Assembly: GCA_950295325.1 (NCBI GenBank)
Contig: OX485805.1
Location: 13,240,501-13,304,500 of the forward strand
Direction: 5' to 3'
DNA length: 64,000 nucleotides
Source of the DNA: Polytrichum commune
Taxonomy: Eukaryota; Streptophyta; Polytrichopsida; Polytrichales; Polytrichaceae
Position 1 is the stretch's first letter. Every line of letters starts with the position of its first letter. The position numbers and the translations under genes are program-made. Shown in pieces: positions 1 through 64,000 of the stretch. The notes beneath the pieces were generated by a model. The model was not told where the DNA came from and did no database searches. It worked only from the letters and a program-made list of their open reading frames with translations.

Positions 1-1100
1 AAGGAATCAATTTTAGCACCTTACATGACATACTCCAAGCCCCACCCAACTTGGTAAGTCAACTAAATAATGTTATGTCATACAACAACCAAACTCAACC
101 AATATTAGTCATTGAACATTGCAAACTTTGATTGAGTAAGCTCAGGTGTGAAGTTGATTGAACTAGTCAAGACTTTGAACCCTGAACGATGTAAACCACA
201 TACAAATTTTGAAACCTTGAACCATATTTGTCAAATATATAATTATCTATGCGATTCGTCAACAATGCAAATGGCTTAGTGAAACCTTCATTAAAATGAT
301 TTGAGGTTTGAAGCATAGACAAATGTATCCTTGTAGGCAATTTATGATCAAAAGATACCTCAAATAACCAATAAGTACGAAACAACCTTTGTGGGTTGGA
401 TCAACTTTCCACCCTTACCCCCCCCCCCTTCTTCTTTTTTAAGCTTCGGGTCCCTTCTTGCTTACCACGTCTTAGATAGGTTATAGTACGTGGCCCGATG
501 GCTAGGACCCACAACTCCCCATTGTGAACCACGTACCCAAAAAGCTTCGTGGAAGACTCTCATAAGCTTTGTTAGTGGACCTCCTTCTTCCTTTAAGCAC
601 CTTTCTCACTCATTGAGGCCCAAGGGCACGGCGTTTCAATGTTCTAGGCCACTATGTGCAAGCCAAGGCATTCAAGGCCACGTTTTTCAAGACTTCTCTC
701 TTTCCATTCCATAGATATTTTCAAGCGTGTTACCTAGTCGCATATTACTCTTGAGGAAGATAACGGGTTAGACCTGCACCTATTTGCTCTTGAAACATTT
801 AAGAATATTCGTGATGAGTGGGGGACTTGCATGAAGACATAAAGTGGTTCCAAGGTCACCTGTTTTTGAAAAAGAGAATCCATGAGACTCTTGTGATAAT
901 AAAGAGTTAAAGAGAAACCATGGCAAACTATGACAAAGTAATAGAAAAATATATAGATAGAAACTCCAACCCCTTTCAAGCAAGGGGCCGGCGTGAATAA
1001 AGTGTCCGTTCGTAATGCCAATGACCCGATGCCCACTCGACAAGGGGACATTGGGACAAATACTACTCTCCCCTTTCGAGGATAGACACTATAGTGACGC
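1..1100. other. Gene-free stretch, no recognised element
   Basis: No convincing gene is visible. The DNA is AT-rich with short open frames in all directions, none resembling a known family. A run of about eleven C lies near 418-428. Around 495-540 there is a weak tRNA-promoter-like motif (GTGGCCCGATGGCTAGGAC) that may be a damaged SINE head, but the second promoter box is not convincing. Confidence 0.5.
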
Positions 1101-1103
1101 ACT

Positions 1104-1320
1104 ATACAAGTTCCTAGCTAGCCACTAGTGCCTTGAAGATACCGGACATGGTATCCCCCCAAAGGGCTTTGAGGTACCCATACAACAAGCTCCAAGGACT
1201 CCCCACCATAGTTGGGTGGACTAAGGTGGTGAGCACCACGCCGGCATGGGGAATAGAACCCACAACCTCCTCATTGGGGGTCATGAGCCCTAACCACCAA
1301 GCCAAGGCCCGTGGTGCCTA
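1104..1320 (-). mobile_element. tRNA-derived SINE (candidate)
   Basis: Read on the minus strand, the 5' part carries a pol III A-box-like motif (TTGGCTTGGTGGTTAGG) followed about 35 bases later by a B-box-like motif (GGTTCTATTCCC), the layout of a tRNA-derived SINE head. About 150 bases of unrelated body follow. I did not find a clear target-site duplication or poly-A tail, so the ends are approximate. A decayed tRNA gene is less likely because the cloverleaf does not close. Confidence 0.55.
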
Positions 1321-1328
1321 GAAAGATA

Positions 1329-1336
<8 letters not shown>

Positions 1337-1363
<27 letters not shown>
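1337..1363. repeat. (TA)n microsatellite
   Basis: Uninterrupted TA dinucleotide run next to the 5' end of the SINE candidate. Confidence 0.9.
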
Positions 1364-2403
1364 CAGGAAGCATTAAGCTTTTGTTGTTATCCTAGTCATA
1401 CATACTTTGTGAGGAGGAAGAGTTTTTAACTTAGTGCATATTGGGACAAGGCGGTTATAATAAAGTTAGTTGTGATGTCTCTCAAAGAGAGACGAAACCA
1501 TGGTTAAAGGCCATTAGGAGGCAAGACTCTTTTGTGAGGTTAGGATGAGAACCCTAGTCTTTTCCACCATAATATAGATCTATATCATCAGACCATATTT
1601 CATCTTCTTGATTTTTTTTCAAATTTCCGTCATTTCTATCATTGTGTGATGGCGTCTTCATTCATTTCACTGTAGGAATTGATACATGGTTGTGTCTTCA
1701 TGCAAGAATGTATGCATTAGTTCTTGGATTTTCAAGATGTAGTATAGCTTGTAAGAATAATTGTTTTGCACTTTTCAAGCAATACAAAGAGGATAAATTG
1801 GCAAATGCAATCTCGGGGTATGACATATATGAATATAGATTTTTTTGAATTTAAGGACCATTGGTGGCATAAAGGAGGTCAAGTCATGAAGCATGTAACT
1901 ACATCAACAAATAATACAAATTTATCATAAAAGCAAACTCAAATTAATTGTTCTCAAGAAGAAACCAACACATTGCAATCAAATATTCTTTCAGCCAAAA
2001 AAATATACAAATTTTCCATTTAAAAGAATCTTTGGCATTTTTTAGATGGTAGAGACTAACACTATCATGATATGTTTTTTTGAAAAAGCAATTGCATTGT
2101 TAAAAATGATAAATTATCATATACATAGACTTATAGATAAGTTGTAGTATCTATCAGTAGTAAGAATTATACTAATGATTCTCTAGCTAATTTTTCTTTC
2201 TAAATTTTTTTTGGCTAATACATGATGTGTTGATGTTGTTTCCTACAACATTTTTTCACTCTATCTTCTTTTTATTTTTTATTTTCTTCCATTTCATACT
2301 CATTTTTATGCTCCACCTCCTCATCAAGATTTTTTTCTACCTCTTCAACAAAGTTATCTCACACAAATTTTCTTGGCAGTGCTTACATCTCCTTAATTAT
2401 TGA
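1364..2403. other. Gene-free stretch
   Basis: AT-rich DNA with no recognisable coding or repeat signature. Short frames here show no family features. Confidence 0.5.
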
Positions 2404-2759
2404 TTATGCAACATGAAACATGTTCATGTTCTGAAAATCTCCTAGTACCAAATCTACCTTAGTATATAATTTTATTCTTGCTTCTCTAACCCATGTTATA
2501 TCATATTTACCTCCATGAATAATGCTTAGATTAAGAAGAGAGATGCATGCAATAACAATTTCAAGAACATGTTGTAAAGCTACATCGATTCTTTCCAACA
2601 ATATCCTTCACCTCCCCTTCAACATGCAAATTGCTCGTTCAATTGACATACGTATGTTTGATTGAATGAAGTTCAAGTGCGCCTGCTCATGTGATAGTCT
2701 TTCTTTCTCACCTTTAGATTGTGAATAAAATCAAGGCCGCATAGGATAGGTTGCATTAC

Positions 2760-3587
2760 TGTAACAAACCTCTCACAGGTTTGTCATCAACTTTCACACT
2801 AACACTTATCAATCAAAACGATGAGTTGAAGAACTCAGTTTATTTTCTTTGTAATGTCAAATTACAATCATAGACCAAGTAGGTCTTGGTCTAAGCTCAA
2901 CCACCCGACTATAGGAGAGGGACAAAAAGATCCTCTCTCCTCCCCCAAGCTTCTTCTTATGCCAGAGGCATTACTTTACTTTCTATCCTAACATATAGTA
3001 AAAGTACTCTATTCATAGCTCTATATCTTATTTCTACTATGATTCTTCTATCTTTGGTTCTTTTAGAACCTTCTTCCATCTTTTAACTCAGTCTCATTCT
3101 TCCAATTGAAACTGTCTAATTCCAATTGGATTCATCCATCCTTCCTTCTAGTTGAAATTGTCTAATTCCAACTTGATGCATCCATCCTTTATTCTAGTTG
3201 GAATTGTCTAATTCCAACTTGGTTCATCCAACCATTCTTCTAGTTAGAACTGTCTAAATCCAACTAGATCTATCTATTCATTGAGAGTTGTCTAACTCCA
3301 ATGAATAACATTTATCTTTCTAATTTTGGAGTGGTCTTACTCCAGTGCACCTCATCGAGAGTTGTCTAACTCATGTGCACATGTTCTCAATATGGAATGG
3401 TATAATTCCAATGCACTAAATGCGGAGCTATCTAACTCAAGCGCACATGTTGTCAATCTAGAGTTGTCTAATTCCAATCCATCCATCTTCAACTGGGAGT
3501 TGTCTAGCTCTCATCATCATGTGCTTACACACTGGCACATGTGGTTAGAATATTCAACCATCCATCAATATTTCTAGTTATCTTACA
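2760..3587. mobile_element. Solo LTR with 5-bp target duplication
   Basis: An 828-bp block begins TGTAAC and ends TTACA, the TG...CA ends of an LTR, and is flanked by ATTAC at 2755-2759 and again at 3588-3592. It interrupts the Harbinger pseudogene exactly between the codons for the conserved ...LPYK and ATYPMRP tracts. No internal retrotransposon coding region accompanies it, so it is best read as a solo LTR left by LTR-LTR recombination. The superfamily (Copia or Gypsy) cannot be told from the LTR alone. Confidence 0.8.
3095..3500. repeat. Degenerate tandem repeat with palindromic core inside the LTR
   Basis: About eight diverged units of 40-60 bases, each centred on a short palindrome of the form GGAATTGTCTAATTCC or GGAGTTGTCTAACTCC with the loop GTCT kept. 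Both arms of the palindrome change together between units (AATT with AATT, GTT with AAC). Confidence 0.75.
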
Positions 3588-4240
3588 ATTACAATTGAAC
3601 TTATAAGGTAGAAATATTGCTCTCATAATTTATTTCCAATTTCTAATTGTTGGAATAAAGCCCAATCATGTATATAGCCAACCTACTCAAAATCATAATC
3701 TCAAAACTTGCATTCTACATCTACAACCCCTTGAAGCAATGCTGAATAAAATCACTTCCCACAATAATATGAAGCCCAATCCCAAGAAGATGCAATGATG
3801 GGAATATAACTACTATCAATTGCTTCTCACACGTATGGAAGAAGGTGTTCAAATTCAAAGGCAATTTTTTTAAAATATGAGCTAATGTTGGTTCCCCAAA
3901 AACCAATGGCCTCACATGATTTTAAATAGCTTCACAACATTCTTTTATAATCATTAGAGTAGTATTATGTGCCATCCCATATAAATCAGCATACATTATT
4001 AGAATATCACCACTTCCTAATCATGTTAATTCCAAAGTAACTCTAGTATGAATGAGAATATGTTTTCTCATATTCGCATCAATGTTTTCCAAAACAGTCT
4101 CTAAAATTGTGCACAAATATCTAAATGTTAGAAGATTCACTCGTATATGATTCTTGAACATATTCTCCGCAAATGAGCTTAAAAGATTATGCTCCACATA
4201 TCAACCTATCCTCTCATATTCACATAAAGACCTTGGAGTG

Positions 4241-4507
4241 TTCATTCAACCTCCTTCAAGAATGAAAACAACCACCAACATCATTTCAATATTTTATTCA
4301 TAATATGTAACAATTTGTTGAAATGTCAATAAGGCAATAATCACATGTTTTATAACCATGCAAAAAGCAAGGACAACAAAGAAGGTGTTGTCTTATTTCA
4401 TCCATAGCTATAAAATTTGAGAAGATGCTCAACACGTACCTCCACGATGATAGAATTATTCAAGAGATCCCTCGGAACTTTGCATTGGAGATAGGACTTG
4501 CGACTTG
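4241..4507. other. Intergenic, possible extension of the Harbinger remnant
   Basis: The stretch upstream (on the minus strand) of the readable Harbinger transposase may hold its N-terminal region, but the frame is too damaged to assign. Confidence 0.35.
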
Positions 4508-4519
4508 TACATGGGATTT

Positions 4520-4650
4520 CACCAGAGCCCACCTCCTATAGGAGGCATAACACCCAATATTGCATCTCGGATCCCCAAAATCAATATAGGGTTAACAAGC
4601 TCACATTCACGCCAGTACACATAGTGCAGGCGTTATCTTATCTTATCTTA
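4520..4650 (+). mobile_element. 131-bp LINE 3' fragment (or SINE) with 12-bp target duplication
   Basis: The insert begins CACCAGAGCCCACC and ends in a (TATCT)n-type tail. It is flanked by TACATGGGATTT at 4508-4519 and 4651-4662. The same 3' sequence (CACCAGAGCCCACCTCC, then TTCACGCC..GTAC..GGGCGTT) follows the endonuclease frame of the LINE at 5475-6590, so this is either a severely 5'-truncated copy of that LINE or a SINE that borrows its 3' end. The tail differs from the (TTTTTC)n tail of the longer copy. Confidence 0.8.
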
Positions 4651-4664
4651 TACATGGGATTTTG

Positions 4665-4787
4665 CATTTCACACAGGCAAGCCCCAAGTTCCATGTAAAT
4701 TATATTTTAATGGCCTCTCGAGGCTCAAAAGTTGGACCTTATTCACATGGGTGGGGCTTGGGACTTGGGACATGTGTGAACCGGCCC
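4665..4787. mobile_element. End of a Harbinger-like MITE
   Basis: Inverted segments (TTCACACAGGCAAGCCCC near 4668 and the reverse complement of GGTTCACACATGTCCCAAG ending at 4787) are followed by TAA. The terminus GGGCCGGTTCACAC matches other elements at 41442, 54634 and 63431. The left boundary is unclear because it lies next to the LINE fragment. Confidence 0.5.
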
Positions 4788-4799
4788 TAAGAGATCATT

Positions 4800-5340
4800 A
4801 GCTCGTTGTATATCAAAGCCAATTTTGAAAGTTGGGTGAAACTCCTGGGACCTCCTCTTTCCACCTCTCAAACTTTGAGAATATTTTAAGATCTAAAATA
4901 GGGTATGTGCATGGGCCCCACTATCCTACATCCTAGATCGACCTATGCAAAAGCAAGCTTGGCCTACCTGTCCTAATAAAGCAAGCCAGAAACCTGATTT
5001 TTTATAACCTGACATCACTCTTTGTGCATGCTTTGTTTACACATTAAGAAAACTTGAATGACGTTGTGTTAATTCTCATGAACTCAGAATTTGGGACTAA
5101 TTAAACCCATGGTTTCATCCGCTTTACTTTACAGAGAAAGCTATCAAGGAAGAGAGATGGCGCTCAATACAATACAATACAATACAAACAAAACAAAAAG
5201 TCCCCGACAAAAGTGACATTGGGGTGACATGAGATTCCCGCTTTCAAAAGAAGTCTTTGAGAGAGTCTTCTTTTGAAAGACTTCTTTTGAAATGATACTT
5301 GAACTGTCCTCTAGTTGCATGTACAAATAGGTAGATAAAG
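4800..5340. other. Gene-free stretch with a short local repeat
   Basis: No gene seen. At about 5240-5295 a short motif (AGTCTTTGAGAGAG and TTCTTTTGAAAGACTTC) recurs in direct and inverted form and could fold into a hairpin. Near 5165 there is a short (AATAC)n run. Confidence 0.45.
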
Positions 5341-5474
5341 TCTAAACTGTCTCTCGATGAAGACAAAATTGGTTAAGATCCAAGTGTTTTCCAAAGTCCA
5401 ATCGGTAACATGTTGATAGTTCTCGGTTTTCTTTCATTACTTTAGCGTATATTCTATAGATTCTTCTAAAACGA

Positions 5475-6590
5475 AGCCCACGCCTCACCCTATTGGCTAG
5501 CAAGTTGCCCAACCGCCGCGCATGACAGAGCAATTCGAAACTTACACATGTTCATAACAAAAGCACACAACAATCAAGAAGTAAGGGTGGCCCAGCATAA
5601 GTTCACGTACGTAGACAAATGGCTATCCAACGACCAAATAAACCAGAAACTCTCCAACCACTTCTGGAAAGACAACAAAATAACAGATGCCCAAATCACC
5701 CAAACCTTAAAAATCAAATATGCCCAATACATGGGTAATCACTGAAAAAACATCTTTTGGCCACTCAAATTCCAAAATCCCAACTGCACACTATGCCACC
5801 GTAACGAACGAGACACTTGGCCCCACCTCCTATCCATGTGCGAACACCCATATCTAAAAGGTTTAAGAATTGCCCGCCATAATAAAGCGGTACACCTCAT
5901 CACCCAAACACTCCAAGCCAACAAACATACCCGATTCTACACTTTAACCAATGCAGGAAACCTCAACAACAGGAATCAAGAACAAACAGTCCCAAAATGG
6001 CTCATAAAATGCACATGCACACAAACAAGTTGCCAATGCCACGCCAAATTAAGACCCGATATCCTAAACATACTAGGCGCCCCAAACCACACACCCACGC
6101 CTTTATTACCATCACCCTCCCATACAATACAATTCATTGAATTCACATATTGTTATGACAGATTCCCCGAACAAGCACTCATACACAAACACACCAAATA
6201 CGACCCACTAATTAATAACATACAAACTCAAGGTTGGAAAACGAACCCCCTAATCACCATCATAGCAAGCGTTTGGGGAGCCATACACGAACAATCCGTC
6301 GACAAATTAACCAAACTTAAACTCCCAAAATCCAACATTAAAACACTCATGAAAAATATACACCATAATGCCATTAAATATCTTACCTACCTAGTCCTTA
6401 ACAAAAGAAAACTAGAAAACAAAGAAGCTACTGTCACACTCCCTTAAACAAAGGGATAAATACGTAACACCAGAGCCCACCTCCCAGAGAGGCATAAAAC
6501 CTCATACTACAACACGGTCCGCTGTGTTAAGTGTTTAAATAATGGGTTCACATTCACGCCGGTACCATGTACGGGCGTTTCTTTTTCTTT
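5475..6590 (+). mobile_element. 5'-truncated LINE with restriction-like endonuclease, 14-bp duplication
   Basis: The 1116-bp insert is flanked by TTCTTCTAAAACGA at 5461-5474 and again at 6591-6604. It starts inside the ORF, runs through the C-terminal coding region, a short 3' UTR starting around CACCAGAGCCC, and a tail of TTTTTC units. 5' truncation, a long duplication and a short-repeat tail are the marks of target-primed reverse transcription. The insertion landed in a MITE-1 copy. Confidence 0.88.
5476..6447 (+). pseudogene. LINE ORF C-terminus: CCHC zinc finger plus restriction-like endonuclease
   Basis: One frame of 324 codons is open from the insertion edge to the stop, apart from a single in-frame TGA at 5743-5745. 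Around 5790-5845 it encodes a CX2CX9HX4C finger (CTLCHRNERDTWPHLLSMC), followed by a basic RHNKAV tract. A CxC..CxC cluster precedes RPDILNILG (about 6050-6080), and IEFTYCYDRF follows near 6135-6165, with a Lys pair (HKHTKY) after it. The PD, then E, then K order fits a PD-(D/E)XK nuclease of the kind found in R2, NeSL and Dualen-type non-LTR elements, which nicks the target to prime reverse transcription. The reverse transcriptase core itself is missing. Assignment to a named clade is uncertain. I do not think this is a host gene because of the duplication, the tail and two further decayed copies in the window. Confidence 0.8.
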
Positions 6591-6700
6591 TTCTTCTAAA
6601 ACGATCAGTGATAATGGTCTAAGGTCTTGATCTTGAACCAGTTATTTCTCAAACTCAACCGGCCAACAAGTAACTAGAAGTTGGAACTCTCCGATTGTAT

Positions 6701-7738
6701 GCCCGAATACTACACTAAACATCTTATTGAGTGTTGCCCACTCTATTCATCATCAATCCACATTGAATGCCTTGCAATCTTTGGGTGGTCATTACATTAA
6801 TATGTGCGATTAGGTTGCCCCACGCTAACTTATCAACATCCCACACTAGTTTGAATATTTATTATCATCGTAACAAATTACATTATTATTTTCATTGTGG
6901 TTGCTAGAGGATTGAGAAAATAAAATTATAAATTTTGTGATTTAATTTTGACCCAAGGTAATTTGCAATGGCGCATGCAAATAACATATTCACAAAGGCA
7001 ACTTGATTGGACATATTTATGTAGAGAGGGTGTGACAATATGACACTTGGTGCAACCTAAATAAGTCGCAAACACCAATCAAACCAACATGGACATGAAT
7101 TTTGATGCCACCACACTAAATAAGATGTTTGATGTATGTTCAAGTGTATTCGGTTGGGAAAGCTTGTGAAACAACAAGTTGGTTTCACGTCAATGTATAC
7201 CTATCATTCAAAGTTGGGAGGGTGCTACACAATTCATAACATTTCGTGTTGTTTAGTATTTGGAAGAACACAATGACTATAACTTCTTATTCTATCTTTT
7301 TTTTTCACAAACAATGTACAAATAGGTAGGTTGGGCATTTATAGAACACAAAAGGTCCTTTACTTGGTGGAAAGTTATAGTTAGAATAATTGAAAGTTTA
7401 TAGCATGTTATGTAACTACAAATAGTAAGTGACATCAAATACCATAAAGAGTGTAGTTCTTTGGCGTTCACAACTGTGAACAACTTAGATCATAATAGTT
7501 CTCGATCTATTAGGGTTGGAGCTCAAGGTCCTCATTAAGCAGCACGACAATAAATTGCAACAAAAAGAAGTGAGAAGAATTTGAGACACGGGAAGAAGTG
7601 TAAGTTAGATGGTGGATTGTGAGTGTGAACTCCTCATTGTTCATGGTGCCTTCATGCATGCAGTCACAAATGAGCCCTCTACAATAGTGTTGTAGGCCTT
7701 TTTATGGCATGTGCCACTTGTAAGCTCTTATAAGGTAT
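6701..7738. other. Gene-free stretch
   Basis: No gene or known repeat recognised. Near 6800-6870 a short segment (GTTGCCCCACGCTAAC..TATCAACATCCCACACT) recurs at about 36815-36850 and 58950-58985, so an uncharacterised dispersed repeat is present. Confidence 0.45.
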
Positions 7739-8120
7739 GTGGGTGCTATTCGGTTCGTTTTTTCATGTTCTCCAACTTTCACCAATTAGAGTTACACAAC
7801 AAAACTTGTGTTGCATTTAGAAATCTATGATAAAGCATCAGCAAAAATCGGATCAAAGATCAGACCTCCCCTTATTTAGTTATGGTTATTGAAAGTACAC
7901 ATTTGTCGACTCCTTAACCGAATACATAGGTCCTCCCAATTGCGTTCACTATTGAGTGTGTAGTAGTTACTAATATTTGAAGATGTAGTTCGACCTCTTT
8001 TAAACATGTGTCTTTATGGTGCTTGCTCTTTGATCCTCACCGAACCACATACCAATCGAATATAGAAATCCGATTAAGGAGAGGAAACCAAATAACACAT
8101 GCATGCCTTATATGTACAAG
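7739..8120. repeat. Dispersed repeat family A, copy 1
   Basis: About 380 bp matching 9539-9920 and 33000-33375 along their length. Shared landmarks are GGACCTCCCCTTATTTAG-like text, a segment about an adjacent TTGAGTGT, and an end motif CAAATnnAGGTGTCTAATTAAG. There is no coding potential and no clear terminal repeats. Confidence 0.7.
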
Positions 8121-8638
8121 AAATTGTCACCGTCTGCCAATCATATTGTAGAGAGGCCTTCTCTCAGCTGACCAAGTATAATGAGCCGAAAGGGCTCTCA
8201 AAACAAGTTGGTTTGGAGTATACGTACCTACTGAAGACAACCTCACATTTTTTTTGGGGTTGATCTATGAGTTCCTTACCCTTGTTGCATCAAACAAAAC
8301 AGAGTTGATTGAACCTTGATCACCAAAAACATTATAAGATCGCAACTACCAAGAAACCATTATGATTCATAAATTCGAACACTAAACTATTTTATCTAGT
8401 TTGATGTGACATTACAATTAGTGTACCAATGTAATAGAATGGTCTCCATGACTTGTCATGTAGCAGCAAGTGCCCCCATCCTTCTCTAGTTACCACCCAA
8501 CTACTTACAGGGTTGATGTTGAATAGTGTGGGCCACACTAAATCCAATGTATAGTGTACTAGCCATTGGAGTGCCATCTTCTATCTCTCTTTTGTTCAGG
8601 CCAGGAACTTCTTTCTGCCCCAAGTCAATGAATCATAC
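8121..8638. other. Gene-free stretch, related to 9930-10310
   Basis: Parts around 8370-8580 resemble 10110-10290 (a segment with GTTGTGTAACAGCAAGTG and GCCACCCAA), so the repeat A neighbourhood is probably a larger duplicated unit. No gene seen. Confidence 0.45.
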
Positions 8639-8846
8639 TAGTGCCCGGGAAGTTAGTGTTTGGGCATATATATAGTCAGTCAAGATCCATCTTCCGGTGT
8701 TGCTTTATATCATTTGAGGTATATTCTTCTATAGATTCTTCTAGAATGATCGGTGCTTCTCCGGAAGTCTCCAACTTGAACCGGTGGTTCTTTCTCAAAC
8801 TCAACCGGTTCATCTGTAACTAACCGCCGGTTCTCCTCAAGCCCTT
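8639..8846 (-). mobile_element. hAT MITE-1 copy
   Basis: Reverse-orientation copy of the MITE-1 family with the internal landmarks kept (CTCAACCGGTTCATCTGTAA, then ACCGCCGGTTCTCC). The right end is worn and a matching 8-bp duplication is not obvious. Confidence 0.75.
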
Positions 8847-8952
8847 AAACGTATATACCAAAAGACAACCAAGTTGTTGCATATATAGTAGTATAGGATG
8901 GCTTGTAACAAGCCCTTTCAACATGTGTAAACTAACATACTTTTCTCCCTCC

Positions 8953-9396
8953 TTATTGGCTTTGTCTGTAGGACAAAGACTATGCATCAACTTCTCTGTC
9001 TCAAGAGCAAATTTCCTAACCACTTGGACGTTACTTGTTCTTGCTATTTGGTAGACTTTATTTAATGTGGATGTTAAGTATAGTGTTTTATATATATATA
9101 TATATATATATATCCAGTTAACTATAGTTTCTCTCTAAAATATATAAAAAAAGAATTCCTACTTAACTATAGTTATTTTGGCAGTTGTTAATTTTTTATT
9201 TCAAAAATTTCAAGTGATAAATGAGTAGCCTTAGTCCTTGATCCGCATTTGAGAAAAAGGTGCACAACATCCAAGAAAGGTTTGGTTATGTGTATAGTAA
9301 ATAGCCACGGATTGGCATGAGCAAAGTAGACAACTACATCCGTAGTCTTTCATAATAAAGGACAGAGCCTCACGGTTATACCGTTTTCTTGTTTAC
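8953..9396. repeat. Dispersed repeat family B, copy 1
   Basis: About 440 bp matching 22028-22440. It contains a (TA)n run at about 9088-9113, TTAACTATAGTTATTTTGGC, and ends in GAGCCTCACGGTT.TACCGTT. No protein similarity and no terminal inverted repeats seen. It lies directly before the second copy of repeat A, and may be part of one composite non-autonomous element. Confidence 0.7.
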
Positions 9397-9538
9397 TCTC
9401 TCCACTTGTTTGCTGCCCGTTTTTGTGAAGACGAGTGTTTTAAGCGCTCCAAATACATGTGACCAGAACCTCAATCCCAATGTGCATGGACATGAATCAG
9501 CTGCAAAGGATACAATAGGTGGAGGCAACTCTCTCGTG

Positions 9539-9920
9539 AGGCGTGCGAGCGTTATTCGGTCGGTATTTCGGGTTCTCCATCTTCTATTGATCAAATTTAC
9601 GTCGTCAAATTTGATTTGCATCAGCGAATATATATGTGCTCAAACAGCCACAACAAAAAAGTATTGGAAATCGGACCTCCCCTGATTATGTTATGGTAAG
9701 CGGAAGTGCACGTTTGTTGATTCCTTGAATGAGTACACGGGTCCTCCCAATTGTCTTCATCATTGAGTGTGGAGTAGCTAATAAAATTTGAAGGCGTAGT
9801 CCAATTCCTTCGAAAATGTGTGTTTCAGTGTTTGTTCTTTGGTCTTTACCTAAGCACACACCAATCAAATTGAGGTGCCCGATTAAAATTTTCTTCTTTT
9901 GAAACGAATAACACTCGGAT
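9539..9920. repeat. Dispersed repeat family A, copy 2
   Basis: Aligns with 7739-8120 and 33000-33375. The short frames across it are interrupted in the other copies, so it is not a gene. Confidence 0.7.
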
Positions 9921-10316
9921 ACCCTGCATGTAGCAAAAATAAATCTTGAGACATTTGGACCTCTTAATCAGCCAATGAATTGTTCATTGAGGGGACAAAG
10001 TCTACCAAAGCCACACTGGACAGCCACAAGCTTCATTTTAGTTTTCAAGACTTATTATTGTACGCTTTGAATGGCAGTGCAACAAACACAAAACCTAAGA
10101 AACAACACTACATATACTATTTAGTGTGGCATTAAAATTTGTGCATCATGTTAAATGGAATAGTCTTCAAAACTTGTTGTGTAACAGCAAGTGTCATACG
10201 CCACCTTCTCTAATTGCCACCCAATGATTATCAAGCAGTTAGCATGGTCAATGATGAATAGCGTGGACCACACCGAATTAGATGTTGAATGCACCACACT
10301 AGCGAGAAAATGTGTA
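9921..10316. other. Gene-free stretch
   Basis: Partly similar to 8340-8580. No gene recognised. Confidence 0.4.
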
Positions 10317-10318
10317 TA

Positions 10319-11036
10319 AGGTAGAGGGTGCTAAAACCAACACCCCATCCAAAACCAACACCTATAAATGCCTCCCAATTGCCAACACTCTACAACCTTG
10401 AACCGTACCCGAAGGTGTAGGAGTGTCTGGGCCCACGGAGTGACGGTTTTAGGTGTCATTAGTGGTGTCACCTCATAGCAGCCTCCACTACCTTCATGTA
10501 GGGTAGGTAACGGGCTTCACTCTATCTCGGGTTGGTTCAAGGTGGGATTAGGGTGGCTTGTCAATGCCTATTCTAGCCATTCTATTCACAACGCCAAGGA
10601 GGTAGGCCCACAAAGCACAAAAGGGCCATTTCCCGGGATGCAAAGGGGGTTGGTTCCTAGGATGCAAGGTGATGGTTTTGCAAGCGAACCAAGTGGGATC
10701 ATGGAGGTAGCCGTGGCTTTGCATACCATTACTACTTGGGCTTTGATGTAGTTTGGGTCTAGTACCCAACTATGTTGTGTTGGTTCTAGGCAATGAAGGT
10801 GGGGGTCCTCATCATATGCAAGGTTGCCATACACGGGGCCTATGGATTGGTTTAAGGAAGCTAGTAGTTTTGACTTTGAATATTCATCAAATATTCAATT
10901 GAGACTAAAAATATTTTTTCTTTCTTGATACCTATGTTTAGTCCAAAGGCTAATATGAACATATATTTTATATATCAACCACAGAGCCATATGTATGTGC
11001 AATAGCTTAAAGTGTTGGTTTAAGCACCCTCTACCT
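10319..11036. mobile_element. 718-bp inverted-repeat DNA element, TA duplication
   Basis: The ends are AGGTAGAGGGTGCT.AAACC.. and its reverse complement, a 25-bp inverted repeat with one mismatch, flanked by TA at 10317-10318 and 11037-11038. The first third is richer in GC than its surroundings. No transposase frame is present, so this is a non-autonomous element. A TA target suggests a Tc1/mariner-like machinery, but a longer or different duplication cannot be excluded. Confidence 0.75.
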
Positions 11037-11178
11037 TACTTGTGAGGGGTGAATGCTATTGTTGCACTCTAAGATCGAGACTTTTCCTTATTTGTTCTTT
11101 GGCTTGCAGATTGCACATCAACCTCTCTGTGTCAGGTGCAGCTCATCATGCTCTCTAACATCATCAAATCATTCTAAG

Positions 11179-11391
11179 CAAGGCTCGGGGAGAACCGGCG
11201 GTTAGTTACAAATGAACCGGTTCAAGTGGGAGACTTCCGGAGAATTGCCGATCCTTTGAGGGGAATCTATAGAAGAATATACCTCAAATGAATAAAGCAA
11301 AACCGAAAGATGATGTCAACATGTAACCGGTTGGATTTAGAATCACTAGGATCTTGACCGACTACTATGTCCAAAAACTTCTCGGGCACTG
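11179..11391 (+). mobile_element. hAT MITE-1 copy with 8-bp duplication
   Basis: 213-bp copy starting CAAGGCTCGGGGAGAACC and ending CTTCTCGGGCACTG. It is flanked by ATTCTAAG at 11171-11178 and 11392-11399, an exact 8-bp duplication, the hAT hallmark. Confidence 0.9.
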
Positions 11392-11399
11392 ATTCTAAG

Positions 11400-13330
11400 C
11401 TTAGGAGGAATAATTGTTATGTGAAATATTTTGTGAGAGAATGAAACTTGATGCTTTATACTTTTCTCCCCCAACGCTTCTTGGGTTGCTCCTCCGTTCA
11501 TAGCAAGGAGCAATTTAACATTCCCATCATGGTGAGACTAGTCACCAACACCAAATCGGCTTTGGAGGCAAAAGCTCAAAGAGCCAATGGGAAGACAAAT
11601 GCCCATAGAAGAGAAGAAACGCTGACCTTAGTGGGATCAGCGTGATTGAAATGCATGTTCGACCCACCTTTGGTATTATGTCCACAAATGCCCACTTCAA
11701 ACTCAAGCACCTTTCACTCCATTGAATATTCGCAAATCTCGAGTATTTTTGCACCCATCACAAGCCAAAAAGAAACGCATATAACATCGGAAATTAATCT
11801 AGCATGTCAAAAGAAAAGCGAAAATAAAAAAATCCATGTCACATGGAAAGGTTTAAAAAAATCAGCCCGTCAAAAGAAAAGTCCTCTTAAGCATTACCCA
11901 TCAACCATATCCCACAAATATGGGCAAACAATGTTGTATCCCGTAGTATATAAGCAATGCTTCGATTTCATAGTGACTTAGGAGATACGAGTCAACTTCT
12001 ACACTTGTAAGTGACACCTAACGAAACCCAATTTGAGTTTGTGTTGAGTTTTGAATGTGATTGTGATCATTGAAGAGGATTTTATTGAACAATTTGAGGA
12101 TAGACATGAGCAAACCAAAAATTACAACAATTCCCATAAACTAAGATCCACTGATATTTCCAAAATCAATTGCGAGTCTCAATGACAATATATCCTATGT
12201 TACATAAACATTAAGAGCTAAATAATATTATAGATCAACAACTTGTGAGGTCAATTATAGTTTGGTGTAAGTTTGAGTGTTTGGAAGCAACCGGTAGGGG
12301 GACACCCAAAGAGGTTGGCTAAAAAGGTGAGTGACTTTTGCACATGCACCCTACAATCAAATTAGATGCAAACTACCACTAACTGCCACCAACAGAAACC
12401 ATAATGTTGAGAGATAATATGTATGTAGAAAAGTAATTTATGTGATCCTTAAGGAAGCAACTATGAATCACGTCCAAGTCACAATTATAGTTTGGTGTGA
12501 GATGGGTGTACAAATAAAATTGATGTGGACTACCATTAGGCCACTAAACTATTTTCAATTGGCTAAAATGTTATTTTCTTTACAATTTTGTTTCAAACTT
12601 GACCTAGGAGGAACTCTTGCCGAAAAATGAAGAGTGAACATTGCGTGCATAAAGGCAGTCAACCATGTGATTTTTTTTATCATTTCTTAAAATATTCAAG
12701 GTTATTCAATCGTGGTAGCAAAATGTGATGTAGAGAGAATTACATTTCAAGAGTCGTGATCTAATATAATCTGATATAATGTACAGAATGTGATTCAGTA
12801 TAATTTTGTGTTTTGTTCATTTGCTAATCTTCGTTTATGAAAGTAACGAGGGCGGATTGAGATCATAGAGCTTGATGATTCCTCTCAATGTTTACTCTTG
12901 AGAAGAACAAGTGCATACTCTTGTTCAATTTTAATTGTTTGTGTTTATCAAATTAGATAATCGAATCAACCTCAAGATGGCATTGGGAAGTAATTCAAGG
13001 TTGGGCAAAACCAAGGAAAGATCCTCACCAACTCTCCATAGTATTTTTATTTGGTTCTCAAGGTTCACAAAGAAATGAACCTTCTCAAGAGGTACATGTT
13101 TAAATCGTTTCCTCTAGTCTATGTAAATTTCGAAGATATGGACTATGTATATTCTTATATATAGATGATTGAATTGTGAATAATATGCAAAGAATAATAG
13201 ACCTTTGTACTATCTTATTTTTTGGAAAGTGTTCTTTCTGTTTGTGTTATTTTACAAAAAAAAAATAGTTTTCATTTTCTTGCACTTTAATCGATCAAGG
13301 ATGCGTTTGTACTAATTGTATTACAAACTC
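11400..13330. other. Gene-free stretch
   Basis: Nothing assignable. Frames around 11450-11980 show no family features. The base composition is AT-rich with no conserved repeat that I could match elsewhere in the window. Confidence 0.4.
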
Positions 13331-13399
13331 AAATGGACAAGTCACTTTCAAATAGTGAACATTCACCTTCCAATGATGGTTTATTGGACATCCAAAGAA

Positions 13400-15245
13400 G
13401 TTCAACAACCTACACCCACAAGAGCTCCCACACAGACATATGAAAGGAAGTTTAGACCATCTTGAAAAATTGGCAAGAAATGGCTCATGCATATGAGACC
13501 ACATGGTGGGCTTGCACATGATAATATGAAATGCTCTATTTGTGAGGAATTTCGTATTAACTCACCATGGGGTTTGGAGCAGGTCACAAAAGTATGTAGA
13601 AATCATTCGTACGTGGCCACAAGAAAAAGAATGATCACAAGTCCACAAGTGGCTAGATGAGAGCCCTTCATTTTCCTCCAATTGGTTCAATTTCTATTAC
13701 TCGTCATGTTCAAAGTGTTATTGAAAAAAAGCATGCAAGAATACATACTTGCATGAAGATCTTGTACTTAATCATTTTAATGATTGCTCTAGTATTAGTT
13801 TTGAAAGAGAGTGTTTATTTCTACAACTTTTGAACACTCATGACATGCATGTGAATGATGAGTAATGGATCTTACACCATATATACAACCACATCAGAAT
13901 TTTTATGGGCTATATCAAAGCATTTGAAGCAAATCTATAGTCTGATACATTGAAATCTTTTCTTGTCTCTTATGATCAATGAGTCAACCAACCAAACCAT
14001 GGATCAACATTTGATAGTTTATTATTTTTATTTAAATTTGAAAGGGAAAGAAGTTGCAAGTGTATCTTTTGTAGAGTTATTAGTGATTGAAGATTCTATT
14101 GGGGGGGAATATATACCTTGCAACAAAGAACTTATTGGAAATATTATAGTGGACTACTAATCAACTTATGGCTTTAGCAACAGATGAAGTAGCTTCGATG
14201 ATAGGTTGTTATCGTGGATTGACAACCCATTTAAGACATACTGTGCCCGCTTTATATGCATGTGATGGATTTAAAACAATAACAAGGTTGTTGATTTTGG
14301 ATCAATTTGCTAACAAAGTTTATGAGTAGGTAGAAGAAGTAGCAATTGACATAAGCAACTCAAAAGTTTAATGATCGATTTTGATTTACAACCATTGGCT
14401 ACCTTGCAATTTCATTCAATTCATTGGCTTTCTCGAGATCAAATGCTAGAGCGGATTTTGTATTATATGCCATAATATTGGATGTTTTACAAGTGGAGGA
14501 TGCCTATTGGTACCATCAAACTATAACATTCCAATTTTAATGAATGCTTCATCTTGTGGTGGATGTGTTGGTGGAACTCAATTAATTGAATAAAAAATCC
14601 CAATATGACTTTATTGATATTTCGATAATAGGATCCGCTTTGGATTCATCAATTTCTATGTTGAAGAGACATTTTTTATCTAGTCACAGGATCTAACTTT
14701 GGATGATTGACCAAGAACTTGAGTCCATTTTTGCAAGCAGTTGTGGATAACTTGAACAAAGAGTTTCTTGGTTTACATGTTTATAGCAAATTAAAAAAAA
14801 TTAACCCAAAGTATTATCCACGTGATGTAGAAGTTCGTATAACTATATCATAGCAACGGTTGGAGAGATTGATCATAAAATTTGGATTGACAGTTTTTGA
14901 AAGCAATGCAAGTAGAGTTGAGTTGCTCAAGTTTGTAGAAACTGAGCATGAATGTGAAACACACTATTGTATGAGGCATGGCAATTTTATGGGGCCATCT
15001 ACAAGTGATATACCAATTGGCCACATCTCATTAAACTTTGGCAAAAAAAAATACTTGTCATTCCCTCAAGTATTACAATTAGTGAAAGGGGATTTTCAAA
15101 ACAAAATGATATCAAGAGCCACTTGCAAGCTTCATTGTATGCTTTGATGCAAGTACCATTATGCAAGATAAAGGTGGAGAATATAAATTGAAGGGCAATA
15201 TTTGAGATATAGCACAACATAAGGAATCGGAGATTTCTTAGTTTG
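13400..15245 (+). pseudogene. Near full-length hAT transposase, decayed
   Basis: Pieces of one hAT transposase of the zinc-finger-862/TTF-finger type can be read in order on the plus strand. At about 13440-13660 a TTF-type finger region includes MKCSICEEFRINSPWGLEQ and RNHS..TRKR. At about 14165-14340 comes the start of the catalytic core (ATDEVASMIGCYRGLTTHL, then LDQFANKVYE). Near 14400-14440 lies HSIHWLSRDQMLERI, matching the HSxRWLSRG tract of the family. At about 15090-15230 the C-terminal dimerisation tract GFSKQNDIKSHL is followed by KIKVENIN and HNIRNRR. Stops and frameshifts occur between all blocks. Such enzymes cut and paste hAT elements with 8-bp duplications. It is related to, but distinct from, the fragment at 51973-52689. 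The element ends were not found. Confidence 0.75.
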
Positions 15246-15268
15246 GACTGAATATTGTATGTTCAAAC

Positions 15269-15494
15269 CAATGATCAGGGAGAACCGGCAGTTAGTTACA
15301 AATAAACGGGTTGAGTTTGAGAAATAACCAGTTGAAGTTCAAGATTGCAGGAAAATTACCGATCATTTTAGAGGAATTTATAGAATATACCCCAGTTTAA
15401 TAAAGGAAAACCAGAGGATGTCAACATGTAACCGGTTGGACTTGCAAACACTAGGATCTCAACCGATTATGCCCAAAAATCTCCCCGATCACTG
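15269..15494 (+). mobile_element. hAT MITE-1 copy, type example
   Basis: 226 bp, starting CAATGATCAGGGAGAACC and ending CTCCCCGATCACTG. An exact 8-bp duplication GTTCAAAC lies at 15261-15268 and 15495-15502. The interior has repeated AACCGGTT-type subterminal motifs and no coding potential. It sits just past the dead hAT transposase. Confidence 0.92.
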
Positions 15495-15502
15495 GTTCAA
15501 AC

Positions 15503-16399
15503 TTCTCTACATTTATTTTTAGAAGGATATGATTTGGCAATCAATTTTGTGTTAAAAAAATTAAGATTTTCTCAACCTTTACACAACCTTTGCACCTTAC
15601 ACAACCTACCTACTGTAGTTGGACTTACAGCTGAGTGGAGTGGTAATGAAAATGCTTCCAGAAGTTGAGTGCAAAGGTACTGTGGACAAAAATACAATAA
15701 TTTCTGCAAAGAACATTAATCAAAACCTACTAGAGCATGTCTTTGTTGGTGACAATCTGAATAGATATTTAAACATCAAATGCTCGCATAATCCACACTT
15801 GGAGTTCTTCAATGCAGGCATATGCAAGCAACCATTGAAGGACTTCCCTGCTGACCAATCCGAATACCAAGAGCATCTAGGACAGAAATGAAAACCCTCC
15901 TAGAATTTCAGTTTTGAATTTACATATGGTCCATTTGTACCCTTATACTACTTTGACAATACAAGAATTACATTGATCTCCTTACAGGACACATCCATCA
16001 TCTGCCACTATCCATCATAGTCATGCATTTCAATTGATCACTAATAACTTGGCCCTAGAAAACAGCCCTTACTGCAAGTCAACAGGATTCAATAACATGC
16101 CTCAGAGGTTATGAATTTGAATAATTTGAAAAACACCAAACTATTTCATGAAGTAGAAGAAAAGTCACAGTGGATCTGTGCTGAATGCCATTTACTCGTC
16201 TCATTTATGAACCCACAACCGAAAAAAACACCTATGGGTGTGCCACACAAAATCGATCTTGTCAAAAACAAGTGTACTTACATACAAGCATAATGAATCA
16301 AGGCACAAGTAACCACCAGAGACCATAAATTCAATTGTCAGTGAAGGTATACATCTCAACTATGCTAACATGGAGAGCAACAGAATGGACCTGCATTGA
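15503..16399. other. Unassigned flank of the phosphatase locus
   Basis: Composition changes here: repeats seen elsewhere in the window stop. A plus-strand frame at 15619-15891 (90 codons) has no recognised family. On the minus strand this could be the distal 3' UTR or downstream flank of the PP2C gene. Confidence 0.35.
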
Positions 16400-17423
16400 T
16401 TGTCTAGCATGTGAGCAAAGAAAGCTTTAATTTCTTCTACCATTCAAAAATAAATGAACTGCTGAATATTTGAAGCTTCTGAATTGGTGATCTTCCCTCA
16501 GCACAGAACACAATTTAGACATTTCTGGGGCTGGGGAGGAAGGACCATATCTTAAGGACTGCATGCGGAAGCCCATTGCAATTTCTTTTGAGCACCAGAA
16601 ACCGAACCATTTTTAAAGTAGGTCTCCTGCTAAACGAACCAGTCCATTTCCATTACAAACTGTTTCACAAAAAAACTGTAATTAGAGCCTTGGGAAGCAC
16701 AGACTTCCCCAAAAAAGCTGGAAAGTTCAAGAAATAGCACAAAGTAACTACTCAACAGAGAAAAATAAACCCCCCATAAAGTCCAATGCGGATGGTGGAT
16801 CCGGCTTACTAACCTTACAATCTGCTGATGCCTTGCAGCAACATAGTACATATATGCCACAGGACATATAGACTGTGATGTACAGATAGAAACAGCCGTG
16901 CAGGTCATATGAACTTGGAAAACTTGCAGATTATATAGACAGGCAGAGAGCCATGACCTTCATTCTTCTGCAAAATCTGCTTCCAGAAGGTGATCTACTT
17001 GAGTATAATAAGACTTCACCAGACTGGCGAGCTTGGTCCATAGCAGAATAGTTGAAACAGATGAAGAGATAAGAAGATTAGTAACGATGTAAGCAATTCA
17101 GCTCTATCCTTGCTACTCTCCAATCCATTAAATTCAGCTGCCATGAAATACTATCACAATTCAGGCAGTGAAGAATCTCGTTCAGTTTGTTGATTTGCAC
17201 CTTGCACAAACCGGGTGCTTGTCCAGGCAACCCATGTTACAAACCAATCCAGCAGTATATAGGATCCTGGAAAGGAAAGATGTCAATTTGAGCGGTCTAG
17301 CAGTTGTGTTTGCAGACCCAGACAGTCTGCATTCCACTGAGCCTTTACCTTATAACTATTCTTTTCATTTCGTTGAAGATAATCACCTGGTATAAATACC
17401 AACACAAGTCGATGTCGGGTGTG
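16400..17423 (-). other. Probable 3' UTR of the PP2C gene
   Basis: The minus-strand sequence after the PP2C stop lacks repeats and coding signal, is U-rich in places and has UTR-like character for about a kilobase. There is no obvious poly-A run or flanking duplication, which argues against a recent retrocopy. The cleavage site cannot be set from sequence alone. Confidence 0.4.
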
Positions 17424-18551
17424 TCAAGGAGGTTGACGGCCTTTAGGGCTGTCTATTGGACATTTTGTTGATATGTGATGAGAAATATTACTACCTTTGT
17501 TGAGTAATTTAGGGTCCAAGTAAACAACGACAACTGTAATGTCATCATGGAAATGTCGTCGGATCCCCCGCTCAATTCTCTTCAGATCTGTGTAACGCAT
17601 CTCCCGCTTCTTGGCAGCTTCTTGAAGTGCAGCTTTGATGAGCCGTCTAGCAATCCCAGCACGGGGATTGTGGTGCACAATTTCTACCGCCTCCTTGTTG
17701 CTCAAGTGCTCCCAAAGGCCATCAGAAGCAAAAATGATGAACTCATCTTGTGGGCCAAGGTTTATGACATTGCATTCTGGCTCAGCACTCATAACAGGTT
17801 TTTTGAGAGGCTCTGAAAGCCGGAACCGGGCAATCAAAGGCTCTCTATTGTACTCAGCCTTCTTCAAGTAGAAATCCCCAATCGAGCGAGAAACTTGAAT
17901 TAGGCCCTTCACCCGCCACACTCCATGTTTCAGCACCACAATTTGTGGATCATCTTCGTGTTCTGCAAAAAGTTCATCCCGGACTGCCTCAATACTGGCA
18001 TTATGCTCTTTCGATACTTGACGGGCAACAACAGTGCCAGTGTCACTGGAATAACTACCGAGCACTGCCCGAGAGTCTCCAAGACTGGCAATATACAACT
18101 TGGAAGAACAGACCACTCCCACCAGGCAACAGGAACCAACAGCCGCAATCTGTGGCTTCATAGCCCATGCCTTTCGAACAATGTCAAAAAATTTGTCCTC
18201 TGTGTCTTTGAAACCTTTGCAGAGGACATCACTGCTCATACTTCCTTGCTTTCCCGCATATTTTTGTACATGAATGTACATACAGTCATTAATGCAACGA
18301 GATGCTTCAGGACCTCCATGTCCATCGTAAATGCCAACAAATGTCCCAAAAGGACCAGTCTCCACTTGGCTCATATCCTCCAAAATCCCATTGGCCTGCA
18401 CGACTGCATAAGAGAACTCCCCTACAGCATGTGGGCACAGATCCTTGTACCACAGTAATGGATCTTGACGATCTGTCCCATCTTGTCCCTGACTGTGTTT
18501 CCTTGCAGGACGCCAACATGACATCACCATATTTATGACCCAATCGAACAT
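17424..18551 (-). CDS. Protein phosphatase 2C, clade D type
   Basis: A 375-residue Mg/Mn-dependent Ser/Thr phosphatase. After a short N-terminus with a CWRP motif (12-15) come LLWYKD (32-37), YDGHGGPE (75-82, metal ligand Asp76), LGDSRAVLG (157-165), [16 protein letters not shown] (211-226), FASDGLWE (274-281, metal ligand Asp277), the clade-typical [13 protein letters not shown] (308-320) and [13 protein letters not shown] (334-346, metal ligands at Asp336/337). All catalytic motifs are present and the length fits plant clade D members. In Arabidopsis this clade dephosphorylates the C-terminal Thr of plasma-membrane H+-ATPases and is inhibited by SAUR proteins, giving control of cell expansion; the same role here is inference. 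The CDS is one uninterrupted exon, which is unusual since flowering-plant members normally have introns in the coding region. The start is chosen because [13 protein letters not shown] aligns with the family N-terminus. Confidence 0.95.
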
Positions 18552-18558
18552 CTCTCAT
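18307..18558 (-). promoter_or_regulatory. Upstream ATG overlapping the PP2C start, other frame
   Basis: An ATG lies seven bases before the PP2C start (ATGAGAGATG) and opens an 83-codon frame that overlaps the CDS out of frame. It has no protein-family features. If the leader includes it, scanning ribosomes could start there and lower phosphatase output; leaky scanning would still reach the main start. Confidence 0.35.
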
Positions 18559-20940
18559 CTCTTCCCGACTCCTCCAATCTCGAATTCTTTTCCCTCCATC
18601 CCCTTCGCAACTTACTCTTACTATCCCCCGTCACTGAACACACCCATCGTCTCTCTCATCACCGAACAGTTTCTAGCATGAAGTCCTTTGTTCGTCACAG
18701 ACTGCACTGCACTGCACCGCCTACCTATCAATTAACTGTCTTCGCCCATTCCCATCACCTTGTATGAACAGTCAGAGCAACCACCGAACCTCCACTATCA
18801 CTTATCCTACATGGGAACCTGCAACAATAGCAACTAGGTGTTTAGTTCAACCGTCCGACAATCTCTCAGCCATACATTTTAAAATACATTACACATACCA
18901 GAACATCAATTTCCTCAAGTAATTCGCTGCAAGTATGGCAGTTTCCATCCGGTAGATACCATGACCGCGACAAAAACTTCCAAAGAGCAGAGACCAATCT
19001 GTTGACTGACATGGATTTTCCTCCATCCGCTATCGTCCAGAATCACAGAACAATTGAATCTCCCTATGCCCAGTTTCACAACTTAGCCCAAATTGCTAAA
19101 TACTCATGTCTACCTTGTTGCAAACGAAAAGGGACTTCATCGAATTCATCTCAAGCTGAACCCCAATTAACCTTACCCCTATTCCCTCCCACCCGATAAG
19201 TCGCTCACAATTTCGTGGGTTATTCATCACGTCATGAATAGGAAAGCCCTGCCTACCATGACCCTGAATGAATAGTACTTATGGTTTCTCACCGATTAGC
19301 AAGCATTTTGTACGGGAACTCCACCCGAAACTTTTCACACGTAATCATTTCACAGAACTAGACAAGAACGACACGATCAATGACGACAACTACAGTACAC
19401 GCCCCGTTGTTGTATGTACTTTGCTTCTTACCCACGTCTTTGTACCGTAACTGAAGAAAGAAAAAAACTTCACATGTGCAGCTGGCACAACCAACCGTCT
19501 CTCGTGCACATAATTCCTCCCCTGCCAAAACCTACAACCCACTTTGCATGTCTGCAGACAAAGCCTCGATTGCTCGGATGCCGAATCTACCAACCAAACC
19601 CCCGAGTCACCAAAATGGCTATGTGAAGGGCTCTATTCTTCTTGTTACGCACTTAAGACTTCCGCTCCACCGAACACATAACACCATACAGCAACACATA
19701 GCAGGAAAGTTTCACATATTGTAAACATAGAAGAAAAAAGTTTCTATTCATCATCTTCGGATACTGAAGATAGATTTTTTTTATTCATCCAGTTTGGATT
19801 GAAAAACGTGCGATCTACGAAGTTTCCGTCCTACCACTATCTCGTTGCTCCCAAGCTCATCAATTTCCCTTGTAAGGTCATCCTCCAATCTAAGCACCAG
19901 TGACCTCACTTAAGCTTTTCCACACCTTAAGAGCCATAATTCCTAACGAATCTGCCGAACACCCACATGATGGTCTTTATAAAATGCCTTGACTCACAAG
20001 AGACCAGGTACGGCGAAAGAAGAGAAAGCAGAGGCATCAGCACATATATGCCAAACACAAACACACGTCACACATAGCACCGTCCAGTAAACATCATACT
20101 CTGCACCAACTTCGCAAACATTATGAAAACTTGCTAATATGCACAAGACAACAGACAACTTCGTATGGAATGAATGGAATCGAGAATCCCGCACATTCCC
20201 AGAAATCTGCTCCGACCTATCTGCGCAACGATGATTTCCAGCTAATCTTGAACCCTAATTCAAACTCTGCAAAAATGCATCCAAGTCCATCATAACCTTC
20301 AAGAATCTCAGCCACTTCTCTCCTCACCATTCATCAAATTAAGCATTCTTAACAAATTCTCACGAAAAGATGAAGATGCTCACCAGGCTTTTCAGCTGTC
20401 TGGCGACGAAGAACAAGAAGAAGAAGAAGCAAACAAGAGTGCACGTAGCAGTAATCGTAAAGCTCCAACACCTTCACTGAAACACACACAGACACAGTAA
20501 TAGGTGCCACGTTGCCAATCCCGTCGACCTCCAAATCACCGAACGCAAACTTAACCTCGCGGATCAAACAACACACTCGCGCACCGTGGCAGACAAAAAC
20601 CTTTGTAGCTCCGTGGATTCTGTGTTATAAGTGATGGTGAGAAGCACGAGAGATGTGTCTGCTAAATTTCTACTGGGATGGAGACGAGGTAACGCATCAT
20701 CGTTTCCGAGAATTCGAGGCCGGAATCTACTGTGCAATCGAGTATTCAACGGCGACGATGCAAATGTCGACTCGCAAACCCTCACCGAGGAAGCGGCGCC
20801 GAAGGCACAACATCAACAACAACAACAACAAAACACACTCACACACCGCAACTATTCTGGATGACATCCATCTGCCCCTGCAAGTGGATGGATAGTAAAC
20901 ACTGCTGATGGGTGACCCAAACTCGAGTTCATCCAAAACG
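18552..20940 (-). promoter_or_regulatory. PP2C leader and promoter region
   Basis: Repeat-poor DNA upstream of the start. The distal part (about 20384-20940) is richer in CpG, has GAA and CAA triplet runs on the plus strand and ends in a GTGAGC donor-like motif at 20383-20378, which fits a non-coding first exon joined to the coding exon through a leader intron of about 1.5 kb. Two retained-intron-like features are visible: long U-rich tracts and no conserved coding. The transcription start cannot be placed; no TATA box stands out at a convincing position. Confidence 0.45.
18819..18898 (-). other. Possible 80-nt intron (or acceptor) in the PP2C leader
   Basis: On the minus strand GTATGT at 18898-18893 and TTGTTGCAG ending at 18819 form a plant-like donor/acceptor pair 80 nt apart, with a U-rich stretch before the acceptor. 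The same acceptor could instead pair with a distant donor near 20383. This is inference from splice motifs only. Confidence 0.35.
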
Positions 20941-21030
20941 TATTTTCTTATCTTCTCTTATGGTCTATCGCCTATAGGGCCTCCTTCCATTCTCACTTAT
21001 CGATATAATGTGCTTATGTCGTAAATAGTG
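20746..21030 (+). repeat. 280-bp repeat C, copy 1 (in the PP2C upstream region)
   Basis: Shares with the copies at 21321 and 21662, in order: TCAACGGCGACGATGCAAA-like start, ACAAACCC..AAGG, a (CAA)n run (20812-20840), GGATGACATCCATCT, a CCAAAACT-like segment, TTCTTATCTTCTCTTATGG, and a GTCGTAAATAGTG end. The first copy may be inside the PP2C first exon. Confidence 0.75.
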
Positions 21031-21320
21031 TTCTAAGCGGTCCCTGTACCCCCACAAGCACGGGTAGGAGTTGGTGAACGGACCTTGCATGTTACCATAA
21101 AATCTATTGAATTTTTCTTCTTACAGTGTTGGAAGAGACATAACATTACTCATCATGCAACTCTTGTTCCATGAACCTTCAAAATACAACAGTCAAATGT
21201 TCGAAAAGTAGCACATGGAAACTCATATTCATAATGAACTCCCAACATCTGATTGTTGTATTCTAAGGGCCCAAGTCGCTAAGTAATGTCATGGAATAAA
21301 CCATATCGGTTTAGATCACT

Positions 21321-21380
21321 TCAACAGTGACGATGCAAGTGCCATCCCACAAACCCTTATCAAGGGAGCCACACCAAACG

Positions 21381-21416
<36 letters not shown>

Positions 21417-21600
21417 CTTTGGACGGCATCCATCTCTTGTGTAGGTGCATTTTTATAAACATTGTTGATGGATGACCAAAACTAAATTTCATCCAAAATA
21501 TTTCTTTCTTATCTTCTCTTTATGGTCTATCGTCTACCGATTCTCGACATCGGGTTCAATTCTCATCTATCATTGTCACGGCCTATGTTGTAAATATTGT
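21321..21600 (+). repeat. 280-bp repeat C, copy 2
   Basis: Same block order as copy 1, with a longer (CAA)n run at about 21384-21417 and a pol III B-box-like GGTTCAATTCTC near 21552. Possibly a tRNA-derived SINE, though an A box is not clear. Confidence 0.7.
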
Positions 21601-21661
21601 TGTGGGTTGATACCTAGGTACCGGTCTAAGGTCACTTGTCCATTTGGAAGGTGAAATATCT

Positions 21662-21921
21662 TCAACGACAATGCAAACGTCGTCTCACAAACCCTAAACC
21701 AAGGAAGCACCACCAAAGGGAGCAACAACAAAACATCGCGACTATTCTAGATAACATCCATCTGTCATGTGGGTAGATGATAAAACACGTTCGATGATGA
21801 CCAAAACTCGGGTTTATCCAAGTCGCATGTCTTATCTTCTCTTAAGGTCTATCACCTATCGGGTCTCGACATCCGGTTCAATTCTCACTTATCGCTCTAA
21901 TGTGATGTATTGTAAATAGTG
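21662..21921 (+). repeat. 280-bp repeat C, copy 3
   Basis: Same block order, with only two CAA units and a B-box-like GGTTCAATTCTC near 21874. It is separated from copy 2 by 61 bp. Confidence 0.7.
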
Positions 21922-22027
21922 GGTGAATAGATACCGGTGGATTTCGGTTCATGACATTGGGGAAGGAGAGAGGGCTAACATCTTGGTTCTCCTATGTTTG
22001 TTGCCAATTCATTCCAAGCAAGTGTCA

Positions 22028-22440
22028 TTATTGGCTTTGTCTATAGGACAGAGACTATGCATCAACTTCTTCGTTTCAAGAGAAAATTTCCTAACCACTT
22101 TGTGTTCACACTTGGACGTTACTTGTACTTGTTATTTTTGGTCCACTATATTTAAAGTGGATGTTATCTATAGTTTATATATATATATCAGTGCTCCATT
22201 GAAAGAAACCTAGTTAACTATAGTTATTTTGGCAGTTCTTGATTATTTATTTTAAAACATTTTGGGTGATAAATGAGTAGCTTCAATCCTTGACCCATAT
22301 TTGAGAAGAAGGTGCACAAAATCCAAGAAAGGTTTGGTATAGTGAACAGCCATGGATTGGCATGAGCAAAGTAATCAGCTACAATTATAGTCTTTCATAG
22401 CAAAGGATAGAGCCTCACGGTTCTACCGTTGTCTTGTTAA
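22028..22440. repeat. Dispersed repeat family B, copy 2
   Basis: Aligns with 8953-9396 from ATTGGCTTTGTCT to ACCGTTGTCTTGTT with small gaps, including a shorter (TA)n run near 22176. Confidence 0.7.
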
Positions 22441-23050
22441 ACTAAGCCAAGGACTCTAGCATTGCGTTAAGGGTTATTTTGGCCTTAAATGCAATCCCCA
22501 TATTCTACAATGATTCTTAAATTTCTTACTCTTCACCTTGCTAGGTGTCACAAAATTTTACATGGTGCCAGTCTAAGGTCACACATTCATTGGGGAGGTG
22601 GAAACATGGTGATCTATACTACATCCTGCAACATTTTTGGCTAAGATTATTTTATTTTAAATTTGACATCAAAGACCTTGAATTGGTCTAATAAAGTTGG
22701 TTGGCCTTCAGTCCAAAGGGGTTTTGTTTATACTAGAAACCCTTCATCGACATAAAATATCTTTACCTAGATACCATGAAGCTCTAGCCGATGGTTTCGT
22801 CTGCGTTATACATGAATGCATTACTCCCCCCCCCCTTTTGTGGCGTCTAGTAAACTTGTCCTTTGGAAGGTGAAAACGTAATGGGTTACTTTACAGTCTA
22901 GACTTTTGTGTTTAGCCAAATTGACTCCAAATACAACATTGGAGACCATGAATTAGTTTAGCAATTCAATTGAATTGAAATGATTCTCAACCTTTAGGGG
23001 AGTTGTCTTTGCTTAAGCTCCTTCATCTCAATTGGTGACTTATCTAGACA
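22441..23050. other. Gene-free stretch
   Basis: No gene recognised. A nine-base C run lies near 22827. Two similar segments (a TTTGACATCAAAGACCTTGAATT text near 22660 and TTGGAGACCATGAATTAG near 22940) suggest an internal imperfect duplication of about 280 bp. Confidence 0.4.
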
Positions 23051-23405
23051 CCACATAGTGTGAGCCCCCTCCCTCCAACCATACATGATACATAAACTCA
23101 ACATTTGCATAGATTGTAGAAATTGTTTTATTTGCATCCATTGTATCCAAAATTTGCCTAAGTACATGGTCGAGGACAACATTATATCTCTGGTCAACCG
23201 AACCCCTTACACCCATACAACCATATGCTTCCTATGCCCATGCGTACACGTCATATGCATGTATACCCATGCCCAACACCTCCCTTGGGTCTCCCCCACC
23301 TTTCCACATTTGTTTCTTATTTCTTTTGTAACATTGCCAACAAGGGGGTTTCGAGCCCACAATCGCCCACATGCAACTAAGCACTGACACATGCAGTAGA
23401 GTCAA
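23050..23405 (-). mobile_element. tRNA-derived SINE (tentative)
   Basis: Minus strand: an A-box-like GTGCTTAGTTGCATGTGGG followed by a B-box-like GGGCTCGAAACCCCC about 20 bases on, near 23395-23345, then a body with an A-rich stretch. Spacing between the boxes is short for a tRNA head and no duplication was found. Confidence 0.4.
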
Positions 23406-23466
23406 ATTGCAATGTGAAGGTTAGAGCTCTCGATAGCTTTTGGTTGCGCTTTGGTTAGGTTTCAAT

Positions 23467-23830
23467 ATGGACAACTTCTCAGGCGAAATAGATGATTTGG
23501 ACACAAATGATGAACTCATCAAGGCCTTCAATGAGTCGGTGCTCATGTTTTACATGATGATGATCATGACTACCTCATCCTACAAATTTGTCAATTTGAA
23601 TGAGCTTGAAGAGTGTGTTAACCCGTCACTTGATACAAATGTTTGGAGTACGGGATATCTTGTGTAATATGCATGCATATCTTTTGTGCTTCAAAACCAA
23701 CACCAATTTCACACTAACCGAATTTGAAGAAATGTGTTTGTTGGTTGTACCTATCATAGTTGGCAATGCAAGATTGAGTGACATCGCTCATGTCCCAGGG
23801 GGTGGATGCTTCATACCACATGCAAACTAA
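23467..23830 (+). pseudogene. Harbinger-type transposase N-terminal fragment
   Basis: A frame starting MDNFSGEIDDLDTNDELI is followed, after a frameshift near 23640, by LTEFEEMCLLVVPIIVGNAR. Both tracts resemble the N-terminal region of Harbinger/DDE_Tnp4 transposases, where an acidic leader precedes the helical domain and the nuclease. The nuclease is missing. The protein similarity is from memory of the family and is moderate. Confidence 0.45.
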
Positions 23831-26800
23831 CGTGAGTGTAAGAAGGGGTATTATTTGAGGCATCAAAATACATAATATACATAAGGGAGAGGTATTCTTT
23901 TTCTCTAGTATATATGTTTAAAATTGTTATTAATAATTTTGAAGTAAGGTGGATGTACAGAAGGGGACCTTGAGGTTAAGAGAAAGGAATTGACAACAAA
24001 CGTGTTAGTTTCATCCAATCCACATTTTCATCAATTATTGTCACTTGGTAGTAGTCCTCGATGACTATCATGTCCATTTTTGTTAGGGTTCACATTTGGA
24101 ATCTAGGTTTTACCCATGAGGCTTTTGAAGCGCTCATGGGCTTCCTTGAGTTTTGCTCTACATATTAAGGTAAAGTTATTGTGCTTTAGTCTTCATTTGT
24201 TTGATGCAATGAATGAAGAAACGTTCAATGACTTTTTCATCGGAAAGTGAAAGTAAATATATATGTAATAAAACTTGTCTAATCCATGAATTATATTTTG
24301 TATACCTAGTGGAGGCATTTATCATAATAAATTTAAAGCCTAGTATAATTACACAAGTCCATTTTCTAGCATGCTGTTAGTACGTATACATTTGTTTTTC
24401 TCTACAAACCTCTTGTATATAGGGGATTTAATTTCATAGTTACCCACACACATCATGTAGGTTTCCAACGATGACATGATTTTGAGACATTCTCAACTAC
24501 ACTGGGAGTGGTGGGAACGTTTTACACACACTAAGAACTATTTTGAATACTTGCTTCGGGGTCCCGGTTACAAACTTAAGGTGGAGTTTTGTTCATAATA
24601 CAACAAATGGGGAGGAATGAGGTTCCACTCGGTGTCAATGACCATGCAGTCTAAGCATTCAATCAAATGCATGCACTCAAATATAGGTGTCTAATTAAGA
24701 AGAGTGACCACATACAAGCCACATGTCCTATCTACCAACCAACATTGGTGCACACTGTACACTCTTCGCACTTCCATTTTCAATAAGGACATATTGCTTG
24801 GTAGAAAAGTAGTCTATTTGATTCTATTCACGTGTCTAGACAATTGACATTCAACATGTTCAAATGGTTCAAAATGCATAGCTGTAAATACCCATAGTGC
24901 CTTGTTAAGTTTCGGCACTAATTAAATTATTTGAAGATTGTCTTTAGAGAAATCACATGTTTGTATTTTTCAGAACATTAGTCAACATTAGGGTGTTGCA
25001 CCGCGGGGGCGAGTATTTTGCAAGCATAATGTCCATTTTATGTTGGGTCACCCTTACAAATTGAATAGTACTCAACTAGAGTAGTATTCACTCCAAAAGG
25101 GTACATTGACAATTGGGTTGGACTCATGCATCCACGAGTAAACATATACTCTAAATATGAATATATAACACACTGTTGCATTGCATAAAAAAACACTAAT
25201 ATGCATGCCTACCGAGGCCCCACATGGAGCTTGACACTGGTTGGCCACATCAACGTTGATGCCAACTTGCCGAGGCCTTGAGTCCAATGCTTTATTCATG
25301 CACACTTGGTCTCGTATTGGACCCAACCTTCCTTCTCTAGAATGTACGCAAAGGGGTAGGCTTAGTAATAACATGTGCCAATTTAAGAACGGAAATGTTT
25401 ACATGTTGTATTTGCCAAACTTTAACCAACATGTTCAACATTTGACCTTAAATTGTAGCACTTGCCGATGTAAGATATAGTTCGATCATCTTAGCATTGT
25501 GATATGCTATGTTAACTTATTTGTTGGCAATAAACAACTCAATTCCGGACTCTAGGTATTGTTGAAATGTACAAGATCTTGCAAATTTCTTGTAATGTTA
25601 CAACTCAAAACTAAACACTAGTGGCGGATGAAGACATGGAGAGGGGGAGTTGTGCATGTTGAGGGTATGTATATAGTATGTTCTCAAATTTAGTTGGGAA
25701 GTAAGTAACACTCAAGGAATAGCAAGTGTCAAAGATTTTTTGTAAGGTTGGATATTTGATCCCTTATGGACATATTTGAACCCCATTCTCCACTTCTTCC
25801 TTTTCGCATGAGTGAATTGTTTTTAAGTTGGTAGAAAGTCGGTTTGGCTCTTGTGTCAATATGTGTTTAGTCATTTTATTGTTGTAAGCAAAGTGGTGGT
25901 CACCATCACGAGAATGCTCCCATTATATAAAATCAAGTGGACAAAATATGACATTCATCCTAAATTATACTCAACTTAATTTTTTGATAATTTTACCAAT
26001 TTCAAAATTGGCAAATTTTTGTCCGTGTTTGATAAAACATTATTTATTTTTTGCATATGAGTTTCTATTTGCCAAAATCTGGCAAAAAGACATACATTGT
26101 CTTGTATTTGCTTCTATTGATACGTGTATGTTGGCAATTAAATTTTCATGCATGGAAATAGTTAAGAAACTATTCCAAAAGTAGGGGTTGTTGATGGCCT
26201 CAATTGCTATTGAAGTCTTATGAGTTCATAATGCTAACAAGTCTGACCATGGGTAAATTGTTTGTAGAGTTGCACATATTATGCTACATTGCTTTTGGTA
26301 ACCTAAATTCATGAATTAATAATGTAAATGTATAAGTATAATTTGTTCTAGTTGGTTTTTATATATAGTTTGGAGCCATGCCGTCCTAGTTCATTTCACT
26401 TGTGCATATGAATTGGTATCTTGAGACATCCCCGCACCATCCCTCAACATGTGGCCATTGAAGGTCGGCCATTTTGGAAAGGTTGCGTGCAGACAACCTC
26501 ACCACTTATGTGTTTGTTCAACTTCACCAAAATATATAGTATATATTTCAAATAATTTGCACTAAATTGTAGAACCATATGTTGTCCAAATATCTGAGTT
26601 CAATTTGGGTATCAATAACTTGGACAAATATACAAGTATAAGATAACCGACATGATTGCTATCACATCATGCAATACCAATATTAACACCCACATGACTT
26701 CTGTACATCATTGCAAAGTTCCATTGGATATCTAACTACATAACATCATTCAAATCCATGACAATGTTCTGTGGGATTGGCAGTAGTCCATGGAATATTC

Positions 26801-28259
26801 TCATATTTAGTCTGAATGTGGGGAATCCTCCATGAAATATTGTCAATCCCACATAACATTGTTATGGATTTAAACAATGTTATGTATATACTCTTAGACA
26901 TACTAAGATTGTGTTTACTACCATGACCCACATAGTATCATTTTCATTTTGACTTCTTTCGGTATCAATATCCACTACACTAAAGATATTATATAGTGTG
27001 GCCCACATTATACATCTTTGACCCACATCAATCTTGCAACTATAATTTGTGATTGCAGGACAATCAACCCCTAAAAACCGAATCCCAAATCTCCCAAAAA
27101 ATTACCTTAAAATATCAGCCAAATTAACATCTTAATCAAAGAAATTTGTGCCTCTAATGATGGATATGACTATATGAATAGCATATTCATAAACTTGTTA
27201 AGAATGTTCACTCAAAATGCACTCATTTGCATGTTCCAATTCAACAAATTAGAGCATAAATATGTACACTAGTATGGATGGGCATAGGCGGTTGTCATGA
27301 TAGGATAATTTATTTTGGCCTTTAGGAGTTGATGTGGGTCGATGATAGACAATGTAGACCACGTTGTTTAGATGTTTAGTGTAATGATAAATCCAAGTAC
27401 AATCTACCTTCTTTGACCACTGTAGTGAGGAGCCGCTATCAACTCTATGTAGCCCTCTTTACGTGTTAATTATAATTTACAAGATCTTCAAGAATTATAT
27501 CCAATATCAGGCTTTCTTGACAAGTGGCTTAGTTCTATCTTGTCATTGTAATGTGCTAAGATATACTCTTACCTTCTCCAAATATCTATTGGTTCTTAAC
27601 AACAACCAAGTTCTAGCATATCCTAAAACCTCTACTGATATCATACATAGTTCTATGGCCTACACAATAGTTTATGCAAGCTCCCAACACAATTTGAATT
27701 CAAACATTTTTTCTAATGATTAGGATTCTTGAATTGTATTTATTACAATTTACTATAAAGAGAAAGTACATATACAATCATATGCAACAATGCTAATAAG
27801 ATATATGTGGCATGTAATTGAATCTAGGTCATGTATACACCTTCACTTCTTTCAATGTTATGTTGATGGTCTAGTTGAAAGAACATATTGATATAATGGG
27901 TGTCTTTTAGGCGGGTTATATTCTACAATGTCAACTGTAATGTATTCAAAATAAATCATAAACCTCCACGGAATGTCTCAAGGCCCACCATAAAAACTCC
28001 TAGATCTTTGAGGGTGAAAGGCACAAGTAGTCAGACTTGCAACATCTAGCCTCTTTGATTGTGTTTATGGATGGCTTTACTACGTTGCACGTAAACCCAT
28101 AATATCACTAAAACCATAACCTAACCATGCACCCCTTCTTGATGCAACATACAATGTAAAATGGTTGGACTTTGTTTCGTAGGGTCCCAATACTCTGAAA
28201 AGAATGTATAGGTAGTTGGTCAATATCATATCAACATAACTATAACTATAACTATAATG

Positions 28260-28302
<43 letters not shown>

Positions 28303-29077
28303 CAATGCCAAACACCCGATCAAGCTCCTACTATGCCAACCAATTGCTACATACACAACCAAAATTATCCATACACAACTACATGGGTCAACCCAAACAT
28401 TGTAGAAATATGAAAACCCCCATAATAGTAGTGGGATAATCCATTCCCAATTCATTACACCACATAGCGACAACACTCCTTGAAGTGATGTCATGGCATA
28501 AACCAAATGAAAATCAAATAGAAACATAACATCACTAAGCCTATATGCCCAATTTCCTTTCATAAATGAAGAAGGTCTAGCAAGACTACTCAATTCTAAT
28601 ACTTTATTTCCGGACTAGCACTACATCATACATGGATGGACTAGTATTTCCAAGAAACATGCCAAGCATGCATTGGATGCCACGTGGGCCCCAACATAAG
28701 CCGCCACATGGGCCCCAAAACAAGCCACCATGGTTGTGTTCACACGATTTTATTGTTTTCAATATGAAATACCGGCAAGGTTGGCCATGAGGTTAGCTAC
28801 ATGTCGACTTAGAGTGATGAAGCATTCAAGTTCTATAATGTTCATTTTGTAAGGGAAGCCCAAAACAAAACGATTGGGACGATATGCCTAGAAAACTCCC
28901 GATCCCACGGTGCAATGGCCAAGAGTTGAGTAATGTTACATGGGAAGAGTCTTGCAAGCGGCTTACTCTTGATGTCGATCACAACTATTGCGACGAGCGA
29001 TTGATTCACAAATGTTGTAAACTTTCTCGTAACAAATTGTTATAGGTGTATGAGATTCAAATGCACAAATGCATTGA
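23831..29077. other. Long gene-free stretch
   Basis: More than 5 kb without a recognisable gene. Near 24685-24715 there is one short copy of the repeat A end motif (CAAATATAGGTGTCTAATTA). Near 25200-25340 lies a slightly GC-richer segment with short frames but no family. The rest is AT-rich with scattered short frames and no conserved motif. Confidence 0.45.
28255..28302. repeat. (TA)n(TG)n compound microsatellite
   Basis: A TA run passes directly into about fifteen TG units. A His/Thr/Ile/Tyr-rich frame on the minus strand here is an artefact of this repeat. Confidence 0.9.
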
Positions 29078-29085
29078 GTTTTGGT

Positions 29086-29330
29086 CTCGGGGGGTTCACT
29101 GGCGAAAATCGTAGAATAACGTGCGATAAAAAATAGGGTCCAATATATTCATTGTAGATAAATTTTATAAAAAATGGACATGTAAAATAGGGGATTTTAA
29201 AATAGTGAAACATGTTTACATGTAAAATACCATCACCTTATAATATTTTCTGCAAGGTAAATAACCCCCCCAATAAATAGGTCCCGAACGCATGTGTATG
29301 TAAAATATAAGAGGGAGTGAACCCCCCGAG
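29086..29330. mobile_element. hAT-like MITE-2 copy with 8-bp duplication
   Basis: 245 bp with ends CTCGGGGGGTTCACT and its reverse complement, flanked by GTTTTGGT at 29078-29085 and 29331-29338 (exact). Interior is AT-rich with repeated ACATGTAAAATA motifs and no coding. A second copy lies at 49597-49866. Confidence 0.92.
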
Positions 29331-29338
29331 GTTTTGGT

Positions 29339-29770
29339 AGTGGCCATAACCTACTTAATTCATGCACTTGACACCCATTTGTCGTGATAGGGTTGCGAGC
29401 AAGTTGTAGTTGTCTTGGATAGTTTCCCATGTTGACTCCTCTTTGTGCTTACTACTAAACCTAATATATGCACTTTGAATCTTCCAAGCAATTTACGAGG
29501 ATGGATCCGATCGGAAATGGTGTGAAACTATTTGGATGTGTAGCTCATTGATATTGTCACTTGAAGTTGCGGCCTTCCTTTAGTGCATAAGTTGCACCTT
29601 GGGCAATTCGACACCAAGTGTAAATGGTCGGCGGAGGTGTAACATGTGCCAGTTCTTTAGCTGCATTGGGAAATCTCAAGTTCGGCATGAAACCCGTTGT
29701 TGGTATTTAGTGTCATGGACACTATTTGCAAAGGGCCTAAACTAGATGCCTAGATGTCTCAAAGTGTCAC
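29339..29770. other. Gene-free stretch
   Basis: Unassigned. No repeat or gene recognised. Confidence 0.4.
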
Positions 29771-29778
29771 GTCCACTA

Positions 29779-30005
29779 CTATGATCGGGGAGAACCGACG
29801 GTTAGTTACAGATGAAACGGTTGAGTTTGAGAAATAACCGGTTGAAGTTCAAGACTGTAGGAAAATTACCGATCGTTTTAGAGGGATTTATAGAATCTAC
29901 CCCAATTTAATAAAGGAAACCTAGAGGATGTCACACATGTAACCGGTTGGACTTGCAAACACTAGGATCTCAACTAGTTATGCCCAAAAATCTCCTCGAT
30001 CATTG
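29779..30005 (+). mobile_element. hAT MITE-1 copy with 8-bp duplication
   Basis: 227 bp, very close to the copy at 15269. Flanks GTCCACTA (29771-29778) and GTTCACTA (30006-30013) agree at 7 of 8 positions. Confidence 0.88.
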
Positions 30006-30013
30006 GTTCACTA

Positions 30014-31489
30014 ATTGCCAATTTGATACTATTAGTTGACATAACTATCTTTCTAAGTGAAACTATATACATTATGATATCTAGCACATCATGGTACTTG
30101 GGATGATAGTTTTTCATTTTGGTATGCAAGGGGAAGATATTGTTAAGCATACTAATGGCAAGTGTCATGGGTTTACATTTTTAGTATTCAAGAAGAAGAT
30201 ATCGTTGAGCATACTAATGCCAAGTGTATTTATGTGCACTTTGGTCAACTTGTAGACCATTGTGTAACATAGGCATACATCTCATAACATTGTTGAACAT
30301 ACTCATGACAAGATGTAGGCAAGCACGCATGAATGCCAAGTGTCATGAGGGGACACTAATGGTGAGGTTGTTGGTCATTGGTGTAACCTCGCACATGCCT
30401 ATAAATAGGGTAAGTGTCACTAACATGTATGTGACACTAAATACCATAAATGATGTAACCTGTAATTTTATGAGAATCATACTAAACATATTCCAAACCC
30501 CACTTGTCAACTCGTGCATGAAGTTGAATAATAACATACACCCTAAGCTTTGTAATGTCGCTCCCTCTTTTATATCATGAAACCCTAGGAGACGGATGTG
30601 CTTGATATTAAATCTCCCTCCTTGTTGTCACACTTGCCTTCGTATATCATGGGATTTAACATTAAATAATTCAAACCACATGCTCACACGCATCATGTTG
30701 TCATCATTGTCATTATTGCAATGATGACTTTGTGTTATTCCATAATGTCTCACGCTCCACTAGTTCTCTATTATGATGCAACCATGTTAAACATACATAC
30801 CTCCTGAATAACACGTGCATTTTGGTTGCCACAAGCATGATATTAGGGAGGTTAGAGTGTAAAACACATAATTGGCTGTAAAAATTTAAGACATTTTTAT
30901 TACTTAAATGTTAATCATGTTAAGGTTTTGTTACTTGGTATGAAGGATATGATGTCAGGTTTGTGAAGGGTTGGGTTCCAAGTTGCAAGATGCCAGCTTA
31001 GAAACACGCTAGCAATAGAGTTCGCCTCTAAAAAGGGAAAGAAACCCTCGGACAAAGAGACTCTTCATTCATGCTTGCTTCCTCGTGAAGAAGGCGTGAA
31101 CATCTATCTATCTATCTTTCTATCTATTTGAAGCACGCAATTCATACAAAATGATCAACAAATCCAAATCGAGGCCATAGCTCTATTCATCCTAACTTAC
31201 AAACTTCGTATGAACATCTTATTCACTATCAAAATAGAGATTATTGTGCTCATAAAATGGTCATATACCCCCCCCCCAAACAAAAAAAAGAAAAAAAGAA
31301 AAAATAGTGTTGATTATTGAGTCTAAAGTGGTTATTATATCTTGAGCACATGTTTCATTATTTCTCATGTACTTGTTTATTTAGTATCTATCTTTGGAGT
31401 TGCACCGAATCACATATCATTGTATATAGGTGTCCTAATAAGAAAAGTGAATAACGGTTCTCTACCTTAGTCATGGGGTTTTTAGAATC
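30014..31489. other. Gene-free stretch
   Basis: No gene. Around 30110-30230 a segment with GATATTGTTAAGCATACTAATG recurs in a changed form (GATATCGTTGAGCATACTAATG), a local duplication of about 70 bp. An (ATCT)n run lies near 31100-31125 and a C run near 31269. A weak repeat A relative spans about 31305-31455. Confidence 0.45.
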
Positions 31490-31625
31490 CCATAGACAAA
31501 AACCCACCCACCGCAAGGCATGCACTAAACCCCACCTTACACCAAGTGGATTCTTGAGCAGGGTAGGGCCCAAGGGCTCAAATTCACGTCGGATTGTCCA
31601 ACATTGGTTACTCTTTTCTTTTTTG
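31490..31625 (+). mobile_element. LINE/SINE 3' end, tail family T2
   Basis: Contains ATTCTTGAGCAGGGTAGGGC, then CAAATTCACGTCGGATTG and a (TTTTC)-type pyrimidine tail. The same block occurs at 35503 and 46384. The TTCACGTCGG core resembles the 3' end of the LINE at 5475, which suggests a related 3' recognition sequence. Confidence 0.6.
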
Positions 31626-31763
31626 GGTCATAGACTATGTGCCATTGGGTTCCACATGTGTCACCTACCTAGCTACCAACCTACCAACCAACTACCTCCT
31701 AGGGGTGCATGTATGCCACTCCAATTAGTTAATACGTACCAATGTAGGTCTAGTATCATTCAT

Positions 31764-31791
31764 ATAGATAGATAGATAGATAGATAGATAA
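31764..31791. repeat. (GATA)n microsatellite
   Basis: Six to seven GATA units. Confidence 0.9.
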
Positions 31792-32999
31792 GTCAGGATC
31801 TATAGCAAGGATTACATGGTTTTGATACCATTGGGGTGTGGATATTCGAGATTGTTTGTTTGTTTCCAATATTATTGGAACTATACATCATGTAAGAACC
31901 TTCATGCCTAATCAAAATCGTCTTAATACCAATATGGTTTAGATTGATGTTGACCCAGATAATAACGTGGGTATGCAAAGATTCTCTCACCTTGAGATAC
32001 CCATGGGTAGGTTCTTTGATACCATGATTGATATTAATTATTGGTACCATGCATTCACCTATATATCGACCAACAATGGGTTGAGGTAATGACCTTAGTA
32101 TGTGCCTACCCGTGGGTGTATCTTCATTTCCTTGTCTCTTAGTACACATGTCCATATTTTGCATCATTTAATTTTCCCCAAATCACGAAGTACACCTTCT
32201 TTCACCACCAACTTAACATGACAATCATGTGAGCAATCCTATTGTGAGTAGTGAGCAAGAAAAGATGGGAATGTTGATGATGTATCCTAAAATGAGGATG
32301 TAAGATAAATAAACATTTGATGAACGTTTCCGAAAGACTGAATTGAACTTGTGAGCAGTGAGTTCAAGTTAAGGATCTAAAATTAGGTCTAAAGCATGAG
32401 TCTAAGTTGAGACATTGGATCTCAAAACTTGACTGAACATGAAACATCTGAACCATCACTATGGAAATTGATGTATTTTTTGTTGTGAACTGCCAATGTA
32501 ACATATTCATAAAATCACATTTTGCACATGCTACTACTAAAAGTATGCAACGCACTTAATTATTCAATATATATCATATAAAATCTTGAAACATGTCCAT
32601 TATTTTTTTCCCTGAATGGTTTTCGAAACCAAGTTTAAATCCATGGGGAATTAGGTTGTCGTTGCAAATAGGTTGCCTCTCTACCATGCAAATTTGGTGC
32701 ATGATATTATACTAGTGGTTTCAATAGTAACATGCACCTCTAAACCATGATAACCACTAGTATAGTAACATTGTTCAAACCAATAACCTCATTATGTGTC
32801 CATTTTGAGAATGTTCATTGGGCAAGCATAATTATCCTTAATTCCAAGCTTTTCCATTTATGGGGAGCACTCATGTTGTGCACTGACAAGCATTTATAGT
32901 TCATCAAGGTTTTTTTAATCAAAGTTGACCAAAGTTGACAAGAGACAAGGTGAGAGTAATTAGGAAAATGGTGTGTTATATACATGACCATAAAGTATG
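31792..32999. other. Gene-free stretch
   Basis: A 124-codon minus-strand frame at 31793-32167 has no family features. No repeat recognised. Confidence 0.4.
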
Positions 33000-33375
33000 T
33001 GGGTGTTAGTCAATTGATCTTTCTTGTTCTCTGTCTTCTACTCAACCACTCCATTTCTTGATTGTGTGTTGCATCAATAAAATAATGATAAAACATCAAC
33101 ATAAATAGGATAAAATTTTGGACCTCCCCTTATTTAGTTATTGTAGTTGGAAGTGCATGGTTGTAGATATCTTAAATGATACATAGGTCTCCCATATAGT
33201 GTTGACTATTGAGCGTAGAGTAGTTGATAAACATTGAGACATAGTCCTATCCCTTTTGAACATGTGTCTTTATGGTGACCATTTCTTAGATTTTCACCTA
33301 ATCACACACCACTCAAATTCAGGTGTTTGATTAAGAAAAATAACCAAATAACACATGCATGCTTTATGTGCTATA
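33000..33375. repeat. Dispersed repeat family A, copy 3
   Basis: Aligns with 7739-8120 and 9539-9920, including GGACCTCCCCTTATTTAG and the AGGTGTTTGATTAAGAAAAA end motif. Confidence 0.7.
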
Positions 33376-33599
33376 CCTTGTGTAAGCAAACCACATGATA
33401 GGTTAGCATACACCAAATGAAGCAATGCGTGGGCACATGTGGCAAGGTGTGCTAGCGTATGTTACATGTATCCAAACTAGTATGGCCCGCAACAAGCTCT
33501 CGTGTATGGATTACAATTTGGTGGATGCTAAAAACCATGTGGTTGTAGTTAAATTCAAAAGCTAGGAATCTTGGTCGTGGACAAAAGTTATGGCTAAAG

Positions 33600-34140
33600 A
33601 TAGCATGTCAGTGTGATTTTGACATTTTGGTTGTTGGCCATGGCATTACATCTTTGATCATGGCAATATGGTATTTGACCACAACATTTACAGTCTTTGG
33701 CCATGGCATTAGGGTCATTGCCAATAGCAATTATATGATCTTTGGCCACGACTCCTTGGTCTTTGGCTTCTAGTTGTTAGCATTCACCAAATTGCATCTC
33801 ATCTTGTCATGAAGGTGATCGAGGACAATGAAATTGCTAAAAGCATTTAAATCAGTGCATCATAGACAATGCATCCATAGACAAGTGCCAAGAATTTTGG
33901 TAATTGGTCACTTGAATTTGGCCACAATATTATGGTCTTTGGTAGTGGCATCCACCATTTTGTACTCTTGCTATGGTCTTTGTATATGTTGCGTACAAAT
34001 CTCACGACATGGAAGATTTGTGGTCTTTAGCTATCAATCCCCCCTCCCCTCCCACATGTATGCACATGGTATGCCATGCACAACAACATGGTTACTGGGT
34101 ATGGCATTGTGGTATTTGGCCACATGGTCTGTGAGAAACC
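33600..34140. repeat. Degenerate short tandem repeat array
   Basis: A loose 30-45 base unit built on TTTGGCCATGGCATTA recurs at least eight times with substitutions (for example near 33640, 33695, 33745, 33930, 34105). It encodes no sensible protein in any frame. Confidence 0.55.
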
Positions 34141-35502
34141 AAATCCCAATCCATTGAATTTGAATCACTAAAAATGAGGGTTGTTTACACACATGTACTC
34201 AAGAGTTTATGGTTCGTGCTCACTTTCAACCACAACTACAACTTGTATTTTCTTTGCTCTGACACACAAGATGTAAGGTATGTGGACCCCAATATGGTTA
34301 TACCTATAATTACACACTTGTATTTGAGCATATGCTAGTGTTGTTATTAATGTTGGACACCAACACCACATAAATTGGATCATGTCGTATGAATATGTCA
34401 ATTATTTTAGGTTCACTTGTTAATACAATTGGGAATGCATATGTGATAACTTTATCATTTCTTACATGCAAGAGCTCCATGGGCTCGCACTTGAAAACTA
34501 GTGCACCTTGAAGCCATGTTGTGTCTTCACCCCGCCCCCTCTTGGCATGGAGATTCTACAATTTTTCAAGAATAACTAGGTGCAAGTCTCATTCAATTTT
34601 GTTTCAATATGAAGGAGAGTGATGCTCCAATTTTTTAATGAAACTCGTAGAAAGTCACTAAGACATAAAAGAGGAAGTATTTTTCATGCATGAGGTCTTT
34701 CCTACTGCAAGGATCATCCATCTTTAGTAGCGTGGACAACACCCCAAACCAAAAATGTTCACAATTGGCATTCAAGCTCATTATGAAATACACTCATCTT
34801 TTGGCCAATGACATTTGACCGCCTCTAGAATGATCATATGTAGTTATGAACTGCAAAATTGGACAATCAAATTATTGAATGTTTGTATTATGAATACATT
34901 CACTTGTTTCTAATTTTATCAAACCTCCTTGACTACCCGGTCATCCAAATTCAAAAAAAATGATTCTCACTGGTTGCCCCAACTTGAGAACTTCAACTTT
35001 GTGACAATGGATTTTCTCAAAATCTGTTAAGACATTTGTCTTCCCCATGTCTTCATTACAAACTCGGTTTCCACATACAAGTCTACAAGGGTAGACTTTT
35101 CATTTGGAAACCTAATTGACATGCTTGTGAGACGTGCTAACAGTAGGCTAGAAAATGGACTCGTGTATTTATACTAAGCTTTTCAATTTATTGTAATAAA
35201 TCCCTCTGGTACATCCACAAACTAAAATTCATTAATTATAGAGGTATTTTATACATATACAATCCACTTTCACTTTCAAAGTCATTGAAAGCTAATTTAT
35301 CTATAGGATATGACTCATAATAGTACGACCTTGTCGGGAGGGAAAAATGCAAATTGGATGAAACTAGCACACATATTGCCAAATTTGTCTCCATACATTA
35401 GGGGCCCCTTTTGTATGTCTACCATTACACCAAGATTACGAATAGCCTTTTCATATATATATATATGCATGAAACCTATTCCTTATGTATACTACATATG
35501 TT
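34141..35502. other. Gene-free stretch
   Basis: No gene recognised. A (TA)n run lies near 35454-35464. Confidence 0.4.
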
Positions 35503-35580
35503 CTCTTGAGCAGGGTGGGGCAGATGGATTCAAATTCACATCGGATTGCCGAACATGGTTCTTCTTTTTCTTTGATACAA
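35503..35580 (+). mobile_element. LINE/SINE 3' end, tail family T2
   Basis: Short match to 31553-31620 (CTTGAGCAGGGTGGGGC, then AAATTCACATCGGATTG) with a TTCTTTTTCTTT tail. Probably a severely 5'-truncated copy; duplication not identified. Confidence 0.55.
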
Positions 35581-37488
35581 TGTGCACTTTTGCCTCAAAT
35601 GATGCCCCTTCTTTCACTCAAGTTAGTTTGTACATGGTATGAAGAATCCACCCCTAGTATATATGTGGCTAATCATTAAAGACGTTGGCGGTAGTGGGTT
35701 GAAGTGCCATGAACATCAAGGGTGGATTGAAAGCTCCAAGTTCATTGGAATGCACCCTTGGTAATAAAGGGTAAAGAGGAAGCAAGTTTCACATTGGCGT
35801 CATATGAGTATTTCATCTCAACTCTAGTATTGAAACCAATGATCCTTTTTATTTGTAATTGTTGGTTGGATGTGATAATCCCCTTGCCACCCATTCGCCA
35901 AATTTGTATGTGGAGTTGGCAATGCCCAAAATATGACCACATGCATTGCATGTAGTGTACAAGTGCATGTGACGTCAATGGTCATCTCCCTTATTGGTGC
36001 AAAGTCCATGGAGTAAGAAAATGTATGGATAAGAGTGAATTTTATTTTATTTTTTATTAGTGAGTGATGCCCATGCAATTTTCTCCCGTGCTTTGGTTTG
36101 AGTTTATGTGCAATGTCTAGTAAGACAAGCATGCCCAATTTGACTATTTATGCCAATCATTCAAACATATTTGTGTGTGTGTGTGTGATGATGTGTGGAT
36201 ATGAGAATGGACACCAAAAGCACACATGTTCAAAGAGCTTGGGCCATGTGCTCAATTTCTTAAAGTAATGTACCAAAAAAGTATACTACAACCACTCTCA
36301 ACCACGCCTTGTATTATACTCGATAAAGAGTAGGTACGGCTTGTAGTTATCATCAATGCACCTCACCCGTCGTCATCTCTTAAATATAGAGCCAAAGCAA
36401 ATACACTACAACTATCAACCACTTGTGGTTGTAGTTGTGTGTAAACCCTTGACCGCAAACCGGTATGCATGAGGTTGACATTCGTCATGTGTGACATGGG
36501 CTTAAGTTAACAAGCAATATTAGCCAAATTGTTGGCCCTAGTACCTACCACATGGGATACCAATGAAGGCATAGTATGCATAAGTAATTGATACGTGATG
36601 GTTGAGCAAAGCAACATGTGGCGGCCTACCTATCGACCTAGTGATCCATCCATCCATTTACCCATCCACATACCCGTCCACCCATCTATCACATATGTAT
36701 GGGTATTACATGTATCATATTGAAAATATTAGTAAAAGATGTCATAGCAAGTAAGACATATGGCATGCTACAAACTTGTTGAAATCATGTAAAGTATATT
36801 AATATGCGCAATTGGGTTGCCCCACACTGTTATATCAACAATCCATATTATTTTGAAATATTTGCTACTTACAATAGTAGCATACTATAGTGGATGTTGT
36901 TTGTATAGTGGATGCTATATAGATGAACAAACACAATTGTCAGCTTGTATGATATGGTTTTGATCCAATGTAATTGGCATGGGTGCAGAGGCAACCTAAT
37001 TACATGTAGCGTGTGTATATATGTAATTCAAATTACTTTTCTCTCACACTCGCTTCTTGTAGCATATGAAACACACCAACAATGTGGGATAACTTACAAA
37101 TCCAAATCATGCCTATAGCCATTTTCCTTGTAACCTCGACTCCCGTATGAATATATTATTCATCGTCAAAGTGAAGATTCTCTTGCTCCTTAAAAGGTCA
37201 CATAGGTTGCCTTATTTATGTTGACAATGGAGCCTAGAGTGGTTAGTGTATCTTGAGCACGTAGTTCAAGCCCCTTTAAATAGACGCATTTTTGGTTTTT
37301 GTTCTTACTATAGATCCACGCTTAACCACATATCACTCAAATATAGGTCACCAAATTATAGGTCTCCAAATTATTGCTATATTGGTTATAGTCACGCTCC
37401 CTTTACACATTAGCATACAAAGTTTCCAATTAACAATTTGGCAAATGCATGGGTGCTATATGCCAAACTACATTGTTGAAGGTAAATA
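35581..37488. other. Gene-free stretch
   Basis: No gene. A (GT)n run lies near 36172-36187. A partial repeat A relative spans about 37205-37345. A short text shared with 6800 and 58950 lies near 36815. Confidence 0.4.
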
Positions 37489-37755
37489 TTGTGGTCTATA
37501 CTATATTTGATGAAACCAAACATTAAAAATATTGGAAATAATATTATGGGTGCACAATGTATTCCAACCCACAATAAATGGCACCATAGGCTTGTGTGTA
37601 TAGCTCGTGCTATTTCAATTGAAGGAAGTAGTGTGCATTGGAGAAACTTCCAACAAAATGAGATTCAACTCATGCATGCCCTACATGGATGGCTTCAAAT
37701 TAAAGATTATATAAATGATGTATTTCCAAAAAAAATTGGACCAAATTGGAAATAA
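37489..37755 (+). other. Unassigned 88-codon frame
   Basis: A frame rich in His, Trp and Asn with a segment NKWHHRLVCIARAISIEG. I do not recognise a family. The clustering of polar and aromatic residues is more protein-like than most frames here, so a decayed transposon fragment is possible, but nothing else supports it. Confidence 0.2.
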
Positions 37756-39800
37756 CATGTCCCCAAAATACTACTTGTTAAACATTCTAACTTGAAAATA
37801 TATTTCACGTGAATTTTGGTATGTAGAGAGATTGATGTGAAAAAATCTCTCGGGGTATCAAATTTTTACACTATTTTAGTTCATGATGGTGTAGAATGTG
37901 GGCCACACTTTAGTACATGAAAGGGTAAGCCACACTATAAAGCATGCATGCAATATTTACCATAATTAGTGTAGTGGAGGCACATATGTAGGCCAATTGC
38001 ATAGAATAGCCTAGTCAAAGCTTGACCAAACCAAAGGTGTGAGAGAACGGCCACCTCCACTCATTGTTATGGCACATGCCTTGCACACGAAGTGATTACA
38101 AACTCGGATGTAGCTCTTGCTCCACTTCCATCGCACGCCTATCTCGCACACTTGCTTCGGGATATTTCTCCACTCCAAATTCCGGGAACTCGTGAGTGGA
38201 CGGGCCTCGAATGTGCATTTCGGACTAAGTAATAAGTTGAGGGCCCCCTTTACACTAGAGTTCGAGTTGCGAGTTTGAACTTGCGCGCGATTTTGGAAGT
38301 TCGATACTTAGATTCGACTACATTGAATAGTCTTATTCTCGTGGGTCATGGTAGTTTTGAAACCCTACGTTACTTCTCTTGATTCCATTGACGATCTGAA
38401 GTCGAAGATGGCTCGTGCCTTTCGTGATGAACTTTGAAGTGCTCAATTATAAACCCCTAATTTTTTTCAGGCATGTGAAATGATTGTTTTGAGTGCACTT
38501 TACTTAAGGTTGGTTGTGGAATGTCATGGACAAGTTTTGAGGTTAAAATGGGATTCATTTGCACGATCTTGAAACATGGCAAATGATCTACGTCAAGAGG
38601 GAAAATGGGCATGAATGACAATTTGGGTTTTTTAGATCATAACAATCAAAGGAAGCGATGCATAATAAATTGTCATGTTTTACAACTATGTTTCTAAAAT
38701 TGTCAAGGTTGCTAACTTAGATGAATTCAATATTGCCAGTATAATCAATACCCCCTCCCCACCCCCAAAATTGTACTCGTAATAAGACTATAACTTCACT
38801 AGTAGGTACATTTGTTGATTTAGGTATTCAGTGTGGACAACATTCAATTTCTCCAGTACTATCAATAGGGTGTGAATTATTGCATACGAGCATACCTTTC
38901 ATTGTATCCAACATAAAAGTCTTGAAATAGTATTATTTTTAGTCCATTTAACAACTATTACTAAAACTTGGACTAGACTGATTTGGAGTTCATCATGAAT
39001 TTGGAGTTTTTTTGTGACGAACTCCGTTATCAAATGAACTAACTTGGTTGAACTGAACATGTTATTCTCATTTGTAGTATTGCAGTGGAATAGGTGGAGG
39101 TGTAGGGATAGAAAGAGGATAGATAAAGTGAATAGGAGGAGATGAATTGCTCATATGCGCATGGGTTGGTTTTCACTTTGAATAGTACATAATATTTTGG
39201 ATGCTTACAGTTGCATATAAACTAGACATTAGGAGGGTTTTTAGAGCATGTGTAATCACCGCCATAGTGGCAATCAGTAGGTATTCACTGGATCAATTCT
39301 TGAGCATAGTTCAAAACCACAATGGGGATGTTGAAGTATTTGAGAGGAATGAAATAAATGGGCATGTGTAACATTGCATTCACATAATTAATGCAATGTC
39401 CATGACTTGAGAGTCAAGGCTCCTACATGGCATAGAGATATGCATCTTTATCTTGGGCAATCAACAAGCATAATCCTTGATTTCTTGAAAGCATGTTTAT
39501 AAAGTCATGGTTGCTAGCTCTAAGTGCTACTCTTGACTAAGTTAAATCCCAGCATGAACATGAAAATATTCAAAATCACCAAGTTCCATATTCTATATAT
39601 TTTGTTTTGGAATCTCTTATCATCCACCCAACAACATTTTGGTTCATACTCATTTGAAGGTCCCATGTCCCAATATTGTATTGTATACCAGTCATAGATA
39701 TATGAATAATTATGGAGGTCAAAGCTCAGTATGTGGCAGCTTCTTCCTTTAGTTTTCAACATGCATCGATTGGGAACAAGATTGAAGGTATGCACGGGTT
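37756..39800. other. Gene-free stretch
   Basis: At 38050-38440 the sequence is GC-richer and includes GAGGGCCCCCTTTACACTAG, which resembles one end of the Harbinger-like MITEs, but no partner end was found. No gene recognised. Confidence 0.4.
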
Positions 39801-39801
39801 T

Positions 39802-39824
39802 GAGAGAGAGAGAGAGAGAGAGAG
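39802..39824. repeat. (GA)n microsatellite
   Basis: Eleven GA units just before LINE copy 2. Confidence 0.9.
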
Positions 39825-39829
39825 TATCT

Positions 39830-40385
39830 ATGTAGGGGTGGCAAATACCAAGGGTTTGCAAGGCAATAAACATTACTCTTTTAAACCATACATATTGTGT
39901 GTCATAGGACATCCATATAACCACCCCCCACCAGAAACCCCTACAACAAGAATCACCATACAATTTGTAGAATTTACATACTGCAATGATAGATTTACCA
40001 TAAAAACCCTTGATAGGAAAACCACAAAATACCAACCGCTCATCAATAACATTATCTCAAGGGGATGGAATGTAGCCCCACTACACACATCCCATCAATG
40101 AGAAACTTGGAAACAACACTTAAACTCCCTCTCATAAAAATAAAAAACACATTTCAACAAATTAACATTATCGCCACACAATATGCACACTCAATACTCG
40201 TCCATAAACGAAGACTAGAGAACAAACAATCAGTCACAGACCTCCATGACTCGGCATAACTAAATAACCTATCTCATAACCCGGTACACCTTACCATATA
40301 AAATAATGCCACCTCACTGGAAAACACCAATAAACAACTACCACACACTACCGGTTACCGGTTAACCGGTTAACCGGTTATTTGC
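39830..40385 (+). mobile_element. LINE copy 2: endonuclease region and tail, decayed
   Basis: The frame reads KPYILCVIGHPYN, then IQFVEFTYCNDRF and a Lys-rich stretch ending KYQPLINNI..GW, followed after an internal deletion and frameshift by the C-terminal block NTFQQINIIATQYAHSIL and HKRRLENKQ. This matches the endonuclease of the LINE at 5476-6447. The first acidic residue of the PD motif is replaced by Tyr. The 3' end has a run of AACCGGTT units (about 40350-40382), a possible microsatellite tail. Boundaries and duplication were not found. Confidence 0.7.
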
Positions 40386-40423
40386 TACTAATATAGTGTC
40401 TACTCCCTACAAAGGGTGAAATA

Positions 40424-40527
40424 GTTCTACATCTAACGCCATTGCCCTAGGGCGTGACTAAGGATGTTTTACAAACATATACTCTATTCACTCCGGCCTC
40501 CTCCGGAGACCAGAGTTCTTCTTCTTC
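40424..40527 (+). mobile_element. LINE/SINE 3' end, tail family T3 with (TTC)n
   Basis: Contains GCCTCCTCCGGAGACCAGAG followed by a TTC run. The last 27 bases match the tiny insert at 46494-46540, which shows that this block is a mobile 3' end. Confidence 0.6.
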
Positions 40528-40666
40528 AAAAATTTGAGCACTTAGTCCAATCTCTTTTCAAGACATGTCTATTTGGTGCTTGATCTTATATTCACACTCA
40601 ACCATGCACCACTCAAATGTAGGTGTCCATTTAAGATCATAAATTGAATTAGGCCACTGAACTTAC

Positions 40667-40848
40667 CAATGAATGGGGAGAACTGACTGCTAGTTACATA
40701 TGAATTGGTTGAGGTTGAAAATAACCAGCTCAAATCCAAGAGCTCAAGAAACTTACCAAGCCATTTAGAGGAATTTATAGTACATTCCTCTATTCAATAA
40801 AGGAAAACCAGATGATGTCAACATGTAACCGGTTGGTCTTGAACATTG
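40667..40848 (+). mobile_element. hAT MITE-1 copy, 3' end damaged
   Basis: Starts CAATGAATGGGGAGAACTG and follows the family to the ACATGTAACCGGTTGG landmark; the last 30-40 bases are lost or rearranged. A left flank GAACTTAC has no matching right copy. Confidence 0.75.
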
Positions 40849-41438
40849 TTTCATGTCATTGTTTTGGTGCCATTTACAACACTTGGTCAAAGTGCAAATA
40901 TCTACAAAAGACCTAATACATACATCATGCAAAGACAAACAAGAGCCACACTAAGGGTAAGGTAGATACTTAGGTTTAAGGCCAAGAAGCTGCCACGAAT
41001 GAATGAAAAAAACAACAACCTACTTCAAATATTGTTGGACCTTACCAAAAAAAGAGTTAAATATTTTAAAACCATAGGACTGGCGAAATTTCATAAATTA
41101 TGTTTTTGGTTGATGAACCTTTTTTTCAAAAAACAAATAAATATTCGTTTCGAGGTGCATGAACCAACTATGGTGCTACGGTAGGGTTTTGGCCAATGGA
41201 TGAACTCATACATCATCCATGACAATATTTGTTCACTTATTCAAAAGAAGTGTCATCCGAAAAGTTACCATAATGACATAGAATACCATATGAAACTAAA
41301 CATCATATTTAGTGTAGATATTTGGTTCCCTATTTAAGAAAGAATGAGGACCATCCATCATACAACAAATCTATTGTAGCGTGACCAACCATTCATCACA
41401 TGTAGCAGGTCACTACTCTACCTGCCTGTATATGTTAC
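40849..41438. other. Gene-free stretch
   Basis: No gene or repeat recognised. Confidence 0.4.
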
Positions 41439-41441
41439 TTA

Positions 41442-41938
41442 GGGCCACTTCACACACAAGACTGAGAGCCCGTGACCATTACACTTCAAGCACTCTCATT
41501 GGTGGAAAAGGCGGAGCTGGTCCAAGTTTGCTTCACACTACGCTTGAGGGACCAACGGAGTACGTGAATGCAAGATGGATGTAAAGTCTACATGGATTCC
41601 TACATGGCATCAAATGGATCTTGTTTCATGGTCATTTGAACTATTTTCAAAAATCACCTCTTGGATGTAGGCCTAACACAAAATTGGAAGATCATGGCAC
41701 TCCAAACACTCACAACCGTTGCTTTATTCTATTTTATCATGCGTGAGGACCTACTTCAATATAGATTCATTGACATAGCATTTGGTTAAGGCCCGGTCAC
41801 ATATGACTTCACACTACACTTGAGGGTCCCTGACTTTACGACATGATTTTGGAGGTGGGTTGGGACGGCCTTTGGACACTTTCTTTTGGGCTCTCACAAT
41901 TTCATGGTCATAGCTCTTGGCTCATGTGTGAAGTGACA
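41442..41938 (+). mobile_element. 497-bp MITE family H2, copy 1
   Basis: Begins GGGCCACTTCACACACAAG after TTA and ends ..CATGTGTGAAGTGACAC. It aligns over its whole length, in opposite orientation, with 54634-55132. The GGGCC terminus and the TTA next to it suggest the Harbinger superfamily. The right terminus is mutated so the second TTA is not seen. Confidence 0.75.
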
Positions 41939-41999
41939 CGCAAAGAGCTAGACGTCCCGCTAAACATACAAGCGATAATAAAATGGGTTGCATTTTCAC

Positions 42000-42085
42000 A
42001 TTTTAGAGAAATAGTAGCGAGGACCGGACTCAAATTGGTGGGCATGTAACCTTAGCTTATGCCTATGTACCTTACCTTATCTTAA
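42000..42085 (+). mobile_element. LINE/SINE 3' end, tentative
   Basis: GGACCGGACTCAAATTGGTG is followed by a CTTA-rich tail (ACCTTACCTTATCTTA), similar in plan to tail family T2. Support is weak. Confidence 0.35.
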
Positions 42086-42115
42086 CTACATATCGAGGTC
42101 AAAATATTATCTAGT

Positions 42116-42510
42116 TGCATGTTTGTGTTCTATCCTATATTTAGCATGTGACATGGGCATCCAATATCTTACTTTCATGGGAGGAAACTTAAACAATAGG
42201 GAGAAACTAACGCTGGTACGAATAACGAATAGTGTCGATTTGTATACTACAAATATGGAGAATAATGTTGGTATTTTCAACAATAGTCTATCTACTGACA
42301 TTAATTAAAGGGAATAACATTGGGATGAACAATTATTCCTCGCGCATAGTGCGGGAGTATGACTACACCGCAGTTTCCAAGTTCAACATGAATGTATGAA
42401 TAGTAAATGAATATTCATGGTTTGTTTGAGGGGCCCACGGAATATAGTTGACATATTCCAAGGTCGTGGAACTGACCATATGGTTGAATATTGTTATGTT
42501 GTCATTGATG
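42116..42510. repeat. Dispersed repeat family D, copy 1
   Basis: Aligns with 48648-49155 (ATATTTAGCATGTGACATGGGC, then GAAACTAACG.T.GTACGAATAA, then GGTTGAATA.TGTTATG at the end). It serves as the empty-site reference for the MITE at 48917. Confidence 0.75.
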
Positions 42511-42814
42511 CACAAGTATGAAATACAACTTGGAGGTTTATTTTATTAAGTTGTGCCACACTAGTGTCACTTCATATTTTCATACTTTGGACTCAAATTC
42601 TCATGAAAACCCTTTTGATACAAATTTTGCTCTTGACCAACGATTGTGCTTGGTATTCGAGTTTCTTCAGTTTTGAGCCCTATTATTGACCCACTCTCAT
42701 TGTCATCTCAATGGTCACAGTGTAATCGAGCGGAATTTCAAGGTGTGTGGGCCTTATGTGGTCATTTTTGTCAATCATAAACCTATATTTAGTGGTATAT
42801 GGCAAAGCTCGTCA
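42511..42814. other. Gene-free stretch
   Basis: Near 42745-42795 a reverse-orientation copy of the repeat A end motif is present (GTGGTCATTTTTGTCAATCA). Nothing else recognised. Confidence 0.4.
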
Positions 42815-43034
42815 TTGAAAAAACATGTGCTCCTATGACATTGGGCAGTAGACATCGTTCTATGTTGAACTTTTGTGTATCACAATTGGGAGGGCTTATG
42901 CAATCATTTAAAGAGGAAAGAATGTTGAAAAAACATGTGCTCCTATGACATTGGGCAATAGACATCGTTCTATGTTAAACTTTTGTGTATCACAATTGTG
43001 AGGGCTTATGCAATCATTTAAAGAGGAAAGAGTG
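42815..43034. repeat. Perfectly abutting 110-bp tandem duplication
   Basis: Units 42815-42924 and 42925-43034 differ at only about four or five positions. The duplication is recent. A frame running through it has no family. Confidence 0.92.
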
Positions 43035-43378
43035 TTTGTTTTATACCTATCAATTGGGAAGGTGACGATGCACCAAGCCATTCTATATCACGAACATTTA
43101 AATGGGTCAATTCAACTCCAAAATGTGTGTCAAAGGGCTCACTTCGATGAAGTGAGCTATTATTGGCGTATATTGGCCATCAACCTATATTAGGGTTGGT
43201 TTTTTTAACCAACGGCCTTTCATTCAAGATGGATGAGTTTACAAAGACACCAAGAAGCCACAGTCAAATTACTTAAACTTTTAAACCCATAAAGGTTTGG
43301 TGGGTGTGTGCGCATGTGTGTGTATTCGCATGTCAAGAGTGATCCACCTATGATTTCTTCATTGATGAATAGCAATCT

Positions 43379-43394
43379 CCCCCCCCCCCCCCCC
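43379..43394. repeat. C16 homopolymer
   Basis: Sixteen C followed by a short A run. Similar C or G runs lie near 47178, 50340, 50876, 56728 and 62381. Confidence 0.9.
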
Positions 43395-45742
43395 AAAAAA
43401 AGACAACTCTATTGTTGCCACCGGCGTGAATTATTGGGTTTCTTCATTTTTGTGTGGGTCTAAATCTACATGTAATCTTGAAACATGCATTACGAGAATC
43501 AAAGGGCCCCCGATGACTATTGTCTCCTTTCAGAGGTGAACACCTTGATTGAGTGCAAACAAACCAACTAACACCTATCTCCCCCCAAGGGCAAGCCCTT
43601 GGTTCTCACATGTTGGTTGAAAATGTCTATTCACTCGGATATCCCCACTGTGATTGGGTAGAATCATAGGTGGTAGGCTGCACCAAAAATCTAGTGCTAA
43701 GAAGGTCACTCATTTAAGTATTATTATAGCTTTAGGTGATTGAACCTCATAGTTCCTATAGGATCCAGGTTAAGGCATGCTTGGGTCTAACCCACGTGCA
43801 ATCTTCTATATATGTACAAAGAAATATTAGGAGGTTTTGGGTGTGTGTGTGTGTGAGATATCTTTTAACTATATAGGTGAGGTTTTGTGTTATTTCATTT
43901 ACTTCCTTTTGTTTTAGTTTTTGACATGGGATTGAGTTCCTTAAAATTTCCTCTTCAAACCATCTCAGCTATTAATTGCTTGATGACCTCCATGGGGCTT
44001 TTCATCGATCAAAGTCGAATTTTGCCTTGAAGACAATTTCAATTGGTTATGAGCTCAACTGATGATATGAACCTCTTGAAGTCTACTTTCTGATTCATTC
44101 TATATATATTTTAGGGTAAATTTGACTTATTTGCATTTTAAGAGTTTTGTAGGTCTAACACCCCAACTACACTAGATTGCATGTATGTATGTCAAAGTCT
44201 TGTATTTAAATACTATAGCTCAATTTGACCTTACCATGGTATTCTTATACATATGGTACAGAGATTGTCAAAGTTTTGTGAATTATGGGTTTGATTCGTG
44301 ATTTCTCTGATGTAACATATTATTTCACATGTACATAAACTTAAGATATACTTGTATTATTGAAAAAATCCAATTACATATACATCTGTACATATGTACA
44401 TGCTTGTGTTTTTAGGTACAAATGGATAGATGATATGTTTAATATGATATTGTAATAAGTGTTACAAATTGGGGTTCATAATAGGGTTTACTTTATGGAA
44501 ATAGGCTCAAGAAATAGAAGATTAAAATGCCTAACATTTGACATTTCATATGATGTAAGTCATACTACATCACAACAAATAAAAAAGTAAGTTAACAATA
44601 ATCAACCAGGGTGTTTATATACAAGAAATCAAATATCTTTTACAACCCCCTAACCTATATTAAATTTAGATATCTATTGATACATGATATAGATCCATAA
44701 ACTGCACATTTCATTACATATAGGATGTGAAAAATTAGAATCTATGAGAGCAATGATTACATCCATCCATCCATCCATATGTGTATATATGTAATATGTA
44801 TTTAGTCCTCTAACCAGGCCAGGGATTCGTGGCACTCATGTGTTTTCATTAGTGAGAGTTCATTCATCTTTGTGGATGAGATGAACCACTATAAACACTA
44901 CCTCACGTTGTTGGCTCTTTGTCTCAACGCTTCCTCATATATTTACAAGTTTTGTGCAGCATGCGTTGCCAACCTATGATTACTAGTCTGGTTATTTTTA
45001 AGAAATTAATATGGGTGGACATTAAATACCCCCTCACGAACTTTCGGGGGTGTGAAATCCGGGCTAGGGCAACCCTCTAAAGAAATTTCTGAACCCAATC
45101 GAAAATTGTTGCCCATCCTGCCCAACTTCGAAAAAAAACATTGCCCTTGCATTCTTGAAGGTTGCTTGACTACCAATCCCATATCGAGTGCACTTCACTT
45201 CAAGGTCTAAAATCCAATATATATGTGCACTTCCGATTAGTAATTAAGCAATTGATACGGGTTTCGTTCCGGAAGTGAAACCATCAATAAAGCACGTAAT
45301 TAATTTGGAGGTCAAAAACATTACAAAATCCTCATTAATAGTGAGGTTATAATTTTGTGACTTAAAACTATCTTTGTCATCCTAATGATAGATTAGTGCA
45401 AGTGTTCATAAAATGACCAAAATGAAACAATGAACATAGAATATAAAACATACAACAAATAAATTATATAAAAATAAATCTTATTTTGTAGGTAATATAA
45501 TATGAGCTATAAATAAATGGTATGTTATTTGGAATTAGACTTGTGAGACAACGTTATGGATGGGGTATACTCAAAAAATTATAAGTTTCCAACTATAGCC
45601 TATCTGAAATATTGTAATATTTTATCCTCATCAAATATTTTATTATCTTTAAAATCACATGATGTACATTAATGATTTTCAAATAAATTTTATTTAATAA
45701 TTTATTTTTTGAATTTATTTTTGAGTTCACCAATTTACCATA

Positions 45743-45781
<39 letters not shown>

Positions 45782-46383
45782 GACATATTACAAATGTTTG
45801 AGCAATCACACCCGTGCAAAATAAATGAATTATGAACCAAAAAATGTCTATGACAACAAATCATTATTATATATTACACATGTTGATATCTTGCGATATT
45901 TATCAAAATAATCATGTGGAATTCAAAGCCACATCATGGCCTTGGAAACAACTTATGGGAGGTTAGAAAATAGGCTTAGAGCATCCAATGCCACATTGTT
46001 GCCTCTTGCCAACTAATTAATAGCTAGTAGTTCACAATAGCTATGAGGGAGAAAATAGGTCTTACATGCCAACTCGGAGGTGTTTCACTAAAGTAAGCTC
46101 CATCCAAGCTTCTTGATGGACTCATCTGATTTTTGTTACCGGATGGGGTGACTTTACTGGAGTGCCACGAACATGTCGCCCTATAACCATGTTGAATAAC
46201 CCGATTTGCGTTCACATATGAGTTGGAAGCTATGAATAAGGTGACGCGTCCCTCATTCATGACAACACCCGAGATTGGCAAGAGATGTATTTGCATCTAG
46301 GTAATTTCAATGAGCCCAATTTTTTGTCTATTTAAATTAGGTCCTAGATGACTCTAAAGTGGCCAAGAATCCTCCAAAAACAA
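43395..46383. other. Long gene-free stretch
   Basis: No gene recognised. (GT)n near 43840, (ATCC)n near 44760 and (TA)n at about 45748-45776. The region 46030-46300 is GC-richer with no family match. Confidence 0.45.
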
Positions 46384-46552
46384 GGTAGGCAACAAAACCC
46401 CACCCTGCACCAAGAGTATTCTTGAGCAGGGTAGGGCCAATGGCTGAAATTCATGTCGGAATGCATGACGTTAGTTATTGTTATTACGATGATTTAGCCT
46501 CCTCCAAAGACCGGAGTTCTTCTTCTTCTTCTTCTTCTTCTATTACGATGAT
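46384..46552 (+). mobile_element. LINE/SINE 3' end, tail family T2, with nested insert
   Basis: AACAAAACCCCACCCTGCAC and GTATTCTTGAGCAGGGTAGG match 31510-31590. The T2 tail is interrupted by the 47-bp insert at 46494. Confidence 0.65.
46494..46540 (+). mobile_element. 47-bp retro-insertion with 12-bp duplication
   Basis: TTAGCCTCCTCCAAAGACCG plus a few bases and a (TTC)n tail, flanked by TATTACGATGAT at 46482-46493 and again at 46541-46552. The body matches the T3 3' end at 40495-40527. This is an extreme 5'-truncated retroposition event. Confidence 0.85.
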
Positions 46553-47664
46553 GGTGATGATGGTGATGATGTATAACTCTAAATGTGTATTCCAAAAACA
46601 TACGTCAATGTGCATGCAACTAAATGTATCTACAACAAAATATTTTATCCTCGTCATAGACCAGTGTGGCCATGTCTATCACAAGGCCCAATGATAAAGT
46701 ATATGTACGTAATTTTGTCATGTCTATAATTTAAGCGTAAGTATTAAATCACTCCAAAAATTTGGTTTCACGTGTTATAATTATTTGTGTGAAAGAAATT
46801 TTCATTCTCATAAACCGAGTAAAAAACATGACCCTAACAAGTATTGATGACTCATACAAACTATATTACGTCAACCATGGAACACACACCGGTGCCTCCT
46901 TCAGGTGTTAATTGTTTTAAGAAGGTGACCGAACCTCAAAATGAGACAATGTTGACGAAAAAACATGCCTACCCAAAGGAATTGAAGGAAGAGGGAAAAT
47001 ACATGAATGCTTGTGACATCGCTTATGTGTTCTTCAACGCCCAAGTCATGGGCAAATGCATTGAACCCAAAGCTCGATTGACAAGAGATCGATAGCTTTG
47101 GCCACTAGTGGCGAAAGTCAATCATTGTACTTAAGTCTAACCATAAGCAACGAAGCTTTTGAAGTAAAAATAACCCACCCCCCCCCCCCCAAATTCCCCA
47201 AGGGCGCCCTAAGGCATCTTGCATCTCGACGGCCTTGCTCCTAAGGCCGTACACGCATGCGTACACAAGTATTGGAACGGATCGTGGTACGGTGGGGGTT
47301 ACCTAAGTGCAAGCGTCAAAAGTTAGGTCAAGAAAATGATGAGAAGCATTTGAGTCCAAAAGGAAGTAGGAAATTATATCTTGCATGTAATGTCCACTTG
47401 CCATAGATAGTAGTTGTGGTAGCTCGATGATGATCGCCTATATTCTCCAATGCAAATCACTTGGCCAACTTGACAATCTTCCAAGACCATGTGCACTTGG
47501 AATTGTGACGACTCCAACACTTTCCGATTACGGTAGAGGTTATCCAATTTATCACAAAATAGTGTTGTTTAATGCGAAGCCGTTCGTCATGGTAGCAAGC
47601 ACAAGAACCTTTTTCTGACATTAGATGACAACCGGGCGGGGGATGAGCCGAGATATTAAATGCT
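46553..47664. other. Gene-free stretch with unassigned frames
   Basis: A plus-strand frame of 83 codons at 46844-47095 (with TPVPPSGVNCFKKV and ACDIAYVFFNAQ) and one of 63 codons at 47427-47618 have no recognised family. A C run lies near 47178. Confidence 0.3.
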
Positions 47665-47672
47665 AAGGGAAT

Positions 47673-48332
47673 CTATGTTCGGGGAAAACCAATGGCTAGT
47701 TCATTATCAGCCGATGGATTTCCCCTCATGGCCGGTCCAAATTTCCAACCATCGGATGGCAATCCAACTATAATTTCAATCCTCTGGCAATTAGCCGATG
47801 GACCAGAAAATGTCCCGGAAATGTAGCCGATTCTTCTTGTGAGTTACTGGATTTCAGCCGGAAGCATCCAGAGCGCTATTTGTCTGGGGCATCTGATGAT
47901 GCACTTGAGGAAGTATCCTACACCTTAAACTTCTTGAATTATGCAACCTTTCCATGACCAAATCCAATTGCTTCCATGAAGAATTGGGGGACCCTTGGCC
48001 TTCAAGCGGTGAAGGCATTGCTAGGTTCAATTCCTGCCAAGGATATTAACTCTTCAAATTGAAAGTTTTGAACATGTCTTTCTTTTCACTTATTCAAGAT
48101 TTTGTACTAAGAAATGATTTCTAATAACTTTTCATACATTTTTTAAACAATTAGTGCCGATATGAATTCCATTTAATCGGATATTGGCCAATGAAAATAT
48201 GAAAATATAGGCAATTGGCCGATTGATTTTGCAAAAGACCGGCTCTTGCCGATGTAAATTGGAAAAAATCCGACCCTTTGTAGCAACTACCGGCAATTAG
48301 CCACTAAGGCTTCAAAAACTTCCCGAACTCTG
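47673..48332. mobile_element. hAT-like MITE-3, 660 bp
   Basis: Ends CTATGTTCGGGGAA and the reverse complement of CAGAGTTCGGGAAG, flanked by AAGGGAAT (47665-47672) and GAGGGAAT (48333-48340), 7 of 8 matching. The interior has many GCCGATGG/TTGCCGAT subterminal motifs, as expected of transposase-binding repeats. No transposase frame. Confidence 0.82.
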
Positions 48333-48647
48333 GAGGGAATACATGGTCGTTGGTCGCCTTGTAAGGGGGCGATGTTATGTGTTGGGTTGCTTGCTTATGG
48401 TGTGGTAATGACATACCGATGTCGTATCTAGTTATGGCCACTACACATGGGCTATGTTAGGAATAGAGGCTTTGAAATCTCGTGCCTAAGGTATGTGGAC
48501 CTTATGTGGTCGTTCTTTCTAATCGGACATATAAGGTGGATGAGTTTTAGAACAATTACACGCTTATCCTAGGATATAAAACATGTGATTAGTACAAGGT
48601 GGTTAGAAAATGCTTAGTTGGGGTTCACTTTTCATAGCATTACCCAG
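48333..48647. other. Gene-free stretch
   Basis: A reverse-orientation copy of the repeat A end motif lies near 48505-48540 (GTGGTCGTTCTTTCTAATCG). No gene. Confidence 0.4.
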
Positions 48648-49155
48648 TCGTGTGGTTGTGTTTTGTCTTATATTTAGCATGTGTCATGGGCCTCCACTAT
48701 CTTATCTTCATGGGAAGAAACGTAGGAAATAGGAAGAAACTAACGTTCGTACGAATAATGAAGAGTTTTATTTTGATTAGTAAGAACGTTATGAACAATG
48801 TTGGTGTTTTCGAGTATAGTGTTGCTATGCATGGTGATTGTAGGGAATAATGTTGGGATGAACGATGTTTCTTGTGGATATTCGTGAGATGAATGGTAAA
48901 TCATGTGGAGTTATAAGGGTTAATTTCCATGTAGGCCGCTTGGGATGAAAATTCCACCAGATGAAATCTACATTTCCACTAGAATTTGGTGGGCAAGTGG
49001 CTTACATGGAAACTAACCCTAACTCCACCCAAATTTTCCAAGTTCAGCATGAATGTTTGAATAGTAAATGATTATTCTTGGGGTGTTCACAAAATATAAT
49101 TGACATATTCTAGGGTCATGGAACCAATCTGCATGGTTGAATAATGTTATGAGTC
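48648..49155. repeat. Dispersed repeat family D, copy 2, carrying a MITE
   Basis: Matches 42116-42510 on both sides of the 103-bp insert at 48917-49019. Confidence 0.75.
48917..49019. mobile_element. 103-bp Harbinger-like MITE with TAA duplication
   Basis: Nearly a full foldback: GGGTTAATTTCCATGTAGGC and its reverse complement form the arms. TAA flanks it at 48914-48916 and 49020-49022. The related sequence at 42116-42510 lacks it. Confidence 0.85.
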
Positions 49156-49588
49156 ACCTATAACCTTTTTGCCAAGTTTTTAGAAGTGTCGTGTACCTAG
49201 CACAAATGCTACATGTACTCAAATTTGGAACTTCATGGGGACACAAGAGTGAACACCGGATGTGAAGGTACGTGATCATGTTAGAAGGCATTTGGAGCTC
49301 CATATGCAATTTTAGCCATTGGATCAAATCATGATTTGTCTCACATGGTTAGTGATTGTAAAATTTATTTTAAACTTCATAGTTGGAGTTGAGATGCAAA
49401 ATTTATAAGAGGTTAAACGGAAGATCCACTTACCTTTTAAAAGACTCGCACAAGTATATCCTCCCAAGTGTGTTAAATGTTGGACCTACAATGGGCCCTT
49501 TCATTTCTTTTATGAAATATATGGATTTCCATTGCAAGAGAATACTCATACAACTAGGCACTATAACATTGACAAGAGCCATGCTTGA
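49156..49588. other. Gene-free stretch
   Basis: An 80-codon frame at 49383-49625 runs into the MITE and has no family. Nothing else recognised. Confidence 0.35.
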
Positions 49589-49596
49589 AGGGGAAT

Positions 49597-49866
49597 CTCG
49601 GGGGGTTCACTGGCGAAAATTGTAGAACAACGTGCGATAAAAAATAGGGTCTAATATATTCATTGTAGATAAATTTTGTAAAAAACTTACATATAATATA
49701 GGGGGTTTTAAAATAGTGAAAAAAAGATTACATGTAAAATACCATCACACCTTTATTTTGAAAAATACCATACCTTATAATCTTTTCTGCAAGGTAAATA
49801 GCCCCCCAATAAATAAGTCCCGAACGCATGTGTATGCGAAATATAAGAGGGAGTGAACCCCCCGAG
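49597..49866. mobile_element. hAT-like MITE-2 copy with 8-bp duplication
   Basis: 270 bp, ends CTCGGGGGGTTCACT, flanked by AGGGGAAT at 49589-49596 and 49867-49874 (exact). It has an extra 25-bp AT-rich segment compared with the copy at 29086. Confidence 0.92.
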
Positions 49867-49874
49867 AGGGGAAT

Positions 49875-50749
49875 GATAATAGTGGTCCCTAGATTTTGAA
49901 CACATGGTCCAATCTCATTGTAACACGTGTTTTTATTTGTGTCCGTTATTGAGTAAATGGCCTTGCCATATACTAGTCGATTATAGGTGTCTAATTAAGA
50001 AAAATGATCACATGGAGTCCACTTACCTTACCTTGCCTTGAACCTTTGTTTAATTGTAGTGACAAGAAACATATAACTTAAACATGCAAATATCACATAT
50101 TTAGGAAGTGTCATATGTAGTAAATGAACTTGGACCCATTGCACTTGTGCACAAGAAAATCAAGAAATGATAGAGTTTGCATCTAGATATGATGTATACC
50201 CAATTGGATTCAACAAGTTTGTAATGCGCCCCTTGTTATATACCACACCACCTCTTACTAACCTTCCATCATGGCACATGCATGTTACACCTATGTGCCC
50301 ATAGTACATAGATGATTGGATATTTAGATCGGTAGGGGGGAGGGGGGGGGGGTCGCAAATACTCAAAGAGGGCTCAATCCATAAAATATGTAGAATGATG
50401 TTCACATGATGAGTGTAATTAGTGATGTGCTAATAGAGTATAATATAGCATTAAATTTTAATTAAAAGGTAGTAAATAAACATACAAATAAAAGATAAAA
50501 ATCACAAGCACTCACCCTAACCTCGCCCCTACCCTCTCCTCCCCCTGGCCACCCCTCCACATGTCCATCTAGCTAAACATTGCGCCATCCGTTCAACAGT
50601 GGCATTGCATGATGCAGTTTGCAAAATGGTGATTGTGTCGATGCCCATGCCGTTTAGTTTCAAATTAGGTGGTAGATGTTAAATGCGTAAAGGTTCGGAT
50701 TTGAAACTTTGGGTGGTAGGAGACTTGCCAGTTGTCATTGTATGGATGG
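49875..50749. other. Gene-free stretch
   Basis: A repeat A relative at about 49880-50010 (ATTATAGGTGTCTAATTAAG). A G run near 50340. No gene. Confidence 0.4.
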
Positions 50750-51019
50750 GGTTTTGTTGGGGTTCTTAAGTTGAGGCTTTGTTTCAAGAACATGTTTGTT
50801 TAGAATAGTAGTAGTGAGGGAGCGAATGGATGTCACTTGGAGCTATTTATGAAGGAGGTTTGGATGTGTGGTGTGGAGGGGGGGGGGGGGTGGGGGTTGT
50901 GTTGGTTAGTAACACGTGTCATGGTTTTATGGTGTACACCTACTATTTGGCCAACATTGAGTACATGGAGAGGTTGGAATTTCCATCCACGTTTTGCAAT
51001 TGCATGTAGGAGGGTAGTA

Positions 51020-51426
51020 AGGTAGGGGTGGCTATTTCCGTCCAAATTTCAGATGTGCCTAGTTGGGATGTTGAAACTATTTTTTTTATAAATTTTGAGC
51101 ACTCCGCAAAGCTGGTGCAAGAGCAACTATGAAAAAATCAAAAACTTCCGGCATGTTTATGATTTCCTACAATTTTTTAAAGGAAACCTTGTAGAGTGAC
51201 CAACACTCGCACATAGGGTACGTGGTATATCTACCGGGTGGATTTCTAAAACCGACTGCTGGCATAATTAAACCGACCGCTGGCAGCCAATGAAATGTTG
51301 GCAGCGTTGTGAACGGTACAAGCACCTTGATAGGTGCTTTTGTAAACCCAGGTAAAAGCACCTAGAAAGGTGCTTCCGACATAGGGGTCGACTTTAGGAC
51401 CCACATGGAAATTGCCACCCCTACCT
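51020..51426. mobile_element. 407-bp MITE with TA duplication
   Basis: Ends AGGTAGGGGTGGC(T/A)ATTTCC as inverted repeats, flanked by TA at 51018-51019 and 51427-51428. The right part has two internal hairpins (AAGCACCT...AGGTGCTT and AAGCACCT...AGGTGCTT again). The terminus AGGTAG(G/A)GG is shared with the 718-bp element at 10319. No coding. Confidence 0.85.
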
Positions 51427-51635
51427 TATATTTCTTTAGTTTGTGTTGGATGGTTGTCTCTAGGAAATTGTCATCGAAGTATGTGAACTCAATAAAACGT
51501 AGGAACGTTGCATTGAAGTGGTGCATGGGTGGGGAGGCCCTCAAGGGGGATGTACGGGCATTGGATATTGTCGTTCCGTGGGAGGATCCATTTTGGAACC
51601 TTGTGTTCAATGAGGGTGGAATGGGTGGTGCTTCC

Positions 51636-52918
51636 GAGGGCATAAAATTGACACCCTGGGGGGTGTATTTTGCTTCCTAGAGTGTCCTAGGACACCCAAA
51701 TCTCAAACAGGGTGTCCCCGAGGACACCCAAAAATCCTACAAGGGTGTCCTTTTTACACCCAAAAAAAATTCGGGGTGTCCCCTGTACTTGTAGGGCCTA
51801 TCAGTGTATATGTTTGACAAAGTTTTTGCAAGTTTTTCTTTTTTGACACGCAAAAACTTGCACCAAAAAAAAATGCACATCAATTGACACGCACATTCTA
51901 GAAAGTGACACGTACTGTGACTTGTGAAGAAAAAAATCACACGTCAATTGACACACTAGAAATATAAGGAGTTTGGTGCGGATACCAAATTTGTGGCACA
52001 ATTTTTGGACATTTCTAAGAGGTGGTGAGATCCATTTTCAAGACTCTACAGGAGTGGTGCATTCACATATATTGCATTATGCACCATTGCCTCATGCAAT
52101 TGAGTTTGGTGGTGATGGTACCCTCCATGGGTGCAAGGTGATTGCACAGGCCTATGTGGTTAAGGTGATAGAATCATTGCAGCAACGATTTCCTGATTTG
52201 AAGCTCTTCAATGCAACTAAGCTATTTAGCCCTGTCTGTTTTTCAACAGACTTGACACTTCTTCATCGAAATGCTCGTTTATGGCTTCAGAGTTTCATTG
52301 ACCACTTCTGCACTAATGGAGGGAATCTTTTTGATGAGCGTGGTTTAAAATCAGAGCTTCGAGGTTTTTTGGATACACTTCATATTTCATGTGGTGGTCT
52401 TAAAATGCACCAAGCTTGGATGGTTTATTCTTCCAATTTGGACTATGTTGGAAGATATCCTCATATGACAAAGTTGTGGCAAGCTGTTCTTGTAATTCCT
52501 GCTAGTACAACTTCTTGTGAGAGAGGATTTTCTACTCAAAATCATATTAAATCTACTTTACGGTGTAGTTTGGTATTAGAGACTTTGGAAGCACAAATGA
52601 GAGTTGCAATGGCAAAAATCCCCATAGAGGCCATTGACTTTGAACAAGTATGGGTAAAGTGGTGTGCTATGAAAGGCCGCCGCTTGTAGGTTTGATTTGC
52701 ATTGCAAGTTATGATATGTAGTGATTTTTTTGATTTTTAATTGAAATTTTGAAATGATATTATATATTTTTCAAAATTGTACCTATTTTGACCCAAAAAA
52801 AAATTAAGAGAAATTTATGAGGACACCCAAAAATTGGAGCAGGGTGTCCTTGGGACACCCAAAATTTGGGACAGGGTGTCCCCTGGAAATTTGGCTAGGG
52901 TGTCAAATTTATGGCCTG
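51636..52918 (+). mobile_element. 1283-bp hAT element, internally deleted
   Basis: Left end GAGGGCATAAAATTGACACC and right end the reverse complement of CAGGCCATAAATTTGACACC. The 8-bp duplication GTGCTTCC lies at 51628-51635 and 52919-52926. GGGTGTCC or GGACACCC repeats fill both subterminal regions (about five left, five right). It keeps only the C-terminal part of the transposase gene, so it probably arose by internal deletion. Confidence 0.93.
51973..52689 (+). CDS. hAT transposase, C-terminal part
   Basis: A 238-codon frame without stops. From about residue 40 it resembles the C-terminal half of hAT transposases of the zinc-finger-862 type: SLQQRFPDLKLFNATKLFSP, then LRGFLDTLHISCGG, AWMVYSSNLDYVGRYPHMTK, and the dimerisation tract LVIPASTTSCERGFSTQNHIKS (quoted parts only), followed by LETLEAQMRVAM. 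The BED/TTF finger and the DDE core's first acidic residues are missing, so it cannot cut DNA alone, though the dimerisation domain is intact. The first 35-40 residues are probably not native. Its open frame fits a young element rather than host use. Confidence 0.8.
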   Translation: MVRIPNLWHNFWTFLRGGEIHFQDSTGVVHSHILHYAPLPHAIEFGGDGTLHGCKVIAQAYVVKVIESLQQRFPDLKLFNATKLFSPVCFSTDLTLLHRNARLWLQSFIDHFCTNGGNLFDERGLKSELRGFLDTLHISCGGLKMHQAWMVYSSNLDYVGRYPHMTKLWQAVLVIPASTTSCERGFSTQNHIKSTLRCSLVLETLEAQMRVAMAKIPIEAIDFEQVWVKWCAMKGRRL

Positions 52919-53110
52919 GTGCTTCCTTTAGTGATACATTTCAAGTTGGTTAGGTGATGAGTGAGGAGCATTTATGTAGTGTGTTGTGGAGCATTGTTGT
53001 GTATGCTCAAACTTAGTGTCTTGGTGATTGGGTGTTTATATGAGACAAGGAGATGGGGCCATGTACTCACATAGTTTGGGCATGGTTGAAGGGGCAACAT
53101 ATAGAGAAAA

Positions 53111-53767
53111 TTGCATTGGGCTATTACATATGTTTCATGTCCATTTGAATTTGAGGGTTTGGGGGGTTTGGGAGGGATATATTACGGATTGTGCCCACAA
53201 GGTGCGAGGGAGGAAGATGGTATGAGCTTTTGTATGATGGGTGTTTTACGAGGATATATTATTCAATTCATTGATTGAAGACCATCGATAGGGGTGCACT
53301 CTAATTGGATATAGGCATACGAGTGCACATATTGAACGATGTCGAGTATGTTGCCGACTACGTGTTATTGTTTCATTGTAAATCTTCCTATGTTCTATAG
53401 TTCTTTGGCATTTAAATTAATATTGTCAAGATGTGCATTATGTGAGTGAGTGCCAAGTTATGTCTAAGAATAAGTGCCTACAATGAGTTTGCGAGTGCAA
53501 ATAAATTATTCAACCTTGACTCTTAGTTGCATGAACCTTTTTTTCTTTTTCTTTCCTTTGTGTAGAGTTGTTGGAGGGGTGGATGCATGTTGATCAATAG
53601 GATCAAAGTGCCAACTATAGTTTGAAGTATTATAAATCATATTAAGAATTCAATGTTGAAATCGGTGCAAATTAAGATATAGTATTATCTATACGTAGTG
53701 GAAACCTTCCAATCCAAGCCAGTGTCAGTGTGTAGTTAAGGGTTGAAGGTCAAGACTTTGTGACAAC
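53111..53767. other. Gene-free stretch
   Basis: The first 100-200 bp may be more of LINE copy 3 but are too decayed to align. No gene. Confidence 0.4.
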
Positions 53768-53770
53768 TAA

Positions 53771-54265
53771 GGGGCGGTTTACACTATGGACCATGAAGTT
53801 GTCCCACGGCCGTCTAAGCGATGTGATTGGACGTTGAAGTCGTCCCGGGACGACTTGGGTTTACACCAAGGAAAAAATGGCAGAGTGACCACGGAGATTG
53901 AGGTCCACAAATTTGTTTTTTTAAGCCTACTCTATCCACTGCCATGGTCCAACGGGTTTTCCGTTGGGACAAGCAAAAGAGGTGGTCTAGGAAAAATAGC
54001 AAGGGCCCATGTCAAAAAAATGCCGTTTTAATGATTTTTTTAATTTTTTTAATGATTTTTTTTCCAACTTAGTTAATGACTCCACTTTTTGGTGCATGGT
54101 CATTCTTCATGGTCCACATTCGGTTTACACCTAGTGAAGGGCCCACGAACCATGAAAACTAATGTTTTAGTAACTCGGACCATGGAAGTCGTCCCATGAA
54201 GTCGTCCCACGCAAAATAGGCCTCTTACGTGGGACGACTTCATGGTCCATAGTGTAAACCGCCCC
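53771..54265. mobile_element. 495-bp Harbinger-like MITE, TAA duplication
   Basis: Long inverted repeat starting GGGGCGGTTTACACTATGGA, about 37 bp, flanked by TAA at 53768-53770 and 54266-54268. GTCGTCCC/GGGACGAC motifs repeat near both ends. The frame inside is not a transposase. Confidence 0.9.
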
Positions 54266-54268
54266 TAA

Positions 54269-54630
54269 GAACATGAAGTAAATTGCTTTGGACTTTCTCC
54301 CACCATGTTTATTTAGAATGCAAGAAACATCTGAATACACTTATTAGATAATTGAAACATGAAGCCCTTAACTTGGTTTAGCATAGAGAATCATGTAGAA
54401 GGTCAAGAGTTAATGATTTCAAGCAAGTTCACATGGTTCATAACATTACTTAGATGATGAATAGCAACGATTAAATATTAAAGACTTTGGATATTGGAAT
54501 CCCATTGCTTTAGACTCGATCTGAAGTTAGGGGCAATTGAATACAACTCATCAACTGAGTAATGTTATGTTATGTTTTCCCATAAAATAATTACAGAATA
54601 TGCTCATATAATCGTGTAAGTTTGGGAGTC
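54269..54630. other. Gene-free stretch
   Basis: Nothing recognised. Confidence 0.4.
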
Positions 54631-54633
54631 TGA

Positions 54634-55132
54634 GGGTCACTTCACACATGAGCCAAGAACCGTGACCATGAAATTGTGAGAGCCCAAAAGAAAGTGTCCA
54701 AAGGCCATCCCAACACACCTCCAAATTCATGTAGTGTGGTCACGGACCCTCAAGTGTAGTGTGAAGTCATATGTGACCGGGCCCTCAACCAAATGCTATT
54801 TTTATGAATTTCTATTCATGCGGATCCTCACACATGATAAAATAAAATGAATCAACAGTTGTGAGCGTTCAAAGTGCCATAGTCTCCTGGTTTTGTGTTA
54901 GGCCTACCTCCAAGAGGTGGTTTTGTGAAAAGAGTCCAAGCGACCATGAAACATGATCCATTGGATGCCATATAGGAATCCATGTAGACTTTACATCCAT
55001 CTTGCATTCACATATTCTGTCGGTCCCTTGAGCTAGTGTGAAGCAAATTTGGACCGGCTCCGCCTTTTCCACCAATGAGAGTGCTTGAAGTGTAATGGTC
55101 ATGGGCTCTCAGTCTCGTGTGTGAAGTGGCCT
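54634..55132 (-). mobile_element. 499-bp MITE family H2, copy 2
   Basis: GGGTCACTTCACACATGAG at the left and the reverse complement of AGGCCACTTCACACACGAG at the right, with TGA at 54631-54633 and 55133-55135. It aligns in opposite orientation with 41442-41938. Confidence 0.8.
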
Positions 55133-55148
55133 TGAGTATGAAGGTGCA

Positions 55149-55655
55149 CTAAAGGAGACTACACATCAAATCTCCCCTTAGGAATTTCCTTATACAATCT
55201 AACCTTGATAATGTCACACCATCCATTTCACCACAAAGAGTGATATAAACAAGGTGTGACATATTTGATAATGTCACATTTTGAAGATTTGTGCATAATG
55301 TGATATTATCAAAAAATGGGTAGAGAATCAAAATAAAATTACAATGTAAAAAAGAAAATAACAAATACGAGACTTCAATGTTTTTGAATGTAAAATCTAA
55401 TTCAAAATTGTGAATAACAACAAGAGCACATCTTAATGTGTCATTGAGATCAGGTAAAGACCTCTCACTAGAGACAAAGAAGCTTCTAATGTCACATTGT
55501 TTTGTTGATGTTAAATGTGCAACACCGATTCTAATGAGTTTGTCATGGATTTTTTCCATTCCTAACAACTCCAGAGTGTTGAAAATCTGAGAACCTTGGC
55601 TAGCCATAAAATTCAAATCATCTTTAGCATATTTTTGTGCATCGCTTAGCTTCAC
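55149..55655 (-). pseudogene. Transposase C-terminal frame with a PIP-box-like motif
   Basis: 168 codons, starting MKLSDAQKYAKDDLNF. The first half (helical, acidic) resembles the C-terminal helical region of pogo/Tigger transposases, followed by TKQCDIRSFF. The second half is hydrophobic and runs through the element's end, so it is not native. Moderate to low certainty. Confidence 0.4.
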
Positions 55656-55900
55656 TACTTTAGACTCATCATCACTGCATGACCCTTTCGACTACTACAA
55701 TCTGTCCATCCAACCGTCACATACAATCCATCCATACTTGGTATTATCACATTTACACTACGGATTTTGGAAGAAAAAAATTGACACTACCATGGGTGAT
55801 AGGGATAATAACGAGGGAGATTTACACTATGAAAATCGGTTTCAAACTTTTAGGTGACAATATCAAGGTGTTCTATTAACAAGGGTGACATTATCAAGGT
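55202..55900 (-). mobile_element. 699-bp pogo-like element with TA duplication
   Basis: Inverted ends ACCTTGATAATGTCAC, flanked by TA at 55200-55201 and 55901-55902. GATAATGTCACA motifs recur inside. It holds most of a minus-strand frame (55149-55655) whose QCDIRSFF fits a PCNA-interacting box (QxxIxxFF), found in some pogo/Tigger transposases. The DDE core is absent. Superfamily is inferred from TA target and this motif. Confidence 0.7.
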
Positions 55901-55902
55901 TA

Positions 55903-56154
55903 GACTGAAAAGCAAGGTAAGCCTACAAGTACATAATTTAGGATTCAGACTCAAGCTCAAAAGGCTACAGTGGCTTTTGGTAGGACTTAAAATTGATCAA
56001 AATCAACTAGCCAAAATAGGATGGCGCTCTCACAATGCTTCTTTCATGACGTGGATCTTGTACTGCCAATAAACTAACAAACAACATACTGTTCTCCCCC
56101 TTTAATATGACACATTTGGTTGTGCAAGAAAGTGTCGTTTTATCCAAATGTCAT
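55903..56154. other. Short intergenic stretch, TGTCATATTA hairpin
   Basis: AATATGACACATTTGG near 56104 and CCAAATGTCATATTA near 56145 form an inverted pair, possibly one end of the larger pogo element. Confidence 0.4.
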
Positions 56155-56167
56155 ATTATTGAGGTTT

Positions 56168-56359
56168 GGTCCGAGATGACCTTAAACTACCGGGTGATGG
56201 TAGAGAGGGATACCCAAATCTCAAGGAAGAGGTTGGCGGTTCGAATCCCGGCTGTGAAATCTCCTCTCTACTTGACGGAAAACTTGCCAGGTGGTGAACT
56301 GCCTCCTGTGCTTTGGCGTTGGCCTGTCGGCCTTCTGTCTCAAAAGAAATAAAAAATAA
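56168..56359 (+). mobile_element. tRNA-derived SINE with 13-bp duplication
   Basis: 192 bp. The tRNA-like head has an A-box-like GGTGATGGTAGAGAGGG and a perfect B box GGTTCGAATCC near 56236. The body carries CCTGTCGGCC and ends in an A-rich tail (AAAAGAAATAAAAAATAA). It is flanked by ATTATTGAGGTTT at 56155-56167 and 56360-56372. A real tRNA gene is excluded by the tail and duplication. Confidence 0.9.
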
Positions 56360-56519
56360 ATTATTGAGGTTTTTCAAGAAATTGACCTATTCCGATGTAA
56401 AATGTCATTTGTACACATAATGAAGATACAAAAGTATGAAAGAACATCTTTTATTAGAGAAATATGCTCACAACATCACACAATATGGGGTTAAATACAT
56501 ATAATCCCATGACGATGTC

Positions 56520-57930
56520 TTTACCATATCACACACTACGAGAGTGATAATTGATTGTCTTCCTGATGATGTTGGAATTTGACATCTTGTTCAATTCATC
56601 CATAAAAGATTGCATGTTCATCACATCTACACCTGAAAACTTCAAAGGATGCTTAGATTTTATAGTGATTGGGCATACTCATGAGTTTGAGGAAGCTTGA
56701 CTATTGGTGTTCGCTAGTCATCCACCCCCCCCCCAATTGGCTCTTCATTCAAATTTAAACCCAAAATGGATTTCTCTACCTTATGCCAAATCCAACAACT
56801 CGACTTTGTTGTACTTTGCATCAACAATTCCCTCTCCTACCGGTTTCGCATATTCTTCAATAGGCATTTTGTTGCTTCAAATATTCAAAGAGGAAACGAG
56901 GTTTGCCAATGCACTTGTTCCTTCTTTCATTCTCAATTTCTCATGTTCATGATCCATGTCAAAATTGGCACTCCAGACTGCAAGTAAAATCTTGGGCATC
57001 CTCCAATTGTTTTGTATTATATGGGGATTCACCTCTCTCCACACTTGAGAGCACTAAATTGCTCAAGGCTTGGTGAGTAGTAGGATAATCAAATTGAGAG
57101 AGGACCCACTTCAAAAGCTTCTTCTTAAACTATACTTTGAATGAAGCAATTGTTTCATGATCCAAGGGTTGTACCACACTTGTAACATTAGGTGACAATA
57201 AAGCAATAATAATATTGTTGAACTGCAAGGTTGAAAACCAAATGATTCACCCCCTACTAGCATGCTCAAGGGAATGAATAACAAACATGTCTATAATTAA
57301 AAGTACCTTCCCCCTTTTGAGGTTTGAGATGTACATTGAGGCTCATCATCCAACTCTCAAGTACAACTGATGTCGTTCATGCCATTTGGTTTGCAAACCA
57401 CCATGCATGAGTTATAGGCAACCACCTTCCAAAGCATCTTGGGTGTAGAGATTTGTAAATAAACATAGATTTTAACTTGTCAGTGCATGTTTTGATTATA
57501 GCAAGACCAAGAGTGAAATGGTCCTTTTGAATTTTGCGCCCACGAACTTTTCATTACGCTAGTGTCTTGTTTGATTGGGCACGATAAAATAAAATAATCT
57601 CATCCACACCGTAAATATCTTCTGGTGCCATAACCAATGCGGAGGAGGTCTATGCTTACCAAATAATGTGCAAGTTGTTTTGTGTGGAGACGTGGTCATC
57701 AACACCGAAATTGTTGAAAAATTTACTGAAATGAAAAGCACATGCCAGTCAAGACTACTGCCACCTTTGGAGCCAAGAAATTGAAGAGTGGCATGGGCAT
57801 ACCCGGGAGTTAAAGTCGGCGAGGATTGAAATTTCCAATCCAAAGAGACGTGAGATTCATGTGTGTGGACAAATTTCAAATCAAGAAGAGATATCAACAA
57901 CTTCAAAACTCTAGTTTCCACAGCCAACAA
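56520..57930 (-). pseudogene. pogo/Tigger-like transposase, decayed
   Basis: Minus strand blocks, in order: DIYGVDEIILFYRAQSNKTL (about 57625-57560, first catalytic Asp in VDE), RGRKIQKDH and LGLAIIKTCTDK (about 57545-57480), LHPRCFG (about 57440), LLIIDMFVIH (about 57310-57260, position of the second Asp), and PNVTSVVQPLDHETIASFK (about 57200-57140, third Asp in QPLD), then LLKWVLSQFDY. This matches the DDE core of Tc1/mariner-superfamily pogo elements with the CENP-B-like architecture. Stops and frameshifts are frequent. The N-terminal helix-turn-helix was not recognised with confidence. The C-terminal region may continue to about 56520. Confidence 0.8.
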
Positions 57931-58460
57931 TCCATAAACCCTTCAACCTCCATCCAAACCCAAAAACTCAAAAATGTAATATATGTTTTGAAACCAAGGT
58001 TTCAAACAATTAACTTGAGTTAACTTCAATTAATCCATTGATGAATCACCATGTACTCCCCAATCCCAAGGCAAGTCCTCAACGACAATCCCACCACTTG
58101 CATGCATTAATCACCTATATTATATGATAGTTTGAGCCCTAAAAAATAAATCATATTATGAGCATCGTAGGTGTAGTATCGGGGTAAATTAACACTTGAA
58201 AGTTCGGTCAATCAAGGTGTCGTAGCTAGTATTGGAGTTAGACTATAAGTTAGACCTGCAATGGCCCCTCTACTAAACAATGGCTATCACCAATATATGG
58301 TGTACGAGAAAGCAACTCTCAAGTGGGCAACTAACGGGAGCCGTACGGCCGTGTACAACTAACTTGGACGACATGTGTCACAAGGTTGTTTTGTGTTTGT
58401 CGAAAGTCAAGCGAATGGAGGTCCCCCACTTTCAACCCGCATTGAGGACCCCAACGAGAT
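57931..58460. other. Gene-free stretch
   Basis: Possibly includes the damaged N-terminal coding region or terminus of the pogo element. Nothing else seen. Confidence 0.35.
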
Positions 58461-58516
58461 GATTGATGGATGGATGGATGGATGGATGGGTGGATGGGTG
58501 GATGGATGGGTGGATG
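58461..58516. repeat. (GGAT)n minisatellite
   Basis: About a dozen GGAT units with GGGT variants. Confidence 0.9.
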
Positions 58517-59528
58517 TGGTCTATGTAAGTTAGGGCCACTTTTCACGAGGAGTCTAGGGTAATTTAGGGCTATGACATGTGTAAATCTTCTTTCTATGTG
58601 AGTTGATCTAATCCAACGAATCTACCTCGAGGCTTTTACGTGATGGAGTTTAGGTCATTCCTTCACATTCATATTCTAATGAGGTGAGATTCTATATTAA
58701 TGTATCAAGACAAAGATCTGACGTGGTTTGAGGGAAGAGAATTGGGTCGGACGAAAATGGAAAGCCAATTGGCTGAATTGGCCCGAGATAGTATCTCATG
58801 TGAATTGACTTAGGCCTCGACTCCTCATGTAAAGTGGCATGTAGACCCCTTCCCTATTTTGGTCAGTTCTTGTACCTGCAAGGAAGGAAAGGACGTGCAA
58901 GGAGATGTTTGTGAATTTGCAAGTATTCTACACTGATGACTAGAAGTAGGTTGCCCCACGATAATCTGTCGACATTCCACACTGTTTGGAATCTTTATCA
59001 TCATAGTAACAACATTAATAATATCGATATAGTGTATGATATACGGAAAATTTGAAGAATATTATAAGTTTTTGTGGTACGATTTTCACCTATAGTAATT
59101 TGCATGGGTAAAGAGAAAACCTATTCACAAAGGCAACCAAATTACACATATCAGTGTAAGCTAAGTATTGTAAGGATGCACTTAATACGAGATCTTAAAC
59201 TCAAAATCAAAATCAGCATAGAATGTGTTGTTTTTAGATGGGTGGAGATTGATATTTGAAGTATAACCAAATCAATGAAATTCATCACATTTTCTCAAAA
59301 TTATACTAACATAGTACCATTTATTTATTTATTTGATTTGAAGTGGCAAGTGAGTGACTTAACAAAGTATGACATTAGATGAGTTTAAATAAACTTACTT
59401 TTGTTTATTTTGGGGTAGCAAGTTGAGCATTTGATGGTAGATAGATGGACCAATTTTTGAAGAAGCATGTTCATCGAAGAGCTTATTTGTCCACATGCTA
59501 CTGAAACTTTTTGATGGAGGGTATACAT
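58517..59528. other. Gene-free stretch
   Basis: TTAGGGCCACTTTTCACGAG at 58530 resembles one end of the H2 MITEs, with no partner found. Near 58950 lies the short text shared with 6800 and 36815. No gene. Confidence 0.4.
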
Positions 59529-59556
59529 CGATAGATAGATAGATAGATAGATAGAA
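59529..59556. repeat. (GATA)n microsatellite
   Basis: Six GATA units. Confidence 0.9.
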
Positions 59557-61110
59557 ACGTCAACTCCTTGCATGTGGACTCCTCACCCTATATTTTGATG
59601 TACGGTGTTAGTTTTGGTGCATGTGTTGCACACACAACTAGAGAAACTCACTAGATTTTTAGATTCATGGGGATTCGGTGACCCCTTAGTTTTTGAAATA
59701 TAGATTTGTGGTTAGATATCATTCTTTCTAGAGATGAATTGTTGCTATAGGATGCATTTTTTGCATTTAGACTGAGAGCCACATTTCACCAATCTAGAAT
59801 GTCTCCTTGGAAGTGATGTGGCTCATAACATTCATTATATGGGAGCTTGGATTTGGTGGGGTTGATACCTAAGCCCCCAGATTCTAGCACAAGGTCAATA
59901 ATATATAAATGTTTGTCTTCATCATCAATCTAGATCTAATATGGATCCAACATCTTTGGGGCTAAATAATATTTTTCCAACAAGAACTAGGTATGAACAA
60001 TGTAGAACATTGTATGGATAGTGTTGGTATGAACGATGTTTGTCAAAATAGAATTTGAATTGGTAAGTGAACCAACAATGCTCACATGAAAATATTATGA
60101 TGTTCCATTCTCCAAAATGTCATGTTAGCAAGTACACAAAATTTGCTACCATTGTAATTGAGTTTTCATGGAAGTCACCTCTTCCATGTCATGTTGTAAG
60201 CATTCGAGTCTTGGTCGGTTGCTTATTATTGTCCCCTTATTGTGATGCGGAAACATTGAGACTATAGGAAAATACAAGGTCATTGACAAATATCATTCAA
60301 GGTGCTCTCAAAAGGAATCACCTATTTCAACGAAGGAATGGCTAACAAGTAAACAAACTCTCTAAGTATATGTGAACAATTAATAGAATATCATAATGGG
60401 GGTCTTTCATAACATTATTCAACACTACTTATTTTAGGTGTTCTATTAATATAGCACACCCCTTGGTGAAACTTTTAGGAAAGAAAAATACACGTACACA
60501 CACTTTACCAACGTTAAGTACTTTGTCACAAAAAGCTTCAAGTAACAAGTGAGATATATTTATCGTTACCAACAACATGACTCAACACATTATTTATTTG
60601 TTGCTTACAATATACATTTGCTTAGAATGGACCACTACAAAATGTATTGCAACTACTGCATTAGAAAATAATGCACAATGACAATTGAGCACATTAAGAA
60701 TACCATGGGGTTCGAACAAAATCTACGTTACAACTAATCAATCAAGCAAACTTCAATTGTCAACGAAGCTCCTAAATATTTGTCTCAATTATTACAAACT
60801 TTGTGAAGTACTTTCTCTTTCAAAATAGCCACAATCTCTTTAAGCTTGTGGCTCGATTCAAGAAACTTGCAAAGTGTTGAATTAAGGTTGAATTTAGCTT
60901 ACCAAGAAAAAATCACGAAGTAATGATGATCAAGCAACCTACAATAAATATCCTTGTTCCTTTGCCTCAATGTTACAATTTTTATGAAATATTGCCTTAA
61001 TTAAACCTATGAGCTTGAATTTAGGATACAAGTAGAGAATGAAAACAAACCCAAATGAATTGGCAACATTCAATCCCAACAAAACACCTATGTACTTCCA
61101 CATTCTCAAC
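59557..61110. other. Gene-free stretch
   Basis: No gene. A weak relative of repeat D lies near 59990-60050 (GGTATGAACGATGTTTG). Confidence 0.4.
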
Positions 61111-61138
61111 AACACACACACACACACACACACACACA
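61111..61138. repeat. (CA)n microsatellite
   Basis: About thirteen CA units. Confidence 0.9.
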
Positions 61139-63347
61139 CCCCTTTGTTATCTTGTAAAATATCTCTAACATTAAACTATTTAGCAGTAGTTTGTTTAAAA
61201 AAAAAAAGACTTCAAACTCATGAGAAATCTACATGTACATGGAAAGGTATTACACTTACCATGAAAACAATATACCACTATGATAGATAGATAAATAAAA
61301 CAACCAAGGTTATAAATGTAACCCACATCACTAAACCATGATTAAAATATAGGGTTTATGGGACCTTTCGACGGTTAAGTCTCCAATATAAACCTCGAAT
61401 CCTAAACGAGCCTCATTTTTTTCTTACCATTCACGCAAGTGAGAGGTGGTGTTTACATTGCTCATAATTATCAAGGCATTAGATACATGTTAAATGTGGG
61501 AGAAGTTAGGGTAAACCACAAGAGAAGTATTCTACTTGGAGTTACCAAATCATGGCAAAGGAACATGTTTGAAAGCTCGTTTGTCATCTTGCAATGAGTA
61601 AAGTAGTTTGAAATATCACAATGCATTTGAATTTATTGAGGGTGTGTGACATGAATGACAACTAGGTTTTGTTGTTATTTACCTTGTGTACGCAACTAAA
61701 CTTCAAATATTTGTTGGTTCGTGGCACGGGCATGGGTGAGTCAAACCCTTCACACTTTCAACACCGTACCTACAATGATGTATTGTGCTTACAATGTTAT
61801 TAGATGAAGTTACTAGGAACTTCTACCCTAGTAAGTACTTCCGTAGTTGTTATGGTAATGTTACATATGTCTTATGGTAAAGGGTGTTTGCTTGAACTTC
61901 CAAGGTATGAGCCATTCATACTCAAAACCTTATTATTGGATATCATTTAAAAATACAAAGCCTAGGTATGCAAAGGAACTTAGCCCAATATACAACATGT
62001 GGAAACCTTACCATGCACATATTTAGCTATATTTGAAAACAAGTATACTTTACCATGCAAACAAGTTCTTGGCTACAAATGTGAATGTTGAAAAACAAGT
62101 TGAAGGAGTTTGGGGAAAATTCCCACTCACCCACCCTTGCATTCCAATAAAGAAGAGTTTGAAAGGTTTGGCCTTTGAAAAGAGGAAGTTCAGCTTTGAA
62201 AGAAGTTTTGAAAAGTCAGCTCTCTCTCTCTCTCTCCACCGTGCCTACAACAATGTCAGTGCGTTGAGGAATTGCAAGCCCAAACCAACCGCCACCATGC
62301 CTTCCACACCACTTGGTGCAATGACATTGACCCCCAACCAATCACATGGTTGGCCTTGTGAATGCATCCACCTTGCCCCCCCCCCCCAAACTATTGCATG
62401 GGAAGAGGTCGCATTTACTTAGTTGAGTGACCAAGTTGGATGGGGACGAGAATATGTCTTGAAAAGGTGCTACAATTATACCTTATGGATGTTTGTAACA
62501 AATAAATTCAGCCTGGAAAATGAGTGAGATTCGGGTGAAACACCGTCACTAAATATTACGAGAACGGAACGACTGATAACAAATGAATAAATGTTATGTT
62601 AGTTAGATTATTTGTTGGATGGTTTCAAAAGACTCGGTTTAGAGAATTGTGCCAGATTGAAACGTTGTTGCGTTTTACTTGTCCCACATGGACCATCTTT
62701 GCATCGAAAGGGTCCTCGATCTCATTCCCACCATGCACGAATGACATTGGAGACGAGTGACGATGGGGCCTTGGAAACACTTCCTAAAGCCGCTCCGCGT
62801 CGAGGGCCAATGAGGCGCCGCCACGTCGTTCCTCCACAACTTCTTTAGGTGGTGTGTTGTGGGATGCAAGTACTTTGTACCTTTTCCGACCTTTTCCCCC
62901 CCTTCTCAAACATTGTGTTGCGAGACTATGTTATTGCCGAGGTGCTTCTAACTTATGTATTCTTCTTTGGCGTTGTGCTCTCATGGCCTACTAGCCGTCA
63001 CTAAGTGGAGATAAACGTGAGCCAATAACAAGCACTCTTTCAACACAACCCATGTTTGTTGAATAACTAGGAACTGTTTCATTCTAGAAGATTCGGGCCG
63101 CTTTACAATAGGTGTGCGAAGTATTAGGTTCACATGTCTTCTATTATTTTATGAACGTGTTTCTCGAAATTTCAACCCGGATACGAGACCCAAAATAGTC
63201 AAAATGACTCAATTGGCCATTCACGACCACTATTTGGGCATATTGGTTGAGATCCTAGTGTTTCACGTTGACATCTTTTGGTGTGTGTGTGTTTTTTTTT
63301 CTTCTTTCTTCCTTCATTGACTTTATATATTCTCCACATTCCTCTAA
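61139..63347. other. Gene-free stretch
   Basis: A 129-codon plus-strand frame at 62033-62422 has no recognised family and passes a C run and a (TC)n run. 62680-62860 is GC-rich (CGCCGCCACGTCG) and might be a promoter or exon remnant, but nothing shows it. No other gene. Confidence 0.4.
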
Positions 63348-63424
63348 CACGATCAGTAAATTTTGTGATGTTTTGAGCGTCAACCAATTATTTCTCAAAC
63401 TCAACCGCTTCGTTTGTAACTGCA
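63348..63424 (-). mobile_element. hAT MITE-1 fragment
   Basis: ACGATCAGTAAATTTTGTG, then CAATTATTTCTCAAACTCAA and TTTGTAACT match the 5' half of MITE-1 on the minus strand. It stops at the Harbinger-like element's TTA, which may have cut it. Confidence 0.65.
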
Positions 63425-63427
63425 TAG

Positions 63428-64000
63428 TTAGGGCCGGTTCAAACTATGGCTGTCGAAGTCGAGAGGCCGTGGGATTGAGTGGCCAAACTTTGTTGAGAGT
63501 CCAAAGAAATGAGCTGAAAATAGTCAATAAAATATAGTAAGTGGAGCCTTTAGCCGGGCATAGTGTGAAGCCTCCAAAGGCTAAGCCCAAAGTCCTAACC
63601 TTTGGCCATGAACTCCCACGGCCTCTCGACTTGGACGGTCATAGTGTGAAGCCTCCAAAGGCCGAGCCCAAAGTCCAAACCCAAAGGAGCATCCCACTTT
63701 ATTCCTTGCTCAAAATAACCCCTCCAATCTAATGGTCAAGATCTTGTCAATGATTGATATTTTAATGAAAAAAAGTTCGGCCTCTCGACGGAAGTTTGGG
63801 TCGAGCATTTTGCTCAAGAGGCCGAACTCTTGGCGCCATAACTTCCGAAAAGTGCTGCCACCTAGGCTCTTTTGGAGCACGGGTAGATCACTTAGTGCAT
63901 TTTAAAAACTACGTGCGGCATAATATAGAGAGGATTAAAATCATTTGAAATAAAAATTATAAAGGAATTCCAAATAATGAAGGGGCCATTAAATGTAGAC
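63428..64000. mobile_element. Harbinger-like inverted-repeat element, incomplete in window
   Basis: After TTA the end reads GGGCCGGTTCAAACTATGGC. GTCGAAGTCGAGAGGCCGTG recurs in inverted form near 63616. A direct pair CATAGTGTGAAGCCTCCAAA lies at about 63559 and 63642, and another inverted GGCCTCTCGA pair near 63779. No gene. The second end lies beyond the window or is lost. Confidence 0.5.

Follow-up and report, generated by a model that had tools for sequence, protein, structure and literature searches.

A decayed LINE copy in the moss Polytrichum commune and its probable Dualen-like relatives with two endonucleases

The insertion and other family pieces in the window

The window analysed here is a stretch of 64,000 nucleotides from Polytrichum commune, and it sits on contig C3 of a genome searched as 408 Mb in 64 contigs. 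A LINE copy with part of a second open reading frame (ORF2) lies on its forward strand, along with smaller pieces of the same family. The features, including target-site duplications (TSDs) and motifs of a putative restriction-like endonuclease (RLE), are given below; rows are those of a 13-row alignment.

4520-4650, +: insertion of 3' UTR and tail only, 131 bp, with a 12-bp TSD at 4508-4519 and 4651-4662
5461-5474, +: left TSD copy, sequence TTCTTCTAAAACGA
5475-6590, +: LINE copy, 5'-truncated and decayed, between 14-bp TSDs
5476-6447, +: C-terminal part of ORF2, 324 codons including the final stop at 6445-6447
5785-5841, +: CCHC zinc finger CX2CX9HX4C; Cys and His invariant in 13/13 rows; the R2 finger aligns
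6010-6039, +: CxC...CxC cluster, an insertion relative to R2 (gapped there); in 10/10 long loci
6052-6060, +: RPD motif of the putative RLE; Asp in 12/13 rows, Asn in L019; the R2 PD aligns
6136-6150, +: IEFTY, presumed acidic active-site strand of the RLE; 13/13 rows
6187-6201, +: KHTKY (KxxKY) of the putative RLE; both Lys and the Tyr in 13/13 rows; R2 has the same motif
6473-6586, +: structured 3' UTR, a closing stem and hairpins, followed by the first part of the T/C tail; scores 116 bits with model R1 (this row was among those used to build it)
6591-6604, +: right TSD copy, TTCTTCTAAAACGA repeated
31500-31616, +: degenerate 3' UTR copy; 26.5 bits, E 0.00037, model R1
39871-40244, +: degenerate RLE remnant; 51% identity over 73 aa, 39% over 44 aa
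46367-46479, +: degenerate 3' UTR copy; 36 bits, E 2.7e-6, model R1
51428-51568, -: degenerate RLE remnant; 36% over 47 aa, E 0.002
52930-53212, -: degenerate finger-region remnant; 37% over 49 aa, E 2.3e-4 (against full ORF2, E 0.004)

The stretch 5475-6590 is a single insertion with exact ends, and the two 14-bp TSDs on either side confirm to the base the borders named in a preliminary description of this DNA. Of 4,980 pairs of window stretches drawn at random, two had 12 bp in common and none had 14 bp. The 3' terminus is a T/C tail and the 5' part is missing, which is how target-primed reverse transcription leaves LINE copies. The frame at 5476-6447 is 74% identical to residues 2050-2372 of P0004, and all the motifs previously described in it are present, namely the CX2CX9HX4C finger CTLCHRNERDTWPHLLSMC, the CxC cluster CTCTQTSCQC, the RPD within LRPDI, IEFTYCYDRF and the lysine pair of KHTKY. 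It contains one internal TGA only (5743-5745). As a further sign of decay, it reads VWGAIH, whereas the 12 other rows all read VRGAIH. The window copy is a decayed, dead fragment; a genomic copy elsewhere (L002) has 94% protein identity to its 233-aa part.

The two reverse-strand remnants (51428-51568 and 52930-53212) may be one copy. Together with the remnant at 39871-40244 and the additional 3' ends, they are consistent with the earlier count of three copies in 64 kb. The 131-bp insertion could be read as a SINE, and a severely 5'-truncated LINE fits equally well. Two unrelated open frames were also noticed by eye: one of 376 aa at 17424-18554 (-) resembles an exon of a plant PP2C phosphatase, and one of 245 aa at 51952-52689 (+), which adjoins the LINE remnants, resembles the end of a hAT transposase.

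The genome had been called plant-like, and the LEAFY gene identifies the host as a land plant, a moss. The LEAFY DNA-binding domain, in two exon pieces (L032), matches the PDB entries 4bhk (257 bits), 9g19 and 9fwy (225), 2vy1 (208) and 8s8q (124), of which we take 4bhk to be the Physcomitrium and 2vy1 the Arabidopsis LEAFY protein. The Asp and Cys in MRDYVHCYA and GAWCQACY are presumably moss-type residues. A set of seven chromosomes might suit Polytrichaceae. The SAM domain of LEAFY has four matches in the genome (L030-L033), one of them weak.

The supposition that the family is common in this genome held as well. All 150 scored matches to the 233-aa query, out of 6,215 first-look candidates, have E values of 1.5e-115 or less, and the copy number is thus to be read as a lower bound of at least 150. 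Each of the seven contigs C1 to C7, which are 42 to 78 Mb long (C6 at least 43 Mb) and carry nearly the whole assembly, has scored copies, and the copies vary in how far they have decayed. This distribution and the varied decay leave practically no room for contamination from an algal or other eukaryotic genome, a reading that would draw on the reports of Dualen elements from algae and cryptophytes otherwise.

Full-length relatives and their coding capacity

Ten long loci (L011-L020) were picked for long open frames and are, hence, no random sample; E names denote joined pieces (E11 contains L011, and so on). Between their TSDs, the elements measure 12,861 bp (E12), 12,271 bp (E13), 11,918 bp (E11) and 11,883 bp (E15). 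Upstream of ORF2 is a frame for ORF1 that measures 1,302 to 1,478 aa. In ORF2, a leader is followed by 2A-like peptides (one or two) and then, in this order, by an APE nuclease, a reverse transcriptase (RT), a PCIF1-like stretch, RNase H, the CCHC finger and the RLE; its longest open version has 2,422 aa (L012). No Pfam match to ORF1 was obtained at E up to 0.5 in any of the three scanned, and the best E for two shorter ORF1 pieces was 0.044. In seven ORF2 pieces, RVT_1, RNase H (PF00075) and PCIF1_WW were each found 7/7 times, Exo_endo_phos_2 in five and Exo_endo_phos in four. The PCIF1_WW-like stretch lies between the RT and RNase H (residues 1684-1770 of L012:1833-9098 (+), and the same place in the other ORF2 pieces); its best E is 3.5e-7, under the curated cut-off in four tabulated pieces. 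What we take to be the methyltransferase motif, NPPF, seems absent from this stretch, which reads GLAFP.

Each of the ten long loci contains YADD, IEFTY, KxxKY, GxRGAIH, the CCHC finger and the CxC cluster, while [RK]PD is present in nine and the strict RT pattern DFRNAFxSI in five. Stops or frame changes split several of these loci; therefore, the motif absences include unread parts. The RT of L012 is without about 50 residues after YADD (399 as against 448 to 451 aa), with the frame still open.

The preliminary description had named a LINE with a restriction-like endonuclease. An RLE is indeed indicated; an RLE-only element is not, as the full-length copies have an N-terminal APE in the same frame. 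Exo_endo_phos and Exo_endo_phos_2 are found N-terminally and in frame with the RT in P0002, P0004 and L013, and in the first two the RLE shares this open frame too. The recovered full-length copies are likewise not of a kind with APE only, since homology to both nucleases was found. The presence of APE and RLE in one frame argues for a dual-nuclease, Dualen-like element. It is extremely unlikely that this is an RLE-only LINE of the R2, NeSL or Hero kind in a plant, with the APE match coming from a neighbour or a misreading, even though the RT and the C-terminus each resemble R2. Apart from the shared frame and the Pfam matches (the ORF2 pieces L019 and L020 start downstream of the APE region, judged by the RT start), the motifs WN, QETK, GDFN and SDH occur in 7, 9, 8 and 9 of the ten long loci, and the dN/dS of the APE is 0.11-0.17 (six usable of seven pairs, the seventh having 2 synonymous sites). 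For the long copies that include the APE part, the RLE-only reading is refuted.

The remaining dN/dS values are similarly low. They are 0.07-0.13 for the CCHC-RLE region (7/7 pairs), 0.03-0.07 for RNase H, 0.08-0.15 for the PCIF1-like stretch and 0.14-0.21 for the interval from the RT to that stretch (seven pairs), and 0.03-0.09 for the RT, where dS is saturated in three of the seven pairs. The seven pairs are not independent. Judged by these ratios, both the APE and the putative RLE are under purifying selection.

A six-frame search for the 2A-like motif GD[IV]xxNPGP gave 16 sites, with at least one in all ten long loci and two in six of them. The paired sites are exactly 154 codons apart in one frame in L015, L016, L018 and L019, 267 codons apart in L017, and 436 nt apart in different frames in L011. 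In E16, both sites fall in the ORF2 frame upstream of the APE, at about residues 194-201 and 348-355. Sites paired at 154 codons could release an extra short protein. The StopGo motif is given as (D/G/C/N)(V/I)ExNPGP in a 2026 survey that found nothing to show its natural use in plant viruses (PMC12846837). This exact form is present in L012, L014, L017 and L020, and H, Q or K stands for E in the other six loci. It is also reported that 2A occurs in LINEs of trypanosomes and other species (PMC4981915). The 2A-bearing LINEs of trypanosomes and animals resemble the moss element in that their polyprotein includes a D(V/I)ExNPGP-like motif; going by titles, those known elsewhere are APE-type elements of multicellular organisms, and L1Tc, unlike the moss element with its APE and RLE (PMC4981915).

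The C-terminal domain, the reverse transcriptase and known LINE groups

Pfam gave no family for the 233-aa fragment of the window. The matches obtained with some of the 13 rows (DUF2043 in 5/13, Pro-kuma_activ in two, S_locus_glycop in two, RNA_binding in one and DHC in one) had a best E of 0.00071 and were judged to be due to chance. In a plain PDB search, the fragment matched R2 weakly at E 0.85, behind a ribosomal-type protein, and the 13-copy profile at E 1.6, behind three kinase chains. With the full ORF2, R2 segments matching the finger and KxxKY...GxRGxxH came up in their proper order, each insignificant alone (5.3, 4.4, 4.3, -0.7 and -1.0 bits). As these plain searches were weak, the RLE assignment rests on a profile-profile match and its shuffle control. 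The profile of 13 genomic copies matched that of R2 proteins of known structure at E 6.9e-7 (probability 91.9, 154 columns, 24% identity), spanning the finger, RHNK, PD, KxxKY and GxRGxxH (the GARG motif). The score was 49.4, as against 25.0 at most when the columns of the R2 profile were shuffled (200 times) and 12.8 with that profile reversed. The R2 profile consists of three sequences, with C-termini taken from printed PDB alignments; one covers the first part only, and the other two have 8-9 unread residues as X.

It is thus supported, at the level of sequence profiles, that the C-terminal domain is an RLE homologous to R2. The earlier reading of a PD-(D/E)XK nuclease stands as far as this homology and the low dN/dS go. 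The fold itself we infer, because both AlphaFold predictions of the window RLE, made with an alignment of the window's own remnants, were of low confidence (mean pLDDT 40.7 and 43.4).

R2 is the closest PDB match of the ORF2 RT (1.3e-39), and LINE-1 ORF2p is absent from the matches at E<0.01; a profile of seven RTs is also closest to R2. As a control, L038, an L1-type RT from the same moss genome, is closest to LINE-1 ORF2p (2e-39), with R2 at 4e-19. A tree of 23 rows was built from 10 element RTs, 8 moss L1-type RTs, 3 R2 sequences and 2 group II introns; eight of the nine fetched moss L1-type RTs were used (L046 was left out), and among them L038 alone was itself compared with the PDB. The element, R2 and L1 stay separate in this tree, which has long branches, including that of L038, and no Dualen, NeSL, CRE or Hero rows. 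An RT phylogeny had been proposed earlier as a check on the RLE claim, and in it the 10 element RTs stand apart from the 8 moss L1-type RTs and nearest to R2, joined at 90/89, which is below the star threshold. By these comparisons, the element RT is R2-like and not L1-like. Late capture of an RLE-like domain by a plant L1 would explain the L1-like N-terminal APE, and plant L1 elements are reported to have RNase H as well (PMC4640811); such an origin is very unlikely, as the element RT has no LINE-1 ORF2p match at E<0.01, whereas the moss L1 control reaches 2e-39, and the tree parts the two sets of RTs.

Plant L1 and RTE elements and the moss element all have an N-terminal APE and an RT, and many of the plant ones have RNase H; to our knowledge, none carries an RLE. 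The moss element is not placed in the L1 clade, since its RT is not L1-type, with the moss L1-type RTs branching apart, and the APE is not its sole endonuclease, given the R2 profile homology of the RLE. With R2 (PDB 9nl2, 9nl3, 9dou and 8gh6), it shares the succession of RT, CCHC finger, RHNK and RLE motifs. The R2 clade inserts at one site in 28S rDNA; the moss element differs by having no visible single target site, and also by its CxC cluster and a longer spacing from PD to the acidic residue. The R2 group is described as having one ORF, with the RT and then the RLE (PMC3636483), to which the moss element adds an APE, RNase H and a long ORF1. It is, therefore, not placed in the R2 clade either, as an APE is present, ORF1 is long and the TSDs of six copies all differ.

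Dualen, also known as Rand I, is described as encoding two nucleases, an APE and a PD-(D/E)XK-like one (PMC3636483). It is treated as a separate group, and RNase H is noted in Dualen/RandI (PMC4640811). The moss element shares with it the APE upstream of the RT, the RLE and RNase H. Also shared is a short repeat at the 3' tail, alike in kind and not in repeat unit, the RandI tails being (ATT)n and (CTATTT)n (PMC3747384). SINEX elements have 3' ends in common with RandI (PMC3747384), and this sharing of 3' ends with short elements is a further point of likeness. The moss host sets the element apart from Dualen/RandI, which is known here by descriptions and not by sequences, and the 2A-like peptides and the PCIF1-like stretch may do so too. 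The window copy is very probably a truncated copy of a Dualen-like (APE and RLE) non-LTR retrotransposon family in moss; the family is best filed as such by domain content, the RT tree containing no Dualen rows.

As for hosts, RandI is listed for green algae, and L1 and RTE for flowering plants (PMC3747384). Dualen is also reported in relatives of Chlamydomonas (PMC8226300) and LINE/Dualen in cryptophytes (PMC12747079). A 2022 review assigns the LINEs of land plants to L1 and RTE, naming no others (PMC9033089), and two LINEs are mentioned for Physcomitrium (PMC7466625). In the literature, so far as the sources were accessible, no land plant was found for which a Dualen or RLE LINE is reported; Repbase may catalogue one.

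Mobility, proposed mechanism and significance

E11 and E16, on different contigs, are 99.36% identical over 11,886 bp, which indicates recent movement; the identity of E15 to these two is 98.6% and 98.8%. The 3' UTRs of 12 sequences, including the 131-bp copy, fit a common fold of 28 pairs, 11 of them with two-sided changes that preserve pairing; some of the 12 are near-identical, and the independent covariation events are, therefore, fewer. The tails are T/C-rich repeats, for example TTTTC, with TTATC in the 131-bp copy. Six of the 20 copies examined have TSDs of 12-14 bp (the window copy, E11, E12, E13, E15 and L006); as all six TSDs differ, there is no single target site. In the other 14, a convincing TSD was absent, partly since loci end inside the element, and the 3' motif was unfound in five; E16 has a 25-bp match within tandem-repeat DNA, and L009 has a possible 10-bp TSD.

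In two cases, additional nucleotides separate the TSD from the 5' start that copies of the element have in common. At L034:243-302 there are 60 nt, about 35 of them matching another genomic repeat (at least 39 other places scored of 581 candidates, with six contexts checked), and E15 has 53 nt of a different sequence. They may reflect template switching or a captured leader. Rfam gave no match at two 5'-flank loci, and no relatives of the element were found in the viral contigs scanned.

The following cycle is proposed. The transcript would be translated into ORF1p and an ORF2 polyprotein, which a 2A peptide would separate from its leader without a protease. ORF2p would bind the 3' UTR hairpins, and a nuclease would nick the bottom strand. 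The T/C-rich tail would then pair with the DNA at the nick, and the RT would copy the RNA in place, that is, by target-primed reverse transcription. RNase H would remove the template, and the second strand would be cut 12-14 bp away. Most likely, the two nucleases share the two cuts, or the RLE and the finger position the DNA while the APE nicks it. It is possible, and in our judgement rather unlikely, that the RLE is a nuclease relic, such that the APE makes all the cuts and the C-terminal domain only binds DNA or RNA. TSDs of 12-14 bp, as found here, are in the usual range for APE LINEs, and the differing insertion sites of the six copies would suit such a relic as well. Against it, 12 or 13 of the 13 rows retain PD, E and Lys, which are strongly constrained, even if a constraint on binding only could look alike.

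The position of Dualen has been read to mean that APE LINEs arose when an APE replaced the RLE (PMC4640811). We are inclined, with some reserve, to see in the moss elements a major, recently mobile LINE family of a land plant that would combine two unrelated nucleases with an R2-like RT, a PCIF1-like domain acquired by capture and 2A processing during translation. Dualen would then have survived in, or re-entered, the land-plant lineage and been missed there because surveys of plant LINEs look for L1 and RTE. The moss family would extend the group with APE and RLE beyond the published green algae and cryptophytes, and the element may also supply an instance of a natural 2A peptide from a plant genome. 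As a recent, high-copy family, it would make the moss a tractable host for asking which nuclease makes which cut.
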